Shown here one piece after another: positions 1 through 64,000 of a stretch of 64,000 nt of DNA. Each line of letters opens with the position of its first letter. Position 1 is the first letter of the stretch. A model generated the notes under the pieces. It ran no database searches, was not told the DNA's origin, and saw only the letters and a list, made by a program, of their open reading frames with translations. The position numbers were made by a program, and so were the translations under genes. Source of the stretch: Agathobacter rectalis ATCC 33656 (lineage in GTDB: Bacteria; Bacillota; Clostridia; Lachnospirales; Lachnospiraceae); assembly GCF_000020605.1 (NCBI RefSeq), contig NC_012781.1:868001-932000 (forward strand). Reading direction: 5' to 3'.

Positions 1-460
1 TTTAGTGCTTGATGAGCCTATCAACGGACTTGATCCACAGGGAATTGCAGAGGTGCGTGATACGATTCAGAATCTGTGTGCACAGCAGGATATGACTGTG
101 TTTATTTCTAGCCATATATTGGAGGAGCTTTCAAAGCTTGCCACAGATTACGGCATTATAAATAATGGAGCCCTGCTTCAGGAAATTACCAGAGAGGAGC
201 TGCTTTCCAAGTGCAGTGAGAAGATTACACTGACAGTGGACAATCCAAATAAAGCAGTGCCTGTGCTCGATAAGATGGGCTTTGTGCACTACATGATAGT
301 GGACAAAAATCATATAGATGTCTATGAGCGCCTGAATGATAGCGCCGCCTTAAATACAGCGCTGGTCACAGCAGGAGTTTCGGTGGCACAGCTAGCGGTC
401 ACAGGAATGGAGCTTGAGACATATTTCCTTAGTATCACAGGAGGTGCGACAAATGTTTAA
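1..460 (+). CDS. ABC exporter ATP-binding subunit, 3' part only
   Basis: The left edge cuts this gene; it reads in frame from base 2 and about 152 residues remain. They begin with the Walker B and D-loop (LVLDEPINGLDPQG) and continue with the H-loop in FISSHILEEL, so Walker A and the signature motif lie outside the window. The last ~75 residues resemble the accessory tail of BcrA/DrrA-type exporter ATPases. The stop overlaps the next gene by 8 bases, so ATPase and permease are coupled and should form one exporter. With the sensor kinase downstream this resembles antimicrobial-peptide (bacitracin or lantibiotic) resistance modules; the substrate is inferred only. Confidence 0.9.
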   Translation, partial: LVLDEPINGLDPQGIAEVRDTIQNLCAQQDMTVFISSHILEELSKLATDYGIINNGALLQEITREELLSKCSEKITLTVDNPNKAVPVLDKMGFVHYMIVDKNHIDVYERLNDSAALNTALVTAGVSVAQLAVTGMELETYFLSITGGATNV

Positions 461-1355
461 TGCGGTAAGAATGGATATTTACAGACTGATACATACAAAG
501 TCAGCTTATGTTATACTTGTAATAGCTATGGCACTCGCAATAGCTATGAGCGGTATGACAGCTCTTGTCAGAAGCATGGCGACAGAGAGCATCGTGGAAA
601 CAACTGATGATGTCACTATGGTAAGTGAGTCAGACAGTGAGATAGCAGATGAATACGATACAGCATCAGCGGAATCGTCAAATGGACCAACGGCAACAGT
701 CGGGCTTGAAATGGATGAATCCGACATGTCAGATGAGGTACCGACCATAGCCGATATGGTTGAAAGCGATATAGCGGGTCTTGACCTGGCACTTTTACTT
801 GCAATATTTACGGTGCTCTTCTCAACAGCAGACCTAAACAGCGGCTATATAAAGAGCGTAGGCGGACAGGTGAAGTGCCGTGGAGTGTTGCTGTTTTCAA
901 AGATGATAGCGCTTTCGGTATTTACCTTTGTGGCCATGGCACTTGATGTGATTGTCCAGTGTATTGCGACACCGCTGTTTTTACATGGAGCAGAATTCGG
1001 AGATGCAGCAGACTTATTTAAGATGCTTGGCAGCCAGTATGTGGTCACACTTTTATTTGTATATTTTGTCATGGCAATGGCAATCATTATAAAAAACAAT
1101 GTAATCAGCATGATTATCGCTGTGTGCATGTGTACAGGTATCTTTACACTCATTTTCAGTGGAATCAATATACTTATTGAAAAAATCGGAGTAAAGAACT
1201 TTGATATAAATGATTACCTTATTGTTAATCAGATTTCTGAGCTTGATCTGAGTGCGTCTGCAAAGACAGTAGGCGGTGCATTTGCGGTAGCCGCTGTGTG
1301 GGCAGTGGTGTCACTGATTGCAGTGTACGGTGTATTTAAACGCAGGGATATATAA
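453..1355 (+). CDS. ABC-2 type permease of the exporter
   Basis: Integral membrane subunit of the exporter whose ATPase precedes it. The ATG at 453 follows an AGGAGG site at proper distance; an earlier in-frame start would lengthen the overlap with no benefit. The protein is 300 residues: one membrane segment near residues 20-45, then about 70 residues rich in Asp, Glu and Ser, then four or five further hydrophobic segments ending at the C-terminus. The acidic stretch presumably lies outside the membrane and is unusual beside typical BcrB/LanE-type permeases. It could bind a cationic peptide, but that is inference. Family assignment rests on topology and context rather than a sequence motif. 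Confidence 0.8.
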   Translation: MFNAVRMDIYRLIHTKSAYVILVIAMALAIAMSGMTALVRSMATESIVETTDDVTMVSESDSEIADEYDTASAESSNGPTATVGLEMDESDMSDEVPTIADMVESDIAGLDLALLLAIFTVLFSTADLNSGYIKSVGGQVKCRGVLLFSKMIALSVFTFVAMALDVIVQCIATPLFLHGAEFGDAADLFKMLGSQYVVTLLFVYFVMAMAIIIKNNVISMIIAVCMCTGIFTLIFSGINILIEKIGVKNFDINDYLIVNQISELDLSASAKTVGGAFAVAAVWAVVSLIAVYGVFKRRDI

Positions 1356-1379
1356 TGTGTTTTGAATGAGGAATAAAAC

Positions 1380-2327
1380 ATGATTTGGAAAATACTGACT
1401 GTAATACTTGCAGTTTCGGTAGCTGTCTTAATAGCTGTGCTCGTAAAAATAAGGGCACAGCTTCGTGACATTAACGAACAGCTTGATTTTTTATGCGAAA
1501 AGGATACAAATATGCTCCTTTTAACCGATACCAACATGGCTGATATCGGAAGGCTTAAGGAGCGCATAAACAGATTTTTAGAGCAATGGCACAGGCAACG
1601 TGAGGCAGCAGCGAAAAAGGAGCAGATGATATCTGACACGTACACAAACCTGTCGCACGATATCCGCACTCCGCTTACCTCGCTGGACGGCTATTTTCAG
1701 CTGCTTAGGGATGAGACTGACAAGAGCGCGCAGGAGCATTATATAGATATCATACAGGAGCGCATCACAAGCCTTAAGGATATGCTCGAGGAGCTTTTCA
1801 TGTTCACAAAGCTTAAAAATGACAGCTTCAAGCTAGAGCTGTCTAATTGCTGTGTCAGCAGACTTTTAAAGCAGACAGTGTTTTCGTATTATGAGGAGTG
1901 GAAAAAGCAGGGCATTGAGCCGTCACTTGATATATGTGAGGACACGATATTTATCACTGCAAATGTGCAGGCGCTCAGGCGGGTGTTTCAGAATGTGATA
2001 AAAAATGCACTGGTGCATGGGCAGAAGAGCATCTGCATACAGATGAAGCAACAGGATTCGTGCAATTGCAGGGCTTCAGATGACGAGCGTACTTCAAAAA
2101 ATAGGATTGTCCATATTTTGATTTCAAATGATGTAAAAAATCCTGATGATATAGACGTGGACAAGGTGTTTGAGCGTTTTTACAAAGCCGATGAGGCTAG
2201 GAGCATATCATCGAGCGGGCTTGGGCTTTCGATTGCAAAGGAACTTGTGGAGAGAATGGGCGGGAGTATTGAAGCAAGGCTTGAGGGGAAGAGGTTTGTT
2301 GTGGAAATACTGTTTGAATGTGAATAG
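1380..2327 (+). CDS. Sensor histidine kinase
   Basis: Membrane-bound two-component kinase of 315 residues. There is one N-terminal membrane segment (about 4-24), a short coiled coil, the phospho-acceptor H-box NLSHDIRTPLTSLDGYF with His93, an N-box (QNVIKNALVH) and a G2 box (GLGLSIAKELVERMGG). The sensing region is almost absent, as in intramembrane-sensing kinases that work with BceAB or BcrAB-like exporters. It lies 24 bases after the permease gene and is probably in the same operon. No response regulator is in the window; it probably lies upstream of the left edge. Confidence 0.9.
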   Translation: MIWKILTVILAVSVAVLIAVLVKIRAQLRDINEQLDFLCEKDTNMLLLTDTNMADIGRLKERINRFLEQWHRQREAAAKKEQMISDTYTNLSHDIRTPLTSLDGYFQLLRDETDKSAQEHYIDIIQERITSLKDMLEELFMFTKLKNDSFKLELSNCCVSRLLKQTVFSYYEEWKKQGIEPSLDICEDTIFITANVQALRRVFQNVIKNALVHGQKSICIQMKQQDSCNCRASDDERTSKNRIVHILISNDVKNPDDIDVDKVFERFYKADEARSISSSGLGLSIAKELVERMGGSIEARLEGKRFVVEILFECE

Positions 2328-2354
2328 TTCACTTTTGTAATGTGATAAATAATA

Positions 2355-2383
2355 TTGACACACATGAAACAAAATGATATACT
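2355..2383 (+). promoter_or_regulatory. Sigma-A promoter of tRNA-Leu
   Basis: TTGACA at 2355-2360, a 17-base spacer and TATACT at 2378-2383. The tRNA begins 13 bases further on, so the gene has its own strong promoter. Confidence 0.85.
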
Positions 2384-2395
2384 GTCAAAGTGTTT

Positions 2396-2475
2396 GCGGG
2401 CATGGCGGAATTGGCAGACGCGCTAGATTTAGGTTCTAGTGGGAGACCGTGCAGGTTCAAGTCCTGTTGCCCGTA
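2396..2475 (+). tRNA. tRNA-Leu, anticodon TAG
   Basis: Cloverleaf read by eye: the acceptor arm GCGGGCA pairs with TGCCCGT at 2468-2474 (one G-T pair), the anticodon arm CTAGA/TCTAG encloses the loop TTTAGGT with anticodon TAG (CUA codons), and the T arm contains GGTTCAAGTCC. There is an extra arm, as expected of a class II tRNA, though short. The terminal CCA is not encoded. Confidence 0.95.
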
Positions 2476-2558
2476 CTATTTACAAGGGTTTCAGAGGTTT
2501 TTATTACTTCTGAAATTCTTATTTTTTTATCATTTTTCCTATACGAAAGGATACCACA

Positions 2559-3599
2559 ATGCAGGCTTACAAGGATTTAGTAAAAGCACTTCCCGGCTTA
2601 AAAGAGAATATGCCACGCGCATTTTACATGCTCGCAGAACTCTTTGATTACGGTTCATTTGATATATGCAGAAGTGATGACAAATATATAATCCCATATA
2701 TCATGAATGACGCGGTGGAATGCTATCTGACTGTGGAAAATGCAGTGTTAAAGGGCGATTATCAGAGTGAGGAAGAAATCATTTCGGCATCGTTGGTTTT
2801 AGGAAGTGAAAAAGGTTATGGACTCATTCTGCACCAACAGGACAATGTGATCACACTCTGGTTTGATAATTTGCATGTGCATGAGGCATGCTTTAAATAC
2901 CATGAAATAGGACATTTCTGGGTAAAGGGACAGGAGCAGTGGCGCATGCTTGTATATATGGTAGGAACAATCGCTGATAAGTATATGTACATGGGAAAGG
3001 AATACTGCAACGAGACAGAATGCTTTATACAGAGCCTTATTTACTTTGCACCGTTTCGCAGATGGACACCGGTACCTGGCGATTTGATGGAGTATCATTT
3101 TCCGGCCCGTGTAGAGGGAATAGACATTATGGAGGAGCTTTGCAGGGAGGTTTCGGACATTGATTATCTTAAGCTCATTGCACGCTACAGGGCAAATCCA
3201 TGTGAGAAAACGGAAAAGCTTTTGAGCAGACATTTAGCCGATGCAAAAAGAGTACCGCTTTATCAGTATATTTATAAGCTTGTGATAAAGGCATCAAAGG
3301 ATTATCCTGAGAGAAATTACGGAAATCAGATAAATGAACGCATAAAAGAAAAGCGTAAAGCGCTTGAAAAGGAGCTGCTTCAAAAGGGATACACCGGAAA
3401 ATACCCTGTGTTTTCAAAGAAAAATACGACTGTGCGTGTAATGGAGGAACAGCCCTACGTCACAGCAATTCTCGAGTGGGATGATTACAAATATAAGCAG
3501 CAGCTCATGGTTTCTGAGTGCAGTGCCAAAAAGTATGATGGAATAAATGCGGGATTTTTTAAAGGAATAGGCAGACACGGACGCATTGTGCAGGTGTAG
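2559..3599 (+). CDS. Conserved hypothetical protein, possibly DUF3878-like
   Basis: A 346-residue soluble protein without signal peptide or membrane segments. It starts at ATG 2559 after AAAGGATACC and has codon use like its neighbours. I do not recognise it firmly; the general character recalls a Clostridia-only family of unknown function (DUF3878), which a profile search could settle. Notable residues: a His-rich patch near 105-120 containing HEACFKYHEIGHFW, where HEIGH looks like a HExxH metal site with Gly before His but has no recognisable downstream ligand pattern. The C-terminal third is rich in Lys and Arg. It sits between two tRNA genes and is probably monocistronic. Confidence 0.7.
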   Translation: MQAYKDLVKALPGLKENMPRAFYMLAELFDYGSFDICRSDDKYIIPYIMNDAVECYLTVENAVLKGDYQSEEEIISASLVLGSEKGYGLILHQQDNVITLWFDNLHVHEACFKYHEIGHFWVKGQEQWRMLVYMVGTIADKYMYMGKEYCNETECFIQSLIYFAPFRRWTPVPGDLMEYHFPARVEGIDIMEELCREVSDIDYLKLIARYRANPCEKTEKLLSRHLADAKRVPLYQYIYKLVIKASKDYPERNYGNQINERIKEKRKALEKELLQKGYTGKYPVFSKKNTTVRVMEEQPYVTAILEWDDYKYKQQLMVSECSAKKYDGINAGFFKGIGRHGRIVQV

Positions 3600-3613
3600 A
3601 TACACATAAAACA

Positions 3614-3639
3614 AAAGCCACGGAGCAATCCGTGGCTTT
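3614..3639 (+). terminator. Terminator between the hypothetical gene and tRNA-Ile
   Basis: Perfect 11-base stem AAAGCCACGGA / TCCGTGGCTTT with a GCAA loop. It lies between convergent genes, and the flanking A and T runs let it act in both directions. Confidence 0.8.
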
Positions 3640-3661
3640 CATAATACGCTTATTACAAGGA

Positions 3662-3735
<74 letters not shown>

Positions 3736-3791
3736 TTGTGTTTTGCACAAAACGTATACTACAATATTTTTGGTGAGAAGTCAAGAGTTTT

Positions 3792-4127
3792 TTAGAGGTT
3801 TTCTCCATCTGTTTTATTTTTCGGATATTCGTTTGAGTGCGCACTGATAACTTCATTAATCCAGTCTACACACTGTTTTTTACCGTCATCTGTAAATGGA
3901 AAGGTATTGTCAGTTTTTTTGCTGTCGTCGGTCAGGTCAAAAATATACGGCCCCGGCCATATCCATGCATGAAATATTGGCTCACCCTTTTCTTCGGGTG
4001 TATCCTCTGTGGCTTCCTTGATGACAGGCTCCTCACGCTTTATGAGAAAGCGCATGCCGTTCATCCAGCCGGTAAAGGTTGTTTTTTTATAGTAGTTGAG
4101 ATTGAGTGCATCGTCGTATGTAAGCAT
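3792..4127 (-). CDS. Small hypothetical protein
   Basis: A 111-residue soluble protein. ATG 4127 (reverse strand) follows AAGGAG at good distance. The N-terminal half is basic and aromatic (YYKKTTFTGWMNGMRF), the middle acidic, and the C-terminal half contains HAWIWPGPYIFD and a DDGKKQCVDWINE helix. I do not know the family; the conserved-looking Trp/Pro segment suggests a real protein fold. It is separated from upstream and downstream genes and looks monocistronic. No function can be inferred. Confidence 0.65.
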   Translation of the reverse strand: MLTYDDALNLNYYKKTTFTGWMNGMRFLIKREEPVIKEATEDTPEEKGEPIFHAWIWPGPYIFDLTDDSKKTDNTFPFTDDGKKQCVDWINEVISAHSNEYPKNKTDGENL

Positions 4128-4376
4128 AGGTGGCTCCTTGATATATATGATATGTAATTATACACCAAATATCCGTTTAATGCCAGAATAACGCCAGTAC
4201 TTAACAATTCAAAGTAATCATGCACTGAAAATTAATATATTAATGCAAAAATAAAAATGAATAAAAATGTATAAATAATGCTTATGAGCTACATAAATTA
4301 CCCTTATTAATGAGTATTATAAAAAAATGACTAATTTTTATGCAGAAATGAAAACAATATAGGAAAATATATCCAA

Positions 4377-4404
4377 TTGACAAAGCATGATTTATGTGTA
4401 TAAT
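4377..4404 (+). promoter_or_regulatory. Promoter of the opp operon
   Basis: TTGACA at 4377-4382, 16 bases, then TATAAT at 4399-4404. Both hexamers are perfect. Transcription should begin near 4411, about 180 bases before the oppB start. Confidence 0.8.
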
Positions 4405-4458
4405 AAAAAAGAATTGTTCGCGTCAGAACGACAGTTGTATCAGACAGCAAGATTAGGG

Positions 4459-4494
4459 AGTGTGTAATGACAATGACGTCATTCGCACTTTTTT
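4459..4494 (+). terminator. Terminator-like hairpin in the opp leader (putative attenuator)
   Basis: AGTG...CACT and AATGAC...GTCATT form a two-part stem with a six-base loop and an internal 3/2-base bulge, followed by a run of six T. It lies after the promoter and before the first gene, the position of a transcription attenuator. The inner part can alternatively form the 12-base palindrome AATGACGTCATT. I saw no T-box consensus or known riboswitch. Confidence 0.5.
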
Positions 4495-4591
4495 GCGTAT
4501 TAGACAAAATACTTTGACGTGGTGCAGTGATAATGCTTTAAAAAATCAAAATAATGCATTATCGATACAAATCCAAGAGGGAGAGAAAAAT

Positions 4592-5503
4592 ATGGGTAAG
4601 TACATTGTAAAGAGAGTTATTCTCGCTATTTTTACAATCTTCATTATCAGTCTTATTACATTCTTTGCCATGAATGCAATTCCGGGTGGTCCATTCAATT
4701 CGGAGAAGGCAAAGAGTCCGGCGGTAATGAAAGAGCTTGAGGCACGCTACGGACTGGATCAGCCACTTATAGTCCAGTACAAGAATTACATGGCAGGCGT
4801 GCTGCACGGAGATTTCGGTGTTAGTCTTAAGACAGACCGTCCGATCTCAGATATCATCGGGGAGAGCTTCCCGATTTCAGCGAAGCTTGGACTCTTAGCG
4901 GCGCTCACTGCGATAGTATTCGGAGTGGTGCTCGGTTCGATAGCAGCGCTGATGCGAAACAGGTGGCCGGATCGAGTTATAGTATTCTTCGTCACACTGA
5001 TTACGTCGATGCCGTCATTTGTCATCGCTACGTTATTACTTTATTTCTTCTGTATAAAGCTTGGCGTGGTGCAGGCTTTCAGCTCAGGAAGCAACATGAT
5101 ATTACTTCCGGTGCTGTCACTGTCACTTTCACCGATGGCATATATTACAAGACTTACAAAGACTTCAATGCTTGATGCACTCGGACAGGATTACATCCGT
5201 ACGGCAAAGGCCAAGGGTGTACATCAGTACAAGATTATATTTGTACATGCGCTTCGTAATGCGCTCATTCCGGTCATCACATATGTGGGACCTATGATTG
5301 GTGGTATCCTCACAGGTTCAATGGTTATTGAGAGTATTTTCAATATCGGAGGACTCGGTTCCAAGTTCGTAAGCTGTATCACAAACCGTGATTACACAAT
5401 GATTATGGCCACAACACTTTTCCTTGCTGTCATCATGGTAGGCGCGAACCTCATTACAGATATTGTATACAAAGTGATTGATCCACGTATTAAGCTTGAT
5501 TAA
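4592..5503 (+). CDS. oppB: Oligopeptide ABC transporter permease OppB
   Basis: First of two inner-membrane subunits of a peptide importer. The chosen ATG follows AGAGGGAGAG; the frame is open further upstream but lacks a ribosome site. The 303-residue product starts MGKYIVKRVILAIFTIF, the typical OppB/DppB entry into the first membrane segment, then has the extracellular RYGLDQP region, and the EAA cytoplasmic loop (RTAKAKGVHQYKIIFVHALR) that contacts the ATPases. About six membrane segments, normal length. It heads the operon oppBCDF-oppA; oppC follows after 12 bases. Confidence 0.95.
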   Translation: MGKYIVKRVILAIFTIFIISLITFFAMNAIPGGPFNSEKAKSPAVMKELEARYGLDQPLIVQYKNYMAGVLHGDFGVSLKTDRPISDIIGESFPISAKLGLLAALTAIVFGVVLGSIAALMRNRWPDRVIVFFVTLITSMPSFVIATLLLYFFCIKLGVVQAFSSGSNMILLPVLSLSLSPMAYITRLTKTSMLDALGQDYIRTAKAKGVHQYKIIFVHALRNALIPVITYVGPMIGGILTGSMVIESIFNIGGLGSKFVSCITNRDYTMIMATTLFLAVIMVGANLITDIVYKVIDPRIKLD

Positions 5504-5515
5504 GGAGAGATAAAG

Positions 5516-6574
5516 ATGAAAGATAATATGAAGAGAGCTCCTTTCTCCACACAGATTGACCTTAGCAAGTTCAATATGAAGGATTTTGCCAAGGCATCAG
5601 ATGAAGAGAAACGCCAGCAGGAGGTTATGGGTGAGTCAACTACCTTCTTTAAGGATGGTCTTAAGAGACTCCGTAAAAATCCACTGGCTATGGGTTCTAT
5701 TATAGTTTTGGTTTTACTTATTTTGGTTATTCTTCTGGCACCAAAGATTGTGCCTTACGGCTATGCAGATATCGTTAAGGGTGCACAGAACTTAGGACCT
5801 TTCCAGTACAGCGATGCTGAGCAGGCACAGATTGATGCAGGTGAGAAGCTGTTCCCGCACATTTTTGGCACAGATGAGCTCGGAAGAGACTATTTTATCC
5901 GTGTTGTTTACGGAGCTCGTGTTTCGCTGGGAGTCGGTGTGTTTGCATCACTGCTTGTGCTTATAATCGGTATCATTTACGGTTCCGTATCAGGCTTCTG
6001 CGGTGGCAAGGTAGATATGGTTATGATGAGAATAGTAGATATCATTTATTCATTGCCGGATATGCTGCTCATCATTTTACTCGCAGTTGTATTAAATGAG
6101 GTGCTGACACCTGTAATAAAGGGTACAGTGCTTTCAAAGCTCGGTGTCAACATGATTGCACTTTTCATAGTGTTTGGATTGCTTTACTGGGTAGGAATGG
6201 CAAGACTTATAAGAGGTCAGATTCTTACCATTAAGCAGAATGAGTACATTCTCGCAGCAAAGTGTATCGGAACATCATCAGCCCGCACTATCAGAAAACA
6301 CATTTTACCGAACTGTCTGTCAGTAATCATCATTACTACAGCGCTTCAGATACCATCAGCCATCTTTACTGAGAGTTATCTGTCATTTATCGGACTTGGT
6401 GTTTCGGCTCCTATGCCTTCACTTGGTTCGTTGGCAAATACAGCGCGTGGCGGACTCCAGAGCTACCCATTGCGTCTTATTTTTCCGGCGCTTACGATTT
6501 GTATCATTGTTCTTACATTGAATCTTATCGGTGACGGCTTAAGAGATGCATTTGACCCTAAATTATCGAAATAG
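5516..6574 (+). CDS. oppC: Oligopeptide ABC transporter permease OppC
   Basis: Second permease of the importer, 352 residues. A 60-residue cytoplasmic N-terminal extension precedes the family start FKDGLKRLRKNPLAMGS. The periplasmic-side HIFGTDELGRDYFIRVVYG motif and the EAA loop (AAKCIGTSSARTIRKHILPN) are clear, with about six membrane segments. The ATG follows AAGGAGAG. The gap to oppB is 12 bases and to oppD 15 bases, consistent with one transcript. Confidence 0.95.
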   Translation: MKDNMKRAPFSTQIDLSKFNMKDFAKASDEEKRQQEVMGESTTFFKDGLKRLRKNPLAMGSIIVLVLLILVILLAPKIVPYGYADIVKGAQNLGPFQYSDAEQAQIDAGEKLFPHIFGTDELGRDYFIRVVYGARVSLGVGVFASLLVLIIGIIYGSVSGFCGGKVDMVMMRIVDIIYSLPDMLLIILLAVVLNEVLTPVIKGTVLSKLGVNMIALFIVFGLLYWVGMARLIRGQILTIKQNEYILAAKCIGTSSARTIRKHILPNCLSVIIITTALQIPSAIFTESYLSFIGLGVSAPMPSLGSLANTARGGLQSYPLRLIFPALTICIIVLTLNLIGDGLRDAFDPKLSK

Positions 6575-6589
6575 TAAGGAGTGAGTAAG

Positions 6590-7594
6590 ATGGAAGATAA
6601 TAAGTTTGTTCTTGAAGTATCTGATCTGCACACTACCTTCAAGACCGATAACGGAGACGTATCAGCTGTAAACGGTGTCAGCTTTAAGCTTGAGCCGGGA
6701 AAGACTCTTGGAATCGTAGGAGAGTCAGGATCAGGAAAGTCAGTTACAGCATATTCAATCATGCAGATTCTTGCTGAGAATGGTGCCATCACAGGCGGCT
6801 CAGTAAAATATAAGGGTGAGGATATCACCAAATGGAACAAAAAGAAAATGGCAGATTTCAGAGGAAAATGCTGTTCAATCATTTTCCAGGATCCTATGAC
6901 ATCGCTTAATCCGGTATTTACGGTAGGCTACCAGCTTGAGGAGGCAGTGCTTCTTCACACAGACCGTACAAAGAAGGAAGCAAAAGAGCGTGCTATAGAG
7001 ATGCTCACACTTGTAGGCGTTAATGAGCCTGAGAAGCGTGTAAATCAGTACCCTCATGAGCTTTCCGGTGGTATGAGACAGCGTGTCATGATAGCTATGG
7101 CATTAGCCTGTGAGCCGGATATCCTTATCGCAGATGAGCCGACAACAGCTCTTGATGTGACTATCCAGGCACAGATTCTTGAGCTTATGCAGTCATTGCA
7201 GGAAAAGCTCGGCATGGCCATCATCATGGTTACACATGATCTGGGTGTCATTGCTTCAATGTGTGATGAGATCATAGTTATGTACGGCGGCCGTGTGTGT
7301 GAGAGAGGAACAGCAGATGCCATATTCTACAGCCCGGCGCATGAGTACACAAAGGGACTGCTTCGTTCAATCCCTACAAAGACCAATTCAAAAACCAGGC
7401 TTGTTCCTATCGGAGGCACACCAATCAATATGCTCAACATGCCAGATGGTTGTGCATTCTGCCCTCGCTGTGATGCCGCTATGAAGATATGTCTCACCGA
7501 AAAGCCGGAGGAAATCTGGGTTGGAGAGGATCATCTCGCATCATGCTGGATGAATATTAAGAATATGATGGAGGAGGGAAAATCAAATGAGTAA
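6590..7594 (+). CDS. oppD: Oligopeptide ABC transporter ATP-binding protein OppD
   Basis: One of two ATPases that power the importer. The 334-residue protein has Walker A GESGSGKS, the Q-loop in IIFQDPMTSLNP, signature LSGGMRQRV, Walker B ILIADEPTTALD and H-loop VTHDLGV. The C-terminal region has the oligopeptide_HTH-type tail with four Cys (CAFCPRCDAAMKIC...ASC), which in family members binds an Fe-S cluster. ATG 6590 lies 8 bases after AAGGAG; the GTG 9 bases upstream overlaps that site and is rejected. Overlaps oppF by 8 bases. Confidence 0.95.
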   Translation: MEDNKFVLEVSDLHTTFKTDNGDVSAVNGVSFKLEPGKTLGIVGESGSGKSVTAYSIMQILAENGAITGGSVKYKGEDITKWNKKKMADFRGKCCSIIFQDPMTSLNPVFTVGYQLEEAVLLHTDRTKKEAKERAIEMLTLVGVNEPEKRVNQYPHELSGGMRQRVMIAMALACEPDILIADEPTTALDVTIQAQILELMQSLQEKLGMAIIMVTHDLGVIASMCDEIIVMYGGRVCERGTADAIFYSPAHEYTKGLLRSIPTKTNSKTRLVPIGGTPINMLNMPDGCAFCPRCDAAMKICLTEKPEEIWVGEDHLASCWMNIKNMMEEGKSNE

Positions 7595-8579
7595 TGAGAC
7601 AAATAACAACGAGTACCTGCTCAAGGTAGACCATTTGAAGCAGTATTTCCCTGTTCATGACGGATTTAAAAAGATGGAATTAAAGGCAGTCGATGATGTG
7701 TCATTTGCCATAAAGCCGGGTGAGACGCTTGGACTTGTTGGCGAGTCAGGCTGTGGAAAGACAACCGTAGGACGTACTCTTTTACGTCTGTACCAGCCGA
7801 CAGCTGGACGCATTGAGTTCGACGGCAATGTTTTGTTTGACAGTGAGAAGAAGATAGATGTGAATATGCATCCTTACCGTAAGCAGATGCAGATGGTATT
7901 CCAGGATCCGTATTCATCACTCAACCCTCGTATGACGGTTGAGGATATCATCGGAGAGCCTCTCGATGTGCACAAGCTCTATAATAGCAAGAAAGAGCGC
8001 CATGAGATGATTATGGATCTCATGGAGACAGTTGGACTAAACGCAGACCATGCCACACGTTATGCACATGAGTTTTCGGGTGGACAGAGACAGCGTATCG
8101 GAATAGCAAGAGCGCTTGCAGTAGATCCGAAGTTTATCGTATGTGATGAGCCGGTATCGGCACTTGATGTTTCAATTCAGGCTCAGGTAGTCAACATGTT
8201 TGAGGATCTGCAGAAGGAGAGAGGGTTATCATACCTGTTTATAGCGCACGATCTGCTTGTAGTGCAGCATATCTCTGATAGAATAGCTGTTATGTACTTA
8301 GGTCATATGATGGAGCTTGCAGATGCGGATGAGCTGATGGACAATCCAATCCATCCGTACACACAGTCGTTGCTTTCAGCGGTTCCGATCCCGGATCCTG
8401 AGACTGCCAGACACAGCAAGCGAATCGTGCTTGAGGGAGATGTTCCTTCGCCTCTTCGCATGCCTAGCGGCTGTCCATTCCGTTCGCGTTGTAAATATGC
8501 GACAGAACAGTGTGCAGCAGCACGTCCGGAGCTTACAGACAGAGGAAACGGACATATGGTTGCATGCTTCAACCGCTAA
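7587..8579 (+). CDS. oppF: Oligopeptide ABC transporter ATP-binding protein OppF
   Basis: Second ATPase of the importer, 330 residues. Walker [10 protein letters not shown]-loop [12 protein letters not shown], signature FSGGQRQRI, Walker [13 protein letters not shown], and the cysteine-containing tail [14 protein letters not shown] are all present. The start overlaps the end of oppD by 8 bases after a GGAGGG site, so synthesis of the pair is coupled. The binding-protein gene oppA follows after a 91-base gap holding a hairpin. Confidence 0.95.
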
Positions 8580-8591
8580 TATAAGGTTTTT

Positions 8592-8623
8592 ACCGGCATA
8601 TAGCTTAAGCCACATGTGCCGGT
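8592..8623 (+). promoter_or_regulatory. Intercistronic hairpin between oppF and oppA
   Basis: Seven-base stem ACCGGCA / TGCCGGT with an 18-base loop holding the small palindrome GCTTAAGC. No T run follows, so it is more likely an RNA-stabilising or partial-stop element; such hairpins often raise binding-protein levels relative to the transporter. Role inferred. Confidence 0.5.
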
Positions 8624-8670
8624 TCTAACATAAATTTATTTTTCATATTAATTAATTAGGAGGAAGAAAG

Positions 8671-10368
8671 ATGAAAAAGAGATTAGTAGCACTTACTCTT
8701 GTTGCAGCTATGGCACTTGGCATGACTGCTTGTGGAAGCAAGAGCGAGGGCAAAATATCTACTAACGACACATCTGCTAACGGCACTTCTCATACTGCTG
8801 TATCAGCAGGCGTAGACTGGACAGGCTATGATGAGTTAGTAGAATCTATCCGTACAGAAGCAGATCTTGCAAAGCGTGCAGAGATGATGCACCAGGCAGA
8901 GGATATGCTTATGGATACATGGTGTGTTATTCCACTTTACTACTACAATGACCAGTATATGCTCAAGGATTATGTCACAGACGTATACTCAACAGTAGAG
9001 GGTATGAAATACTTCTACAATGCAAAGAACACAAAGAATGCCGGAAAGTTAAACATCTTCATGGCATCAGAGCCTGATCATATCGATCCTGCATTAAACA
9101 GTACTGTTGACGGCGGATGTCTTGCAGTAAACAGCTTTGAGGGTCTTATGCGTTACAACGCTGAGGGCAAGCTTGAGCCTGCATGTGCAGAGAGCTATGA
9201 GGTTTCTGAGGATGGCCTCACATACACATTCACAATGCGTGACGGTCTTAAGTGGTCAAACGGTGATGAGCTTACTGCAAAGGATTTCGAGTGGTCTTGG
9301 AGGAGAGCTGCAGATCCTAAGACAGCTGCAGATTACAGCTACCTTTGCGCAGTATTCGCAGGATATGATGATACAAAGGGTCTTGCTGCTGATGATGTAG
9401 TAGCTTCTGATGATGGAAAGACTCTTACTGTCAAGCTTAAAGCAGTTACACCATACTTCCTTGACTTATGTGCATTCCCATTCTTCTTCCCTGTAAACCA
9501 GAAGTCAGTAGAGGGAAATGATGACTGGGCAAACGATGCAAGCGACAAGTTCGTTACAAACGGTGCATTCACACTCAAGGAGTGGAAGCATGATTCAAGC
9601 ATGACATATGTTAAGAATCCTAACTATTGGGATGCTGACAATGTAACAGTTGATGAGATGAACGTAATGCTTACATCTGATGATGTTTCAGCTTACACAG
9701 CTTACCAGAACGGTGACCTTGATTTCATCGATACAGTTCCTACAGCCGAGATTGAGGCAGCTAAGAAGACAAGCGAGTTCTACACAGTTGACAACCTTGG
9801 AACATACTACGTAGGCTTCAACATTAACTCTAAGCTCTACTCAGAACTTGGATTAGATGCTGACCAGGCTAAGGTATTCAGAAAAGCAATCTGTCTTCTT
9901 ATCGATCGTCAGTACATTATCGATACAATCGCCCAGGGCGGACAGAAGATTGCCACAACATTTATCCCAGAGGGCGTTACAGATGGTAACGGTGGCGAGT
10001 TCAAGAACAAAGATTACTACGGCACAGATTACGATAAGAACTTTGAGGAGGCTAAAGAGCTTCTTGCTTCTATCGGATTATTAGATGAGAGCACAGGTCA
10101 GGTAAACCAGACTGTCGAGTTCTCATACCTTGTAAACAACTCAGAGTCAAATGTAAAGATTGGTGAGGCTATTCAGGCAGATCTTTCAAAGGTAGGTATC
10201 AACTTAAAGGTTGAGCAGCAGGAGTGGAACGTATTCCTTAACAGCCGTAAGGACGGACAGTTTGATTTCGCCCGTGAGGGATGGCTTATGGATTACAACG
10301 ATCCAATCAACATGCTTGAGATGTTCACAACAAAATCAGGTAACAACGATATGCAGTTCGGTCGTTAA
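8671..10368 (+). CDS. oppA: Oligopeptide-binding lipoprotein OppA, apparently circularly permuted
   Basis: Extracellular peptide receptor of the importer, 565 residues, with a lipoprotein signal (LGMTAC, lipidated Cys21) and a Ser/Thr-rich linker (22-47). Oddity: residues 48-118 (VDWTGYDELVESI ... CVIPLYYYNDQYMLKDYV ... GMKYFYNA) match what is normally the C-terminal end of family 5 binding proteins. The usual N-terminal start (KLNIFMASEPDHIDPALNS) comes only at ~126, and the protein stops at GNNDMQFGR, exactly where the relocated segment would normally follow. Order is therefore C-end, N-domain, body. The total content of a complete binding protein is kept, so it may well be functional. AGGAGG site 9 bases before the ATG; no leftover of the missing end lies downstream. 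Confidence 0.9.
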   Translation: MKKRLVALTLVAAMALGMTACGSKSEGKISTNDTSANGTSHTAVSAGVDWTGYDELVESIRTEADLAKRAEMMHQAEDMLMDTWCVIPLYYYNDQYMLKDYVTDVYSTVEGMKYFYNAKNTKNAGKLNIFMASEPDHIDPALNSTVDGGCLAVNSFEGLMRYNAEGKLEPACAESYEVSEDGLTYTFTMRDGLKWSNGDELTAKDFEWSWRRAADPKTAADYSYLCAVFAGYDDTKGLAADDVVASDDGKTLTVKLKAVTPYFLDLCAFPFFFPVNQKSVEGNDDWANDASDKFVTNGAFTLKEWKHDSSMTYVKNPNYWDADNVTVDEMNVMLTSDDVSAYTAYQNGDLDFIDTVPTAEIEAAKKTSEFYTVDNLGTYYVGFNINSKLYSELGLDADQAKVFRKAICLLIDRQYIIDTIAQGGQKIATTFIPEGVTDGNGGEFKNKDYYGTDYDKNFEEAKELLASIGLLDESTGQVNQTVEFSYLVNNSESNVKIGEAIQADLSKVGINLKVEQQEWNVFLNSRKDGQFDFAREGWLMDYNDPINMLEMFTTKSGNNDMQFGR

Positions 10369-10440
10369 TCTGATTTTGCTATCATAACAAAGCCGCTCGT
10401 GCCATTCGCACGACGATGCGAATAACATGCAGAGTATATA

Positions 10441-10476
10441 GGAAGTCATACAGCTATTGTATGGCTTCCTTTTTTT
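10441..10476 (+). terminator. Terminator of the opp operon
   Basis: 12-base stem GGAAGTCATACA / TGTATGGCTTCC (one G-T pair), 5-base loop, then seven T. A smaller hairpin ATTCGCA / TGCGAAT precedes it at 10404-10423. Confidence 0.9.
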
Positions 10477-10582
10477 GCGTTTAAAGTGGGCTTTTCAGAG
10501 CGAAAAAAGGCTCTTTAAAAAAATATGATAATGGTGTAGAATTGTTATTATATAGTTTTAGAATGATGTTTGAGGGTGTGTG

Positions 10583-11356
10583 ATGATTTTAGGACTAAGT
10601 GATACGGAAAAGAAATTTAAGTCAGCGATGGATACGGCGGGTGCCGACATGACAGTGGTCAACAGCTGGCTTAAGTTGTATGTCAAAACCAAAAAGAATT
10701 CCTCCGGTGTTGCAAAGCGCTATTATGGCGTGAAGACAGGCTTAAGCAGTCTGCTTTCAGATTTAAAGGAGCTTGAGCAACAAGTTATCGGGTATTGTGA
10801 GCTCACAGGAACAGACCGGAAGCACTTTGGAGAGCTGATAAAGGCTTGCAAAGCGAAAAGCGGCATGTTTGACGATGAATTTTTAATCAGCAAGGTGGAC
10901 ACGGATTTTCACACGACTCTGGACTCTGTTGTAAAGCAGGGGGAGAGATATCTGTCATCCTTTGACAACGGTATCATTTTACAGAGTGAGATAGAGAATC
11001 TGATACACCTGACAAATGAGGGGCTTGAAAGGAAAAAGCCTGATTTGTTTGCTCTGTCATATTTCTATCTGGGGCACAGCAACAAAGAGCTTGCAGAGCT
11101 AAATTTCACACAAAAGACTAAGAGAGTGCATGAGATATATTACGAGGAGTTCTGGAAGGATATATTAAAGCAGCTTGAGGCATGTGTGAAGCAGGCTGAG
11201 GCCATAAACGATAAGTATGAGGGCACGACAGACCGGCGCACGGCAAGGATACTGTCGGAGCTTAATCCGCTGCTTGTGGGTGTTACAAAGCAATGGGAGC
11301 CGGAACAGACAGCAGAATACATACTGCGCGATATGTGCAGGATATTCAGGGATTGA
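10583..11356 (+). CDS. Hypothetical helical protein
   Basis: 257 residues, no signal or membrane segment, predicted mostly helical with many Lys, Glu and Leu. ATG 10583 follows GAGGG; a GTG just upstream is less well placed. I do not recognise the family. Segments such as ALSYFYLGHSNKELAELNF and KRVHEIYYEEFWKDILKQLE look like packed helices. It is followed at short distance by a membrane-anchored Gln-rich protein and a DUF1653 protein, all on the same strand, so the three may form one operon of unknown purpose. Confidence 0.65.
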   Translation: MILGLSDTEKKFKSAMDTAGADMTVVNSWLKLYVKTKKNSSGVAKRYYGVKTGLSSLLSDLKELEQQVIGYCELTGTDRKHFGELIKACKAKSGMFDDEFLISKVDTDFHTTLDSVVKQGERYLSSFDNGIILQSEIENLIHLTNEGLERKKPDLFALSYFYLGHSNKELAELNFTQKTKRVHEIYYEEFWKDILKQLEACVKQAEAINDKYEGTTDRRTARILSELNPLLVGVTKQWEPEQTAEYILRDMCRIFRD

Positions 11357-11389
11357 CATAGAAAATGCAGATTGATAAAGGAGCAGAAT

Positions 11390-11992
11390 ATGGATGTTAT
11401 AATTTGGGCAATTATCTTAGGAGCTGTTTTTTACATTAACAAAAAATCAAAGAGCGCAGGCAGTAAAAACACGCAGCCAAACAAACCGAGACCGCAGCAG
11501 AAGCAGATACAGCAGATATGGAACAGCATGCAGAATACAGTTCAGTCGGGTATGAATGCATTGAACCAGACATGTCAGCAGAAATCACAGCCACAGATGC
11601 AGCAGAGAGTACAGCAGCCTCAGAGACCACGGATGCAGCAGAGAGTACAGCCACAGCAGAGAGTACAGCCACAGCAGAGAGTACAGCAGAGCAATCCGGA
11701 TATAGTGCAGAGGGCCGTGAAAAATAACGCACGCTTTGCGGATGATACGACACAAAAAGAGCTTGAGGCTATGCACGGACATAGCGAGGCACAGCAGAGG
11801 ATGGCTCAGGAGCACTCAAGAAACTGCCAGACACTGCATACCAAAGCGGCAGACGGTGCAAAGATTATAGAGGCTGAGACACAGAGCATGTTTGGCAGTG
11901 TTGAGGATCTGATTGCCATGGGATACAGTGGCAATCTGGAGTTTGAGAGAGATTTCCTTGGGGAAGGCTTAGACATGATTAACAACTTTTAA
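11390..11992 (+). CDS. Membrane-anchored Gln-rich repeat protein
   Basis: 200 residues starting at ATG 11390 six bases after AAAGGAG. It has one N-terminal membrane segment (MDVIIWAIILGAVFYI), then a basic stretch, then a low-complexity Gln/Pro/Arg/Val region with repeated QQRVQP units (see the repeat at 11597-11686), and a more ordered C-terminal part with short helices. The membrane anchor followed directly by Lys residues predicts a cytoplasmic bulk. I do not recognise it. Position suggests co-transcription with the genes on either side. Confidence 0.65.
   Translation: MDVIIWAIILGAVFYINKKSKSAGSKNTQPNKPRPQQKQIQQIWNSMQNTVQSGMNALNQTCQQKSQPQMQQRVQQPQRPRMQQRVQPQQRVQPQQRVQQSNPDIVQRAVKNNARFADDTTQKELEAMHGHSEAQQRMAQEHSRNCQTLHTKAADGAKIIEAETQSMFGSVEDLIAMGYSGNLEFERDFLGEGLDMINNF
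11597..11686 (+). repeat. Imperfect tandem repeat inside the Gln-rich gene
   Basis: Units containing CAGCAGAGAGTACAG recur four times; the last three are 18-base perfect tandem units (ACAGCAGAGAGTACAGCC). In-frame units keep the reading frame whatever their number, so repeat-number changes would alter only the length of the linker. Confidence 0.8.
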
Positions 11993-12013
11993 ATAATATG
12001 AAAAGAGGCAGAA

Positions 12014-12607
12014 ATGATGGACAGAACACCAAAGCCCGGAGAGCTTTACAGGCACTTTAAGAATAAGCTGTATCAGATAGTTACAGTGGCGACACATTCA
12101 GAGACAGGGGAAAAGCTTGTGATTTATCAGGCTTTATATGATGATTTTGGGATATACGCCAGACCACTCGACATGTTTGTAAGCGAGGTGGACCATGAGA
12201 AATATCCTGATGTGAAGCAGAAATACAGATTTGAGAAGATCACACTTAAGGATAAGCCGGAGGATATGTCGGGAAAGAGTATCTCTTTGAGCACTAATGC
12301 GATTGCAGCTAATGCACCTGAAGCTGTGAGTGTTCAGACACAGGCATGTTATGAGCCGGCACCGGATGCAGATGAAGGCCAGGCACCGGATCCGCGTTTG
12401 CTGGAGTTCCTTGATGCGGATACCTTTGAAGAGAAGTACAATATACTTATTTCAATGAGGGATATCATAACCGACCGCCTTATAGATGACATAGCGGTGG
12501 TTATGGATGTTGTAGTTCCTGAGGGCCCATTGCAAAAGCGGTATGATGATTTAAAGAATACGATAAAGACCAGGCAGTACTATGAATTTTCCAATCGGCT
12601 CAGATAG
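12014..12607 (+). CDS. DUF1653 domain protein with C-terminal extension
   Basis: 197 residues. Residues ~6-70 ([20 protein letters not shown] through [12 protein letters not shown]) are a clear DUF1653 domain, a small beta fold common in bacteria with unknown function. After a variable linker (about 80-125) comes a helical tail ([18 protein letters not shown] ... [13 protein letters not shown]). Such tails occur in several Clostridia members of the family. Two start codons in tandem (12014 and 12017) lie after AGAGGCAG. Its last 28 bases overlap the end of the convergent CYTH gene. Confidence 0.8.
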
Positions 12608-13032
12608 CTGTTGTGATATTTGCCGGATTCAGTGACATCCTCGCCAAACCAGTCAGGCGCTGTGAATTCATTTGCTGCGTCGACAGAGTCGAATTCAACC
12701 TCCACGAGTGTAAGAGGAGCCAGATCACCCTCAAATACATCAAGCTCTGCGGTCAGACCACCGTCAAGAGGTATGAGATAGCGTGTCTTTTCGATGAGAC
12801 GACCGTCAATCTTTTGGACAAGATGGTCGTAGGCTTCTTTTGTGAGAGGAAGATTGTACTCCTCGCGCACCATAAGACCGGCTCCCTTGTAGGTCATATA
12901 ATAGCTGTCATTTGAGCGTCTGACTCTGACAACAGGCGAGGTGCACAGATAGCCCTGGGCGATTTTTTTGCTCGCGTAGCTGTCTAAATTGGAAGGAAGC
13001 TGTTTAAGTAAGTATTTTCTTTCGATTTCCAT
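12580..13032 (-). CDS. CYTH domain protein (triphosphate tunnel family)
   Basis: 150 residues beginning MEIERKYLL, the ExExK hallmark of the CYTH superfamily. Further family features are the RVRR basic strand, YYMTYKG, the EKTRYLIP strand and the acidic [19 protein letters not shown] segment that binds metal. Members hydrolyse inorganic triphosphate or thiamine triphosphate, or act as class IV adenylyl cyclases; short bacterial proteins like this one usually are triphosphatases. AAAGG precedes the ATG. It overlaps the convergent DUF1653 gene at the 3' end by 28 bases. Confidence 0.9.
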
Positions 13033-13221
13033 GGTATATCCTTTCAGGTTACTGGTAGATTTATAGTTACGGTTTATACTTTTGTTTTACCCTCATATCA
13101 TTTATATATGATTATAATGACCGGTATTTAAAAATTCAAGGACGAACCGCAGCTTTTTATAGTATGATTAAAGGGTCAAAAGGTATCATAGTATTATCAA
13201 AGAAAAATAAAGGAGAAAAAT

Positions 13222-13767
13222 ATGATTAAAGTAGGAATTTTTATGGCAGACGGCTGTGAGGAGATTGAAGGACTTACAGTAGTCGATATAGTTAGAAGAG
13301 CAAAGCTTGAGATTGAAACCATATCAATCACGGAAAAAGCCGAGGTGACAAGCTCTCATCAGGTGACATTTAAGACAGATACCACAAAGGCACAGGCTGA
13401 TTTTGACAGCTACGATGCAATCGTACTGCCGGGAGGCATGCCGGGTACATTAAACCTCGGTGCTGATGAGACCGTAGTAAAGACAATTAAGAGATTCGCC
13501 GCTGAGGGAAAGCTTGTTGCAGCGATATGTGCAGCGCCTAGCGTGCTCGGTGAGAATCATATACTTGAGGGCAAAAAAGCTACCTGTCATCCGGGTTTTG
13601 AGGAAAAGCTGCTCGGTGCACAGTGGCTTGAGCAGCCTGTAGTTGTGGACGGCAATGTGATTACAAGTCGTGGAATGGGAACAGCTATTGCGTTTGCACT
13701 CGAGCTTGTCAGATACTTCACAGACGATGCCACAGTAGAGCATATTCGACAGGGACTGGTATACTAG
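13222..13767 (+). CDS. DJ-1/PfpI family protein
   Basis: 181 residues of the DJ-1/ThiJ type. The conserved Glu16 (MADGCEEIEG) and the nucleophile-elbow Cys103 in AAICAAPSVLG are present, as is the HPGFE segment that supplies the His. The best-known relatives are bacterial YajL/DJ-1 with chaperone, glyoxalase or deglycase-type activities, and the exact reaction is disputed. AAGGAG precedes the ATG. It is monocistronic and shares a bidirectional terminator with the convergent SASP gene. A stress-protection role is a reasonable inference. Confidence 0.9.
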   Translation: MIKVGIFMADGCEEIEGLTVVDIVRRAKLEIETISITEKAEVTSSHQVTFKTDTTKAQADFDSYDAIVLPGGMPGTLNLGADETVVKTIKRFAAEGKLVAAICAAPSVLGENHILEGKKATCHPGFEEKLLGAQWLEQPVVVDGNVITSRGMGTAIAFALELVRYFTDDATVEHIRQGLVY

Positions 13768-13791
13768 ACCGGCAAGCCCTGTATTATAACA

Positions 13792-13834
13792 AAAGAGGTC
13801 ACACACCAAACCCCATGGTGCGCGGCCTCTTTTT
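13792..13834 (+). terminator. Bidirectional terminator between DJ-1 and SASP genes
   Basis: AAAGAGG...CCTCTTTT outer stem with an inner CACC/GGTG stem, flanked by A and T runs on the two sides, between convergent genes. Confidence 0.75.
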
Positions 13835-13879
13835 ATGCTTGCATTTGAAGCGTACATTTGAAGCCTGCTATTGCAGAGC

Positions 13880-14080
13880 TTATTTCATCTGCTGCTCCTG
13901 CTTCATGATCATCTGCTTGACCATCTCGCCACCGATTGAACCGGCCTGCTTAGAAGTAAGGTCACCGTTGTAGCCCTCTTTTAAAGGAACTCCAAGCTCT
14001 GAAGCAACCTCTTCCTTGAAACGGCTCATAGCCTCTTTTGCCTCCGGTACAGAAGCCTTTTTACTACTTGATGCTGCCAT
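13880..14080 (-). CDS. Small acid-soluble spore protein, alpha/beta type
   Basis: 66-residue DNA-binding spore protein that coats and protects DNA in the dormant spore. The family core is clear: AMSRFKEEVASELGVPL (the EVASELGV part is the usual site cut by the GPR germination protease) and GYNGDLTSKQAGSIGGEMV. AAGGAGGT lies 9 bases before the ATG. Expression should depend on the forespore factor sigma-G; CATACAC-like sequences lie upstream but I could not fix a convincing -35. Its presence marks the organism as a spore former. Confidence 0.95.
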   Translation of the reverse strand: MAASSSKKASVPEAKEAMSRFKEEVASELGVPLKEGYNGDLTSKQAGSIGGEMVKQMIMKQEQQMK

Positions 14081-14221
14081 AATGCAATACCTCCTTTTAA
14101 AACGTTATACACAAGCTGTATGTGTATGGAAATATTATGCCGTAAAATGACAAAAATATGTTTTGGTATTGCTGACAATTTATGGAATTATACACAAAAG
14201 CAAATTTAATGTAAAAAACAC

Positions 14222-14250
14222 TGGAAATAGTGGATTTGTTGTGTTATAAT
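14222..14250 (+). promoter_or_regulatory. Promoter of tig
   Basis: Extended -10 TGTTATAAT ending at 14250 with a weak -35 (TGGAAA, 14222) at 17 bases. The start lies ~90 bases downstream. Confidence 0.6.
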
Positions 14251-14347
14251 CATCCAATGACTGGGCTTAGCAGTTTAAAAAGCATGCCCACATTACATTT
14301 GATGTACATACCATTCATATATATTTTTAAGGAGGATAACGATTGAC

Positions 14348-15679
14348 ATGAGTGTACAGGTTGAGAATTTAGAGCATAATATGGCGAAGCTTACTATTGA
14401 GGTAGCAGCTGAGGAATTAGAGAAAGCATTGGATTCTGCATATCAGAAGCAGAAGAAACAGATTAGTGTACCTGGATTCCGTAAAGGAAAAGTGCCAAGA
14501 GCTATGATTGAGAAAATGTATGGAGCAGGTGTGTTCTACGAGGATGCAGCAAACATTCTTATGCAGCAGACATACGCAGGTGCAGTTGACGAGAGCGGTG
14601 TTGACATTGTTTCACGCCCAACAGTTGAGGTTACTCAGATTGAGAAGGGACAGCCTTTCATCTACACAGCAGAGGTTGCTGTAAGACCTGAGGTTACTCT
14701 TGGTAAGTACATGGGCGTTACAGTTACAAAGATCGACACATCAGTTTCTGATGAAGAGGTTGACGCTGAGCTTGAGAACCAGAGAAACAAAAATGCAAGA
14801 ACAGTTACAGTTACAGATCGTCCTGTAGCAGAGGGAGATACAGCAGTTATCGACTTTGAGGGATTTGTTGACGGAGTAGCTTTCGAGGGTGGAAAGGGTG
14901 AGAATCATCCATTAGAGATTGGTTCACACACATTCATCGATACATTCGAGGATCAGTTAGTAGGAAAGAACACAGGCGATGAGGTTGAGGTCAATGTAAC
15001 ATTCCCTGAGAAGTATCAGGCAGAAGACCTTGCAGGAAAGCCGGCTACATTCAAGGTTAAGATCAACGAGATCAAGGCTAAGGAGCTTCCAGAGCTTGAT
15101 GATGAGTTTGCACAGGATGCAGCAGGTGTTGATACATTAGCTGAGTACAAAGAGGAAATCAAAAAGAACCTCACAGAGAAGAAAGAGACAGAAGCTAAGA
15201 AGACTAAAGAGGATGAGGCTATCCAGAAGATTATCGACAAGTCAAAGATGGATCTTCCTGAGGCAATGATTGAGACACAGTGTGAGACAATGGTTGAGGA
15301 GTTCGCTCAGAGAATCGCACAGAGCGGTCTTACAATGGAGCAGTACTTACAGTTCTCAGGCATGACAGTTGACCAGCTTAAGGATCAGGTTCGTCCTGAG
15401 GCTACAACACGTATCCAGAGCAGCCTTGTACTTGAGCAGATTGCCAAGGAGGAAAACATCGAGGTTACTGATGCAGATATCGATGCTGAGGTAGAGAAGA
15501 TGGCTAAGGCATACGGCATGGAGGCTGATAAGCTTAAAGAGTACATGGGAGATGCTGAGAAGGAGTCTATGAAGAAAGACATTGCTATCACAAAGGCCGT
15601 AGATCTTATCATGGACAACGTTAAAGAGCGTGCAAAGGCAAAGAAAAAGGCTGATGCAGAAGAGTCTACAGAAGAATAA
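14348..15679 (+). CDS. tig: Trigger factor
   Basis: Ribosome-bound chaperone and peptidyl-prolyl isomerase, 443 residues, the usual length. The N-terminal ribosome-binding domain carries the signature PGFRKGKVPR (about residue 43), the central FKBP-type domain has VIDFEGFVDGVAFEGG, and the C-terminal helical chaperone arms run from ~250. AAGGAGG is about 11 bases before the ATG. Followed by clpP and clpX, the conserved order in bacteria; a 13-base stem hairpin separates tig from clpP and limits read-through. Confidence 0.97.
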   Translation: MSVQVENLEHNMAKLTIEVAAEELEKALDSAYQKQKKQISVPGFRKGKVPRAMIEKMYGAGVFYEDAANILMQQTYAGAVDESGVDIVSRPTVEVTQIEKGQPFIYTAEVAVRPEVTLGKYMGVTVTKIDTSVSDEEVDAELENQRNKNARTVTVTDRPVAEGDTAVIDFEGFVDGVAFEGGKGENHPLEIGSHTFIDTFEDQLVGKNTGDEVEVNVTFPEKYQAEDLAGKPATFKVKINEIKAKELPELDDEFAQDAAGVDTLAEYKEEIKKNLTEKKETEAKKTKEDEAIQKIIDKSKMDLPEAMIETQCETMVEEFAQRIAQSGLTMEQYLQFSGMTVDQLKDQVRPEATTRIQSSLVLEQIAKEENIEVTDADIDAEVEKMAKAYGMEADKLKEYMGDAEKESMKKDIAITKAVDLIMDNVKERAKAKKKADAEESTEE

Positions 15680-15702
15680 GATTTTTGAATCAAGATTTGA
15701 TT

Positions 15703-15739
15703 GACTGGCTCAGAAGCCTATTTTCTGAGCCGGTCTTTT
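15703..15739 (+). terminator. Terminator between tig and clpP
   Basis: 13-base stem GACTGGCTCAGAA / TTCTGAGCCGGTC (one G-T pair), 7-base loop, then TTTT. Only four T, so partial read-through into clpP is likely. Confidence 0.75.
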
Positions 15740-15765
15740 GAGCTTTTATAAAGGAGGTATTTTAT

Positions 15766-16347
15766 ATGAGTTTAGTACCATATGTCATTGAACAGACCAG
15801 CAGAGGAGAGCGCAACTACGACATTTACTCCAGATTATTAAAAGATCGTATCATTTTCCTTGGAGAGGAAGTAAATGAGACAACAGCCAGCCTTGTTGTT
15901 GCCCAGCTTTTATTCCTTGAGTCCGAGGATCCGAATAAGGATATCCACCTTTACATCAATTCACCGGGTGGAATGGTTACAGCAGGACTTGCTATTTACG
16001 ATACTATGCAGTACATCAAGTGTGATGTTTCAACAATCTGTATCGGTCTTGCAGCAAGCATGGGAGCTTTCCTTCTTGCAGGCGGTGCAAAGGGCAAGAG
16101 ATATGCTCTTCCAAATGCAGAGATTATGATTCATCAGCCATCTGGCGGTGCAAAGGGTCAGGCTACTGAGATTCAGATTGCTGCAGAAAATATTTTAAAG
16201 ACAAAGAAGAGATTAAACGAAATTTTAGCAGCCAATACAGGCAAGCCATACGAGACAATTGCAGCTGATACAGAGCGAGACAACTATATGTCAGCACAGG
16301 AAGCCGCAGAGTATGGTCTCATAGACAGTGTAATAACAAACAGATAA
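15766..16347 (+). CDS. clpP: ATP-dependent Clp protease proteolytic subunit
   Basis: Serine protease that forms the double-ring chamber of the Clp protease, 193 residues. The triad is visible: Ser98 in LAASMGA, His123 in MIHQPSGG and Asp172 in DTERDNYM. The oligomer-handle helix is intact and the length typical. AAGGAGG lies just before the ATG. It works with ClpX encoded immediately downstream, 68 bases away. I saw no CtsR box upstream. Confidence 0.98.
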
Positions 16348-16368
16348 TCAGAAGTTAGATGAATTTAA

Positions 16369-16394
16369 GAGGGTACCCCATATGGGATGCCCTC
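16369..16394 (+). promoter_or_regulatory. Hairpin between clpP and clpX
   Basis: GAGGG / CCCTC outer stem and CCC / GGG inner stem, no T run. Probably an RNA-processing or stability element rather than a terminator. Confidence 0.4.
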
Positions 16395-16415
16395 ATGCAA
16401 TAAAAGGAGTTAATA

Positions 16416-17687
16416 ATGGCAGGAAAAAACGACGGAAAGATTCGCTGCTCATTTTGCGGTAAGACACAGGACCAGGTAAATCGTTTGATTTCCGGACCTA
16501 ATGGAGCTTTTATCTGCGATGAGTGTATAGATATATGTGCCGAGATTCTTGAGGAAGAAGGCGTAGATGGCCATGAGGACAAAAGCAGCGCTAAGGATGA
16601 TATAAATCTTGTTACTCCGGAGGAGCTTAAGGCGTTTCTGGACGATTATGTAATAGGACAGGACCAGGCAAAGAAGGTGCTTTCGGTTGCTGTTTACAAT
16701 CACTATAAGAGAGTTCTGGCAGGTGATACATCAGATGTAGAGCTTCAGAAGAGTAATATTCTCATGCTTGGACCTACAGGCTCAGGAAAGACACTTCTTG
16801 CGCAGACACTTGCCAGAGTGATAAATGTTCCATTTGCTATCGCTGATGCTACAACACTTACAGAGGCAGGATACGTAGGTGAGGATGTGGAGAATATCCT
16901 ATTAAAGCTTATTCAGGCGGCAGATTATGATATCGAGCGTGCAGAGCATGGTATCATTTATATAGATGAGATAGATAAAATTACAAAGAAATCAGAGAAT
17001 GTCTCAATCACCAGAGATGTGTCAGGCGAGGGTGTACAGCAGGCTCTTTTAAAGATTCTTGAGGGCACAGAAGCATCTGTACCGCCACAGGGCGGAAGAA
17101 AGCATCCGCAGCAGGAGCTTATTCCTATTGATACTACTAATATACTTTTTATCTGCGGTGGAGCATTTGATGGTCTGGAAAAAATTATCGACAGTCGTAT
17201 GGATACATCATCTATAGGCTTCAATTCAGATGTAAAGTCAAAGACAGAGCTCAATGTAGGAGAGGCGTTTAAGCATGCACTTCCACAGGATTTTGTAAAG
17301 TTTGGATTGATTCCTGAGTTTATCGGACGTGTACCTATTACCGTTTCTCTCGAGGCACTCGACAGGGATGCACTTATCCGTATACTTAAGGAGCCTAAGA
17401 ACTCGCTTATCAAGCAGTACACCAAGCTTTTTGAACTTGACGGAGTAGGTCTTGAGTTCACAGACGATGCAGTAAATGCCATCGCTGACAAGGCACTTGA
17501 GAGAAAGACAGGAGCCAGAGGACTTCGTGCCATCATGGAGGCTGTTATGCTTGACCTTATGTATCGTATACCATCAGACAAGAGCATCAGCAAGTGCGTA
17601 ATCGACAAGGATACAGTTGAGGAAAACTTAAAGCTTGATGGTGATTGCGTGCCTGAGGCATATATCGAGGAAAAAGCGGCATCGTAA
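16416..17687 (+). CDS. clpX: ClpX unfoldase
   Basis: AAA+ ATPase that recognises, unfolds and feeds substrates to ClpP. 423 residues: N-terminal C4 zinc domain ([11 protein letters not shown] ... CDECIDIC), Walker A GPTGSGKT, pore loop GYVGED, Walker [10 protein letters not shown], sensor 1 region ([12 protein letters not shown]), the ClpP-docking segment IGF in [10 protein letters not shown], and the sensor 2 arginine in [15 protein letters not shown] precedes the ATG. Second gene of the clpP-clpX unit. Confidence 0.98.
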
Positions 17688-17783
17688 GTACATGGCGGTA
17701 TTTTACAAAAGATACAGCATCGGATAATATAAATTGCACAGCGGTTTGTTATGCATGGCTGTGCAATAATACAGGAGATATAA

Positions 17784-20096
17784 GTGGAAGAACAGATTAT
17801 GAATATGCCTGCAGTAGCGCTGAGAGGGCTTACTATTCTGCCGGGGATGATTGCCCATTTCGACATCAGCAGAGAGCGCTCCCTTCGTGCTGTTGAGGAG
17901 GCTATGGAGCAGGATCAAAAGATTTATCTTGTCACACAAAGGAATGTGGACAGTGAGGACCCGACTCAGGAAGACCTCTATCAGATGGGTATTGTTGCTG
18001 ATATAAAGCAGGTTGTCAGATTACAGAATGATGTTGTGAGAATACTCGTAGATGGAATAAGCCGGGCAGCATTGCTTGGCTTTACCGGTAATGAGAAGTA
18101 CCTTGAGGCAGAAATCTGTTATTGTGATAGTAATGCAGACAGCCTGCCGGAGGATCTCAGGGAAGCCATGCTTCTCGGAGTCAGAGAGGCTTTTCACAGA
18201 TATGCGGCAGTCGTCGGCAAAATCAGCAAGGAGCTTATCAGACAGATAGATCAGTATGAGGATCTTGAAAAGCTCATTGATTATGTAACCAACAATCTGC
18301 CGGTGTCATATGAGCTTAAGCAGCAGGTGCTTGAGGCAGAGGATATCAATGACAGATATCAGGTTATAGTATCATTACTTCTCTCCCAGGTGGAGGTTAT
18401 TTCCATAAAGAATGAGCTTCAGAAAAAAGTAAAGGTTCGTGTGGACAAGCATCAGAAGGAGTATGTGCTTCGTGAACAGCTTGGTGTGATACGTGAGGAG
18501 CTGGGCGAGAATGCTGACTCGGAGGCTGATGAATATGAGAAAAAGCTATCTGAGTTAGATGCGCCTGACTACGTAAAGGAAAAGACGAAAAAAGAGATAA
18601 AGCGCTTTAGAAATATGAGCAGCAGCTCATCAGAGAGCACAGTTGAGAGAGGCTATATAGAGACAGTACTTGAGCTTCCGTGGAACAAGATGTCTGTGGA
18701 CAACAAGGATCTTGACCATGCAGCACAGGTGCTGGATGATGATCACTACGGATTAAAGGATGTTAAGGAGAGAATACTTGAGTTTCTGGCAGTCAGAAAT
18801 CTGACAAGCAAGGGAGAGAGTCCTATAATTTGTCTTGTAGGTCCTCCGGGAACAGGAAAGACAAGCATAGCCCGTTCAATTGCGTCTGCACTGGAGAAGA
18901 AATATGTGCGTATTTCTCTTGGTGGTGTGCGCGATGAGGCAGAAATCCGTGGACACAGAAAGACATATATCGGCGCTATGCCGGGCCGTATAGTAAATGG
19001 CTTAAGACAGGCAGGCGTTTCAAATCCTCTCATGCTGTTGGATGAGATAGATAAGGTGTCAAGTGACTACAAGGGTGACACATCAGCCGCTCTTCTCGAG
19101 GTGCTTGACAGTGAGCAGAACTGCAGATTCAGGGATCATTACATCGAGATGCCTGTGGATTTGTCGGAGGTGCTTTTTATTGCAACGGCAAATGAGGTTT
19201 CAGGTATTCCAAAGCCACTTCTTGACAGGATGGAGCTTATCGAGGTGTCAAGCTACACTGAAAATGAGAAATTTCACATAGCAAAGGAACACCTGGTTGA
19301 GAAGCAAAAGAGCAAAAACGGAATTAAAAAGGAACAGCTTACGATAACAGATGGTGCTTTAAAGGATATCATCAGGCTGTACACCAGAGAGGCCGGAGTC
19401 AGAAGCCTTGAGAGGACTATCGGCAAGCTGTGCCGCAAGGCTGCCAGGGAAATCTTCAAGGACAGCGAAGCTGCTGTAAAGGTTACAAAGACCAATCTTA
19501 AGACGTATCTGGGCAATCCGAAGTACAGTCCGGAGAAGAAAAATGATCACGCAGAGGTTGGAATCGTTAGAGGCCTGGCATGGACCAGCGTGGGCGGAGT
19601 TACACTCGAGGTTGAGGTGAATGTGCTGCCGGGCAAGGGTGAGCTCGTGCTCACCGGTAAGCTTGGCGACGTGATGAAGGAGTCGGCACAGGCGGCACTT
19701 AGCTATGTGCGCTCAATAAGCGAAGGATATGGCATTGATGCAGAGTTTTACACGAAGCATGATATCCATATACATATCCCGGAGGGCGCAGTGCCAAAGG
19801 ACGGACCATCTGCAGGCATCACTATGGCGACAGCCATGCTCTCAGCCATTACAGACAGAGCTGTCAGGGCAGATGTAGCCATGACAGGCGAGATAACACT
19901 GCGCGGCAGGGTGCTTCCGATAGGAGGACTCAAGGAAAAGCTGCTTGCAGCCAAAGTAATCGGAATAAAAACAGTATGTATTCCAAAGGATAATGAAAAG
20001 GACCTGGAGGAGATTTCAAAAGAAATAACAGACGGCATGGAAATCGTGCCGGTGGAGAGATTTTCACAGGTGGAGAAGATAGCATTTGTAAAATAA
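17784..20096 (+). CDS. lon: Lon protease
   Basis: ATP-dependent protease for damaged and regulatory proteins, 770 residues. It has the N-terminal LON substrate domain, a coiled-coil middle (KKVKVRVDKHQKEYVLREQL), the AAA+ module with Walker A GPPGTGKT and Walker B LMLLDEIDK, and the protease domain with catalytic Ser in KDGPSAGIT and Lys in the following KVIGIKT strand. I chose GTG 17784, which lies 7 bases after GGAGA; ATG 17799 is a later alternative. ysxC follows after 16 bases, the order also known from Bacillus. Confidence 0.97.
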   Translation: MEEQIMNMPAVALRGLTILPGMIAHFDISRERSLRAVEEAMEQDQKIYLVTQRNVDSEDPTQEDLYQMGIVADIKQVVRLQNDVVRILVDGISRAALLGFTGNEKYLEAEICYCDSNADSLPEDLREAMLLGVREAFHRYAAVVGKISKELIRQIDQYEDLEKLIDYVTNNLPVSYELKQQVLEAEDINDRYQVIVSLLLSQVEVISIKNELQKKVKVRVDKHQKEYVLREQLGVIREELGENADSEADEYEKKLSELDAPDYVKEKTKKEIKRFRNMSSSSSESTVERGYIETVLELPWNKMSVDNKDLDHAAQVLDDDHYGLKDVKERILEFLAVRNLTSKGESPIICLVGPPGTGKTSIARSIASALEKKYVRISLGGVRDEAEIRGHRKTYIGAMPGRIVNGLRQAGVSNPLMLLDEIDKVSSDYKGDTSAALLEVLDSEQNCRFRDHYIEMPVDLSEVLFIATANEVSGIPKPLLDRMELIEVSSYTENEKFHIAKEHLVEKQKSKNGIKKEQLTITDGALKDIIRLYTREAGVRSLERTIGKLCRKAAREIFKDSEAAVKVTKTNLKTYLGNPKYSPEKKNDHAEVGIVRGLAWTSVGGVTLEVEVNVLPGKGELVLTGKLGDVMKESAQAALSYVRSISEGYGIDAEFYTKHDIHIHIPEGAVPKDGPSAGITMATAMLSAITDRAVRADVAMTGEITLRGRVLPIGGLKEKLLAAKVIGIKTVCIPKDNEKDLEEISKEITDGMEIVPVERFSQVEKIAFVK

Positions 20097-20112
20097 GAAT
20101 GAGGAAGAGATT

Positions 20113-20895
20113 ATGGTAATTAAAAGTGTTAATTTAGAGACAGTTTGCGGAATTACAAGCACAATCCCTGACAATGAGTATAATGAAGTGGCATTCGCCG
20201 GCAAGTCAAATGTAGGCAAGTCGTCACTGATCAACGCACTCATGAACAGAAAGTCACTTGCCAGGATCTCTTCACAGCCCGGCAAGACACAGACCATCAA
20301 TTTTTATAACGTCAATGACGCCATGTATCTGGTCGATCTGCCGGGCTATGGCTATGCCAATGCCAATATCGAGATAAAAGCTAAATGGGGACAGATGATA
20401 GAAAACTATCTTCACACCTCCAAAAAGCTTCAGGCAGTGTTTCTTTTAATAGATATAAGGCATGAGCCATCGGACAATGATATCATGATGTATGACTGGA
20501 TGGTAAACCAGGGCTTTGCACCGATTATCATTGCAACCAAATCTGATAAATTGAAAAAAAGCCAGATTGCCGCACACATAAAGACTATCAAGGATGTGCT
20601 TCATGTGAAGCCGGGCACGGTAGTTATACCGTTTTCGTCCATGTCAAAGGAAGGCAGGGACGAAATCTGGAATCTCATAGATTCACTCGTGTTTGACGAG
20701 GAGACGCTTCTTGCCATGAAACAGGAGGAAGAAGCAAAGCGCGAGGCAAAATCAGCTGCAAAAAGAGCCGCTGCATCCCAGCCACACAAAAAGGAGCGCT
20801 GGAAGAAGACCGGAAAGCCGGTTGCCAAAAAGACTAAAGAACGCAGAGATAAGGCCAAGAGCAAAAAAAGCGTTAATAATCATAAAAAGAAATAA
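20113..20895 (+). CDS. ysxC: Ribosome biogenesis GTPase YsxC/EngB with long basic tail
   Basis: GTPase needed for late assembly of the 50S ribosomal subunit. G1 GKSNVGKSS, G3 DLPGYGYA, G4 TKSDK and G5-like FSSMS are present in the first 200 residues, the normal family length. Residues ~200-260 are an extra Lys/Arg/Ala-rich tail ending in HKKK, probably unfolded and RNA-binding. It lies 16 bases after lon and shares its transcript. An upstream -GAGG- precedes the ATG. Confidence 0.95.
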   Translation: MVIKSVNLETVCGITSTIPDNEYNEVAFAGKSNVGKSSLINALMNRKSLARISSQPGKTQTINFYNVNDAMYLVDLPGYGYANANIEIKAKWGQMIENYLHTSKKLQAVFLLIDIRHEPSDNDIMMYDWMVNQGFAPIIIATKSDKLKKSQIAAHIKTIKDVLHVKPGTVVIPFSSMSKEGRDEIWNLIDSLVFDEETLLAMKQEEEAKREAKSAAKRAAASQPHKKERWKKTGKPVAKKTKERRDKAKSKKSVNNHKKK

Positions 20896-20926
20896 AGCTA
20901 TAGAAAGAAAGGCGAATATTTAATAT

Positions 20927-21955
20927 ATGAAGAATAAATGCAAATTTGTAGGCATTATGTTTTTGTGTATATTGATAGTGTGTACGCTTGCGGTAATGGC
21001 ATATGAGCACACAGCAGGTATGAAAGGCGCTGCCGGTGGAGCATCAAATGCTTCGGGCAATACAAAAAATACAGACGAAGCTGATGATATGCTTACAGTC
21101 GTGACATCCTTCTATCCTATGTACATTGCCACTTTAAACATAGTGGATGGTGTGAAAGGAGTGAGACTCGAAAATCTGAGCGAGCCACAGACCGGTTGTC
21201 TGCACGATTTTCAGCTAACACCGGAGGATATGAAGCTTTTATCCACAGCCGATGTTTTTGTAATAAACGGAGGCGGTATAGAGTCGTTTATGTCTGATGT
21301 GGCAAAGGCGTATCCGAAGCTTGATGTGGTTGAGGCCTGTGAGGATGTGGCACTTCTTTCTGAGGATGATGCAGACAGTGACCACGACCATGACCACGAA
21401 GCAGACGCAGAATCAGATAGCGCGCACGATCATGACCATGGTGATGAGAATGCCCATGCATGGATGAGCGTGCCGCGTTACCGCACCATGGTTCAGACAA
21501 TCGCATCCCAGCTTGCCGAAAAGGATGCAAAGCATGCTGATGAATATTATGCAAATGCAAAAGCATATGATGCAAAGCTTGCAGTGCTTGAAGAAAAGAT
21601 AAATAGCATAAAGAGTCTTACCAATGGACAGAATATCATCATATTCCATGAGGCCTATGCGTATGTAGCTGATGATTTTTCCATGAATGCATGCTATCTG
21701 TTAGACCTTGACGAGGAGCGCTCAGTCAGCGCAGGTGAGATAAAGCAGGTAATAGGTGCCATAAAGGATGACGGAGTGTCGGTAATACTCGCTGAGGAGC
21801 TCTACGGAAAGAGCATGGGAGATACCGTATCGCGTGAGACAGATGTGCATGTGATTTATATCGACCCTCTCAACAGGGGAGAGTACGACAAGGACAGCTA
21901 TCTTGATGGTATGGAGCACAATATAGAGCTTATCAAAGAGGCAATTACTAAATAA
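20927..21955 (+). CDS. Metal-binding protein of a zinc/manganese ABC importer
   Basis: 342-residue cluster A-I (ZnuA/TroA) receptor that captures metal outside the cell. The body begins TVVTSFYPMYIATLNIV; a His/Asp-rich loop lies at about 150-170 (DHDHDHEAD ... HDHDHGDENAHAWMS), typical of zinc members, and FHEAYAYVADDF and IYIDPLNRG supply further metal-site residues. The N-terminus has a hydrophobic segment with Cys but no normal lipobox (ILIVC has Val at -1), so it may be an uncleaved anchor. It is followed directly by the ATPase and permease genes. Zinc is the likelier metal given the His loop. No Zur box was recognised. Confidence 0.9.
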   Translation: MKNKCKFVGIMFLCILIVCTLAVMAYEHTAGMKGAAGGASNASGNTKNTDEADDMLTVVTSFYPMYIATLNIVDGVKGVRLENLSEPQTGCLHDFQLTPEDMKLLSTADVFVINGGGIESFMSDVAKAYPKLDVVEACEDVALLSEDDADSDHDHDHEADAESDSAHDHDHGDENAHAWMSVPRYRTMVQTIASQLAEKDAKHADEYYANAKAYDAKLAVLEEKINSIKSLTNGQNIIIFHEAYAYVADDFSMNACYLLDLDEERSVSAGEIKQVIGAIKDDGVSVILAEELYGKSMGDTVSRETDVHVIYIDPLNRGEYDKDSYLDGMEHNIELIKEAITK

Positions 21956-21968
21956 AATTGGAGAAAAT

Positions 21969-22736
21969 ATGCGGAAAATAATACAGCCATGTGGCTTTCA
22001 TTGCATAAAAATAAATAACCTTGGAGTGAGCTTTGGAGAGCAGACAGTGCTTGAGGATGTAAATATGCACATACACTGTGGCTCCTTCAATGTCATAATA
22101 GGCCAAAACGGTGCCGGAAAATCTACACTCATAAAGGCGATACTCGGCGAGATACCTCACACCGGTACGATTGAGTTCAAGGATACTAAGGACGGACATA
22201 TGGCTAAGCTTAAAATCGGCTATGTGCCGCAGTCTGTTAATATCGAGAAAAATACACCGGTCAGCGTGTATGACCTAATAGCAAGCTATCAGTACAATTA
22301 TCCTGTTTTTCTGCCAAAGAGCAAAAAGATAGAGGCAAAGATAAGGGAGACACTCGAGGTATTTGAGGCTGAGGAGCTCATCGACAAGCAGGTGTGCAAC
22401 CTCTCGGGAGGACAGCTGCAGAGAGTGCTTCTTTCCATGGCAATCATGGACGAGCCGAATCTGCTGCTGTTGGATGAGCCGGTGTCCGGAATAGACCAAA
22501 ACGGCATGGAGCTTTTCTATAAGACCATGGATTATTTAAAGACTCACTATGACCTTGCAATCATACTGATATCGCACGATTTGGACTATGTGGCAAAGTA
22601 CGCAGACCATGTTGTGCTGCTTGATAAGACCGTTGCAAAGCAGGGAACTGTGAAGGAAGTATTCGAGAGCAGGGAATTTGAGAGAATTTTTTACACAGGA
22701 GAGGAATCCTGGGTGAGAGAGGAGGAACACAAATGA
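21969..22736 (+). CDS. Zinc/manganese ABC importer ATPase
   Basis: 255 residues, cytoplasmic. Walker A GQNGAGKS, Q-loop VPQ, signature LSGGQLQRV, Walker B LLLLDEPVSGID and H-loop ISHDLDY are all present. About 12 extra residues precede the usual start of the domain; ATG 21969 follows GGAGAA. The stop overlaps the permease start as ATGA, so the two are translated as a coupled pair. It powers uptake through the permease encoded next, receiving metal from the receptor upstream. Confidence 0.95.
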   Translation: MRKIIQPCGFHCIKINNLGVSFGEQTVLEDVNMHIHCGSFNVIIGQNGAGKSTLIKAILGEIPHTGTIEFKDTKDGHMAKLKIGYVPQSVNIEKNTPVSVYDLIASYQYNYPVFLPKSKKIEAKIRETLEVFEAEELIDKQVCNLSGGQLQRVLLSMAIMDEPNLLLLDEPVSGIDQNGMELFYKTMDYLKTHYDLAIILISHDLDYVAKYADHVVLLDKTVAKQGTVKEVFESREFERIFYTGEESWVREEEHK

Positions 22737-23545
22737 ATATAACCTCCTGGCTTCAATATGATTTTATGAGAAATGCCCTTATCGCTGTGCTCATCATCAC
22801 ACCGCTTTTTGGCATAATGGGAACCATGATTGTAAACAAAAAGATGGCATACTTTTCAGATGCACTCGGACATTCAGCACTTACAGGAATCGCTGTCGGA
22901 GTGGTATGCGGCATGGCAGACACCTCGCTTGCCATGGTGATATTTGCGATAGTGTTTGCACTTCTTTTAAATAAGATAGGCAGTCTGAACACTGCATCGA
23001 CAGATACCATTATATCGGTATTTTCATCGTGCTCTGTGGCGATAGGTCTTGCGATACTGTCAAAGGGCGGCAATTTCAGCAAATACTCAAGTATACTGGT
23101 GGGCGATGTGCTAAGCATCACAAAGACTGAGATAGTTTATCTAATTGTGATTTTTGTGGTCACTATAGTGTTCTGGGTGCTTTGCTTCAATAAGCTCAAC
23201 GCCATATGTATACACAGGAGCGTGGCAAAAAGCAAGGGTATCCATGTGCGTCTTCTGGATAATCTGTTTGCGGTGCTTGTAGCACTCATAGTTATGCTAT
23301 CCATCAAGTGGATAGGCATACTTATCATAAATGCTCTGCTTATATTACCGGCGGCTTCATCAAGGAATATTTCGGAAAATATGCGTGAGTATCATTTCTT
23401 TTCAGTGATATTTTCAGTATTTTCCGGTATAGTCGGCCTCGCAGTGTCATACTACACCAATGTGGCAACAGGTCCGATGATAGTGATTATTGCATCGGTA
23501 ATATATTTTTCGACATTTATATTTGGCAGAAAGCTGAAAAAATAA
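22733..23545 (+). CDS. Zinc/manganese ABC importer permease
   Basis: Integral membrane subunit of the ABC-3 (ZnuB/TroB) family, 270 residues with eight or nine hydrophobic segments. Family features are the early AYFSDALGHSALTGIAVG segment, KSKGIHVRLLDNLFA on the cytoplasmic side that contacts the ATPase, and KWIGILIINALLILPAASSR. GGAGGAA precedes the ATG, which overlaps the ATPase stop. Last gene of the three-gene uptake operon. Confidence 0.95.
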   Translation: MNITSWLQYDFMRNALIAVLIITPLFGIMGTMIVNKKMAYFSDALGHSALTGIAVGVVCGMADTSLAMVIFAIVFALLLNKIGSLNTASTDTIISVFSSCSVAIGLAILSKGGNFSKYSSILVGDVLSITKTEIVYLIVIFVVTIVFWVLCFNKLNAICIHRSVAKSKGIHVRLLDNLFAVLVALIVMLSIKWIGILIINALLILPAASSRNISENMREYHFFSVIFSVFSGIVGLAVSYYTNVATGPMIVIIASVIYFSTFIFGRKLKK

Positions 23546-23557
23546 CGGCTAAAGCTA

Positions 23558-23585
23558 TAAGCAACAGACGCAAAACAGCCGATAC
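23558..23585 (+). promoter_or_regulatory. Sigma-28 (SigD/FliA)-like promoter
   Basis: GCCGATAC at 23578-23585 matches the motility sigma factor -10 box (GCCGATAT/A). TAAG at 23558-23561, 16 bases upstream, fits the -35 (TAAA). The gene that follows would then belong to the flagellar regulon. Confidence 0.55.
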
Positions 23586-23690
23586 ACAATATAAGAGAAA
23601 GACTGTTTAGCTATATCAGACGCTATACAGGTTGATAATAGTATAGCGGGAAAGGATTCCCGCACGCACATTACCAGGGAGGGATGAGAG

Positions 23691-24362
23691 ATGTTAGATG
23701 CTATTTCAAGTGTAGTTTCAGCAGTAGCGGCGCAGAGTGTCACAGCAAAGGACGAGGCGCAGACAAAGAATACTAATACCGCTTCAAAGAAGCAGGATGC
23801 AAAGACGGATAAGTCGGATGCAAAGACTGCAGGCTTCAGCGACGAGGCAGCTGTATATGAGAAATCAGACAGCAAGGATGATTCAAAGGATACTGCAAAG
23901 AGCACAGTAAACCAGAAGATGAGCAAGGCAGACAGAGATGCACTGGTACAGGCGCTTAAGGATGATGCCAACGCCAGACAGCAGCAGCTTATCGAGATCG
24001 TCAGAAAGTCCATGACAGGACAGGCTTCAACCTGGGACAAGTCACAGGGCTTAAAGAGTCTGTTTGAGAATCTGACTGTAGATGCAGATACGATAGCGCA
24101 GGCCAAAAAGGACATCGCAGAGGATGGATACTGGGGAGTTGAGAAGACCTCAGACCGTATTCTTGACTTTGCAAAGGCACTGTCGGGAGGCGACAAGGAC
24201 AAGGCTGATGAGCTTTTGAATGCATTCAAGAAGGGCTTTTCACAGGCAACAGGAGCCTGGGGAGACAAGCTGCCATCAATTTGCCAGGATACTTATGATG
24301 CCGTAGTCAAGAAGTTTGATGACTGGAAGAATGGCACAGAGGACACACAGGTACAGGGCTAG
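23691..24362 (+). CDS. Hypothetical protein, putative flagellar-regulon member
   Basis: 223 residues, no signal peptide. The first ~85 residues are low-complexity, rich in Lys, Asp, Ser and Ala with an AAVYEKS motif; the second part (about 90-215) is helical and ordered (DALVQALKDDANARQQQLIEIV ... FKKGFSQATGAWGDKLPSIC). GGAGGG precedes the ATG. I do not recognise a named family. The sigma-28-like promoter 105 bases upstream and the chemoreceptor gene downstream suggest a link to motility. It ends with its own terminator. Confidence 0.65.
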   Translation: MLDAISSVVSAVAAQSVTAKDEAQTKNTNTASKKQDAKTDKSDAKTAGFSDEAAVYEKSDSKDDSKDTAKSTVNQKMSKADRDALVQALKDDANARQQQLIEIVRKSMTGQASTWDKSQGLKSLFENLTVDADTIAQAKKDIAEDGYWGVEKTSDRILDFAKALSGGDKDKADELLNAFKKGFSQATGAWGDKLPSICQDTYDAVVKKFDDWKNGTEDTQVQG

Positions 24363-24433
24363 AAGCCGGATGTGTATGTAAAAGTGTCGTGATGGAACGA
24401 ATATTATATAAGAAATCTGATTTATGAATTATG

Positions 24434-24469
24434 AAAAGGGGGCTGCACGCAGCGTGCAGTCACCTTTTT
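24434..24469 (+). terminator. Terminator after the putative motility gene
   Basis: AAAAGG...CCTTTTT outer stem and CTGCACGC / GCGTGCAG inner stem around a three-base loop, ending in five T. Confidence 0.8.
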
Positions 24470-24474
24470 AGTGC

Positions 24475-24502
24475 TTGTATAATTTTTTGAGAGGTGTATA
24501 AT
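24475..24502 (+). promoter_or_regulatory. Promoter of the chemoreceptor gene
   Basis: TTGTAT at 24475-24480, 16 bases, TATAAT at 24497-24502: a sigma-A type promoter, not the sigma-28 type seen upstream of the preceding gene. Confidence 0.6.
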
Positions 24503-24547
24503 AGAAGAATAGTATATAAGTATCATTATTCATGTGGAGGAAATATC

Positions 24548-26269
24548 ATGAAATTAGACATGTCAAAGTGGAAAGCACTTAGCATCAAAAATCGTTTAAA
24601 GAAAGGCTTCAGACTGACTACATTTGTAGCATCGGCATCGGGGGTTATCGCGGGTATTCTTATGATTCTTGTATCAATGAGATATTCCAGCGCACTAACC
24701 TTTTACGGATTTTCACAGGGAGATATAGGAAAGGTTATGGTAACCTTCTCAGAGACACGAAGCGCTACACGAGCTCTTATCGGTTATACAGCTTCTGACA
24801 CATTAAGTAAGATGTCTGATACACATGATTCTAAAAAGGAATCATTTCAAAAATACTGGAAAGAGCTGCAAAGCTCTATAAAGACAGGTGAGGAGCAGGA
24901 TATGTATGATGATATAAACAGTAAGCTCGATTCATACTGGAGTCTCGATGATGAAATCGGACAGTTAGGTAGGAATGCTACAGATCCTGAGACACAGAAG
25001 GAAGCCGAGGAGAGAGCAGTAGCAGAGCTTGCACCTGCATATGATGAGATATATCAGCAGCTTGTTGCCCTTATGGATACAAAGGTAACAGAGGGAGATA
25101 ATTTAAGCAAGAGATTATCATTAGTATCATATGCCGCATTTGGTATTGTTATTGTTATCATTGTCAGTTCATATTTTATCTCGATGAAAATCGGGGACGA
25201 AGTTGCAGTTGGTATTTCTAAACCACTCGATGAGTTAAAACAGAGATTACGTACATTTGCACAGGGTGATCTTGAGGCTCCATTCCCGGCAGTTGATTCA
25301 CAAGATGAAATTGCTGATATGGTAGGGGTTGCGAAAAACATGGCAGCAGACCTTAAGACTATCATATCTGACTCTGACAAGCTTCTTGGAAAGATGGCAG
25401 AAGGAGATTATACAGTTTCATCAGACATGGAAGATAAATATACCGGAGATTTTATTGGACTTCTCATGGCAATGCGTCAGATGAAGACACAGATGAATGA
25501 TGTTATGTCACATATCAATGAGATATCATCACTTGTTACAGCAGGTTCTAACAACCTTGCTCAGGCAGCACAGGAAATCGCAGAAGGTGCTATGGATCAG
25601 TCAGCAGCCATTGAGGAGCTTCAGGCTACATTTGCAGATATCACAGGCGGTGTTGAGAAAACATCTGAGAAGCTCAATGATACATACAGGATTGCACAGG
25701 AGTATGCTGAGGAAGCAGATCACAGCCATACAGAGATGCAGGGCATGGTTGATGTTATCGGACGCATCAATGATACATCTAAGCAGATTGAGAATATCAT
25801 TTCTGAGATTGAGGATATTGCCAGTCAGACAAACCTTCTTTCACTCAATGCAGCTATCGAGGCAGCGCGTGCAGGTGAGGCAGGTAAAGGATTCGCAGTT
25901 GTTGCGGGACAAATCAGAAGTCTTTCAGAGCAGAGTGCCAAGGCTGCAGTTGACACACGTCAGCTTATAGAGAGTGCCATTGCGGTATCTAACGAGGGTA
26001 ATGAAGCTGCAGAGCGCGTAAGTACTTCTATTGAAAAGGTTATTAATGGTATGAAGGAAGTTGCAGATTCTTCTCAAAAACTCAGCGAGATTGCAGAGGA
26101 GCAGGCAAAGGCTATGGAGCAGGCAGAGGCCGGTATTAATCAGATATCAGATGTTGTACAGTCCAACTCAGCAAATGCAGAGGAAACATCAGCAACAAGT
26201 GAGGAGCTTTCAGCACAGGCGGAGACAATGAACGAGCTGATTAGCAAATTTATATTGGAAAAGAAATAG
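24548..26269 (+). CDS. Methyl-accepting chemotaxis protein
   Basis: Membrane receptor that signals through CheA/CheW to the flagellar motor. ATG 24548 follows TGGAGGAA; the frame is open 54 bases further up but includes the promoter -10. 573 residues: short basic N-terminus, membrane segment ~25-48, an extracytoplasmic four-helix type sensor (~50-190), second membrane segment ~195-215, a HAMP region, and a long coiled coil with the conserved hairpin tip ([20 protein letters not shown], then [21 protein letters not shown]). No CheR-docking pentapeptide at the C-terminus. The ligand cannot be told. Confidence 0.95.
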
Positions 26270-26303
26270 AAAAATTGTACATACGAGTTTAGAAAAACTT
26301 TTT

Positions 26304-26349
26304 AAAAAAAGCCCCACAAGCATTATTGATATGTGCTGTGAGGCTTTTT
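26304..26349 (+). terminator. Terminator of the chemoreceptor gene
   Basis: AAAAAAAGCC...GGCTTTTT with an inner CACA/TGTG stem; runs of A before and T after. Confidence 0.8.
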
Positions 26350-26394
26350 GTTGTGGTGCGTTAGAGGGTTACTTTTTAAATCTAGTAAACATGT

Positions 26395-26416
26395 ACTATG
26401 TGAACATAGTTTTTTG
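26395..26416 (+). terminator. Small terminator-like hairpin
   Basis: ACTATG / CATAGT stem with a TGAA loop followed by six T. The same bases form the palindrome ACTATGTGAACATAGT, so an operator upstream of ispE is an alternative reading. Confidence 0.4.
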
Positions 26417-26477
26417 TGCGATACGTGGAAAATCTGAAAAGTAATGAAAATGAACAATTAAATGAGAATATTTAAAT

Positions 26478-26506
26478 TTGCTCTTTTTGGCAGGGTGTGT
26501 TATAAT
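26478..26506 (+). promoter_or_regulatory. Promoter of ispE
   Basis: TTGCTC (26478-26483), 17 bases, TATAAT (26501-26506); start codon 32 bases downstream. Confidence 0.65.
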
Positions 26507-26537
26507 CCTTGTATACAAAAAACAGAGGTAATACAAT

Positions 26538-27419
26538 ATGGGTAGTAATAACGATATTTCATTAAAAGCATTAGCCAAGATTAATCTGGGGCTCGATGTT
26601 GTGAGGCGCAGAGAGGACGGATATCATGAGGTCCGTATGATTATGCAGACCATTCATCTGTATGACAGGCTTGATATCAAAAGGACAAAGGAGCCGGGCA
26701 TACAGATACAGACCAATCTGTCTTTTCTCCCTGTAAACGAGAACAATCTCATATACAAGGCTGCAAAGCTTCTGATGGATGAGTTTTCTATAACTGACGG
26801 TGTATCAGTGAAGCTGGACAAGCGTATTCCTGTTGCAGCAGGGATGGCGGGGGGCAGTACTGATGCGGCAGCTATGCTTATAGGTGTAAACAGGCTTTTT
26901 TCACTGGGACTGACAAAGAGACAGCTTATGGAAAGAGGTGTGCAGATAGGTGCGGATGTACCATACTGTATTATGAGAGGCACGGCGCTGGCCGAGGGCA
27001 TAGGAGAGGCGCTTAGTCCTCTTCCTCCAATGGTAAAGTGTCCGGTGCTTATTGCAAAGCCGTCCATCTCGGTATCCACAAAATTTGTGTATCAGAATCT
27101 GAAGCTTGATGATACGACTATTCATCCGGATATAGACCACCTGATAGATGATATAAAGGCTAAGAATCTGCATGATATCGCAGCGCATATGGGAAATGTC
27201 TTAGAGACTGTGACCATACCAAATTATCCGGTGATAGATGAGATAAAGAAGCATATGCTTTCAAATGGCGCGGTAGGAGCCATGATGAGCGGTAGTGGTC
27301 CGACGGTTTTTGGTCTGTTTGACGATGAAGATACTGCAAAGAAAGCGTACAAAGCCATGAGAAGCTCACATCTTGCCAGACAGGTGTATCTGACATCTGT
27401 ATACAATAATCGCAAATAA
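26538..27419 (+). CDS. ispE: 4-diphosphocytidyl-2-C-methyl-D-erythritol kinase
   Basis: GHMP kinase that phosphorylates the 2-hydroxyl of CDP-methylerythritol, the fourth step of the MEP isoprenoid pathway. 293 residues. Family marks: AKINLGLDVVRRREDGYHEV at the start, the GHMP glycine-rich ATP loop PVAAGMAGGSTDAAA at ~95-110, GADVPYC, and C-terminal GAVGAMMSGSGPTVFGLF. AGAGG precedes the ATG. It is followed after 87 bases by a GntR-type regulator gene. Confidence 0.96.
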   Translation: MGSNNDISLKALAKINLGLDVVRRREDGYHEVRMIMQTIHLYDRLDIKRTKEPGIQIQTNLSFLPVNENNLIYKAAKLLMDEFSITDGVSVKLDKRIPVAAGMAGGSTDAAAMLIGVNRLFSLGLTKRQLMERGVQIGADVPYCIMRGTALAEGIGEALSPLPPMVKCPVLIAKPSISVSTKFVYQNLKLDDTTIHPDIDHLIDDIKAKNLHDIAAHMGNVLETVTIPNYPVIDEIKKHMLSNGAVGAMMSGSGPTVFGLFDDEDTAKKAYKAMRSSHLARQVYLTSVYNNRK

Positions 27420-27506
27420 CGTGATATCCGGATAGCACAGCGGGTGCTTTATAGTTACTTTTTTCTTATATGTGAGAATGATAATACAAGAGATAGGAGA
27501 AGTTTG

Positions 27507-28193
27507 ATGACTGATAATTTAACTTTAAATATGGATGCATATCTGCCACTGCGTGATGTGGTTTTTAACACACTTCGTGAGGCAATTTTAAAGGGTGAGC
27601 TCAAGCCGGGAGAGAGACTTATGGAGCTGCAGCTTGCGTCAAAGCTTGGAGTCAGCCGTACACCTATACGTGAAGCAATCAGAATGCTTGAGCAGGAGGG
27701 GCTTGCAGTCACAATGCCGAGAAAGGGCGCAGAGGTTGCCAAGATGACTCTTAAGGATATGGAGGATGTGCTTGAGGTGAGAGAGGCTCTCGATGAGCTT
27801 GCAGCCAAAATAGCCTGTAAGAAAATCAGTGATGAGCAGCTTGCGAATCTAAAAACCATAAAGGACGAGTTCAAGAGGAGCATGGATTCAGGAGATGTGA
27901 AAAAGATAGCTGAGGAGGATGTGAAGTTTCACGATGCTATCTATGAGGCAACCAGCAATGCGAAGCTTGTATCTATGATGAACAATATCCGCGAGCAGAT
28001 GTACCGCTACAGAGTGGAGTATTTGAAGGACCCAAAGAATTATCCGATGCTTGTGAAGGAGCATGACGCCATCTACAGGGCGCTTGAGGCAAGAAATATG
28101 GAGCTTGTGACTACAGAAATGCATACGCATGTGGCCAATCAGGCGGTTGCTGTGAAGGCTGTGATACAAAAGCAGGATGAAGAGAAGAAATAA
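27507..28193 (+). CDS. GntR family transcriptional regulator, FCD type
   Basis: 228 residues. The N-terminal winged helix (about 10-75) has the GntR pattern REAILKGELKPGERL and KLGVSRTPIREAIRMLEQEG; the C-terminal all-helical FCD effector domain follows, with metal-type residues in DVKFHDAIYEAT and the H of ITEMHTHV-like TTEMHTHVANQ. FadR/FCD members sense small carboxylates or sugar acids; the ligand here is unknown. ATG 27507 follows AGGAGAAG; the upstream open frame lacks a ribosome site. A terminator follows, so it is probably co-transcribed with ispE. Confidence 0.92.
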   Translation: MTDNLTLNMDAYLPLRDVVFNTLREAILKGELKPGERLMELQLASKLGVSRTPIREAIRMLEQEGLAVTMPRKGAEVAKMTLKDMEDVLEVREALDELAAKIACKKISDEQLANLKTIKDEFKRSMDSGDVKKIAEEDVKFHDAIYEATSNAKLVSMMNNIREQMYRYRVEYLKDPKNYPMLVKEHDAIYRALEARNMELVTTEMHTHVANQAVAVKAVIQKQDEEKK

Positions 28194-28258
28194 AACAGAA
28201 ATATAACAAGATTATAGCAGACAAAGATAATAAAATACAAAATAATATAACAAAACCA

Positions 28259-28301
28259 GGGGCTGCCGGTTGCACTGACGTGTGAACGGCGGCCTTTTTT
28301 T
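28259..28301 (+). terminator. Terminator after the GntR gene
   Basis: GG(G)CTGCCGGTT...AACGGCGGCC stem with small mismatches and seven T. Confidence 0.8.
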
Positions 28302-28347
28302 AGTGGCTTAGTTAGTGGCTTAGATAATAGAAAAAAATAAGTAATCA

Positions 28348-28378
28348 GGGATATTTGCGGGCTTGTATGGTCATACTA
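28348..28378 (+). promoter_or_regulatory. Sigma-G-like promoter of the germination operon
   Basis: CATACTA at 28372-28378 is identical to the -10 consensus of the forespore factor sigma-G; GGGATA at 28348 (18-base spacer) shares the ATA half of its -35. The position argues for the ATG at 28432 as gerA start. Confidence 0.6.
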
Positions 28379-28431
28379 TATCAGGGATTTTAAATCTTAC
28401 GGGATTTATTGGGTATATAGGAGAGTTAAAG

Positions 28432-29910
28432 ATGACCACAAACATAGATGAGAACATAAAAAGCTTCAGGCAGATATATTCTGACTGCTCAGATATCAAG
28501 ATACAGGAGATGTATCTGGGGCGTGATGCTTCCATAAAGTGTTTTGTTGCATATATTGAGGTGACATGTGCAGGCTCCGGTATCAATAACAGTGCGTTTG
28601 GACGATTTACATCATACCTTGAAGGGATAGACCGGGATCAGGTTAAGGAAGTACTTGACAAAAATCAGGCAGCTCTATCCGAATTTGCGCATCTTCATAC
28701 GGTTAGAGAGGCAGCCCAGATGATGCTGACAGGAGACGTGATATTTTTTGTGGATGGCTATCCGGATGCCTTCAAGCTTCCCGACAAGGGATATCCCGCC
28801 ATGTCAATTCAGGAGATTGATTCGGAAAAGGTCATAAGAGGCTCAAATGAGGGCTTTGCTGATTCCATAAAGATAAATACTGCACTTATCAGGCGCAGGT
28901 TAAGGAGCACTCGCTTAAAGTGTAAAGAGGTGAAAAAGGGGCTTCGCGGACACAGCAATGTGGACATATTGTATGTGAGAGACCTCGTAAAACCGGGACT
29001 TGTAGAGGATGTGGAAAGGAATCTGGACAGCTATGTGATAGACCATGTGGGAGATTCGGGAGTCATTGAACAATTTGCCGAGGTGAAATGGTATTCACCG
29101 TTTCCACAGCTTCAGACCACAAAGCGGCCGGATGTGGCGGTAAATGCGCTCCTAGAAGGGCGGGTGGTGGTGCTGTGCGATAATTCACCGATAGCGATAA
29201 TACTGCCAACCACCATGAACAATTTTTTAAAAACCGCAGATGATTACTATAACAGAACGATAGCGGCAAGCTTTGCCAGGCTGATAAGGTACGTGGCTGC
29301 CTTTATGTCATTTACATTGCCGGGGCTTTATCTGGCGGTCACAAATTTTCATACACAGATACTGCCGACACCACTCATACTGGCATTTTATGAAGCCAGA
29401 CTCGGCTGCCCGTTTCCGCAGCTCATAGAGGTGCTCATGATGGAGCTGTCCTTTGAGCTGCTTCGCGAAGCCGGCATAAGACTTCCCGGAGCAATGGGAA
29501 ACACGATAGGCATAGTCGGAGGCCTCATAATCGGACAGGCAGCAGTGGATGCAAATTTAGTAAGCCCTATAGTGGTCATTCTTGTTGCATTCACCGCACT
29601 CTGTTCGTTTGCCATACCGAGCGAGGAGTTTGCATTTTCATTTAGGATACTCAAATTCGCTGTAATAATGATGTCGGCATGGCTTGGATATTTTGGATTT
29701 TTAATAAGTCTGATGGTGATACTTTTGCATCTCGCAAAGCTCAAAAGCTGTGGTTACCCATACATGATGCCATTCGTGGGCAGCGAGCTGACAGGCGGCG
29801 AGGATGAAAAGGACAGTATCATACGATTTCCGCTTCGCAGACTATGGAGGCGGCCTGTATTTGCAAGGGAAAATGAGTGCAGAAAGCTGAAAGGAAATAA
29901 GGATGACTAA
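28432..29910 (+). CDS. Spore germinant receptor subunit A (GerA family)
   Basis: 492-residue subunit of the nutrient receptor in the inner spore membrane. The N-terminal soluble part (~1-240) has RDLVKPGLVEDVERNL, and the membrane part holds family marks RPDVAVNALLEGRVVVLCD, LPGLYLAVTNFH, ELLREAGIRLPGAMGNTIGI (about residue 350) and the late YPYMMPF motif; five or six membrane segments. ATG 28432 follows ATAGGAGAG. Its end overlaps the next gene by 8 bases. Together with the GerB-GerC fusion it should form the receptor; the germinant is unknown. Confidence 0.94.
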   Translation: MTTNIDENIKSFRQIYSDCSDIKIQEMYLGRDASIKCFVAYIEVTCAGSGINNSAFGRFTSYLEGIDRDQVKEVLDKNQAALSEFAHLHTVREAAQMMLTGDVIFFVDGYPDAFKLPDKGYPAMSIQEIDSEKVIRGSNEGFADSIKINTALIRRRLRSTRLKCKEVKKGLRGHSNVDILYVRDLVKPGLVEDVERNLDSYVIDHVGDSGVIEQFAEVKWYSPFPQLQTTKRPDVAVNALLEGRVVVLCDNSPIAIILPTTMNNFLKTADDYYNRTIAASFARLIRYVAAFMSFTLPGLYLAVTNFHTQILPTPLILAFYEARLGCPFPQLIEVLMMELSFELLREAGIRLPGAMGNTIGIVGGLIIGQAAVDANLVSPIVVILVAFTALCSFAIPSEEFAFSFRILKFAVIMMSAWLGYFGFLISLMVILLHLAKLKSCGYPYMMPFVGSELTGGEDEKDSIIRFPLRRLWRRPVFARENECRKLKGNKDD

Positions 29911-31639
29911 AAATATGAGCACAAGCTACACATTTGCACAAAACGAAAGCATATCGCCCCGCCAGCTATACAGGCTATACGTCTTTAATCTGCTTGGAGT
30001 CGGCACACTGGTGCTTCCAAACAATCTGGCGAAGCTTGGAAAGTATGCTTTTATCTCAATCGCACTCGGAGTATTCATGGCATGGCTATTTATGTGGATA
30101 GTAAGCGAGGTACGTGAACGTAGGAAAACAATATATGACAGAAGCATTGATAAAACAAAATATGCGAAAATGTTAATTTATGATTTAATTATTGCAATAT
30201 ACGAGCTGTCACAGGCCGCATTTCTTGCATGGATATTTGTAAAGCTGATACGTGACAGCCTTATACCGGATGAATCATTTACAGTTGTACTCCTTGTGAT
30301 AATGGCGGTATGCGCTTATGCGCTAAGTGGCGGAGTGGAGTGCCGTGCCAGGGTATACGAGGTAGTATTTTTCTTTGTGCTGATACCGCTTGCCGCTATG
30401 CTTTTGTTTGCGCTATCGGATATGAGATTAGACTATCTGATGATTAAGGACAGAGTCGGTGTGGACTTTGGCATAGCGGATATATTTGCGGGCGCATACT
30501 ATGTGTTTGCAGCATCCATTTCCGTGTTCAATATACTGTTTGTAAGGGAACGCACTGCCTCACAGATACGAGGGAGTGTGAGTAAAGCAATATTCACATA
30601 TGCAGGCATTCTTTTTTTATTGTATGCAGTATTGCTTGGAAACTTCGGAAAATATTCACTGTCGGAAATAGAGTTTCCGGCTGTCGTACTGATGAGTGAT
30701 GTGCAGATAAAAGGCAGCTTCTTCAAGAGGGCAGATGCACTGATGCTGTCGGTGTGGTTTTTCACGTTGTTTTCAGTACTCAATATGAGCCTTTATTATG
30801 CGGTTTTAAGATGTGAGAATTTTGCTGAAAATACGAGAGAAATTATATTTACATTTAATAAAAACCGGCATTCCTGTAGCAATAAGCAATTTGGCTCTGA
30901 CAGACAGAAAAGTCATGACAAGGAAAAGAGCACTATGAGAAGCTGGTGCATCATTTTTGTCATAGCAGTCACAGTGACCTTAGCATATATTCTTGAAAGT
31001 GGAGATGAAATCGTGAAAAAATATCTTGGATTTTTAATGTGCATAGCGATACCGGTCATAGTAGTGCTGACGATAGGTCTCATGCTTACCGGCTGTAGTG
31101 CAGTGGAGCTTGAGGAGCGTTGCTTTCCGACACTTGCTGCGGTGGATGTTGTAGCTGTAGATACTGACGAAATAACCGATAAAGAAGTAACAGGTAAAGA
31201 TGTAACTGATTACAAAGAATATGTTAGCCACAGAGATGATTTGGCAAATGAAAGTAGCGGATATATAGAGTTTTATTATAACATGGACAAATCCTATGAG
31301 CCCGAATATGCAGATGATATCAAAACAGCCGTGGACAGCTTCGAGGAGCGGCTGTCACAAAAAGCCGATACCAATCATCTGAAGGTGATATTAATAGGAA
31401 AAACACTTAGAAAAGATAAAGCAGCTTATTCAGACTTCATGGAATATTGCAAGACATCAAAAAAATTTCCGAGAAACACATATGTGTGCATAGCAGATGA
31501 TATAAATGATATCTTTGATAACATGGGTGATTATTATGAGCAGAAAATAAATAAGGAGAATCATGAGGATGGTGAACCGATAATTACACTTGGCACATTG
31601 CTGGATGACTATACGAATGAAATTCATGGAGCATGGTAA
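29903..31639 (+). CDS. GerB-GerC fusion: germinant receptor subunits B and truncated C
   Basis: 578 residues. Residues ~15-395 are a GerB permease-like subunit with about ten membrane segments (start ISPRQLYRLYVFNLLGVGTL). The last segment runs straight into LMLTGCSAVELEERCFPT, which looks like the lipobox and start of a GerC lipoprotein with Cys398. The following ~180 residues match the first GerC domain (HLKVILIGKTLRKDK, KFPRNTYVCIADDI), then stop; the second half of a usual ~370-residue GerC is missing. No separate gerC lies nearby and no remnant follows the stop. Whether Cys398 is cleaved and lipidated or the fusion stays whole is unknown. Confidence 0.85.
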   Translation: MTKNMSTSYTFAQNESISPRQLYRLYVFNLLGVGTLVLPNNLAKLGKYAFISIALGVFMAWLFMWIVSEVRERRKTIYDRSIDKTKYAKMLIYDLIIAIYELSQAAFLAWIFVKLIRDSLIPDESFTVVLLVIMAVCAYALSGGVECRARVYEVVFFFVLIPLAAMLLFALSDMRLDYLMIKDRVGVDFGIADIFAGAYYVFAASISVFNILFVRERTASQIRGSVSKAIFTYAGILFLLYAVLLGNFGKYSLSEIEFPAVVLMSDVQIKGSFFKRADALMLSVWFFTLFSVLNMSLYYAVLRCENFAENTREIIFTFNKNRHSCSNKQFGSDRQKSHDKEKSTMRSWCIIFVIAVTVTLAYILESGDEIVKKYLGFLMCIAIPVIVVLTIGLMLTGCSAVELEERCFPTLAAVDVVAVDTDEITDKEVTGKDVTDYKEYVSHRDDLANESSGYIEFYYNMDKSYEPEYADDIKTAVDSFEERLSQKADTNHLKVILIGKTLRKDKAAYSDFMEYCKTSKKFPRNTYVCIADDINDIFDNMGDYYEQKINKENHEDGEPIITLGTLLDDYTNEIHGAW

Positions 31640-31690
31640 AAATTTCAAAAAGGATGAATAATCTTTTCAAATAAGGCAATACTTGTTTAC

Positions 31691-32326
31691 ATGAGAAAGA
31701 AAATAATAATAACAACCATAGCAATAATATCCCTTACGGCAGCGATAGCTGCAAAAAATCATACACCTGCCGCAAACACCAATAGTATAGCGTGTACAGC
31801 CGACATGCAAAAATCCATCGCCGGCAAAATCCTGCGTTTCCACGTGCTGGCAAACAGCGACAGCGAAGCAGACCAGAATGTGAAAAAGCAGGTGCGCGAT
31901 GCAGTAGGGGCTTACATAGAGCCATATCTGCTGGAGTGCGAGAATATCGAAGAAACCAGAGCCACCGTAAATGACCATATGGACGAAATAATAGCGGTAT
32001 CAAAGGAGACGCTTGCAGCAAACGGTTTTACATATGGCGCATCGGCAGAGCTTACACACACCGATTTCCCGGAAAAGACGTATGGGGACTATACATTTCC
32101 TGAGGGAAATTACGAGGCGCTTGAAATAACACTGGGCGATGGAGCCGGTCATAACTGGTGGTGCGTGCTGTATCCAAACATGTGCTTTAGGGGCAGTGTG
32201 TACGAGGTGGTGGAGGACGAAGCAAAGGAAAATCTTAAGGAGGTACTCACTCCGGACGAGTATGAGAGCATATTTGACAGTGGAAAATATGAAATAAAAC
32301 TAAAAATCCTTGATATTTTCAGATAA
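31691..32326 (+). CDS. spoIIR: Stage II sporulation protein R
   Basis: Secreted signalling protein made in the forespore that triggers SpoIIGA to process pro-sigma-E in the mother cell. 211 residues with an N-terminal signal/anchor (IIITTIAIISLTAAIA), the family hallmark LRFHVLANSDSEADQNVKKQ at ~50-70, and GAGHNWWCVLYPNMCF near the C-terminal third. The start has only a weak ribosome site (AAGG 13 bases upstream). It lies 51 bases after the germination gene. No clear sigma-F promoter at a usable distance. Confidence 0.93.
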   Translation: MRKKIIITTIAIISLTAAIAAKNHTPAANTNSIACTADMQKSIAGKILRFHVLANSDSEADQNVKKQVRDAVGAYIEPYLLECENIEETRATVNDHMDEIIAVSKETLAANGFTYGASAELTHTDFPEKTYGDYTFPEGNYEALEITLGDGAGHNWWCVLYPNMCFRGSVYEVVEDEAKENLKEVLTPDEYESIFDSGKYEIKLKILDIFR

Positions 32327-32433
32327 AACAGTTAGTATATTCATGCTGAAAAAATATATTAAAAGAAAATATGTGATGAGAAATTATTAAAGCGTGAATT
32401 AATTTAGATATGCAAGAGGATAAGGAGAAAGAA

Positions 32434-32877
32434 ATGACAAAGGATGTAGTAGTATCATTAAAGGGCCTGCAGCTCGCACCGGATCAGCAGTCGGATGCTG
32501 TAGAGGTGATTGCCCCGGGAGAGTATTATATAAGAAATAACAAACACTATGTGCTTTTTGAGGAGATAATGGAGGGTGAGACCCAGACACTCAAAAATAT
32601 GCTTAAATTCAATGACAATTATCTTGAGTTCACCCGCAAGGGACCTATGAGTGTACATATGATATTTGAGAAGGGAAAGAAAAACCTGACATATTATTAT
32701 ACACCGTTTGGAAGTATCCAGATAGGTATTGATGCCACAAGCATAGAGGTAAAGGAGACTGAGGACGAGATAAGGGCAGAGGTAAAGTATGCACTTGATG
32801 TCAACTATGAATTTGTAGGCGACTGTCACATCAATATAGCTGTGAAGAAAAAAGGCGCAGCAGTCAAAATTGCATAA
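32434..32877 (+). CDS. DUF1934-type beta-barrel protein
   Basis: 147 residues, soluble. It looks like the DUF1934/YwiB family, a small calycin-like barrel of unknown function: KDVVVSLKGLQL, a middle strand pair (GEYYIRNNKHYVLFEE), KNLTYYYTPFGSIQIGIDA and a final strand INIAVKKKG. ATG 32434 follows AAGGAG at proper distance; an in-frame ATG 24 bases upstream lacks one. It ends at a strong bidirectional terminator. Function cannot be inferred from context. Confidence 0.8.
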   Translation: MTKDVVVSLKGLQLAPDQQSDAVEVIAPGEYYIRNNKHYVLFEEIMEGETQTLKNMLKFNDNYLEFTRKGPMSVHMIFEKGKKNLTYYYTPFGSIQIGIDATSIEVKETEDEIRAEVKYALDVNYEFVGDCHINIAVKKKGAAVKIA

Positions 32878-32922
32878 AAGTCTGCCAAGTCTATGGGGTA
32901 AAAAATATATAAAGCATATAAA

Positions 32923-32967
32923 AAACAGAGCATGTGAGGATGAAAGCCATCCCACATGCTCTGTTTA
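32923..32967 (+). terminator. Strong bidirectional terminator
   Basis: About 20 paired bases: AAACAGAGCATGTG, a bulged A, GGATG, then CATCC and CACATGCTCTGTTT. It separates convergent genes. Confidence 0.85.
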
Positions 32968-32992
32968 TGTACATGAAAATTAAATCATGATA

Positions 32993-33526
32993 TTATTTCT
33001 GCTTAGCCTTTTTGGCAGCCTCTTTAGCAGCTTTTCTTTCAGCCTTTGCAGCCTCCTCAGCCTTGAGCTGTTCGTTGGCCTTGCTGTAGTTTTCTGCCAT
33101 TCTTGCACGGAAGCCTTTCTTCTTCTTAGGCTTCTCAAGAGGTCCTCTGATACCGCGGACAGCTGTGATGTAGATACCGCTGACAGAAGCCTTAACCTCT
33201 TTCTTTAAAGGAATCTCATCAAAGATCTGCTCGTCTGCGATAAGAGACATGACTCTTGGTCCGACCTTGGCCTTGACTACAGGAAGCTTTGAGCGGCGCA
33301 TAAGCTTTGGTGTCTGCTCAATAATCTGCTGTGGGAGACCGGCATCCTTTAGCTTCATACGCTTTTTGTCAATGATTAGCATATTGACTGTCTGTGATGC
33401 AGCAGCTATCTGTTCGTCCTGCTCTTCCTTTCTTTTTTGTGCTTTTTTACCGAGGATTGTTAATACTATAAATGCTACCACAAGCACTACTGCGATAACA
33501 ATAAGTACGATTAATGCTGGATTCAA
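32993..33526 (-). CDS. Membrane-anchored basic protein of unknown function
   Basis: 177 residues beginning at a TTG codon 7 bases after a perfect AGGAGGGA, which decides this rare start. One N-terminal membrane segment (ALIVLIVIAVVLVVAFIVL), then a coiled region, a compact middle (GPRVMSLIADEQIFDEIPLK, VSGIYITAVRGIRGPL), and a Lys/Ala/Glu-rich tail ending AKKAKQK. The bulk should be cytoplasmic. Family not recognised; the middle part appears ordered. Convergent with the DUF1934-type gene and divergent from the large GGDEF fusion gene. Confidence 0.75.
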   Translation of the reverse strand: MNPALIVLIVIAVVLVVAFIVLTILGKKAQKRKEEQDEQIAAASQTVNMLIIDKKRMKLKDAGLPQQIIEQTPKLMRRSKLPVVKAKVGPRVMSLIADEQIFDEIPLKKEVKASVSGIYITAVRGIRGPLEKPKKKKGFRARMAENYSKANEQLKAEEAAKAERKAAKEAAKKAKQK

Positions 33527-33597
33527 AACGTATCCCTCCTAAAAATTTGCTTATTTAAATTAATTCTATCAAATATGCTAAAAAAAATCAATCTTTA

Positions 33598-33627
33598 TTG
33601 CAAGAATAGGTAAAACCGTAGTATAAT
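33598..33627 (+). promoter_or_regulatory. Promoter of the GGDEF-GH53 fusion gene
   Basis: TTGCAA (33598-33603), 18 bases, TATAAT (33622-33627); start codon 50 bases downstream. Confidence 0.65.
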
Positions 33628-33677
33628 AGAACTATATTTTGGAAAAGTCTTTAGAAGACGCAAAGGGGTATTTATTA

Positions 33678-36600
33678 ATGAAGAAAATTGCTCTTTTGGC
33701 TGATGGCTGGAGAAGATATGTAATATATTCGTGGGTTGAGGGTATCATGGGAGGCTCTAAAGAGCTGGGACTGGATGTGTGCCTGTATTTTTACAACACC
33801 AACGGAACCTGGAGTCAGGATTCAAAGTTTAACAAAGGCGAGTATGCGCTGAACGATTTGCCTGATTTAAACAGTTTCGACGGAGTGGTATTTGACTGCA
33901 CCAATACGACCAACCTGGATGAGATACAGTATATGGTCAGAAAGCTTCAGTCGGTAAATGTGCCGGTAGTGAGTATCGGGTATAAGGTTGATGGGTTTTA
34001 CTATGTAGGCAACGATAATAAGAGGCTGTTTCGCAAGGTAATGGATCATATGTACTATGCGCATGGCTGCAAAAGCTTTGTGTTTGCAGGTGGTCCGCCG
34101 TATCATTATGAGAACAGAATGCGTTTTGAGGCCTTCAAGGAGGCTTTAAGTGATTATGGCATACCACTTACAGCTGATATGTACATGTTTGGTGATTTTG
34201 ATTATCAGACAGGTGTCAGGTATATGAGTGATTGGCACGAGAGCAAAAAGCCGTTACCGGATGTTTTTTTATGTGCAAATGACAATATAGCAGCAGGACT
34301 GTGTGCGACAGCAGAGGTTCTTGGATACAAGGTACCACAGGATTTTAAGGTCACAGGCTTTGACAATCTGGATAAGGCTGCGTATTTTAACCCACAGATT
34401 ACAACAGTGGATAACAACAGGGGCAATATAGGCAGAAATGCTCTTGAGATATTTAAGGCGCTTTGGAATGGCACGGGCGATGCTTCTGATAAATACCTTG
34501 ATTCTGAGTTTATCCCGGCTGAGAGCTGCGGATGCCCTAATACCGGCAGAGTGGATTATCGTAATTACATAAAGAATATTATCAAAGGCTCCGTTGCAAG
34601 AGAGCAGGAGGAGGATGCAGTAATGATCCTCCAGAAAGAGCTCGAGGAGTGCAATGAATACTATGATTTGTTTGAGAGATACTCTGACTATATACAGAGC
34701 ATGAAGTGTGACGGAGTGTATGTGGTCGGTGTTTCTGATCTGGCAGCTGCAAGGAACAATGCACACTTTAGGAAGCATGGCTATGATATTGACGACGAGG
34801 TTGTACTCTATGCGGATGACAAGGACAATGGAAAGCTTGAGTTTAAGAGTGTAAATGACCTTATGCAGTACATGCAGAGTGTAGATAAAAACACCTGCTA
34901 TATGTATTGCTCGCTGCATTTCAGGGACGAGATAGTGGGCTATGTAATACTCAGGAATCCTGAGTTTTTGTACGACCATCCTGAGCAGTTTGATATACAG
35001 TCTGCCCTGCTCAAGAGGCTTGAGAATCTTTTTAAGCAAAAGGTACTTGAGAATACAAATAATGAGCTTAAGAATCTCTACAACCATGATGCGCTCACAG
35101 GCCTATACAATCGTGTGGCATGCAATGAGATGGTCATTCCTATGTTTGCTGAGCTTGAAGCTCAAAATGTCGGCTGCACCATAGTATTTCTCGATGTGGA
35201 TGATTTCAAGGATATAAATGATACCTACGGACACCAGTACGGTGACGAGCTTTTAAAGACTGTGGCGAGGGTGCTTGATGAGCAAAAGCCTGAGGGAAGT
35301 ATGGTATATAGATTCGGTGGAGATGAATTTATCGTGTTTATCCCTGGGGACAGACATGACACTGCTGAGAAGTATATAAAGCGCGTGTATGATATCATGG
35401 AGCAGCACAGCCTGTTTATCAGTCACGGCATCATATATACGAAGCCGGGCAGTGGTAAGAGCTTTGACGATTATCTAGTAAGTGCTGACACAAAGATGTA
35501 TCAGCTTAAGCAGCAGCGCAAGCAGAAAAAGGATAGCAATTTCTTAAAGGGAGTGGATATTTCATCCGTTCCTATGATGGTTGACAATAATATACAAATA
35601 ATGGACAGGGAAGGTCATGTGTGCAGGGTATTTGATTTTTTAAAGCTGAATAATGTAAATTCAGTCCGTCTGCGCATATGGAATGAGCCTGATAAGGTGC
35701 CGGAGTCTAAGGGGTATTGCAGTCTTACATATGTTCTCGAGATGGCTCATGTCATTAAAAAATACAAAATGCATTTTCTGCTTGATTTTCATTATTCAGA
35801 TTACTGGGCAGATCCGGGACAGCAGAATAAGCCTGATGCGTGGAAGAATTTAAGCTTTGATGAGCTGAAGGAGGCAGTGCACAAGTACACATATGATGTG
35901 CTATACAGATTAAAAATCATGGATTGTGCGCCGGATATGGTTCAGATTGGCAATGAAATAAGGAGTGGTATGCTGTTTCCGGATGGTGCAGTGCCACAGT
36001 ACAGGCAGCTGGCTGCGCTTGTAAATGAGGGAATCAGAGCTGTCAGGGAGCTGCTCCCGGAGACAAAGGTCATGATTCATCTGGATCAGGGAGGCAGATA
36101 TAACTGTATTATGCCTTGGTTTGATTCTATGTTTAATGCGGGCATGCTGCCGATTGACGCGATTGGCCTTTCCTTTTATTCGTTCTGGCATGGTACCTTC
36201 ATGGATTTGAAGGATACTATGAGCAGGCTCATAAAATTATATAATCTGCCGGTTTATATTGTGGAGACAGCTCATCCGTGGAGGCATTGCAAGGGAGATC
36301 ATATCTCGAAGGAACTTATGGAGACTGCAGGCCTTGATGCAGGCAGCGCAGAGCAGAAGAAGTCTCTTGAAATAATCATGCAGATAGCAGCAGAGGTGTC
36401 AAAGGATACCGGAAAGACAGGTGTATACTACTGGGAGCCTGTCGGTGTGCCTGGTAAAGGCATGGGAACCTGGTTTGAGAATATGGGTATGTTTGACGAG
36501 CATGGCAGGGCTTTGCCGGGCTGGGATGCAATCAGGGACTTTGATCCGAAAAATCCGCCGATTAAAGAGCTTGACAAGTATATTGAATCACTTTATGAGT

Positions 36601-37070
36601 ATGAAGAAACACCGGAGGTGGAGGATTTCATGAAGCTTCTTATGATTCATGGAAATCTAATCTCAAATCCTGAATTCAAGGATGGATTTAATAATTGGCA
36701 GATTGAGACAAGCCTCGAAGAAGGACAGTATACACTGGGTAAGGATGGAGTGTTTATCTCTTCAGATGCCAATTTTGACTATTCGATAAGCCAGACGGTG
36801 GATATTGAATATACCGGTGAGTATATAGCAGCGGTTGACTATAGAGGAACCAATACAACAGGTGTCGAGGTCGAGCTGTTTATGGATGTGGAGGATGAAA
36901 GCGGCGTTCATACATATACAAGCGACATTTTCCCCGATGATATCAGGTTTGTGACACATCTGCTTAAGCCGGTAAGGCTGCAAAAGAATGCCAGGGTGAC
37001 AGTAGGGCTTAGAATGCATACTCCTCCGGTGTTTGCAAAGATAAAGAAAATTTCACTCGTTGTAATTTAA
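33678..37070 (+). CDS. LacI-like sensor / GGDEF diguanylate cyclase / GH53 galactanase fusion
   Basis: 1130 residues in one uninterrupted frame; ATG 33678 follows AAGGGG. (1) ~1-300: LacI/GalR-type periplasmic-binding fold without DNA-binding helix (KIALLADGWRRYVIYSWVEG, DVFLCANDNIAAGL, VTGFDNLDKAAYFNP). (2) ~300-455: linker with coiled coil and a GAF-like segment. (3) ~460-620: diguanylate cyclase with DALTGLYNR, DVDDFKDINDTYGH and GGDEF at 547-551; no RxxD inhibitory site. (4) ~624-955: glycoside hydrolase family 53 (endo-beta-1,4-galactanase) starting GVDISSVPMM, acid/base Glu760 in QIGNEI and nucleophile Glu863 in IVETAHPW. (5) ~990-1130: beta-sandwich, carbohydrate-binding-like (NLISNPEFKDGFNNWQ). 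No signal peptide or membrane segment, so it seems cytoplasmic. It may couple intracellular galactan fragments to cyclic-di-GMP; inference. Confidence 0.9.
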   Translation: MKKIALLADGWRRYVIYSWVEGIMGGSKELGLDVCLYFYNTNGTWSQDSKFNKGEYALNDLPDLNSFDGVVFDCTNTTNLDEIQYMVRKLQSVNVPVVSIGYKVDGFYYVGNDNKRLFRKVMDHMYYAHGCKSFVFAGGPPYHYENRMRFEAFKEALSDYGIPLTADMYMFGDFDYQTGVRYMSDWHESKKPLPDVFLCANDNIAAGLCATAEVLGYKVPQDFKVTGFDNLDKAAYFNPQITTVDNNRGNIGRNALEIFKALWNGTGDASDKYLDSEFIPAESCGCPNTGRVDYRNYIKNIIKGSVAREQEEDAVMILQKELEECNEYYDLFERYSDYIQSMKCDGVYVVGVSDLAAARNNAHFRKHGYDIDDEVVLYADDKDNGKLEFKSVNDLMQYMQSVDKNTCYMYCSLHFRDEIVGYVILRNPEFLYDHPEQFDIQSALLKRLENLFKQKVLENTNNELKNLYNHDALTGLYNRVACNEMVIPMFAELEAQNVGCTIVFLDVDDFKDINDTYGHQYGDELLKTVARVLDEQKPEGSMVYRFGGDEFIVFIPGDRHDTAEKYIKRVYDIMEQHSLFISHGIIYTKPGSGKSFDDYLVSADTKMYQLKQQRKQKKDSNFLKGVDISSVPMMVDNNIQIMDREGHVCRVFDFLKLNNVNSVRLRIWNEPDKVPESKGYCSLTYVLEMAHVIKKYKMHFLLDFHYSDYWADPGQQNKPDAWKNLSFDELKEAVHKYTYDVLYRLKIMDCAPDMVQIGNEIRSGMLFPDGAVPQYRQLAALVNEGIRAVRELLPETKVMIHLDQGGRYNCIMPWFDSMFNAGMLPIDAIGLSFYSFWHGTFMDLKDTMSRLIKLYNLPVYIVETAHPWRHCKGDHISKELMETAGLDAGSAEQKKSLEIIMQIAAEVSKDTGKTGVYYWEPVGVPGKGMGTWFENMGMFDEHGRALPGWDAIRDFDPKNPPIKELDKYIESLYEYEETPEVEDFMKLLMIHGNLISNPEFKDGFNNWQIETSLEEGQYTLGKDGVFISSDANFDYSISQTVDIEYTGEYIAAVDYRGTNTTGVEVELFMDVEDESGVHTYTSDIFPDDIRFVTHLLKPVRLQKNARVTVGLRMHTPPVFAKIKKISLVVI

Positions 37071-37179
37071 CCTGATATGTGATATTGTAGACAGGTATAG
37101 TGTTTTGCGGATGCGTTTTTGCCGTGGCAGGGCATTGTACTTATAAATAACATGACTTACAGATTTCAGGAGGATTCCA

Positions 37180-38439
37180 ATGAGTGAGAAGAAGAATACA
37201 GGTAAGAAGGCAGTCATAGCAGTGATTGTGATTGCACTTATCGTGGTAATTATTGCGCTTGTTGCTGTGATAAGCGGCAAGAGCAAAAAGGGTGGCTCAA
37301 AGAGCGCAACAGAGTCTGGCACCGAGGCCGGCAGCGAGACGATGCGAAGCGGACAGTTTGACATAGACTACGCAAAGCAGGTTACAAAGCTTGCAGACTA
37401 TTCAGGTGTTGCAATTACTGTCTCAAACGATTATGAGATAAACGATACAGCAAAGCAGACATATCTGACCAATGTGCTTCAGTCATATGGTGCAGATGCG
37501 TACAAGCAGGTTACAGATCGTGATACAGTTGCAGATGGCGATTATGTCAAGGTTGATTACACAGGATATAAGGATGGCAAAGCATTTGATGGTGGCTCAG
37601 CTACAGATGTGATGCTTGATGTGACAAATAACAGCCAGGTCGGCGGTTCATCATTTATCGATGGATTTACAAAGCCTTTAATCGGAGCCAAGGTGGGTGA
37701 CAAGGTTAAGGGTGACGTGACATTCCCTGAGGATTATGGCAACGATGACCTAAACGGACATACAGTTACATTTGAGTATACAGTAAAGGGCATTTACTCA
37801 GCAGATCCTGTTGCACTTGCTGATATGACAGACGAGCAGGTCAACACAGTGTTTGGAAAGGCCGGAGTGACAACAAATGCCCAGCTTACCACACAGATTG
37901 AGAAAGATTTGAAGCAGCAGCTCTACAGCGCTGAGGTGGACAAGATAAAGAGCTACATGATTGACAACAGCACAGTTGAGATTCCTGATGAGTATCTACA
38001 GGCCAGACTCAATGAGTATATTGCTTCATTTACCAAGGAAAATGTCAAGGATGGACAGACACTTAAGAAATATTTAAAGTCCAACTACAACATGACAGTG
38101 GATCAGGCCACAGAGAAGTGGAAGGAGAATCTGACAGACCAGATAAAGACAGAGTTCATCTTTGGGCTTATCGCTGAGAAGGAAAATATCAAGATGGATG
38201 ATGATGCCTTCAACAGCTATGTGGATTACATCGTATCAGCCAGCAATGGCCAGTTCAGCAAGGCTTCTGAGGTATACAAGTATTTTGGAAGCGGACACAA
38301 GGATGAGGGAAAGACATACCTTAAGAACCAGTACCTTGTAAACAAGGCTATTGATACAGTCACAGAGAAAGCAAATGTGACATTTGAGGATGGCAGTGCA
38401 GCGCCGGATACTTCAAGTGGCAGCGCGGATGCCGAATAA
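37180..38439 (+). CDS. Membrane-anchored trigger-factor-like peptidyl-prolyl isomerase
   Basis: 419 residues: basic start, one membrane segment (~10-32), a Ser/Gly/Glu linker, an FKBP-type domain (DYVKVDYTGYKDGKAFDGG, ~118-205) and a trigger-factor C-terminal helical part (~215-400) ending in a Ser/Asp tail. The ribosome-binding domain of trigger factor is replaced by the anchor, so the chaperone should face the cell exterior and fold exported proteins, a role like PrsA. The window also holds a classical tig (14348). AGGAGG precedes the ATG. asnS follows after 58 bases. Confidence 0.88.
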   Translation: MSEKKNTGKKAVIAVIVIALIVVIIALVAVISGKSKKGGSKSATESGTEAGSETMRSGQFDIDYAKQVTKLADYSGVAITVSNDYEINDTAKQTYLTNVLQSYGADAYKQVTDRDTVADGDYVKVDYTGYKDGKAFDGGSATDVMLDVTNNSQVGGSSFIDGFTKPLIGAKVGDKVKGDVTFPEDYGNDDLNGHTVTFEYTVKGIYSADPVALADMTDEQVNTVFGKAGVTTNAQLTTQIEKDLKQQLYSAEVDKIKSYMIDNSTVEIPDEYLQARLNEYIASFTKENVKDGQTLKKYLKSNYNMTVDQATEKWKENLTDQIKTEFIFGLIAEKENIKMDDDAFNSYVDYIVSASNGQFSKASEVYKYFGSGHKDEGKTYLKNQYLVNKAIDTVTEKANVTFEDGSAAPDTSSGSADAE

Positions 38440-38497
38440 TAACGATAAATATGCTGTCTGTGGTGATGCGCAGGTAGCTTAAATGGAGGATTAGATA

Positions 38498-39889
38498 ATG
38501 GAACTTACAAACATACGCGAGATTTTCCGCAACAAGGACAAATTCGCTGACAAAGAGGTGACTATCGGAGGATGGGTCAGAAGCAATCGTAATTCAAAGA
38601 ATTTTGGATTTATCGTGGTAAACGATGGTACATTTTTTGAGCCAATCCAGGTTGTATACGGAAATGGCTTAGACAACTATGATGAGGTTGGCAAGATCAA
38701 TGTCGGAGCTGCAATTATCGTAAGAGGTACACTTGTGCTTACTCCGGATGCAAAGCAGCCATTTGAGATTCAAGCCGCAGAGGTGACTGTTGAGGGGGCA
38801 TCCACACCGGATTATCCTCTGCAGAAGAAGAGACATACATTTGAGTATCTTCGTACAATCTCACACTTAAGACCTCGTACAAATACTTTTGAGGCAGTTT
38901 TCAGGGTGCGCTCACTCTGCGCATATGCTATTCACAAATTCTTCCAGGAGAGGGATTTTGTGTACGTGCACACACCGCTTATCACAGGAAGTGACTGTGA
39001 GGGTGCAGGAGAGATGTTCCAGGTGACCACACTTGATTTGAACAATCTCCCTATGACAGAGGAAGGAAAGGTGGATTTCTCAAAGGATTTCTTTAATAAG
39101 CCTACCAACCTTACTGTTTCAGGACAGTTAAACGGCGAGACATATGCTATGGCATTCAAGAATATCTACACCTTCGGACCTACCTTCCGTGCGGAGAATT
39201 CAAACACCACACGTCATGCGGCAGAGTTCTGGATGATTGAGCCTGAGATTGCTTTTGCAGACCTTGAGGATGATATGATGCTTGCAGAGAGCATGCTCAA
39301 GTATGTTATCAGCTATGTGCTTGAAAATGCACCTGAGGAGATGGCATTTTTCAACAATTTCGTGGACAAGGGACTCCTTGACAGATTAAGAAATGTTGTT
39401 GAAAATGATTTTGCCCGTGTGACATACACAGAGGCTATCGACATCCTTTCAAAGCACAATGACAAGTTTGATTACAAGGTATCATGGGGCTGTGATTTAC
39501 AGACAGAGCATGAGAGATACCTTACAGAGCAGATTTATAAGCGCCCTGTATTTGTCACAGATTATCCGAAGGAGATAAAGGCCTTCTACATGAAGCTGAA
39601 TGACGACGGAAAGACCGTTGCAGCAGTTGACTGTCTTGTACCGGGAATCGGAGAAATCATCGGTGGAAGCCAGAGAGAGGATGACTACGACAAGCTCCTT
39701 GCCAGAATAAATGAGCTTGGACTTTCAGAGGATGACTACAAGTTCTACCTTGACTTAAGAAAATACGGCTCTGCAAGACACGCGGGCTTTGGATTGGGCT
39801 TTGAGAGATGCGTAATGTATCTTACCGGCATGGGCAATATCCGTGACGTTATCCCATTCCCTAGAACAGTTAATAACTGTGAGCTGTAA
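38498..39889 (+). CDS. asnS: Asparaginyl-tRNA synthetase
   Basis: Class IIb synthetase that charges tRNA-Asn, 463 residues. The N-terminal OB-fold anticodon domain ([20 protein letters not shown]) is followed by the catalytic domain with motif 2 ([20 protein letters not shown]) and motif 3 ([20 protein letters not shown]). The length is normal. GGAGG precedes the ATG. No T-box leader was seen. The gene follows the membrane-anchored trigger-factor-like gene and may share its transcript. Confidence 0.97.
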
Positions 39890-39960
39890 TCACGAATGAA
39901 TTTCATACATGAATAATTACCGCCCTTTGCACATATATATGATGTGTGGAGGGCGTTTTT

Positions 39961-40302
39961 ATGTGGAGAAAAATCAAAGGTCCTGTGATAACAATATGTA
40001 TCATGCATCTTACGGCGCTTTTGTGCCTTATCATACTTTCTATAGTACAGTGCTTTGTCGACATGGCGGAGTGGATAAGCTTTGCACTTGCCATGGCGGT
40101 CAATATAGTGGTGGGGCTTGTGTGCGGATTTTTGCTCAAATGCTGCTTTCACCGCAGACGTTTTATCAGGGTGACGGTCGTAGCATACTGGATAACGTAT
40201 GTGATAGCAACAGTGGTCATAGATATAGGTGAATCAAAAAATATATTCGAGCTTTTGATAATACTCCTTCTGGTAATGTTTTCAGCGCTTGTTTTTCGCT
40301 AA
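39961..40302 (+). CDS. Small hypothetical membrane protein
   Basis: 113 residues with four hydrophobic segments and little else. ATG 39961 lies 9 bases after GGAGG. The loops are short and basic (KCCFHRRRF), placing them inside. I do not recognise a family. It sits between asnS and the SCIFF peptide gene; the SCIFF promoter begins just past its stop, so it is not part of the SCIFF unit. No function can be assigned. Confidence 0.6.
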   Translation: MWRKIKGPVITICIMHLTALLCLIILSIVQCFVDMAEWISFALAMAVNIVVGLVCGFLLKCCFHRRRFIRVTVVAYWITYVIATVVIDIGESKNIFELLIILLLVMFSALVFR

Positions 40303-40311
40303 AAAAAGGAC

Positions 40312-40340
40312 TTTTCATATTGATAATGCTGTGATATAAT
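40312..40340 (+). promoter_or_regulatory. Promoter of the SCIFF peptide gene
   Basis: TTTTCA (40312-40317), 17 bases, TATAAT (40335-40340). Start codon 57 bases downstream. Confidence 0.65.
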
Positions 40341-40396
40341 GTTGAGAGCAAATATGATGTGTCAATCAGACATCGTTAAATGAAAAGGAGATAAAA

Positions 40397-40540
40397 ATGA
40401 AACACGTAAAGACATTAAATACAAGAAAATTACAGAACACAGTTAAAAAGGGCGGATGTGGCGAGTGCCAGACATCATGCCAGTCAGCTTGCAAGACATC
40501 TTGTACAGTTGGAAACCAGACTTGTGAGCAGTACAAATAG
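40397..40540 (+). CDS. scfA: SCIFF ribosomal peptide precursor
   Basis: 47-residue precursor of the six-Cys-in-forty-five family, a ranthipeptide type RiPP found in almost all Clostridia. The leader MKHVKTLNTRKLQNTVKKGG is followed by a core with Cys at 21, 24, 28, 32, 36 and 43 (CGECQTSCQSACKTSCTVG ... CEQYK). In characterised relatives the maturase joins Cys sulfur to beta or gamma carbons of nearby residues such as Thr. AAGGAG precedes the ATG. A terminator/attenuator separates it from its maturase gene, so the peptide should be made in excess. Too short for simple gene finding but unmistakable. Confidence 0.95.
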   Translation: MKHVKTLNTRKLQNTVKKGGCGECQTSCQSACKTSCTVGNQTCEQYK

Positions 40541-40559
40541 TCATAGGTGAAGCGGATTT

Positions 40560-40592
40560 AAAGAGTGTGCGCTGATAGGTGCACACTCTTTT
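40560..40592 (+). terminator. Partial terminator between SCIFF peptide and maturase
   Basis: 11-base stem AAAGAGTGTGC / GCACACTCTTT, 10-base loop and a four-T run. Short run, so some read-through to the maturase gene is expected. Confidence 0.75.
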
Positions 40593-40637
40593 CGCAGTGT
40601 AATTTTAAAATGTGTATAGAAAGAGAGGAATATTGTA

Positions 40638-42008
40638 GTGGTTCATCAGTACAGGAACAACGGCTATAATATTGTCTTAGATGTCAACAGTGGCGCAATC
40701 CATGTGGTGGATGATGTCACATATGACGTTATTGAGCTGTTTGAGGACAACTCAGCTAAGGAGATTATTGAAAAGCTTGTGGACAGGTATCCACAGACGG
40801 AGATAGAAGAAGCAATACAGGAAGTAAATGAGCTTAAGGATAATGAAGAGCTCTTCACAGAAGATACATACAAAGAGCGTATCATAGATTTCAAGAAGCG
40901 CCAGACAGTTGTAAAGGCACTTTGCCTTCACATCGCGCACGACTGCAACCTTGCCTGCAGATATTGTTTTGCAGAGGAGGGCGAGTATCACGGCAGACGA
41001 GCTCTCATGAGCTACGAGACAGGAAAACAGGCACTTGATTTCCTGATTGCCAATTCAGGCAGCAGAAGAAACTTAGAGGTAGACTTCTTTGGAGGAGAGC
41101 CTCTCATGAACTGGGATGTGGTGAAGCAGCTTGTGGCATATGGAAGAGAGCAGGAGAAGCTTCATGACAAGCATTTCAGGTTCACACTCACCACAAACGG
41201 TGTGCTCTTAAATGACGAGATTATGGAGTTCGCCAACAAAGAGATGGATAATGTAGTTCTTAGTATAGACGGACGCAAGGAGGTTCATGACCGTATGAGA
41301 CCTTTCAGAAAGGGTGCCGGCAGTTATGACCTTATTGTTCCGAAATTCCAGAAGTTTGCAGAGAGCAGACATCAGGACAAGTACTATGTGAGAGGTACAT
41401 ACACACATTTCAATACTGATTTTTCAAAGGATGTGCTTCATCTGGCTGATTTAGGCTTCAAACAGATTTCGGTTGAGCCTGTGGTGGCACAGCCTACAGA
41501 TGAGTATGCACTTAAGGAATCTGATTTACCTGTGCTCTTTGATGAGTACGACAGACTTGCAGCAGAGATGGTAAAGAGAAACAAGGCAGGAAACGGCTTC
41601 AATTTCTTCCATTTTATGATAGATTTAGAGGGAGGACCTTGTGTATATAAGCGTCTTTCCGGTTGTGGCTCAGGAACTGAGTACCTGGCAGTGACTCCAT
41701 GGGGAGATTTATATCCATGCCACCAGTTTGTGGGCAATGAGGACTTCCTTATGGGTAATGTCTGGGATGGCATCAAGGCCACTGACATCCAGGATGAGTT
41801 TAAGTGCTGTAATGTTTATGCCAAGGAAAAATGTCGCAACTGTTTTGCCAGATTCTATTGCAGCGGTGGCTGTGCCGCCAACTCATACAACTTCCACGGC
41901 ACAATCACTGATGCCTATGATTTAGGCTGCGAGCTGCAGAAGAAGCGTATAGAGTGCGCTATCATGATTAAGGCAGCAGAGGCTGATATGGCAGATGATG
42001 CACAATAA
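40638..42008 (+). CDS. scfB: SCIFF radical SAM maturase
   Basis: 456-residue enzyme that installs thioether cross-links on the SCIFF peptide. The N-terminal ~85 residues form the peptide-recognition (RRE-like) domain; the radical SAM cluster motif is CNLACRYC (Cys103, 107, 110); FFGGEPLMNW and SAM-binding strands follow; the C-terminal SPASM domain carries the cysteines of CGSGTEYLAVTPWGDLYPC and CRNCFARFYCSGGC for two more Fe-S clusters. GTG start at 40638 after AGAGGAA. Followed by secDF, a conserved neighbour in Clostridia. Confidence 0.96.
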   Translation: MVHQYRNNGYNIVLDVNSGAIHVVDDVTYDVIELFEDNSAKEIIEKLVDRYPQTEIEEAIQEVNELKDNEELFTEDTYKERIIDFKKRQTVVKALCLHIAHDCNLACRYCFAEEGEYHGRRALMSYETGKQALDFLIANSGSRRNLEVDFFGGEPLMNWDVVKQLVAYGREQEKLHDKHFRFTLTTNGVLLNDEIMEFANKEMDNVVLSIDGRKEVHDRMRPFRKGAGSYDLIVPKFQKFAESRHQDKYYVRGTYTHFNTDFSKDVLHLADLGFKQISVEPVVAQPTDEYALKESDLPVLFDEYDRLAAEMVKRNKAGNGFNFFHFMIDLEGGPCVYKRLSGCGSGTEYLAVTPWGDLYPCHQFVGNEDFLMGNVWDGIKATDIQDEFKCCNVYAKEKCRNCFARFYCSGGCAANSYNFHGTITDAYDLGCELQKKRIECAIMIKAAEADMADDAQ

Positions 42009-42119
42009 TTTGAATTTGTCACGGGAAACGGATAGCGGTATTTGTGACCCGTGTGCGAATATATTTGCCATCTGTATACCTATATGGATGGTAGCAAAAT
42101 GACAGGAAGGTATAAGAAA

Positions 42120-44456
42120 ATGAAAAAAGGAAAGAGTTGGGTGATTATCCTTGTGGCAGTCATTTGTATCGGCTTGCTGGGCTGGTATTCCACTGCAGTA
42201 ATCACCGACACAAAGCAAAAGCAGGAGGCAACTGCTAATGGTGAGAGCACCAAGGATAAGGATTATCAGAATATCAAGCTTGGTCTCGACCTCTCAGGTG
42301 GTGTTTCAATCACCTACCATATCAAGGACAAGAATCCTTCAGACAAGGATGTAAATGATACTATCGCAAAGCTCGAGGAGCGTGCAGAGAGCTACACAAC
42401 AGAGTACTCTGTATACAAGAGCGGGGATGACCGTATCACTGTAGAGATTCCGGGTGTTGACGACCCTAACAAGGTACTCGAGGATCTTGGAAGTCCGGGA
42501 TCACTGTACTTCATCGCCCAGTATGACAGTGACGGAAATGCCAACTATACACAGGACACATCGGCCCAGGGCGGCTACAAGCTCAACTATGATATTGACA
42601 CCTTAAAGGCCAATGGTTCAGTCATCCTCGATGGTAACGATGTAAAGGATGCAAGCGCCCAGTATGACCAGTCATCATCTACATCAACCAAGGAGCCTGT
42701 TGTTTCATTAAAGCTCAAGGATAAGGCTATTGACACATGGGCAGATGCCACAAAGAAGGCAAAGGATGCAGGACAGTCAATCGGTATATACTATGATGAT
42801 CATTTCATCAGCGTTCCTACAGTAAGCGCCGTTATCTCAGATGGTAACTGTGTAATCAACGGAATGAAGGATTACGACGAGGCAACAAGCCTTGCAACAT
42901 TTATCCGTGTCGGAGCCATCAACCTTCAGCTCGAGGAGTTAGAGTCAAATGTTGTTGGCGCACAGCTCGGTGGAACAGCGCTCACAAATGCAGTAAAGGC
43001 TGCAATTATCGGAATTATCTTAATCATGATATTCATGATTGTGCTCTATGGTATACTCGGTGTGGTTGCATCTATCGGACTTGCACTCTACTCAATGCTT
43101 ACAGTACTGTTTATTTACTGGTTTGAGATTACACTTACACTGCCGGGTATCGCGGGTATCATCCTTGGTATCGGTATGGCAGTAGATGCAAACGTTATCG
43201 TATTTGCCCGTATCCGTGAGGAAATCGCAGGTGGCAAATCAGTGCTTGCTGCAGTAAATGAGGGCTACAAGAAGGCTCTTTCAGCCATCCTCGATGGACA
43301 GGTTACTACATTTATCGCAGCACTTGTGCTTATGGTGCTCGGTTCAGGTACAGTAAAGGGCTTTGCATACACACTTATGATTTCAATTATTCTGTCACTG
43401 TTTACAGCTCTTTTTATTGCAAAATACCTTACAAGAGCATTTTACGGTGTCGGTGTCAGAGCTGAGAAGTTCTACGGCAAGGCAAAGAAGAGAAAGGTTA
43501 TCAGATTTGTACAGAACAGAGTTAAATACTTTGTTATCTCAGGTGTAGTTATACTTGCAGGTATCGGCGGCATGATTTATTTCGGTGCTACAAGCGGCAA
43601 TGCATTAAACTACAGTCTTGAGTTTGTAGGTGGTACATCAACCACTGCAGACTTTGGCAAGGATTATACAGCCGCAGAGGTTGAGAAGGACATCGTGCCT
43701 TCAGTATCAAAGCTCCTTGGCAATAGTGCAGTGCAGGTTACTACAGTCCAGGGCAGCCATGATGTCACATTAAAGACACGTACACTTTCACTCGATGAGA
43801 GACAGGATCTCGCAGCTCTTCTTGAGAAGGATTTCAATGTTGATGCATCAACTATAGAGACTCAGAGTATCAGCTCAACAATCAGTGGAGAGATGAGAAC
43901 AAACGCTGTAAAGGCAGTTATTATTTCATGTATTTTCATGCTGTTATATATCTGGTTCAGATTCAAGGACATCAGATTTGCTTCAAGTGCTATCCTTGCG
44001 CTGGTACATGATGTGCTTGTTGTAGTCACAGCATATGCACTTATCAGAATCTCAGTCGGCAGTACGTTTATCGCATGTATACTTACAATCGTAGGTTACT
44101 CAGTCAACGATACAATCGTTATCTTTGACCGTATCCGTGAGAACCTTCACGGTATCAAGAAGTACTCAGCAGATGAGCTTGCTGATATAGCAAACGAGTC
44201 CCTTACACAGACACTTTCACGAAGCATCAATACTTCGCTTACTACATTTGTTATGGTATTGTTACTCTTTATCTTTGGTCATACATCAATCAGAGAGTTC
44301 TCATTACCACTCATGGTAGGTGTGCTTTGCGGAACATATTCTTCAATCTGCATCGCTACAGAGCTGTGGTATGTGATGAAGCTTTATCTGGGCAAGAGCG
44401 CCATCAAAAAGCAGGCGGCTGCACCGGCTAAGGTTTCTAAAAAAGCTAAGAATTAA
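42120..44456 (+). CDS. secDF: Fused protein-export subunit SecDF
   Basis: Proton-driven helper of the Sec translocon, SecD and SecF in one chain of 778 residues, as in Bacillus. SecD marks: GLDLSGGVSITYHI, the large extracytoplasmic domain, and GIAGIILGIGMAVDANVIVF. SecF marks: YSLEFVGGTSTTADF and IVGYSVNDTIVIFDRIRENL. About twelve membrane segments. ATG 42120 lies after AGGAAGG; upstream in-frame starts lack sites. It ends with a Lys/Ala tail and a terminator. Conserved beside the SCIFF genes; a role in export of the peptide is conjecture. Confidence 0.95.
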   Translation: MKKGKSWVIILVAVICIGLLGWYSTAVITDTKQKQEATANGESTKDKDYQNIKLGLDLSGGVSITYHIKDKNPSDKDVNDTIAKLEERAESYTTEYSVYKSGDDRITVEIPGVDDPNKVLEDLGSPGSLYFIAQYDSDGNANYTQDTSAQGGYKLNYDIDTLKANGSVILDGNDVKDASAQYDQSSSTSTKEPVVSLKLKDKAIDTWADATKKAKDAGQSIGIYYDDHFISVPTVSAVISDGNCVINGMKDYDEATSLATFIRVGAINLQLEELESNVVGAQLGGTALTNAVKAAIIGIILIMIFMIVLYGILGVVASIGLALYSMLTVLFIYWFEITLTLPGIAGIILGIGMAVDANVIVFARIREEIAGGKSVLAAVNEGYKKALSAILDGQVTTFIAALVLMVLGSGTVKGFAYTLMISIILSLFTALFIAKYLTRAFYGVGVRAEKFYGKAKKRKVIRFVQNRVKYFVISGVVILAGIGGMIYFGATSGNALNYSLEFVGGTSTTADFGKDYTAAEVEKDIVPSVSKLLGNSAVQVTTVQGSHDVTLKTRTLSLDERQDLAALLEKDFNVDASTIETQSISSTISGEMRTNAVKAVIISCIFMLLYIWFRFKDIRFASSAILALVHDVLVVVTAYALIRISVGSTFIACILTIVGYSVNDTIVIFDRIRENLHGIKKYSADELADIANESLTQTLSRSINTSLTTFVMVLLLFIFGHTSIREFSLPLMVGVLCGTYSSICIATELWYVMKLYLGKSAIKKQAAAPAKVSKKAKN

Positions 44457-44467
44457 TAATTAATTTA

Positions 44468-44502
44468 TGGCCCGGCCTTTAAAGGCTGGGCTATTGTTTT
44501 TT
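44468..44502 (+). terminator. Terminator of secDF
   Basis: 13-base inverted repeat TGGCCCGGCCTTT / AAAGGCTGGGCTA followed by TTGTTTTTT. Confidence 0.8.
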
Positions 44503-44581
44503 GTGGACTTATTAATATATGCAGATATGTTTATATATTTATAAATTTATGTGCGGAGTAATAGAATGGAGCATTATTTAT

Positions 44582-44851
44582 ATGAAAATTTTTCTGATTT
44601 ATCTGCTTCTTATGAATATAGCAGGCTTTGCTGCTATGGGAATTGACAAGTGTAAGGCCATGGCACACGCATGGCGCATCCCGGAGAAGACATTATTTGG
44701 GCTCAGCCTGCTGGGCGGAAGCGCCGGTACCTGGGCTGGGATGTATGCCTTCAGGCACAAGACAAAGCATTGGTATTTTGTAAAGGGGATGCCGCTTATT
44801 TTCTTTATCCATGTGGTTATTGCATGTGTTATCTACAGGAATTTCTATTAG
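44582..44851 (+). CDS. DUF1294 family small membrane protein
   Basis: 89 residues with a clear DUF1294 pattern: NIAGFAAMGIDKCKA, RIPEKTLFGLSLLGGSAGTW, and HKTKHWYFVKGMPL. Three membrane segments. The start is uncertain: ATG 44582 is preceded by GGAG at ten bases and matches the usual length of the family, while two upstream in-frame ATGs would add up to 21 residues. Function unknown. Monocistronic between the secDF terminator and the GH13 gene. Confidence 0.8.
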   Translation: MKIFLIYLLLMNIAGFAAMGIDKCKAMAHAWRIPEKTLFGLSLLGGSAGTWAGMYAFRHKTKHWYFVKGMPLIFFIHVVIACVIYRNFY

Positions 44852-44987
44852 AAATTTAATTATACAAGGTAACAAAATACTTAATGTAGGTAAAAAGTAA
44901 CAAAAAAATGTAGCATATAAGTACATAATTGTGTATAATAGATAACAGGTACAAAACCACTACACAACTATCAAGGAGGGCAAAATA

Positions 44988-46292
44988 ATGTGGGCATATG
45001 AAAGTGTATTTTATCAGATTTATCCGTTAGGCTTCTGTGGGGCACCATTTGAGAATGATGGTGTTTTGGAACACAGAATTTTAAAAGTGAATGACTGGAT
45101 ACCTCATATCAAAAAGCTTGGGGCAGATGCAATCTATTTTTCACCGGTGTTTGAATCTGATACACATGGATATAATACAAGGGATTATACAAAAATAGAC
45201 ACAAGGCTTGGCACAAACGAGGACTTCGCACAGGTTTGTGACAATCTGCACAAGGACGGCATAAAGGTAGTGCTGGATGGTGTGTTCAATCATGTGGGAA
45301 GAGGCTTTTGGGCGTTCCAGGATGTGCTTAAAAACAGAGAAAGCTCACCATATGTGAACTGGTTTGGCCGTATAGCGTTCGATGGCAATTCAAACTATAA
45401 TGATGGATTGTGGTACGAGGGCTGGGAAGGAAACTATGATCTGGTCAAGCTTAATCTGAGAAATGAGGATGTAATCCAGCATATCTTTTCAGCGATAAAG
45501 GGCTGGGTAGACGAGTTTGATATAGACGGGCTGAGACTTGATGTGGCATACTGCCTCGACCATGATTTCCTCAGAAGACTAAGGGAGTTCTGCGACTCAC
45601 TAAAGCCGGATTTCTTCCTGGTGGGAGAGACACTGCATGGTGACTACAACCAGATTATGAATGATGCGATGCTTCACTCGGTAACGAACTATGAGTGCTA
45701 TAAGGGTCTGTACTCGAGCTTTAATTCCATGAATATGTTTGAGATAAATCATTCGCTTCTCAGACAGTTTGGACCGGAGCAGTGGACTCTCTACAAGGGT
45801 AAGCACCTGCTGTCATTTGTGGACAATCATGATGTGACAAGAGTGGCAAGCATACTGACCAATGAAAAGCATCTGCCACTAATCTATGCACTTGCATTTG
45901 GTATGCCGGGCATCCCTTGTGTGTACTATGGCAGTGAGTGGGGAGAGAAGGCAAAAAAAGAAGACGGTGACCCGGCTCTGAGGGCATGCTTTGAAGCGCC
46001 ACAGTGCAATGAGCTGACTGAATGGATTTCAAAGCTCGCAGAGGCAAAGAAGCAGTCAAAGGCACTCTGCTACGGTAATTTCTATTCGGTTGTGCTCACA
46101 AACGGCCAGTGCGTTTTCGGTCGTGAATGTGATGGTGAAAAGGTATTCGTGTGCATCAATGCCGCAGACCAGCCGTTTTTCGCGGGCTTTGATATGGGAA
46201 AGGGTGATGCCACAGACCTGATTACAGGTGAGCAGGTTACATTAAACGGTGGCCTTGAGCTGCCACCTTACAGTGCATACTTTTTGAGATAA
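44988..46292 (+). CDS. Glycoside hydrolase family 13 enzyme, cytoplasmic
   Basis: 434-residue alpha-amylase-family enzyme without signal peptide. The catalytic set is present: nucleophile Asp185 (GLRLDVA), acid/base Glu214 (LVGETLHG) and Asp282 (VDNHDVTR); region I is DGVFNHVG. It resembles short cytoplasmic maltodextrin-degrading enzymes (cyclomaltodextrinase or neopullulanase-like) with a small C-terminal beta domain and no N-terminal domain. It probably hydrolyses imported malto-oligosaccharides; exact specificity is not readable. AAGGAGG before the ATG; TATAAT at 44934-44939 is a possible -10 without a good -35. Confidence 0.93.
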   Translation: MWAYESVFYQIYPLGFCGAPFENDGVLEHRILKVNDWIPHIKKLGADAIYFSPVFESDTHGYNTRDYTKIDTRLGTNEDFAQVCDNLHKDGIKVVLDGVFNHVGRGFWAFQDVLKNRESSPYVNWFGRIAFDGNSNYNDGLWYEGWEGNYDLVKLNLRNEDVIQHIFSAIKGWVDEFDIDGLRLDVAYCLDHDFLRRLREFCDSLKPDFFLVGETLHGDYNQIMNDAMLHSVTNYECYKGLYSSFNSMNMFEINHSLLRQFGPEQWTLYKGKHLLSFVDNHDVTRVASILTNEKHLPLIYALAFGMPGIPCVYYGSEWGEKAKKEDGDPALRACFEAPQCNELTEWISKLAEAKKQSKALCYGNFYSVVLTNGQCVFGRECDGEKVFVCINAADQPFFAGFDMGKGDATDLITGEQVTLNGGLELPPYSAYFLR

Positions 46293-46299
46293 CATTTGT

Positions 46300-46725
46300 A
46301 TGGACAATAAAAGAATTAATAAAAGAAAAAATGAAAGAAAAGAGCTCATATGTGCTGTCACAGCCGTAGTGGTACTTTACACAGCTATGGAGTCGATAGG
46401 CATCACATGCCCCATTAAGTTCATCACCGGAATATCATGTGCAGGCTGTGGCATGTCGAGGGCATGGATGGCATTTTTACACCTTGATATAGCAAAGGCA
46501 TTTACATACCATCCGCTTTTTTGGCTTGTGCCTATTGCGGTAATAGTGCTTTTGTGTAAATCTAAAATAAATATTAAAATTTATAAAATAATTATATTTA
46601 CAATCATCATTATGTTTGCTATAGTTTATATGTGCAGATTGATATGGTCAGGCGATGATGTAGTGGTTTTTGAGCCGCAAAACAACATCCTGTTTCGTAT
46701 CATCCGTGTAATAAAAAGCAAATAA
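46300..46725 (+). CDS. DUF2752 membrane protein
   Basis: 141 residues. The DUF2752 core is clear: CPIKFITGISCAGCGMSRAW followed by FLHLDIAKAFTYHPLF. Two to three membrane segments and a basic start (NKRINKRKNERKE). The conserved CxxxxxxxxCxGCG motif suggests metal or redox chemistry, but no function is known. It lies 7 bases after the GH13 gene and 15 bases before a zinc-ribbon protein gene, likely one transcript; DUF2752 next to DUF4234-type proteins is a recurring pair. Confidence 0.88.
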   Translation: MDNKRINKRKNERKELICAVTAVVVLYTAMESIGITCPIKFITGISCAGCGMSRAWMAFLHLDIAKAFTYHPLFWLVPIAVIVLLCKSKINIKIYKIIIFTIIIMFAIVYMCRLIWSGDDVVVFEPQNNILFRIIRVIKSK

Positions 46726-46740
46726 AAAAGGAGAAAGAAG

Positions 46741-47511
46741 ATGTTTTGCGAGAAATGTGGAAAAGAAATTCCTGATTCAACAAAATTCTGTCCATACTGT
46801 GGAGCACCTGTTTCCAAGGCACAGGATTTTGTCAACAAAGCAGGAGAGGCCTTCAATGCAGCAGAGCAGGAGCTTGGAAGTGCATTTGATGAGGTAAAGC
46901 AGTCCTTCACAGGAAATAGTGCAAACCAGCAGAATGCAGGTGGACAGTACAATGGAGGCTACCAGAACAACGGAGCCGGACAGTACAACGCAGGCTACCA
47001 GAATAACGGAGCCGGACAGTACAACGCAGGCTACCAGAACAACGGAGCCGGACAGTACAATACAGGCTACCAGAACAATGGTGGTCAGACTCCTCCACCA
47101 TACAGGGGAGAGAAGTTAAAGGACGACAGAGGTCTTGCCTCATACATCATCCTGTCTATTATTACATGTGGTATTTATGGATATTATTTCATCTACAAGA
47201 TGGCTCATGATGTCAATATAGCATGTGATGGAGATGGCGAGAATACATCAGGTCTCGTAGCATTTATCCTGCTTTCAATGATTACATGCGGTATCTATGC
47301 ATGGTACTGGTACTATAAGCTGGGCAACAGACTGGCAAATAATGCAGGCAGATACGGACTTGGCATTCAGGAGAATGGAACCACTGTTTTGATGTGGTGT
47401 ATATTTGGTACACTTATCTGTGGAATCGGACCATTCATCGCTATGTATATCCTTATCAAGAACTCAAATATGATCTGCAATGCTTACAACAGGACACATG
47501 GACTTATGTAA
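46741..47511 (+). CDS. Zinc-ribbon / DUF4234 membrane protein with Gln-Asn repeats
   Basis: 256 residues. It starts with a zinc ribbon (MFCEKCGKEIP ... CPYCGAPV), then a helical segment, then four units of a 12-residue Gly/Gln/Tyr/Asn repeat (GAGQYNAGYQNN) at about 66-113, then a DUF4234-type membrane domain with the twice-occurring pattern IITCGIYGYYF and MITCGIYAWYW and a final membrane hairpin. AAGGAG precedes the ATG. The function of these proteins is unknown. Probably co-transcribed with the DUF2752 gene. Confidence 0.88.
   Translation: MFCEKCGKEIPDSTKFCPYCGAPVSKAQDFVNKAGEAFNAAEQELGSAFDEVKQSFTGNSANQQNAGGQYNGGYQNNGAGQYNAGYQNNGAGQYNAGYQNNGAGQYNTGYQNNGGQTPPPYRGEKLKDDRGLASYIILSIITCGIYGYYFIYKMAHDVNIACDGDGENTSGLVAFILLSMITCGIYAWYWYYKLGNRLANNAGRYGLGIQENGTTVLMWCIFGTLICGIGPFIAMYILIKNSNMICNAYNRTHGLM
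46939..47080 (+). repeat. In-frame tandem repeat, 36-base units
   Basis: One 33-base and three 36-base near-identical units (GGAGCCGGACAGTACAACGC and following) inside the zinc-ribbon protein gene. High identity suggests recent expansion or slippage. Confidence 0.9.
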
Positions 47512-47565
47512 TTTGAGTTTTGATTTAATTTAATTAAATAATTTGATTATATTATTTCTAAGGCG

Positions 47566-47600
47566 GGAGGCAGTTTGCATTAAGCAGACTGTCTCCTTAA
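47566..47600 (+). terminator. Terminator-like hairpin after the zinc-ribbon gene
   Basis: 13-base stem GGAGGCAGTTTGC / GCAGACTGTCTCC with two G-T pairs and a 5-base loop; the following T run is poor (TTAAATATT). Confidence 0.6.
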
Positions 47601-47653
47601 ATATTGTATATTAAATTAAACGGTAAATATTATTGAAAAAGGTCATTCAGACA

Positions 47654-47682
47654 TTGACAAAAATTTGTCAAAGTGTTACTAT
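47654..47682 (+). promoter_or_regulatory. crt promoter overlapped by a Rex-like operator
   Basis: Perfect 18-base palindrome TTGACAAAAATTTGTCAA at 47654-47671. Its first six bases serve as -35 (TTGACA); 17 bases on, an extended -10 (TGTTACTAT, 47674-47682) follows. The palindrome fits the Rex pattern TTGNNAA-N4-TTNNCAA, matching the outer TTG/CAA and inner AA/TT positions of the clostridial site but not its central TTAA-type bases. Rex represses butyrate genes according to NADH/NAD+; regulation here is inferred. Confidence 0.55.
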
Positions 47683-47744
47683 TTTTTTATAAATTACGAC
47701 AGAAATGTCAGTTATACATAGGTTTTTTAAGGAGGATTTATACA

Positions 47745-48548
47745 ATGAGCGAGTTCAAAAATTTAACACTTGACGTAGCAGATCAGATTGCAGTACTTGC
47801 AATTTCAAGACCGGCTGCTCTTAATGCATTAAACAGTGAGACTCTTGATGAGTTAAATGTAGCATTAACAGAGATAGAGGCAAGAGACGATGTTAAGGTG
47901 CTTATCCTTACAGGTGGTCCTGACAAGAAGGGCAACGAGTTCAAGTCATTCGTAGCAGGAGCAGACATCTCAGAGATGGTTAATTTCACAGCACCACAGG
48001 CAAGAGCATTCGGAATCAAGGCTTCAGAGCCATTCTTCAAGCTCATGAATATGCGTCAGGTAACAATCGCAGCTGTCAATGGATTTGCACTCGGTGGAGG
48101 ATGCGAGATTTCTATGGCATGTGATATCAGAATCGCTTCTGAGAACGCAATTTTCGGACAGCCTGAGACAGGACTTGGAATCATCCCTGGCTTTGGCGGT
48201 ACACAGAGACTTGCTCGTTTAGTAGGAATGGGACGTGCTAAGGAAATGATCTTCACATGCGACAATGTAGACGCTGCAGAAGCATACCGCATAGGTCTCG
48301 TAAATAAAGTAGTAGCAAAAGAGGAGCTTATGCCAACAGCTAAGGCTATGGCTGCAAAGATCATTTCTAAGGGAAGCTACGCAATCTCAGTTGCAAAGGC
48401 TGCTATCAACAACGGATATGATATGGATATCAAGAACGCTGTTGAGATGGAAGCAAACCTCTTTGGTGTTGTAAATGATACAAACGACAAGAAAGAGGGA
48501 ATGGGAGCATTCCTTGAGAAGAGAGCTGCAAACCTCACAGATTTCTAA
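47745..48548 (+). CDS. crt: Crotonase / 3-hydroxybutyryl-CoA dehydratase
   Basis: Enoyl-CoA hydratase family, 267 residues. The oxyanion-hole segments are SFVAGADISEM and VNGFALGGGCEISMACD, and the two catalytic Glu lie in the latter region and in FGQPETGLGIIPGFGGTQ. Clostridial crotonases make crotonyl-CoA in butyrate synthesis. Here the gene stands alone rather than beside bcd, etf or hbd. ATG 47745 lies 8 bases after AAGGAGG. The codon use is that of a highly expressed gene, and the operator overlapping its promoter suggests redox control. Confidence 0.93.
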   Translation: MSEFKNLTLDVADQIAVLAISRPAALNALNSETLDELNVALTEIEARDDVKVLILTGGPDKKGNEFKSFVAGADISEMVNFTAPQARAFGIKASEPFFKLMNMRQVTIAAVNGFALGGGCEISMACDIRIASENAIFGQPETGLGIIPGFGGTQRLARLVGMGRAKEMIFTCDNVDAAEAYRIGLVNKVVAKEELMPTAKAMAAKIISKGSYAISVAKAAINNGYDMDIKNAVEMEANLFGVVNDTNDKKEGMGAFLEKRAANLTDF

Positions 48549-48581
48549 ATAATGATTTGAATTATTTATTGTATATGAATT

Positions 48582-48614
48582 AAAATAGCCGGTGTGTTAA
48601 GCACCGGCTATTTT
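48582..48614 (+). terminator. Terminator of crt
   Basis: Perfect 13-base stem AAAATAGCCGGTG / CACCGGCTATTTT, 7-base loop. Confidence 0.9.
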
Positions 48615-48626
48615 GTATGAATCAGA

Positions 48627-48888
48627 TTAGATTATTACTCTCACGATAAACATAGTATCAGATACACTGTACTGGCATTTGCCGCCAAGTCTCTCAGCAG
48701 ACTGTCTGATGCTTTTTGTACCAAGCCCATGCCCTCTTTCTGTTGCAACGGGCATATCGTTTATGAGCTAAGGCATTGTCGTTTTCATTGTTTTCGATGA
48801 AGGCAGCTATATTATTCAGAAAGTGTCTCATATCGTGGCGCAGCAGAGAAACATTTTTACCCCTTAAGTCTTTTTGACTTTATTATAT
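48627..48888 (-). pseudogene. Remnant of a GHKL sensor histidine kinase
   Basis: On the reverse strand two pieces of one kinase survive. The first (about 48888-48772) reads KNVSLLRHDMRHFLNNIAAF, the H-box of GHKL-type quorum or bacteriocin sensor kinases. The second (about 48775-48627, another frame) reads VATERGHGLGTKSIRQSAER and ends MFIVRVII with a stop, the last ATP-binding box and C-terminus. The N-box and roughly 80-100 residues between are gone, and the frame shifts at the joint. The N-terminal sensor is also missing. Clearly decayed. Confidence 0.8.
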
Positions 48889-49005
48889 AATCTTTTTTGT
48901 AAAGCGTAAACAACAGTCTTGAAAAAAGAATGAAACGTATCTATAATTAGAGTACTGTTCACATGGCAGTGTTAATATATAATTATAGATTTACAAGAGG
49001 GAAAA

Positions 49006-50352
49006 ATGAAGTCAAGAGCAACACAGACCAAAGAACTGGATATGGTGAACGGACCACTCGCAAGGAAGATACTGATTTACTCCATACCGCTCATGTTCTC
49101 AAACCTGCTTCAGGTATTTTTCAATATGACGGATGTGGCAGTGGTGGGAAAATTTGCAGGTGCAAGAGCACTCGGCTCGGTCGGTTCCACGACAATCATC
49201 ATCACACTCACAACAGGCATACTGCTTGGCATGGGAGGCGGTGTCAATGCTGTCACGGCACTGCACATGGGAGCAGAGGACTATCAGAGGGTGCATAAGA
49301 CCGTCCACACATCGGTCATCCTGTGCTTTATAGCGGGACTTTTACTGTTAGTGGCAGGCATGGCTTTTTCAAAGCCACTGCTTGAAGTGATGAATACAAA
49401 GCCTGAGCTTATAGACGGTGCTACAGCATATCTGATGATATATCTGTGCGGTTCGCCGGCGCTTGCGCTTTATAATTTCGGCAACGGTGTGCTGAGCGCA
49501 GTGGGAGATACAAAGAGACCTCTCATATACCTGAGTATCTCAGGAATTATCAATATAGTGCTCAACCTGTTTTTTGTAATAGTGTGCAGACTCGGAGTGA
49601 TAGGAGTTGCCATCGCAAGCATCATAGCACAGTATATCTCAGCGGCACTCATTATCAGGTTTCTCATGAAGACATACGGCAGCTACGGCCTGCGCATGAA
49701 GGATATAGCGATTGACAGGGATGCAGCTGCAGCAGTGCTTCGGATTGGAGTGCCGGCTGCGATACAGTACTCGCTCTTTGCCATAGCCAACATATGTATC
49801 CAGACATCCATCAACTCCTTCAGCCATGTGGTCGTGGAGGGCAATTCAGCCGCCACCAATGCGGATTCGCTCATCTATGACATGATGGCGGCATTTTACA
49901 CCGCTTGCACCAGCTTCATAGCTCAGAATCTGGGCGCAAGAAAAAAAGAAAGAGTGCTGAGAACATTTTTCATCACACTTGCATACTCGTTTCTGATGGG
50001 ACTGGTGCTTGGAGTGGCATTGTTTATATTCCAAAGACCGTTCCTTTTGCTCTTTACGAGTGATGATGCCGTGATACACTATGGACAGATCAGAATTGGT
50101 GTGATGGCATTCGTCTACTGTGTATCAGCCTTCATGGACAATGCCACAGCCGCCGCCAGGGGCATCGGAAAAAGTGTAGCACCTACCATCATAGTGGTTA
50201 TGGGCTCTGTCGTATTCAGGATTATATGGCTGCTCACGGTGTTTGCGTATTTTAAGACACTGCAGTCCTTATATCTCATATACGTCATTTCGTGGACGCT
50301 CACCGCAATCGCCGGCAATATATACTTTGCGTACCACTATAGGAGAATTTAG
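49006..50352 (+). CDS. MATE family efflux transporter
   Basis: 448 residues, twelve membrane segments. It begins NGPLARKILIYSIPLMFSNL, continues with LLQVFFNMTDVAVVGKFAG, and has the internal two-fold repeat of MATE proteins (second half from VLRIGVPAAIQYSLFAIAN). These sodium- or proton-coupled exporters remove drugs and cationic compounds; bacterial NorM/DinF-type relatives cannot be separated by eye. GAGGG lies before the ATG. Monocistronic, possibly with the weak terminator at 50407. Confidence 0.93.
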   Translation: MKSRATQTKELDMVNGPLARKILIYSIPLMFSNLLQVFFNMTDVAVVGKFAGARALGSVGSTTIIITLTTGILLGMGGGVNAVTALHMGAEDYQRVHKTVHTSVILCFIAGLLLLVAGMAFSKPLLEVMNTKPELIDGATAYLMIYLCGSPALALYNFGNGVLSAVGDTKRPLIYLSISGIINIVLNLFFVIVCRLGVIGVAIASIIAQYISAALIIRFLMKTYGSYGLRMKDIAIDRDAAAAVLRIGVPAAIQYSLFAIANICIQTSINSFSHVVVEGNSAATNADSLIYDMMAAFYTACTSFIAQNLGARKKERVLRTFFITLAYSFLMGLVLGVALFIFQRPFLLLFTSDDAVIHYGQIRIGVMAFVYCVSAFMDNATAAARGIGKSVAPTIIVVMGSVVFRIIWLLTVFAYFKTLQSLYLIYVISWTLTAIAGNIYFAYHYRRI

Positions 50353-50801
50353 CGGACAGCTATAATAAAACTGAATAGTAAGCGATAAGAACAGTCAGAC
50401 ATATGTGAGAGATGTGCCCGGCTGTTTTTGCGGTTTCGCGGCTGTCTCTCTTTTATAATAGGATAATAGGAATTTGCCTGATATTTTTATTGCCCTTTTG
50501 CGGTTTTAATGCTACAATCAAGCCAAAGCATTATATTTCTGTTGAGCGACACCACAGTACACATTTTTATCGGTGCGTATCACTTTGAAGAGGGTAGAAC
50601 CACTTAGTATTTTTCGACAAAGACATGGAAATTTTCAATGCTTTAAGTTACCTATCAATAGCAGGGAAAATGGATATGTCGATTGAGAAACATTATGTGA
50701 ATGAAGCTGACTGGGGTTGTTGATGCTTTATATTGACAAGAAATTTTGTATCATGCGATATTCTATTCTTCTTGCTTACACAACTAAACAGGAGGAGAAT
50801 A
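50353..50801 (+). other. Intergenic region without a complete gene
   Basis: Besides a terminator-like hairpin near its start, the region holds short open stretches in changing frames (for example one reading TIKPKHYISVERHHSTHF near 50510-50570 and one of 33 codons at 50625-50723 starting MEIFNALSYLSIAGKMDM). The second lacks a ribosome site. Together they look like a decayed small gene, but I cannot name its family. The Rpn gene starts at its right end after a good AGGAGGAG. Confidence 0.4.
50407..50454 (+). terminator. Possible terminator of the MATE gene
   Basis: GAGAGA (50407-50412) pairs with TCTCTC (50445-50450), with an inner GCC/GGC pair and TTTT after it; the loop is long, so this is weak. 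Confidence 0.35.
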
Positions 50802-51737
50802 ATGTCGGGAGAGACAAAAGAGGTTTTTGGCAGTAATTATGGCCAGAACGATGTAATCATCAACGGATTGATTGAAAAAATGACGCTGTTTGATGACAAT
50901 CTGATGAGTCTTGTATTCGGGCAGAATATCGAGACAACGGAGTTACTGCTTCGCGTAATAATGGAGCGTGATATTAAGGTTATAGACGTCTGGGGGCAGG
51001 ATGAATTAAAAAATCCAGTGATTGGTGGGAGATGTATTACCTTGGATGTGCATGCAATAGATGTCGATGGCAGACATATTGATATCGAGGTGCAGATTAA
51101 TGCTGAGGGATCGCATGTCAAAAGAGCCAGATATCACAGCAGTATGATGGATGCGAGGATGCTGGAGGAAGGACAGGAGTTTAAGGAGATTAAGGATTCA
51201 TACGTGATTTTTATTTATGATCACGATAAGTTCAGAAAAGGACTGCCATTTTATCACATTCAAAGGCGTGTTGATGAAACGGGTGAAGCCTTTGGAGATG
51301 GTTCGCATATTATCTATGTAAATGGAAGGTATGAAGGTAATGATGATATAGGTCGGATGATGAGAGATTTTCATCAGTGCAGGCCGGAGCTGATAAAAAG
51401 TGAGACATTGTCAAAAGCGGTGGCTTATTACAAAGAAAAGGAAGGACGTGGTGCTATGAGTGAAGCTGTAAGAAAGTACGCAATGGAATATGCAAAAGAG
51501 TATGGTGAGGAACAAAGAAGAGAAGGTATGAAGGCTGGAATTAAGGCTGGAATTAAGACTGGCATTGAGACTGGAATTGAGACTGGCATTCAGACCGGAC
51601 GTCGTACAGAAATATTCTTATCGGTTCAGGATGGGGACTATTCGGTGAACAGGGGAGCTGAGAAGCTTGGAATGTCAGTGGATGAGTTTGAGAAATCAAT
51701 GAGTGAGGCAGGCTACAGAGTGCCGGAGTTAGTGTAA
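50802..51737 (+). CDS. Rpn family PD-(D/E)XK nuclease (putative transposase)
   Basis: 311 residues. The N-terminal ~220 form the nuclease domain of Rpn/PDDEXK_2 proteins, annotated as putative transposases and shown for E. coli relatives to be recombination-promoting nucleases. Active-site pattern: LDVHAIDVDGRHIDIEVQIN, with the Asp, the Glu and the Gln typical of this group. Later marks are MMDARMLEEGQEF and SYVIFIYDHDKF. From ~240 follows a charged helix and a five-unit GIKAG/GIETG tandem repeat, then a helical end. ATG 50802 follows AGGAGGAG. No terminal inverted repeats were seen. Confidence 0.88.
   Translation: MSGETKEVFGSNYGQNDVIINGLIEKMTLFDDNLMSLVFGQNIETTELLLRVIMERDIKVIDVWGQDELKNPVIGGRCITLDVHAIDVDGRHIDIEVQINAEGSHVKRARYHSSMMDARMLEEGQEFKEIKDSYVIFIYDHDKFRKGLPFYHIQRRVDETGEAFGDGSHIIYVNGRYEGNDDIGRMMRDFHQCRPELIKSETLSKAVAYYKEKEGRGAMSEAVRKYAMEYAKEYGEEQRREGMKAGIKAGIKTGIETGIETGIQTGRRTEIFLSVQDGDYSVNRGAEKLGMSVDEFEKSMSEAGYRVPELV
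51531..51599 (+). repeat. 12-base tandem repeat in the Rpn gene
   Basis: Five in-frame units such as AAGGCTGGAATT, AAGACTGGCATT and GAGACTGGAATT, coding [KE]-[AT]-G-I. This slippage-prone linker is a known feature of Rpn-type genes in general. Confidence 0.85.
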
Positions 51738-51775
51738 CACGTATATATACAATTAAAATCGAGGCATGTTTAATT

Positions 51776-52168
51776 ATGGAAAATTCAAACGAAAAAGAAG
51801 ACATGAGAGCACTTATTATGGTATTTGTAATATGGCTTTTGTTATGGTGTGTTGATAATAGACAGTATTTTTTTGAGTATCTGCCGCATCACTCAGATTA
51901 TGAGATAGTGGCAGCATATAAAGCTTTTAATGGTGATATGCGTGATAATATAATCAGGGTATATGTACCGGATAGGGATAATGCTATCGGATATATAAAG
52001 GCAGACTACACAGACAAAGAGGAAAAGCCTATATATGTAGGATACAGTAAGGAAAGGTCACCTCACGTTGTACGTAAAACACCGGCGCTTTCAAAAGGAA
52101 TGATTTTAGCGGGAGGAATCATTCCGGCAGCAATAGTCCAATATTTTTTTAGAAAAAAGCATAAATAG
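51776..52168 (+). CDS. Small hypothetical membrane protein
   Basis: 130 residues with a charged start, one membrane segment at about 11-27 (ALIMVFVIWLLLWCV), a polar middle of ~75 residues (VYVPDRDNAIGYIKADYTDK), and a second hydrophobic stretch near the end (GMILAGGIIPAAIVQYFF) followed by RKKHK. No recognised family and no clear ribosome site. It lies 38 bases after the Rpn gene and ends 5 bases before the end of the convergent TetR pseudogene. Real but unexplained. Confidence 0.55.
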   Translation: MENSNEKEDMRALIMVFVIWLLLWCVDNRQYFFEYLPHHSDYEIVAAYKAFNGDMRDNIIRVYVPDRDNAIGYIKADYTDKEEKPIYVGYSKERSPHVVRKTPALSKGMILAGGIIPAAIVQYFFRKKHK

Positions 52169-52173
52169 TGTCC

Positions 52174-52798
52174 TTAGACACGCAGGAAATTTAGAGACCC
52201 TTCAGGATTGTCAGTGCCCTTCTCAAGCAGCGAGATGAGCTCTGAGATAGTCTGTTCGGTCTTTTCTTTTGTGGACGGAATCAGTGTATTGTCAAGCTTC
52301 ACGACGAGCACGAGAAGCACAATCTCTGCAAGCGCATCAGGCTGTTGGCACACGATAAGTCCCTCAGCTGCTCCCTGCCTTATGATTTCACCGGTCACCG
52401 GCTTTAGCTCGGTAATCAGGTAATTGATGTATTTGTTGTGCAAAAATGCATTCTCCTGTACACCATTTCCGGCATCGGACTGGATTTTTAAAAAAGGCGG
52501 CAGAGGAGTTGCGGCATGCCTGAAATATCATCGCCATGCGCACAAACGGAGATATATCGGTGCGCTTTGCAAGCTCCTTTGCGGTGGCAAGCGGCTCTTC
52601 GTAGCTTTTTGCCATAAGTGCATCAAAGATAGCCTCCTTTGATGAAAAATAATAATATATGCTACCCTTGCCTATCCCGGCTGTCTGGGCGATTTCGCTG
52701 ACAGATATCTGGGATATTTTTTTTGTTTCTAAAAGGGTTCTTAGCGCTTCAAGTATCTTCTCGTATTTTTCCGAATTTGGTCTTGTGGAATGTGGCAT
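52174..52798 (-). pseudogene. TetR family repressor, frameshifted
   Basis: The gene runs from ATG 52798 (after AAGAGGATCC on the reverse strand) to a stop at 52174, 625 bases, one more than a multiple of three. The helix-turn-helix is intact (KISQISVSEIAQTAGIGKGSIYYYFSSKEAIF). At a run of six A (52490-52495, forward strand) the frame shifts: before it the protein reads RNSSAAFF, after removal of one base it continues LKIQSDAGNGVQENAFLHNK and the ligand domain (HNKYINYLITELKPV and on). As given, the product would lose its ligand-binding C-terminal third. A sequencing error or phase switch cannot be excluded. Confidence 0.85.
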
Positions 52799-52966
52799 AG
52801 TGGATCCTCTTATATTAGTTACGTTTATTTTAATATATATTATCACAATCCATATGATTCTTCCATGAGATTTTACCGGGGGAATAGGTTTTGGTAAAAA
52901 TGATATGATACGTTTGGATAGTTTATGAAAAAATAACAGAATAGTTTGAAAATGAAAATATTTATA

Positions 52967-52980
52967 TTGACCGACGGTCG
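52967..52980 (+). promoter_or_regulatory. Operator 1 of the TetR-type regulator
   Basis: TTGACCGACGGTCG: inverted repeat GACCG-(A)-CGGTC around the -35 of the operon promoter. Its near copy lies 43 bases downstream. Confidence 0.65.
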
Positions 52981-52995
52981 AAAAAGTGATACTGT
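52967..52995 (+). promoter_or_regulatory. Promoter of the SCP2-hydrolase-condensation operon
   Basis: TTGACC (52967-52972), 17 bases, TACTGT (52990-52995) preceded by TGA (extended -10). The -35 lies within operator 1, so a bound TetR protein would block polymerase. Confidence 0.65.
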
Positions 52996-53009
52996 AATGA
53001 AGTAACAAG

Positions 53010-53023
53010 TTGACCGGTGGTCG
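53010..53023 (+). promoter_or_regulatory. Operator 2 of the TetR-type regulator
   Basis: TTGACCGGTGGTCG, matching operator 1 except two central bases (AC to GT) and again followed by AAAA. It lies just upstream of the ribosome site of the first gene. Confidence 0.6.
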
Positions 53024-53038
53024 AAAAGGAGAATTGAT

Positions 53039-53371
53039 ATGACTTATGCAGATATGTTTTCAAAGGTAAAGGGACTGTTTATGGAGTCTGATGTGAGCGA
53101 TATAAGCGAGCACCTTGCTTTTCAGTTCAATATAACAGGAGAGGCAGAGGGAATTTTCTATGCCGAGGTAAAGGATGGTGTGCTGGCAGTGGAGCCGTAT
53201 GAGTATTTTGACAGGGATGCGATTTTTATATGCAGCGCTGAGACTCTTTTTAAGCTGGCAGAAGGAAGGCTTGATCCGAGTCTTGCATTTACAACAGGCA
53301 AGCTCAAGGTGGAGGGAAATATTGATAAGGCACTTCGCCTGAAGCAGATTATAGACAGTAAGAAGGCGTAG
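53039..53371 (+). CDS. SCP2 sterol-binding domain-like protein
   Basis: 110 residues, soluble, with the SCP2-like pattern: an N-terminal helix, LAFQFNITGEAEGIFYAEVKDG, DAIFICSAETLFKLAEGRLDPS and the closing FTTGKLKVEGNIDKALRLKQI. Such single-domain proteins carry fatty acyl chains or other lipids in a hydrophobic tunnel. First gene of an operon with a hydrolase, a condensation-type enzyme, a carrier protein and an AMP-forming ligase, which makes a role in handling an acyl substrate or product plausible. AAGGAG lies before the ATG. Confidence 0.9.
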   Translation: MTYADMFSKVKGLFMESDVSDISEHLAFQFNITGEAEGIFYAEVKDGVLAVEPYEYFDRDAIFICSAETLFKLAEGRLDPSLAFTTGKLKVEGNIDKALRLKQIIDSKKA

Positions 53372-53374
53372 GTG

Positions 53375-54328
53375 ATGAAGATGAAGTGGGGAATAATTGC
53401 AGGTGTTTTAGGTGGTATTGCTGCAGCAGAGGCAGGCGGCAGTGCTTATTTCTACAGGAGGACCATGATGCGCTACAATGCCAAGAAGGAGCGCACGATG
53501 AAGATGTCCGGGGTTGACTGGGAGAGCTATTACAGCTTTATGAAGCCACGCGGAGAGTGGATGAGAGCACAGGCTCATGAGGATGTGTGGATTAGGTCCG
53601 ATGATGGATTAAGACTGCATGCCACATATTTTCCTGGGATAGATGGAGGTAATCCGGATAAAGCCGTCATATGCTTTCACGGCTACACAAGTGAAGCTAT
53701 GTCTGATTACAGCAGCATATCCAATTACTATTTAAAGAAGGGCTATAGCATGCTGCTTGTAGATGCGAGGGCACATGGACAAAGCGAGGGTAAATTCATA
53801 GGCTTCGGCTGCAAGGACCGCTATGATGCGCTTAAGTGGATTGACTGGATGATTAAGAAGGCAGGCAATGGCATAAGGATTGTTTTGATGGGAAATTCCA
53901 TGGGAGGTGCCACTGTGCTTATGGCAAGTGGACTTAATCTGCCGGAGCAGGTGAAGGGAATTGTGTCAGACTGTGCATTTACCTCGCCTAAGGCGGTATT
54001 TACACATGTGCTTCACAGCATGTACCATCTGCCGGCTTTTCCGATGATTCAGATTGCAGATTTTGTGAACAGAAAAATGGCAGGGTATGGGCTTGATGAA
54101 TGCAATGCTGCAAAAGAGGTGCAAAAGGCGAAGCTGCCTATTTTGTTTATCCATGGTGATAAGGATACATTTGTGCCATGTAGCATGTGTGATGAGCTTT
54201 ATGCAAGCTGCGCGTCACAAAAGACAAAGCTGATAGTAAAGGGTGCAGGACACTGCGAGAGCTATTACAAGAATACGAAAGCTTTCGAGGACGCACTTGA
54301 TAAATTTTTGGAAGGAGTTATGAGATGA
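53375..54328 (+). CDS. Alpha/beta hydrolase
   Basis: 317 residues. A hydrophobic N-terminal segment (GIIAGVLGGIAAAEAGG) suggests membrane association. Catalytic features: oxyanion-side motif CFHGYTS, nucleophile Ser in GNSMGGAT, Asp in HGDKDTFVP and His in GAGHCESYY. Its closest look-alikes are DUF/prolyl-oligopeptidase-like esterases. GTG at 53372 is an alternative start; I chose the ATG three bases later. Translation is coupled: the previous stop lies just upstream and the end overlaps the next start by four bases. Could release a product as thioesterase or esterase, or act as acyltransferase; unproven. Confidence 0.88.
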   Translation: MKMKWGIIAGVLGGIAAAEAGGSAYFYRRTMMRYNAKKERTMKMSGVDWESYYSFMKPRGEWMRAQAHEDVWIRSDDGLRLHATYFPGIDGGNPDKAVICFHGYTSEAMSDYSSISNYYLKKGYSMLLVDARAHGQSEGKFIGFGCKDRYDALKWIDWMIKKAGNGIRIVLMGNSMGGATVLMASGLNLPEQVKGIVSDCAFTSPKAVFTHVLHSMYHLPAFPMIQIADFVNRKMAGYGLDECNAAKEVQKAKLPILFIHGDKDTFVPCSMCDELYASCASQKTKLIVKGAGHCESYYKNTKAFEDALDKFLEGVMR

Positions 54329-55743
54329 TGAAGACGAGAAAGGGACACAACGTATATCCGATTACGGTTGCACAAAAATTTCATTTGTACTATGCAAAGT
54401 ACTGTCCGAATATGGCAGTACTCAATATAGGTACAAGCCTGACAATCGGCACGGAGCTTGACTGGAACGTGCTAAGGGATTCAATCAACTACGCGTATGC
54501 CAGAAACGAGGCCATGCGTATCCGCTTTACAAGGGATAAGGATGGAGAGTGCTATCAGTATATTGCGGATGTGGATGAGGATTTTAAAGAGAGAACTGTC
54601 GATTTCAAGGATTTTACGGATGTAACCATGGAGGAGGCAGAGAATGAGATGCAAGGCTGGACACAGGTGCCGTTTGAGTTTGAGGACTCTCCTATGACCA
54701 AAATCGTGATGATAAAGATGCCGGATGGATTCAATGGAGTGTACTTCTTAGGTCATCACATGGTGGTTGATGCGCAGTCACTTATTGCATTTTTAAAGGA
54801 TATTATTGAGATATACTGTAATGCCATGTATGAGGGAGTACCTTTTCCAAAGGATATGTGCTCATATATCGAGCAGCTTAAAAAGGATCTGGCATATGAA
54901 GCCGGAAGTAAGGCACAGCTTAGGGACAGAGAGTTCTTTGAGAAGCTTATCAGACAGTCGGAGCCAATCTACAACGGAATCGACGGCACAGCAAAGCTTG
55001 ATGCGGCAAGAGAACTGATGCATGATAACAAGCTAAGGAGTGCATTCAATGCATCGGATGATGTCACCTCAGCGCTTGATATCTTTCATCTGGAGGCTGA
55101 GCCGACAAAGCGTCTTATGGATTTTTGCGAGAAATATCATATTTCGCTTGCTTGTCTGCTTCTCATGGGAATCAGGACGTTTTTCCAGAAGGAAAACGGC
55201 TTCGATGATGTCTCCGTAAACAATGCCATCGCCAGACGTGCGACACTTAAGGAGAAGAAGTCAGGCGGCACACGTATTCATTCGTTTCCGTTTAGGACGT
55301 GCTTTTCAAAGGATGTACGCTTTATCGATGCTGTGTATACCATTAGGGATAAGCAAAACGAGCTGTTCCGCCATGCAAACTACAACCCGACAGAGTACTT
55401 TGCACTGCGCTCAAAGACCTATCCGCAGCCAAAGGCGGGGCTTACATATGAGCCGATGTCGCTTACATATCAGCCTATGACCTTAAAGGAAAAGGGCTTA
55501 AACGACCTGGGAGATATAAAATACAAGACTAAGTGGTACCCGAACGGCATGACTACACAGGCTATGTATCTAACGGTAATGCACCGCCCGGAGGACAACG
55601 GACTGGATTTCAGCTTCGAGCATCAGGTCAAGGCAGTCTCAAGAAAGCAGCTTGAGTATATGTACTATTACCTGTGCAAAATCATGTTCAAGGGAGCAGA
55701 AAACCCTGAGCTTACAATAGGCGAAATCATTAAATTAGTGTAG
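54325..55743 (+). CDS. Stand-alone condensation-domain enzyme
   Basis: 472 residues with the fold of nonribosomal-peptide condensation domains and related acyltransferases. The catalytic motif HHMVVDA (HHxxxDA, 144-150) is intact, and a DFSFEHQVKAVSRKQ segment matches the late C-domain region. No carrier or adenylation domain is fused; these are separate genes next door. Such free-standing C enzymes join two thioester-bound or free acyl/amine partners by an amide or ester bond. The ATG overlaps the previous stop (ATGA); AAGGAG upstream. The substrate is unknown. Confidence 0.9.
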   Translation: MMKTRKGHNVYPITVAQKFHLYYAKYCPNMAVLNIGTSLTIGTELDWNVLRDSINYAYARNEAMRIRFTRDKDGECYQYIADVDEDFKERTVDFKDFTDVTMEEAENEMQGWTQVPFEFEDSPMTKIVMIKMPDGFNGVYFLGHHMVVDAQSLIAFLKDIIEIYCNAMYEGVPFPKDMCSYIEQLKKDLAYEAGSKAQLRDREFFEKLIRQSEPIYNGIDGTAKLDAARELMHDNKLRSAFNASDDVTSALDIFHLEAEPTKRLMDFCEKYHISLACLLLMGIRTFFQKENGFDDVSVNNAIARRATLKEKKSGGTRIHSFPFRTCFSKDVRFIDAVYTIRDKQNELFRHANYNPTEYFALRSKTYPQPKAGLTYEPMSLTYQPMTLKEKGLNDLGDIKYKTKWYPNGMTTQAMYLTVMHRPEDNGLDFSFEHQVKAVSRKQLEYMYYYLCKIMFKGAENPELTIGEIIKLV

Positions 55744-55779
55744 TGGATTAGGAAACGTATTAGGTAAAAGGAGATTATT

Positions 55780-56010
55780 ATGTTTGATGAATTAGTGGAA
55801 ATTATCTGTAATTATGTTGATGTTCAGCCGGCAGATGTGCACGAAGAGTCACGTTTTATGGAGGACCTGGGCTTTACGTCATTTGATTTCATGAGCATGC
55901 TCGGGGAGATAGAGGATACCTTTGATGTGGAGGTTGAGCAGACAAAGGCTGCAGAAATCCGCACAGTACAGGAAGCAGTCGATTATCTTGAGACATTAAA
56001 AGACGCATAA
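55780..56010 (+). CDS. Acyl/peptidyl carrier protein
   Basis: 76 residues, the normal size of free carrier proteins. The phosphopantetheine attachment Ser is Ser34 in DLGFTSFDFMSM, a variant of the usual DSL motif, with the following acidic helix 2 (LGEIEDTFDVEVE). It would hold the substrate activated by the downstream ligase and present it to the condensation enzyme upstream. AAAAGGAG precedes the ATG. A matching phosphopantetheinyl transferase is not in the operon, so the housekeeping enzyme must serve. Confidence 0.93.
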   Translation: MFDELVEIICNYVDVQPADVHEESRFMEDLGFTSFDFMSMLGEIEDTFDVEVEQTKAAEIRTVQEAVDYLETLKDA

Positions 56011-56031
56011 TGGGCGCAGATAGGAGAAAAT

Positions 56032-57546
56032 ATGTTATTTCACACAATTCCTGAAATTCTTTCATATGCAAATGAAGCTTACGGCGCAGATGATGCGATA
56101 AGATGGAAGAAATCCAAAAATGAGATAGAGTCAAGAACCTACAGTGAGCTTAAGAATGATACAGACAGCTTTGCCAATGCCATCGAAAAGCTTGGCAAAA
56201 AAGGGCAGCATATCGCTGTAATAGGCCCTTCATCATATGAGTGGATAGTATCATATCTGGCAATCACAGAAAGCGGAAGTGTTGCGGTTCCAATCGATGC
56301 ATCGCTTCCGGCAGCGGATATATGTGAGCTTTTGGACAGAGCCGATGTGAGGATGCTTATATTTGATGAGGCACGTTCGGATGTGGCTGAGGCCGCAGCT
56401 AAAAGCTGTCATGATATAAATGTGTATGTGTCTATGAACAGTACAGAGCATTGTCCACAGGTGCTTTCGTTTAAAGGGCTTATAGATGACAACAGGGGAA
56501 GCTACGAGCCGGCAGTGGCAGAGGATGCGCTTTGCACTATCATGTTTACGTCCGGAACCACAGGAAAGAGCAAGGGAGTCATGCTGACGCAGAACAACCT
56601 GGCTGAAAATGCCACATGCCTTGACATGAAAATTGGACCTCACACGGTAATCTTGTCTGTGCTTCCGATACACCATGCATACTGTCTGAGCATGGATATT
56701 CTGAAAGGAATTTCACTGGGTTCGGTAATCTGCATCAATGATTCCATCATGCGCATGGCAAAAAATATACAGCTTTTTACTCCCGACATGATTCTTATGG
56801 TGCCTCTTATGATTGAGACATTTGCCAGAAAGCTCGAGGAGGTAAGGGCAGCAGGACTTCCTGCAGAGCCGGTCCGTAAGAAAATGTTTGGAGAGAGGCT
56901 TCATACAATCTGCAGTGGCGGTGCGTACCTAAATCCTGATTATGTTGATTTATTTGCAGAGTTTGGTATCACCATATTGCAGGGCTATGGCATGACGGAG
57001 TGTTCTCCGGTCATAAGCACAAATCTAAGCTGGGATATCCGCAAAAACTCGGTAGGCAAGCTGATGCCAAACTGTGAGGCAAAAACAGTTGACGGTGAGC
57101 TTTTTGTCCGCGGTACAAGTGTGATGCAGGGCTATTATAAGATGCCAAAGGAGACTGAGGAGACACTGTCGGACGGCTGGCTTCACACGGGTGACTTAGG
57201 CTATGTGGACGAGGATGGATATATTTATCTGACCGGCAGAAGAAAAAATCTGATTATCACCAAAAACGGTGAGAATGTGTCACCGGAGGAGCTTGAAAAC
57301 GCTCTGAGCGTAAATCATCTCATAAAGGAAATCATAGTGCGTGAGTCTGAAGGAGTGATTGAAGCTGAGATTTTCCCGGACAGAGAGTATGCTCAAAATG
57401 CAGGTATCGTCGATATAAGGGCAGCACTGCAGGCGCTTATCGATGAGTACAATGTGAATGCACCTGCCTACAAGCGTATCTATAGCCTTAAAGTAAGGGA
57501 GAGTGAGTTTGAAAAGACGGCTTCACGTAAGATAAAGAGAAGCTGA
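56032..57546 (+). CDS. AMP-forming acyl or amino-acid ligase
   Basis: 504-residue ANL-superfamily enzyme that activates a carboxylate as adenylate and transfers it to a thiol, most likely the neighbouring carrier protein. Motifs: FTSGTTGKSKGVM (P-loop), YGMTECSP, HTGDLGYVDEDGYIYLTGR (hinge) and the C-terminal catalytic Lys in TASRKIKRS. It resembles fatty acyl-type ligases at least as much as amino acid adenylation domains; the pocket cannot be read by eye. GGAGAA precedes the ATG, 21 bases after the carrier stop. Last gene of the operon. Confidence 0.92.
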   Translation: MLFHTIPEILSYANEAYGADDAIRWKKSKNEIESRTYSELKNDTDSFANAIEKLGKKGQHIAVIGPSSYEWIVSYLAITESGSVAVPIDASLPAADICELLDRADVRMLIFDEARSDVAEAAAKSCHDINVYVSMNSTEHCPQVLSFKGLIDDNRGSYEPAVAEDALCTIMFTSGTTGKSKGVMLTQNNLAENATCLDMKIGPHTVILSVLPIHHAYCLSMDILKGISLGSVICINDSIMRMAKNIQLFTPDMILMVPLMIETFARKLEEVRAAGLPAEPVRKKMFGERLHTICSGGAYLNPDYVDLFAEFGITILQGYGMTECSPVISTNLSWDIRKNSVGKLMPNCEAKTVDGELFVRGTSVMQGYYKMPKETEETLSDGWLHTGDLGYVDEDGYIYLTGRRKNLIITKNGENVSPEELENALSVNHLIKEIIVRESEGVIEAEIFPDREYAQNAGIVDIRAALQALIDEYNVNAPAYKRIYSLKVRESEFEKTASRKIKRS

Positions 57547-57586
57547 TAGAAATAATCACATAGTTACTATAATACTAAAAAGAGGA

Positions 57587-57613
57587 AGCCGATGCATGTG
57601 GCTTGCATCGGCT
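57587..57613 (+). terminator. Hairpin at the end of the ligase operon
   Basis: Perfect 10-base stem AGCCGATGCA / TGCATCGGCT with a 7-base loop; the following sequence ATATATG is not a real T run. Confidence 0.6.
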
Positions 57614-57794
57614 ATATATGAAAAAGATTAGTATGAGTATTGCGTAATTAATATGTTTTGTTGCTTTTGTTTTGTATCTTTCGTTTATGATGTTAGTATA
57701 CAAATCAATTGTGAAAACCGTGTGTTTTGAATTTCACTTTTCTGTAAACAAAATATGAACAAACTGTGCAGTCCTAAGGTACCATAAAAAATCC

Positions 57795-57823
57795 TTAGAC
57801 AATATCATGATTTTGTGTATAAT
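57795..57823 (+). promoter_or_regulatory. Promoter of the glycosyltransferase gene
   Basis: TTAGAC, 17 bases, TATAAT (57818-57823). Leader of about 80 bases. Confidence 0.6.
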
Positions 57824-57908
57824 TATAGTATCGGTATTTGTTATTGCATATAGGATAAGATTTTATGCATAATCAAACAGCGATATTATTTTTTACAAGG
57901 GGAAAAAG

Positions 57909-58922
57909 ATGAAATTATTAAGTTTTGCAATCCCATGTTACAATTCAAAGGATTACATGGAGCATTGTATAGAGTCTATCCTGCCGGGTGGAGATGATGT
58001 GGAGATAATTATTGTTGATGACGGTTCAAAGGATGAGACGGCAGCGATAGCTGACAGATATGCAGCCGAATATCCTGACATAGTAAAGGCTGTACACCAG
58101 GAGAACGGTGGACATGGAGAGGCTGTAAACACAGGTCTCAAAAATGCCACAGGCAAATATTTCAAGGTCGTTGACAGCGATGACTGGGTGGATTTGGAAT
58201 CATACAAGAAGATACTGGACAAGCTAAGGGAGTTTGAGCAGGAGAATACACAGATTGATATGCTTCTTGCCAACTATGTCTACGAGAAAGAAGGAGCAAA
58301 GCGTAAAAAGGTTATGCGTCAGACCGGCTTTCCACGCAATGAGATATTTACCTGGAGTGATATAAAGCATATTCACAAGGGACATTACATACTGATGCAT
58401 TCGGTAATATACAGGACAGAGCTTTTGAGAAGCTGTGGACTCAAGCTGCCAAAGCATACCTTTTATGTGGATAATATCTATGTATATAAGCCGCTTCCGT
58501 ATGTGCGCACGATGTACTATCTGGATGTGGACTTCTACAGATATTTTATCGGTCGCGATGACCAGTCGGTCAATGAGCAGGTGATGATACGCCGTATTGA
58601 CCAGCAGATTCGTGTAAATAAGATTATGTTTGATGATGTCAAATTGAATGAGATAACAAATGAGATGTGCAGGAAGTATATGTACAGCTATCTGGAGATT
58701 ATTACGACTATTTCTACTATTCTGGCAATTATCTCAGGCACCGATGAGAACATGGCTAAGAAGGATGAACTGTGGGCATACATGAAGGAGCACGATGAAG
58801 AAACCTACAAGAAGCTGCGCCATGGCGTCATGGGACAGTTAATGAACCTGCCGGGCAAGGGAGGCAGAAAGGTAGCTATCGGTGCGTATAAGCTGTCACA
58901 GAAGGTTGTCGGATTTAATTAG
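57909..58922 (+). CDS. Glycosyltransferase family 2
   Basis: 337 residues, GT-A fold. N-terminal SFAIPCYNSKDYMEHCIESI, sugar-nucleotide part IIIVDDGSKDETAAIADRY, HQENGGHGEAVNTGL and the metal-binding DXD in VVDSDDWVD are clear. No membrane segment; the C-terminal third is helical. These enzymes build cell-wall or capsular polysaccharides and glycolipids; the acceptor is unknown. ACAAGGGGAA precedes the ATG. It stands alone, without other glycan genes nearby. Confidence 0.93.
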   Translation: MKLLSFAIPCYNSKDYMEHCIESILPGGDDVEIIIVDDGSKDETAAIADRYAAEYPDIVKAVHQENGGHGEAVNTGLKNATGKYFKVVDSDDWVDLESYKKILDKLREFEQENTQIDMLLANYVYEKEGAKRKKVMRQTGFPRNEIFTWSDIKHIHKGHYILMHSVIYRTELLRSCGLKLPKHTFYVDNIYVYKPLPYVRTMYYLDVDFYRYFIGRDDQSVNEQVMIRRIDQQIRVNKIMFDDVKLNEITNEMCRKYMYSYLEIITTISTILAIISGTDENMAKKDELWAYMKEHDEETYKKLRHGVMGQLMNLPGKGGRKVAIGAYKLSQKVVGFN

Positions 58923-58947
58923 ACGGATGTGAAATAAGGAGTATTAT

Positions 58948-59229
58948 ATGGATGAAGTATATAAGCAAATTGTTAATATAGCAAAAAAATATAATACAAA
59001 AAAAGTAGTGCTGTTTGGTTCACGCGCCAGAGGCACGAATCATCCTAAAAGTGATATTGATCTGGCTATTTATGGATGTGAGGATTTTGGTGATTTATCG
59101 GATTGTCTTAATGAGGAGTTGTGGTCTTTACTAAAGCTGGACATAATAAATATGGATGATAAGCATATTTCACCGGTACTGGTGACAGAAATAGAAAGGG
59201 ATGGGAGGGTATTGTATGAAAAAGTTTGA
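58948..59229 (+). CDS. mntA: MntA-type nucleotidyltransferase antitoxin
   Basis: 93 residues of the minimal nucleotidyltransferase family. The catalytic pattern GSx10DxD is exact: Gly24-Ser25 (FGSRARG) with Asp36 and Asp38 (SDIDLAIYG). In characterised pairs MntA inactivates HepT by adding AMP units to a Tyr near the active site. The gene overlaps hepT by 14 bases. AAGGAG precedes the ATG. Confidence 0.92.
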   Translation: MDEVYKQIVNIAKKYNTKKVVLFGSRARGTNHPKSDIDLAIYGCEDFGDLSDCLNEELWSLLKLDIINMDDKHISPVLVTEIERDGRVLYEKV

Positions 59230-59626
59230 CCAGTATGTCAGCCACTTGAGGATATTGTCAAGGGCATTTGATGAAGACTTGACAAATGATTTTATTGTGA
59301 GCGGTATAATTGATAAATATTATATACAATTTGAGCTGGGCTGGAAGGTCTTAAAGGAGCTGTTACGATATGAGGGCGCTAATCAGGCTGCAACAGGTTC
59401 TCCAAGAGAAATTATAAAAACTGCATATGCGTATTATGATTTTATTGATGAGAGTGTCTGGCTTGGAATGTTAAGAGACAGGAATGATACAACTCATATA
59501 TACAATGAGGAAGCTGCACGTCAGCTTGTGAATAAGGTGCTTGACAGTTATATTCATGAATTTCAGGTGCTGGAAATGAAAATTAAAGAAAGATATTCAG
59601 ATGAGGTATTATCATCAATTAATTAA
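59216..59626 (+). CDS. hepT: HEPN ribonuclease toxin (HepT family)
   Basis: 136 residues, helical. The RX4HXY motif of HepT is present and exact: Arg89, His94 and Tyr96 in RDRNDTTHIYNEE. Proteins of this HI0074 group are also called substrate-binding partners of nucleotidyltransferases. ATG 59216 follows GGGAGGG and lies inside the end of mntA, coupling the pair. HEPN toxins cut RNA; the target cannot be told. A shared terminator follows. Confidence 0.9.
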   Translation: MKKFDQYVSHLRILSRAFDEDLTNDFIVSGIIDKYYIQFELGWKVLKELLRYEGANQAATGSPREIIKTAYAYYDFIDESVWLGMLRDRNDTTHIYNEEAARQLVNKVLDSYIHEFQVLEMKIKERYSDEVLSSIN

Positions 59627-59629
59627 AGT

Positions 59630-59667
59630 AAAGACCACAGAGCAAAACAGAGACTCTGTGGTCTTTT
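59630..59667 (+). terminator. Bidirectional terminator between hepT and nadA
   Basis: Perfect 13-base stem AAAGACCACAGAG / CTCTGTGGTCTTT with an 11-base loop, T run after it, between convergent genes. Confidence 0.9.
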
Positions 59668-59682
59668 AATATTGCAATTAAA

Positions 59683-60603
59683 TTACTCTCCAAGTGTGAG
59701 CATGGTATCTATGCAGGCCTTGGCCTTTGTTCTTATATCGTCAGGCAGTATGATTTCTTCTCCGCCTGCTCCCTTAACACAATTGTATACATCCATCAGG
59801 GTAGTGAGCTTCATATTGTGGCATACGCAGTCTTTTGAGAGCGGATAGAAGCTCTTTTCAGGGCACTCATACTGTAAGTGCTGCAGTATGCTGTTTTCAG
59901 TTCCGATGATAAATTCCCTGTCTGTGCTGTTTTTAGCATAGTCAATGATGCCGGTGGTGCTTCCGATATAGTCTGCAGCCTTTGAAACTTCAGCAAGGCA
60001 CTCCGGATGTACGAGAAGCTTTGCAGCAGGATGAGCCGCTTTTGCTCTCTCAACATCTGCTATTGACATGCGCAGGTGAGTAGGACAGCCACCATGTACA
60101 AATTTGAAGGTCTTTTCCGGAACCTGTTCCTCAACCCATGCGCCCAGATTGCAGTCAGGGATGAAAAGAATCTTGTTATTGTCAATATTTTTAACAATTT
60201 TTACAGCGGATGAAGATGTGACGCACACATCGCATATGGTTTTAAGCTCTGATGTGGTGTTTATGTAGGCAACCACTGTATAGTCAGGGTTCTCGGCCTT
60301 TAACGATTGTAAGAGCTCTACATCGAGCTGCTCCGCCATAGGACAGCCGGCTGAGCTGTTTGACAAAAATACATGCTTGTCAGGAGATAAAATCTTGCAG
60401 GTCTCTGCCATGAAGCGGACACCGCACATGAGCACATTCTTCTGTGGTGCTGTGGCAGCCTGCTTGCTGAGTCCATATGAGTCGCCTGTGAAATCGGCAA
60501 CCTCAAGTATCTCGTGACTCTGATAAGCGTGAGCTAATATACAGATATCATTTTCCTTCTTTAATCGGATAATCTCATCCTGTAATTCTCTTGTTGTCAT
60601 CAT
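59683..60603 (-). CDS. nadA: Quinolinate synthase
   Basis: 306-residue Fe-S enzyme that condenses iminoaspartate (from NadB) with dihydroxyacetone phosphate to quinolinate. The three cluster cysteines lie in VLMCGVRFMAET, DVCVTSSSAVK and KDCVCHNMK; AHAYQSHEILEVADFTGDS is the substrate-binding start. Two ATGs in tandem follow AAGAGG. Divergent from nadBC-niaR with a shared control region, so the three-step de novo pathway is encoded here. Confidence 0.96.
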   Translation of the reverse strand: MMTTRELQDEIIRLKKENDICILAHAYQSHEILEVADFTGDSYGLSKQAATAPQKNVLMCGVRFMAETCKILSPDKHVFLSNSSAGCPMAEQLDVELLQSLKAENPDYTVVAYINTTSELKTICDVCVTSSSAVKIVKNIDNNKILFIPDCNLGAWVEEQVPEKTFKFVHGGCPTHLRMSIADVERAKAAHPAAKLLVHPECLAEVSKAADYIGSTTGIIDYAKNSTDREFIIGTENSILQHLQYECPEKSFYPLSKDCVCHNMKLTTLMDVYNCVKGAGGEEIILPDDIRTKAKACIDTMLTLGE

Positions 60604-60714
60604 AATATGATATACCTCTTGAAATTCCTAGTGTGATTGAAGCACAGTTGTATCAATGTAAGCCCATTTTGGATTTTACATAAAGAACCGGCCAAAATAA
60701 ATAAGTTACTTGTC

Positions 60715-60743
60715 ATTATACTTAGCTGTAAACCAGCTGTCAA
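60715..60743 (-). promoter_or_regulatory. Promoter of nadA
   Basis: Reverse strand: TTGACA (60743-60738), 17 bases, TATAAT (60720-60715), both perfect. The spacer contains TTTACAG, as does the operator beside nadB. Confidence 0.85.
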
Positions 60744-60752
60744 CACAAAAGT

Positions 60753-60778
60753 TTTACAGGTGTCTTGTCAGTTGTAAA
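60753..60778 (+). promoter_or_regulatory. Putative NiaR operator
   Basis: TTTACA...TGTAAA ends around GGTGTCTTGTCAGT; the ACAGGTGTCTTGTCA part resembles NiaR (YrxA) boxes as I recall them. It covers the -35 of nadB and adjoins the nadA promoter; the niaR gene is the last gene of the same cluster. Confidence 0.6.
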
Positions 60779-60793
60779 TTTTAGTGTTATAAT
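60765..60793 (+). promoter_or_regulatory. Promoter of nadBC-niaR
   Basis: TTGTCA (60765-60770), 17 bases, TATAAT (60788-60793). The -35 lies within the putative operator. Confidence 0.75.
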
Positions 60794-60812
60794 ACGCCCA
60801 TTACAGTAAATC

Positions 60813-60858
60813 GCATCCAGGGGGATGTTGCTAAAGAAGCGGCTACATCGGTGGATGC
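60813..60858 (+). ncRNA. Structured leader of nadB
   Basis: GCATCCA (60813-60819) pairs with TGGATGC (60852-60858), and inside it GATGT (60824-60828) with ACATC (60845-60849), leaving internal loops GGGG and GGT-like bases and an apical TGCTAAAGAAGC with a GC stem. It lies between promoter and ribosome site (AGAGGTAAC). It is not one of the NAD+ riboswitch classes I know; it may be only a stabilising hairpin. Confidence 0.4.
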
Positions 60859-60883
60859 AGGTAAATAAAAGAGGTAACATACT

Positions 60884-62221
60884 ATGAATACAGATGTACT
60901 TATTGTGGGAAGCGGCTGCTCAGGTCTTTATTGTGCGCTTAAGCTTCCAAGAGACATAAGAATTACACTGATAACAAAGTCAGATCTGGAGAGCAATGAT
61001 TCATTTCTGGCGCAGGGCGGCATGTGCATGCTTAAAGAGCAGTCTGATTTCGACAGCTTTTTTGAGGATACCTTAAAGGCCGGCCACTACGAGAATGACA
61101 AGGAGTCGGTTGGGATAATGATAAACTCATCCCCTGAGGTGGTTAAGGATCTTGTTTCATACGGAGCAGATTTTGCGAGAAATGATGACGGCTCACTTGC
61201 CTATACGAGAGAGGGAGCTCATTCACACAACAGAATTATTTTCCATGAAGACGTGACCGGAAAAGAGATAACAAGCACATTGCTTGCACAGGTTAAGAAG
61301 CTTTCAAATGTGACACTCATGGAGTATACAACGATGGTTGACATCATCGAAAGGGATAACAAATGCTACGGCGCCATCATCAGAAAACAGGATGGCACGC
61401 TGGAAAAGGTGACAGCGGCATACACTGTCATGGCCTGTGGCGGAGTTGGAGGACTGTACAGATTTTCAACAAATTTCAGACATCTGACAGGTGACTCACT
61501 TGCCATTGCAAAAAAGCATGACATAGAGCTTAAAAACCCAGACTATGTGCAGATTCACCCAACGACCTTTTACACGAAAAAGCATGAGGACAGAAGCTTT
61601 CTCATTTCAGAGTCCGTAAGAGGTGAGGGTGCTAAGCTTTTAGACAAGAATATGAACAGGTTTGTCGATGAGCTCTTACCAAGAGACGTGCTGACCGGCA
61701 AAATCCGTGAGCAGATGAAAAAGGACGGCACAGACTTTGTCTGGGAGGATTTGCGCACCATTCCAAGGGATGAGCTTGTATCACATTTCCCAAATATCAT
61801 TGAACATTGCAAGGAGATGGGATATGATGTCTTCAAGGAGCCTATTCCTGTTGTTCCGGCACAGCACTATTTCATGGGCGGTGTCAAGGTGAATCACCAC
61901 AGCCGCACATCCATGGAAAGTCTCTATGCAGTTGGAGAGACCGCTTGTAACGGAGTGCACGGAAGAAACCGTCTTGCAAGCAATTCACTGCTTGAGAGCC
62001 TGGTATTCGCAAAGCGTGCAGCAGGACAGATGGCGGAGCTTGGCTTTGTAAATGATGAGATAGCAGCCAAAAAGGCCGCAGATAGCATCGACCTCGCAGA
62101 CTACAGCGATGAAAAAGCTGTAGAGAGAGAATACAGGAAGCTCGCCATGGAGGCAATAGAGGGCCGCACCGGCGCACAAGACATGAATGCCGAATCAGGT
62201 GTCACCTACATTCAGGCATAA
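60884..62221 (+). CDS. nadB: L-aspartate oxidase
   Basis: FAD enzyme oxidising aspartate to iminoaspartate, 445 residues. N-terminal FAD loop DVLIVGSGCSGLYCALKL, substrate segments AQGGMCMLKEQ, GAHSHNRIIFHEDVTGKEI and HPTTFYTKKHEDRSFLISES, and the C-terminal HGRNRLASNSLLESLVFAKR are typical. It is shorter than the ~540-residue E. coli form, lacking most of the helical C-terminal domain, as in other Firmicutes. AGAGG precedes the ATG. Transcribed with nadC and niaR. Confidence 0.95.
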   Translation: MNTDVLIVGSGCSGLYCALKLPRDIRITLITKSDLESNDSFLAQGGMCMLKEQSDFDSFFEDTLKAGHYENDKESVGIMINSSPEVVKDLVSYGADFARNDDGSLAYTREGAHSHNRIIFHEDVTGKEITSTLLAQVKKLSNVTLMEYTTMVDIIERDNKCYGAIIRKQDGTLEKVTAAYTVMACGGVGGLYRFSTNFRHLTGDSLAIAKKHDIELKNPDYVQIHPTTFYTKKHEDRSFLISESVRGEGAKLLDKNMNRFVDELLPRDVLTGKIREQMKKDGTDFVWEDLRTIPRDELVSHFPNIIEHCKEMGYDVFKEPIPVVPAQHYFMGGVKVNHHSRTSMESLYAVGETACNGVHGRNRLASNSLLESLVFAKRAAGQMAELGFVNDEIAAKKAADSIDLADYSDEKAVEREYRKLAMEAIEGRTGAQDMNAESGVTYIQA

Positions 62222-62305
62222 AAGCAAGTATCACCCCGGCACCACACAGCATAAAAAGTGCGAAACCGTAATAAATAATAATTTGAACGAAAGGAATTTA
62301 AATAT

Positions 62306-63160
62306 ATGTACGATCAGGTAACACTGGGCCTCAACGTAGACCCATTCATATTAAGCGCATTAAAGGAGGACATCACAAGCGAGGACGTGTCCACAAACAG
62401 CGTGATGCCACATCCACAGGCAGGAGAGGTGGATTTAATCTGCAAACAGGACGGAATCATCTGTGGACTGCAGGTTTTTGAGAGAGTTTTCACACTGCTT
62501 GATGCAGATACAAAGGTAGAGTTTTACGTAAAGGATGGCGATAGGGTAGAAAATAAGCAGCTTATCGGCAAGGTTTACGGAGATATCAGAGTACTCTTGT
62601 GCGGTGAGAGAACTGCGCTCAATTATTTACAGCGCATGAGTGGAATTGCCACATATACCAGTCAGGTTGCAGCGCTCTTAGAGGGCACCGGTATCAAGCT
62701 TTTGGATACCAGAAAGACAACCCCAAACAATAGAATTTTTGAAAAATACTCGGTCAGAGTCGGTGGTGGAAACAACCACAGATACAATCTCTCGGATGGA
62801 GTGCTTCTTAAGGATAACCACATCGGAGCAGCTGGCGGCGTAAAAGAGGCAATCGCCATGGCAAAGGCCTATGCTCCGTTTGTCAGAAAGATTGAGGTTG
62901 AGGTAGAGAGCTTTGATATGGTGAAGGATGCGGTTGAAGCCGGTGCCGACATTATCATGCTCGACAACATGTCCACAGAGCTTTTAAAGCAGTGCATCGA
63001 CTACATTGACGGCAGAGCCGAAATTGAGGTTTCGGGAAATGTTACCAAAGAAAATATTGCAAGAATAAAGGGTCTTGGTGTAGACTATGTATCAAGTGGT
63101 GCGCTCACACATTCAGCGCCTATTATGGATTTATCACTTAAAAATCTACACGCAGTATAG
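62306..63160 (+). CDS. nadC: Nicotinate-nucleotide pyrophosphorylase
   Basis: Converts quinolinate and PRPP to nicotinate mononucleotide with loss of CO2, 284 residues. Marks: LKEDITSEDVSTNSV, the GERTALNYLQRMSGIAT helix, DTRKTTPNNRIFEKYSVRVGG (PRPP and quinolinate binding) and EVEVESFDMVKDAVEAGADI. AAAGGA precedes the ATG. Third enzyme of the pathway; the 84-base gap to nadB contains nothing notable. The niaR start follows 59 bases later. Confidence 0.96.
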   Translation: MYDQVTLGLNVDPFILSALKEDITSEDVSTNSVMPHPQAGEVDLICKQDGIICGLQVFERVFTLLDADTKVEFYVKDGDRVENKQLIGKVYGDIRVLLCGERTALNYLQRMSGIATYTSQVAALLEGTGIKLLDTRKTTPNNRIFEKYSVRVGGGNNHRYNLSDGVLLKDNHIGAAGGVKEAIAMAKAYAPFVRKIEVEVESFDMVKDAVEAGADIIMLDNMSTELLKQCIDYIDGRAEIEVSGNVTKENIARIKGLGVDYVSSGALTHSAPIMDLSLKNLHAV

Positions 63161-63219
63161 ATTTTAGATTGCCGGTCGCACTATGCTGTGACAGTAATGT
63201 TTTACAGAAAGGAACGAAA

Positions 63220-63783
63220 ATGAACGGTGATGAGAGAAGAAAAAAAATAATAAATATTCTATCCTCGTCAAAGTCGCCTGTGGCGGGAGTTGCGCTTGCA
63301 AAGGAGCTTGATGTGAGTCGTCAGGTGATTGTGCAGGACATAGCACTGCTTCGAGCAAACGGAGCCGCGATTTTTTCGACAAACAGAGGATATCTGATAC
63401 AGGCGGATAAGCAGTATTCGAGAGTATTAAAGGTGGTTCACGAGGATGATGAAGTAGAGGAGGAGCTTTCAACAATAGTTGATGCCGGAGGCCATGTGAA
63501 GGACGTATTTGTATACCACAAGGTCTACGGAGTGATCCGCGCTAATATGGACATCAAGTCCAGACGTGATGTCAGAAATTACCTGGAGGAAATCCGCACA
63601 GGAAAGTCCAGCCTTCTTAAAAATGTAACTTCAGGTTATCACTATCACACAATATGTGCGGAGAGTGAAGAGGTGCTTGATGCCATACAGGAGGAGCTTA
63701 AGCAGAAGGGCTTCCTTGCAAAGCTGCAGGACTATGAGCCGGTGGATTTCTGGGGAGACAACGAGGACGAGGCAAAGGCTTAA
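63220..63783 (+). CDS. niaR: NiaR family repressor of NAD biosynthesis
   Basis: 187 residues: N-terminal winged helix HTH_11 (RRKKIINILSSSKSPV, LAKELDVSRQVIVQDIALLR) and C-terminal 3H domain named for its three His (HVKDVFVYHKVYGVI ... YHYHTICAE). In characterised relatives nicotinate bound by the 3H domain makes NiaR repress nad genes. ATG 63220 follows GAAAGGAAC; an in-frame TTG 51 bases upstream is rejected. It closes the cluster whose control region holds the putative operator, consistent with self-regulation. Confidence 0.95.
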   Translation: MNGDERRKKIINILSSSKSPVAGVALAKELDVSRQVIVQDIALLRANGAAIFSTNRGYLIQADKQYSRVLKVVHEDDEVEEELSTIVDAGGHVKDVFVYHKVYGVIRANMDIKSRRDVRNYLEEIRTGKSSLLKNVTSGYHYHTICAESEEVLDAIQEELKQKGFLAKLQDYEPVDFWGDNEDEAKA

Positions 63784-63817
63784 TTTTATCGTAAAGTTAA
63801 AGCGTAATATAATAATT

Positions 63818-63845
63818 GCCCGGGTGAAAGCCCGGGCTGTTTTTT
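63818..63845 (+). terminator. Terminator of nadBC-niaR
   Basis: Seven-base GC stem GCCCGGG / CCCGGGC, 6-base loop, then TGTTTTTT. Confidence 0.9.
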
Positions 63846-63850
63846 GCTTT

Positions 63851-64000
63851 TTATTTAATTTCCAGATTTTCACCTGTAAGCCCTATGTATGATCCATCAG
63901 GAAGTCCACCTTCAGGATGTCCGATGAGCCATTTGTTTTTAGCTGCAAGAAGAGCATCTTCTCCGCCGGTGTGTGGATGTTCCAGGGCTTCATTTGTGCC
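63851..64000 (-). CDS. Unknown protein, C-terminal part only
   Basis: The reverse strand is open from the right edge to a TAA at 63851, giving the last 49 residues (for example HPHTGGEDALLAAKNKWLIG and HPEGGLPDGSYIGLTG). The composition is that of a real coding sequence and the gene converges on the niaR terminator. I do not recognise the family from this piece; the repeated His-Pro-Gly segments may contribute to an active site. The start lies outside the window. Confidence 0.6.
   Translation of the reverse strand, partial: GTNEALEHPHTGGEDALLAAKNKWLIGHPEGGLPDGSYIGLTGENLEIK

Follow-up and report, generated by a model that had tools for sequence, protein, structure and literature searches.

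A protein of E. rectale that joins a LacI-type sensor domain, a diguanylate cyclase domain and a GH53 galactanase domain

Gene and domain organization

The gene, from Agathobacter (Eubacterium) rectale ATCC 33656, is one uninterrupted ORF on the forward strand of the window (the whole stretch of DNA that was analysed, 64,000 nucleotides), at positions 33678 to 37070, with 1130 codons. The earliest in-frame start is TTG at 33639. The ATG at 33678, with an AAAGGGG ribosome-binding site just 5' of it, matches the start position in nearly all relatives, whose N-terminus follows the pattern MKK[IV]ALxxDGW. A promoter-like site at 33598 to 33627 suggests that the gene has its own promoter. The features of the locus are as follows.

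33598..33627, + strand: sigma-70-like promoter, TTGCAA-18-TATAAT; best site in the promoter scan and correctly placed, a consensus match only
33678..37070, + strand: whole fusion gene, 1130 amino acids and stop, a single ORF; LacI-like, GAF-like, GGDEF, GH53 and CBM61-like domains
33678..34535, + strand: LacI/CcpA-type sugar-binding domain without HTH, residues 1-286 (Pfam Peripla_BP_3/4/1; fold match)
34548..35042, + strand: middle domain, residues 291-455, alpha-beta, GAF-like by predicted secondary-structure order
35043..35528, + strand: GGDEF diguanylate cyclase domain, residues 456-617 (Pfam; NCBIfam TIGR00254)
35529..36557, + strand: GH53 domain, acid/base E760 and nucleophile E863 (Pfam, PDB matches, fold, conserved motifs)
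36603..37067, + strand: CBM61-like beta-sandwich, putatively galactan-binding, residues 976-1130 with the beta part from about 1000 (profile and fold match)

This domain architecture is close to certain. A preliminary description, made from the sequence alone, had read a LacI-like domain, a GGDEF domain with intact motif and a GH53 domain in one protein of 1130 residues, and the Pfam search bore this out. The AlphaFold2 model built from 42 aligned relatives had a mean pLDDT of 87.6 and a pTM of 0.49, so that the domains are good while their relative placement is uncertain.

In the host, the neighbours of the gene (named by eye) are a small ORF on the opposite strand, a trigger-factor-like protein and asparaginyl-tRNA synthetase. 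In the genomes whose neighbourhood was read, the fused genes were not surrounded by a galactan operon. The fused genes of five species of one genus (g42) have an adjacent GH13 gene in common, without a shared galactan context.

The sensor and cyclase half

Pfam Peripla_BP_3 matched residues 126-273 with an E value of 3e-20, far above the cut-off, and residues 1-286 matched the cores of CcpA, RbsR and LacI in fold (Z 23-25). No LacI HTH was matched in the protein, whose start is the first beta strand of the core. With the HTH absent, the protein has only the ligand core of a LacI/GalR regulator and is not itself one.

The middle domain, searched alone, had no Pfam match even at E 5; from the order of its predicted strands and helices we infer that it is GAF-like. 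In the predicted structure a long helix (residues 437-470) connects it to the GGDEF domain. A long helix leading into GGDEF is a feature of many regulated cyclases.

The GGDEF domain was matched by Pfam at residues 469-616 (E 2e-31, far above the cut-off). Its GGDEF motif lies at residues 547-551 and DVDDFKDIND at 506-515, and the metal- and guanine-binding residues D506, D508, K511, N514 and D515 are invariant in 19 aligned relatives. By sequence reading, the RxxD inhibitory site is absent and PEGS stands at 538-541.

The GH53 half and the C-terminal module

Pfam GH53 (PF07745) matched residues 624-948 with an E value of 1e-86 (291 bits against a cut-off of 24), and residues 619-962 matched solved GH53 galactanases in fold with Z 34-40 over 289-326 residues. 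The two catalytic Glu residues named in the preliminary description, E760 in VQIGNEI and E863 in VETAHPW, do align with the acid/base and nucleophile motifs of the solved enzymes. Both residues and their surrounding motifs were kept in all fusions compared.

The C-terminal beta domain, also predicted earlier, is real and was identified further as CBM61-like. Searched alone, it had no Pfam match even at E 5. A profile of 22 relatives of the domain matched the C-terminal module of the Geobacillus galactanase GanA with an E value of 4.8e-10 and TmCBM61 with 7.6e-4. Modelled alone, the domain reached a pLDDT of 93.4, and its best fold match in two programs was TmCBM61 in complex with beta-1,4-galactotriose (Foldseek E 5e-10; in the second program Z 17.4, rmsd 1.9 over 131 residues). 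Since CBM16 and CBM4 modules rank next, at Z 14-16, we call the domain CBM61-like. Profile and fold indicate that it is likely a divergent member of CBM61 with putative galactan binding.

The fusion of one relative of the host genus (G039) is 76% identical to that of E. rectale (G000). For this pair dN/dS was 0.09 for the LacI domain, 0.07 for the middle domain, 0.07 for GGDEF, 0.11 for GH53 and 0.26 for the C-terminus, values that are rough given a high dS (1.0-1.9). Across distant fusions GH53 was among the best-conserved parts, with 58-65% identity compared with 44-52% for GGDEF. As judged from these sequences, all domains are under purifying selection and both enzyme domains are apparently intact. 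A degenerate or vestigial GH53 domain was rejected on the intact motifs and purifying selection.

Cellular location

No hydrophobic stretch was found in the protein: the top mean over 19 residues on the Kyte-Doolittle scale was 1.17 overall and 0.71 at the N-terminus. A signal peptide or transmembrane segment was therefore rejected on hydropathy, in agreement with the preliminary reading, and the protein does not fit a secreted galactanase. The separate GH53-CBM61 relatives have no leader either: their sequence opens with the barrel, and FxKGxDIS stands among the first residues. Many GH53 proteins of this group lack a signal peptide, and the host has a second one of this kind. It lies in a galactan locus that reads, in order, AraC, a solute-binding protein, two ABC permeases, a GH2 beta-galactosidase, this GH53, galactokinase (GalK) and GalT. 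A cytoplasmic enzyme used as a sensor had been called unusual. What stands of this is that a cytoplasmic GH53 is tied to a sensor cyclase; the cytoplasmic location is not odd by itself, since such GH53 proteins are common here.

Signal peptides are present in only 7.9% of this group's glycoside hydrolases, and the authors leave the intracellular location of the rest open (PMC5320581). In the same study the tested E. rectale strains did not grow on type-1 arabinogalactan and some grew on GOS (PMC5320581), as expected for intracellular galactanases. Taken with the missing export signal and the pattern of GH53 in the group, these growth data indicate that the enzyme most likely meets imported oligosaccharides. 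Action of GH53 on imported galacto-oligosaccharides, suggested in the preliminary description, likewise fits the context of the separate GH53-CBM61 relatives and the host galactan locus.

The host also has a c-di-GMP network able to receive a signal, with 18 GGDEF matches over the cut-off, 7 EAL and 3 PilZ domains. No sugar enzyme was found in the two other long GGDEF proteins of the host that were scanned.

Distribution and origin of the fusion

The fusion was found in 15 species of 7 genera of Lachnospiraceae. Four of the 62 species of the host genus have it (G000, G039, G045 and G026), and the others are G417, G418, G067, G100, G415, G1239, G1241, G1242, G1243, G1189 (locus L192) and G346. 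The genes of G418 and G067 are cut on the N-terminal side by contig ends; that of G346 is broken by a contig end into two pieces that overlap. Among 397 sampled Lachnospiraceae genomes 7 carried the fusion, the host included, and none was found outside Lachnospiraceae in a sample of 391 genomes from the class. Its presence in 14 further species contradicts the idea of two genes parted by a frameshift or stop near 35540-35560, and shows that the fusion is not confined to one strain and is no product of sequencing error.

In a tree of residues 1-617, nine fused rows, G346 and the split form of G047 made one clade of 11 (SH-aLRT 100). The GH53-CBM61 tree placed ten fused rows together with five separate genes in one clade of 15 (SH-aLRT 100), with the separate gene of G010 nested among the fused ones. 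Both are quick trees, without bootstrap, and G1239, G1241, G1242, G1243 and G1189, found later, are absent from both. Each needs three changes of state. The simplest account of the trees is one fusion followed by occasional splitting, and repeated fusion is a possible alternative. In G047 the halves are encoded by two genes, and tethering is thus dispensable in that genome.

Gene context of the separate relatives

The preliminary description had noted that a LacI-like fold joined to GGDEF occurs in Lachnospiraceae. Such LacI-GGDEF proteins without GH53 (617-650 amino acids) are widespread and occur in most species; the GH53-CBM61 enzyme is a stand-alone gene in many. In five genomes (G405, G121, G179, G227 and G205) the separate GH53-CBM61 gene adjoins ABC transporter genes and GH42 and/or GH35 beta-galactosidases. 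At one of these loci Pfam confirmed a LacI regulator, whose relatives are found at the other four.

In a different clade of LacI-GGDEF proteins, a plain cytoplasmic GH53 from a different subfamily is the immediate upstream neighbour of LacI-GGDEF in G404, G717, G390, G1177 and G1225. GH42 is nearby in G404 and G717 and a GalE-like gene in G390. Two members of this clade (G1200 and G1229) had no GH53 within 1.5 kb of LacI-GGDEF, and an upstream GH53 was also absent from the other unfused LacI-GGDEF loci that were examined, about 35 in number. LacI-GGDEF has thus become linked to an intracellular GH53 on at least two occasions, with different GH53 subfamilies, and this speaks for a functional connection between them. 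The clade with the adjacent gene is not the one that fused, so the ligands may differ.

Proposed function and alternatives

We propose a cytoplasmic LacI-type sensor-cyclase tied covalently to an intracellular GH53-CBM61 galactanase, the two halves being coupled. We put the probability of this reading at about 0.5, and we infer the activities, the ligand, the coupling and its sign. The GH53-CBM61 half would bind and cut imported beta-1,4-galacto-oligosaccharides, and the LacI-type domain would bind a small sugar, probably galactose or galactobiose from the galacto-oligosaccharide pathway. Being tethered, GH53-CBM61 would supply, or compete for, the sugar read by the LacI-type domain. The signal would run via the middle domain and helix 437-470 to a changed GGDEF activity, and the presence or flux of galacto-oligosaccharides would alter c-di-GMP near the site of hydrolysis. 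It is possible, and we suggest it tentatively, that the galactanase makes the sensed sugar beside the LacI domain and that c-di-GMP reports hydrolysis flux, not a static sugar level.

The preliminary description had considered the GH53 part as the sensor. Because LacI-GGDEF proteins without GH53 are so widespread, the LacI-type domain is most likely the sensor instead. The broader suggestion that galactan supply sets c-di-GMP is plausible.

The two halves may also share a polypeptide without being coupled. LacI-GGDEF would then sense some other sugar and GH53-CBM61 would be an ordinary intracellular galactanase, joined to it for expression or localisation. This fits the many species in which either half occurs alone, as well as the separate genes of G047 and the nesting of G010 among the fused forms. 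We consider it rather unlikely, for the linker is short, the fusion has been retained in 7 genera, and a second GH53 subfamily is linked to LacI-GGDEF in another clade.

Domain fusion alone gives no direction, and GGDEF directly precedes GH53, so regulation might run the other way, with the LacI-GGDEF half controlling the galactanase through binding of sugar, GTP or c-di-GMP. This is less likely again: the catalytic residues of GGDEF are fully kept, the RxxD site is missing, and in other genomes GH53-CBM61 is encoded on its own. More improbable still is a receptor without catalysis, in which GH53-CBM61 would only bind galacto-oligosaccharide as a second sensory input. Domains are known in general to be reused as sensors, and a CBM61-like module could add affinity, but in the fusions compared every catalytic motif examined is intact and is conserved like those of the separate enzymes. 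Lastly, a joining of two adjacent genes by sequencing or assembly error was rejected, as intact fused ORFs occur in many independent assemblies and nothing was found in its favour.

If coupling of the sensor-cyclase to the galactanase is true, the protein would rank among the rare second-messenger proteins that contain a carbohydrate-active enzyme, and it would point to galactose or galactobiose as the likely class of ligand for a large family of orphan LacI-GGDEF proteins. The sequences suggest that galactan could be wired directly to bacterial signalling. As far as we found, a link from diet to c-di-GMP in gut Firmicutes has hardly been studied, and with sensor, cyclase and polysaccharide enzyme in one protein of an abundant human gut bacterium the question is directly testable in vitro.

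Comparison with known systems

The protein is apparently a real, conserved and undescribed architecture of known parts. The preliminary description did not know it as a described system, and our literature search, which covered few subscription papers, found no description of a LacI-GGDEF-GH53 fusion and nothing on point for LacI-GGDEF in E. rectale or Lachnospiraceae. The nearest published mention is ERE_21070 (CBK94002) of E. rectale M104/1, a CAZy GH53 entry reported to contain Glyco_hydro_53 and to be similar to a GGDEF protein (PMC5342196). Compared by that description, made in passing, it shares GH53 and GGDEF likeness with the fusion and probably represents this gene as it occurs in M104/1; the fusion is thus probably in CAZy but unstudied. 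A HAMP-GGDEF protein was labelled GH53 by a CAZyme server (PMC5457731), perhaps through an annotation error that originated in a fusion entry of this kind.

The LacI-GGDEF cyclases of Lachnospiraceae, for which no published name was found, align end to end with residues 1-617 at up to 55% identity and have the same three domains. They stop after GGDEF, whereas the fusion has 510 more residues, with GH53 and the CBM61-like module. The intracellular GH53-CBM61 enzymes of the family (about 505-575 amino acids) align end to end with residues 620-1130 at 37-55% identity, have the same catalytic motifs and C-terminal module, and also have no signal peptide. Unlike the fusion, they are free-standing, without sensor or cyclase, and in several genera they lie beside ABC transporters and GH42/GH35. 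Two other long LacI-GGDEF fusions that were scanned (L164 and L165) are LacI-GGDEF-EAL proteins. Like the fusion, they have the sensor half and an extra C-terminal enzyme domain, but this domain is a c-di-GMP phosphodiesterase and not a sugar enzyme. The Bacillus licheniformis galactanase (1ur0, 2gft) and Geobacillus GanA (9fli) have the same barrel fold and catalytic Glu pair, and the module of GanA is related to the C-terminal domain of the fusion. In contrast to the fusion, both enzymes are extracellular and are not tied to signalling domains.

Genomic context of the fused gene and its separate halves

In one relative (G417) the fused gene is part of a compact cluster of sugar and c-di-GMP genes:
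L093:6792-15893, sugar / c-di-GMP gene cluster around the fused gene
A GH13 alpha-amylase-family gene precedes the fused gene, which is directly followed by an EAL-domain gene and a second, distantly related LacI-GGDEF gene. The GH13 neighbour is conserved in four sister species.

Separate halves were also found. G010 has GH53-CBM61 as a separate gene (L105:8910-10424), nested among fused ones, and in G047 each half has a gene of its own, one on each of two contigs (L102:259-2112 and L103:9378-10973); both cases probably reflect secondary splitting of the fusion. Separate GH53-CBM61 genes adjoin a conserved gene set:
L106:3935-10834; L103; L104; L107
This set, in divergent orientation, comprises a metallophosphatase and an 800-aa protein without a Pfam match, joined at three of the four loci by an S8 subtilase, and at first sight has no relation to sugar use.

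GH53 and LacI-GGDEF as neighbouring genes

A GH53 gene lies directly upstream of a LacI-GGDEF gene at five loci:
L115:6150-11297; L166 genes 5-7; L114:8878-11937; L181; L182
These GH53 proteins are predicted to be cytoplasmic, and a GH42 or GalE-like gene is found near the pair in three loci. The pairing hints at a ligand for sensor cyclases of an orphan family.

The host has a galactan locus:
L113:1297-13005 (G000:C1:1255296-1267004), galactan/galacto-oligosaccharide locus
It encodes AraC, a solute-binding protein, two ABC permeases, GH2 LacZ, a GH53 without signal peptide, galactokinase and GalT.

Elsewhere in the window, at 40397-42008, an ORF for a short Cys-rich peptide is followed by a radical-SAM protein. 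Judged by eye, we take the pair to be the SCIFF peptide and its maturase, which are widespread in Clostridia.

Comparison with LacI-GGDEF-EAL proteins

L164:2871-6671; L165:4103-6820, LacI-GGDEF-EAL proteins
About 390 additional residues of the 1266-aa protein had no Pfam match. The sensor half of these proteins is of the same kind as that of the fusion, but it is attached to a c-di-GMP phosphodiesterase domain.
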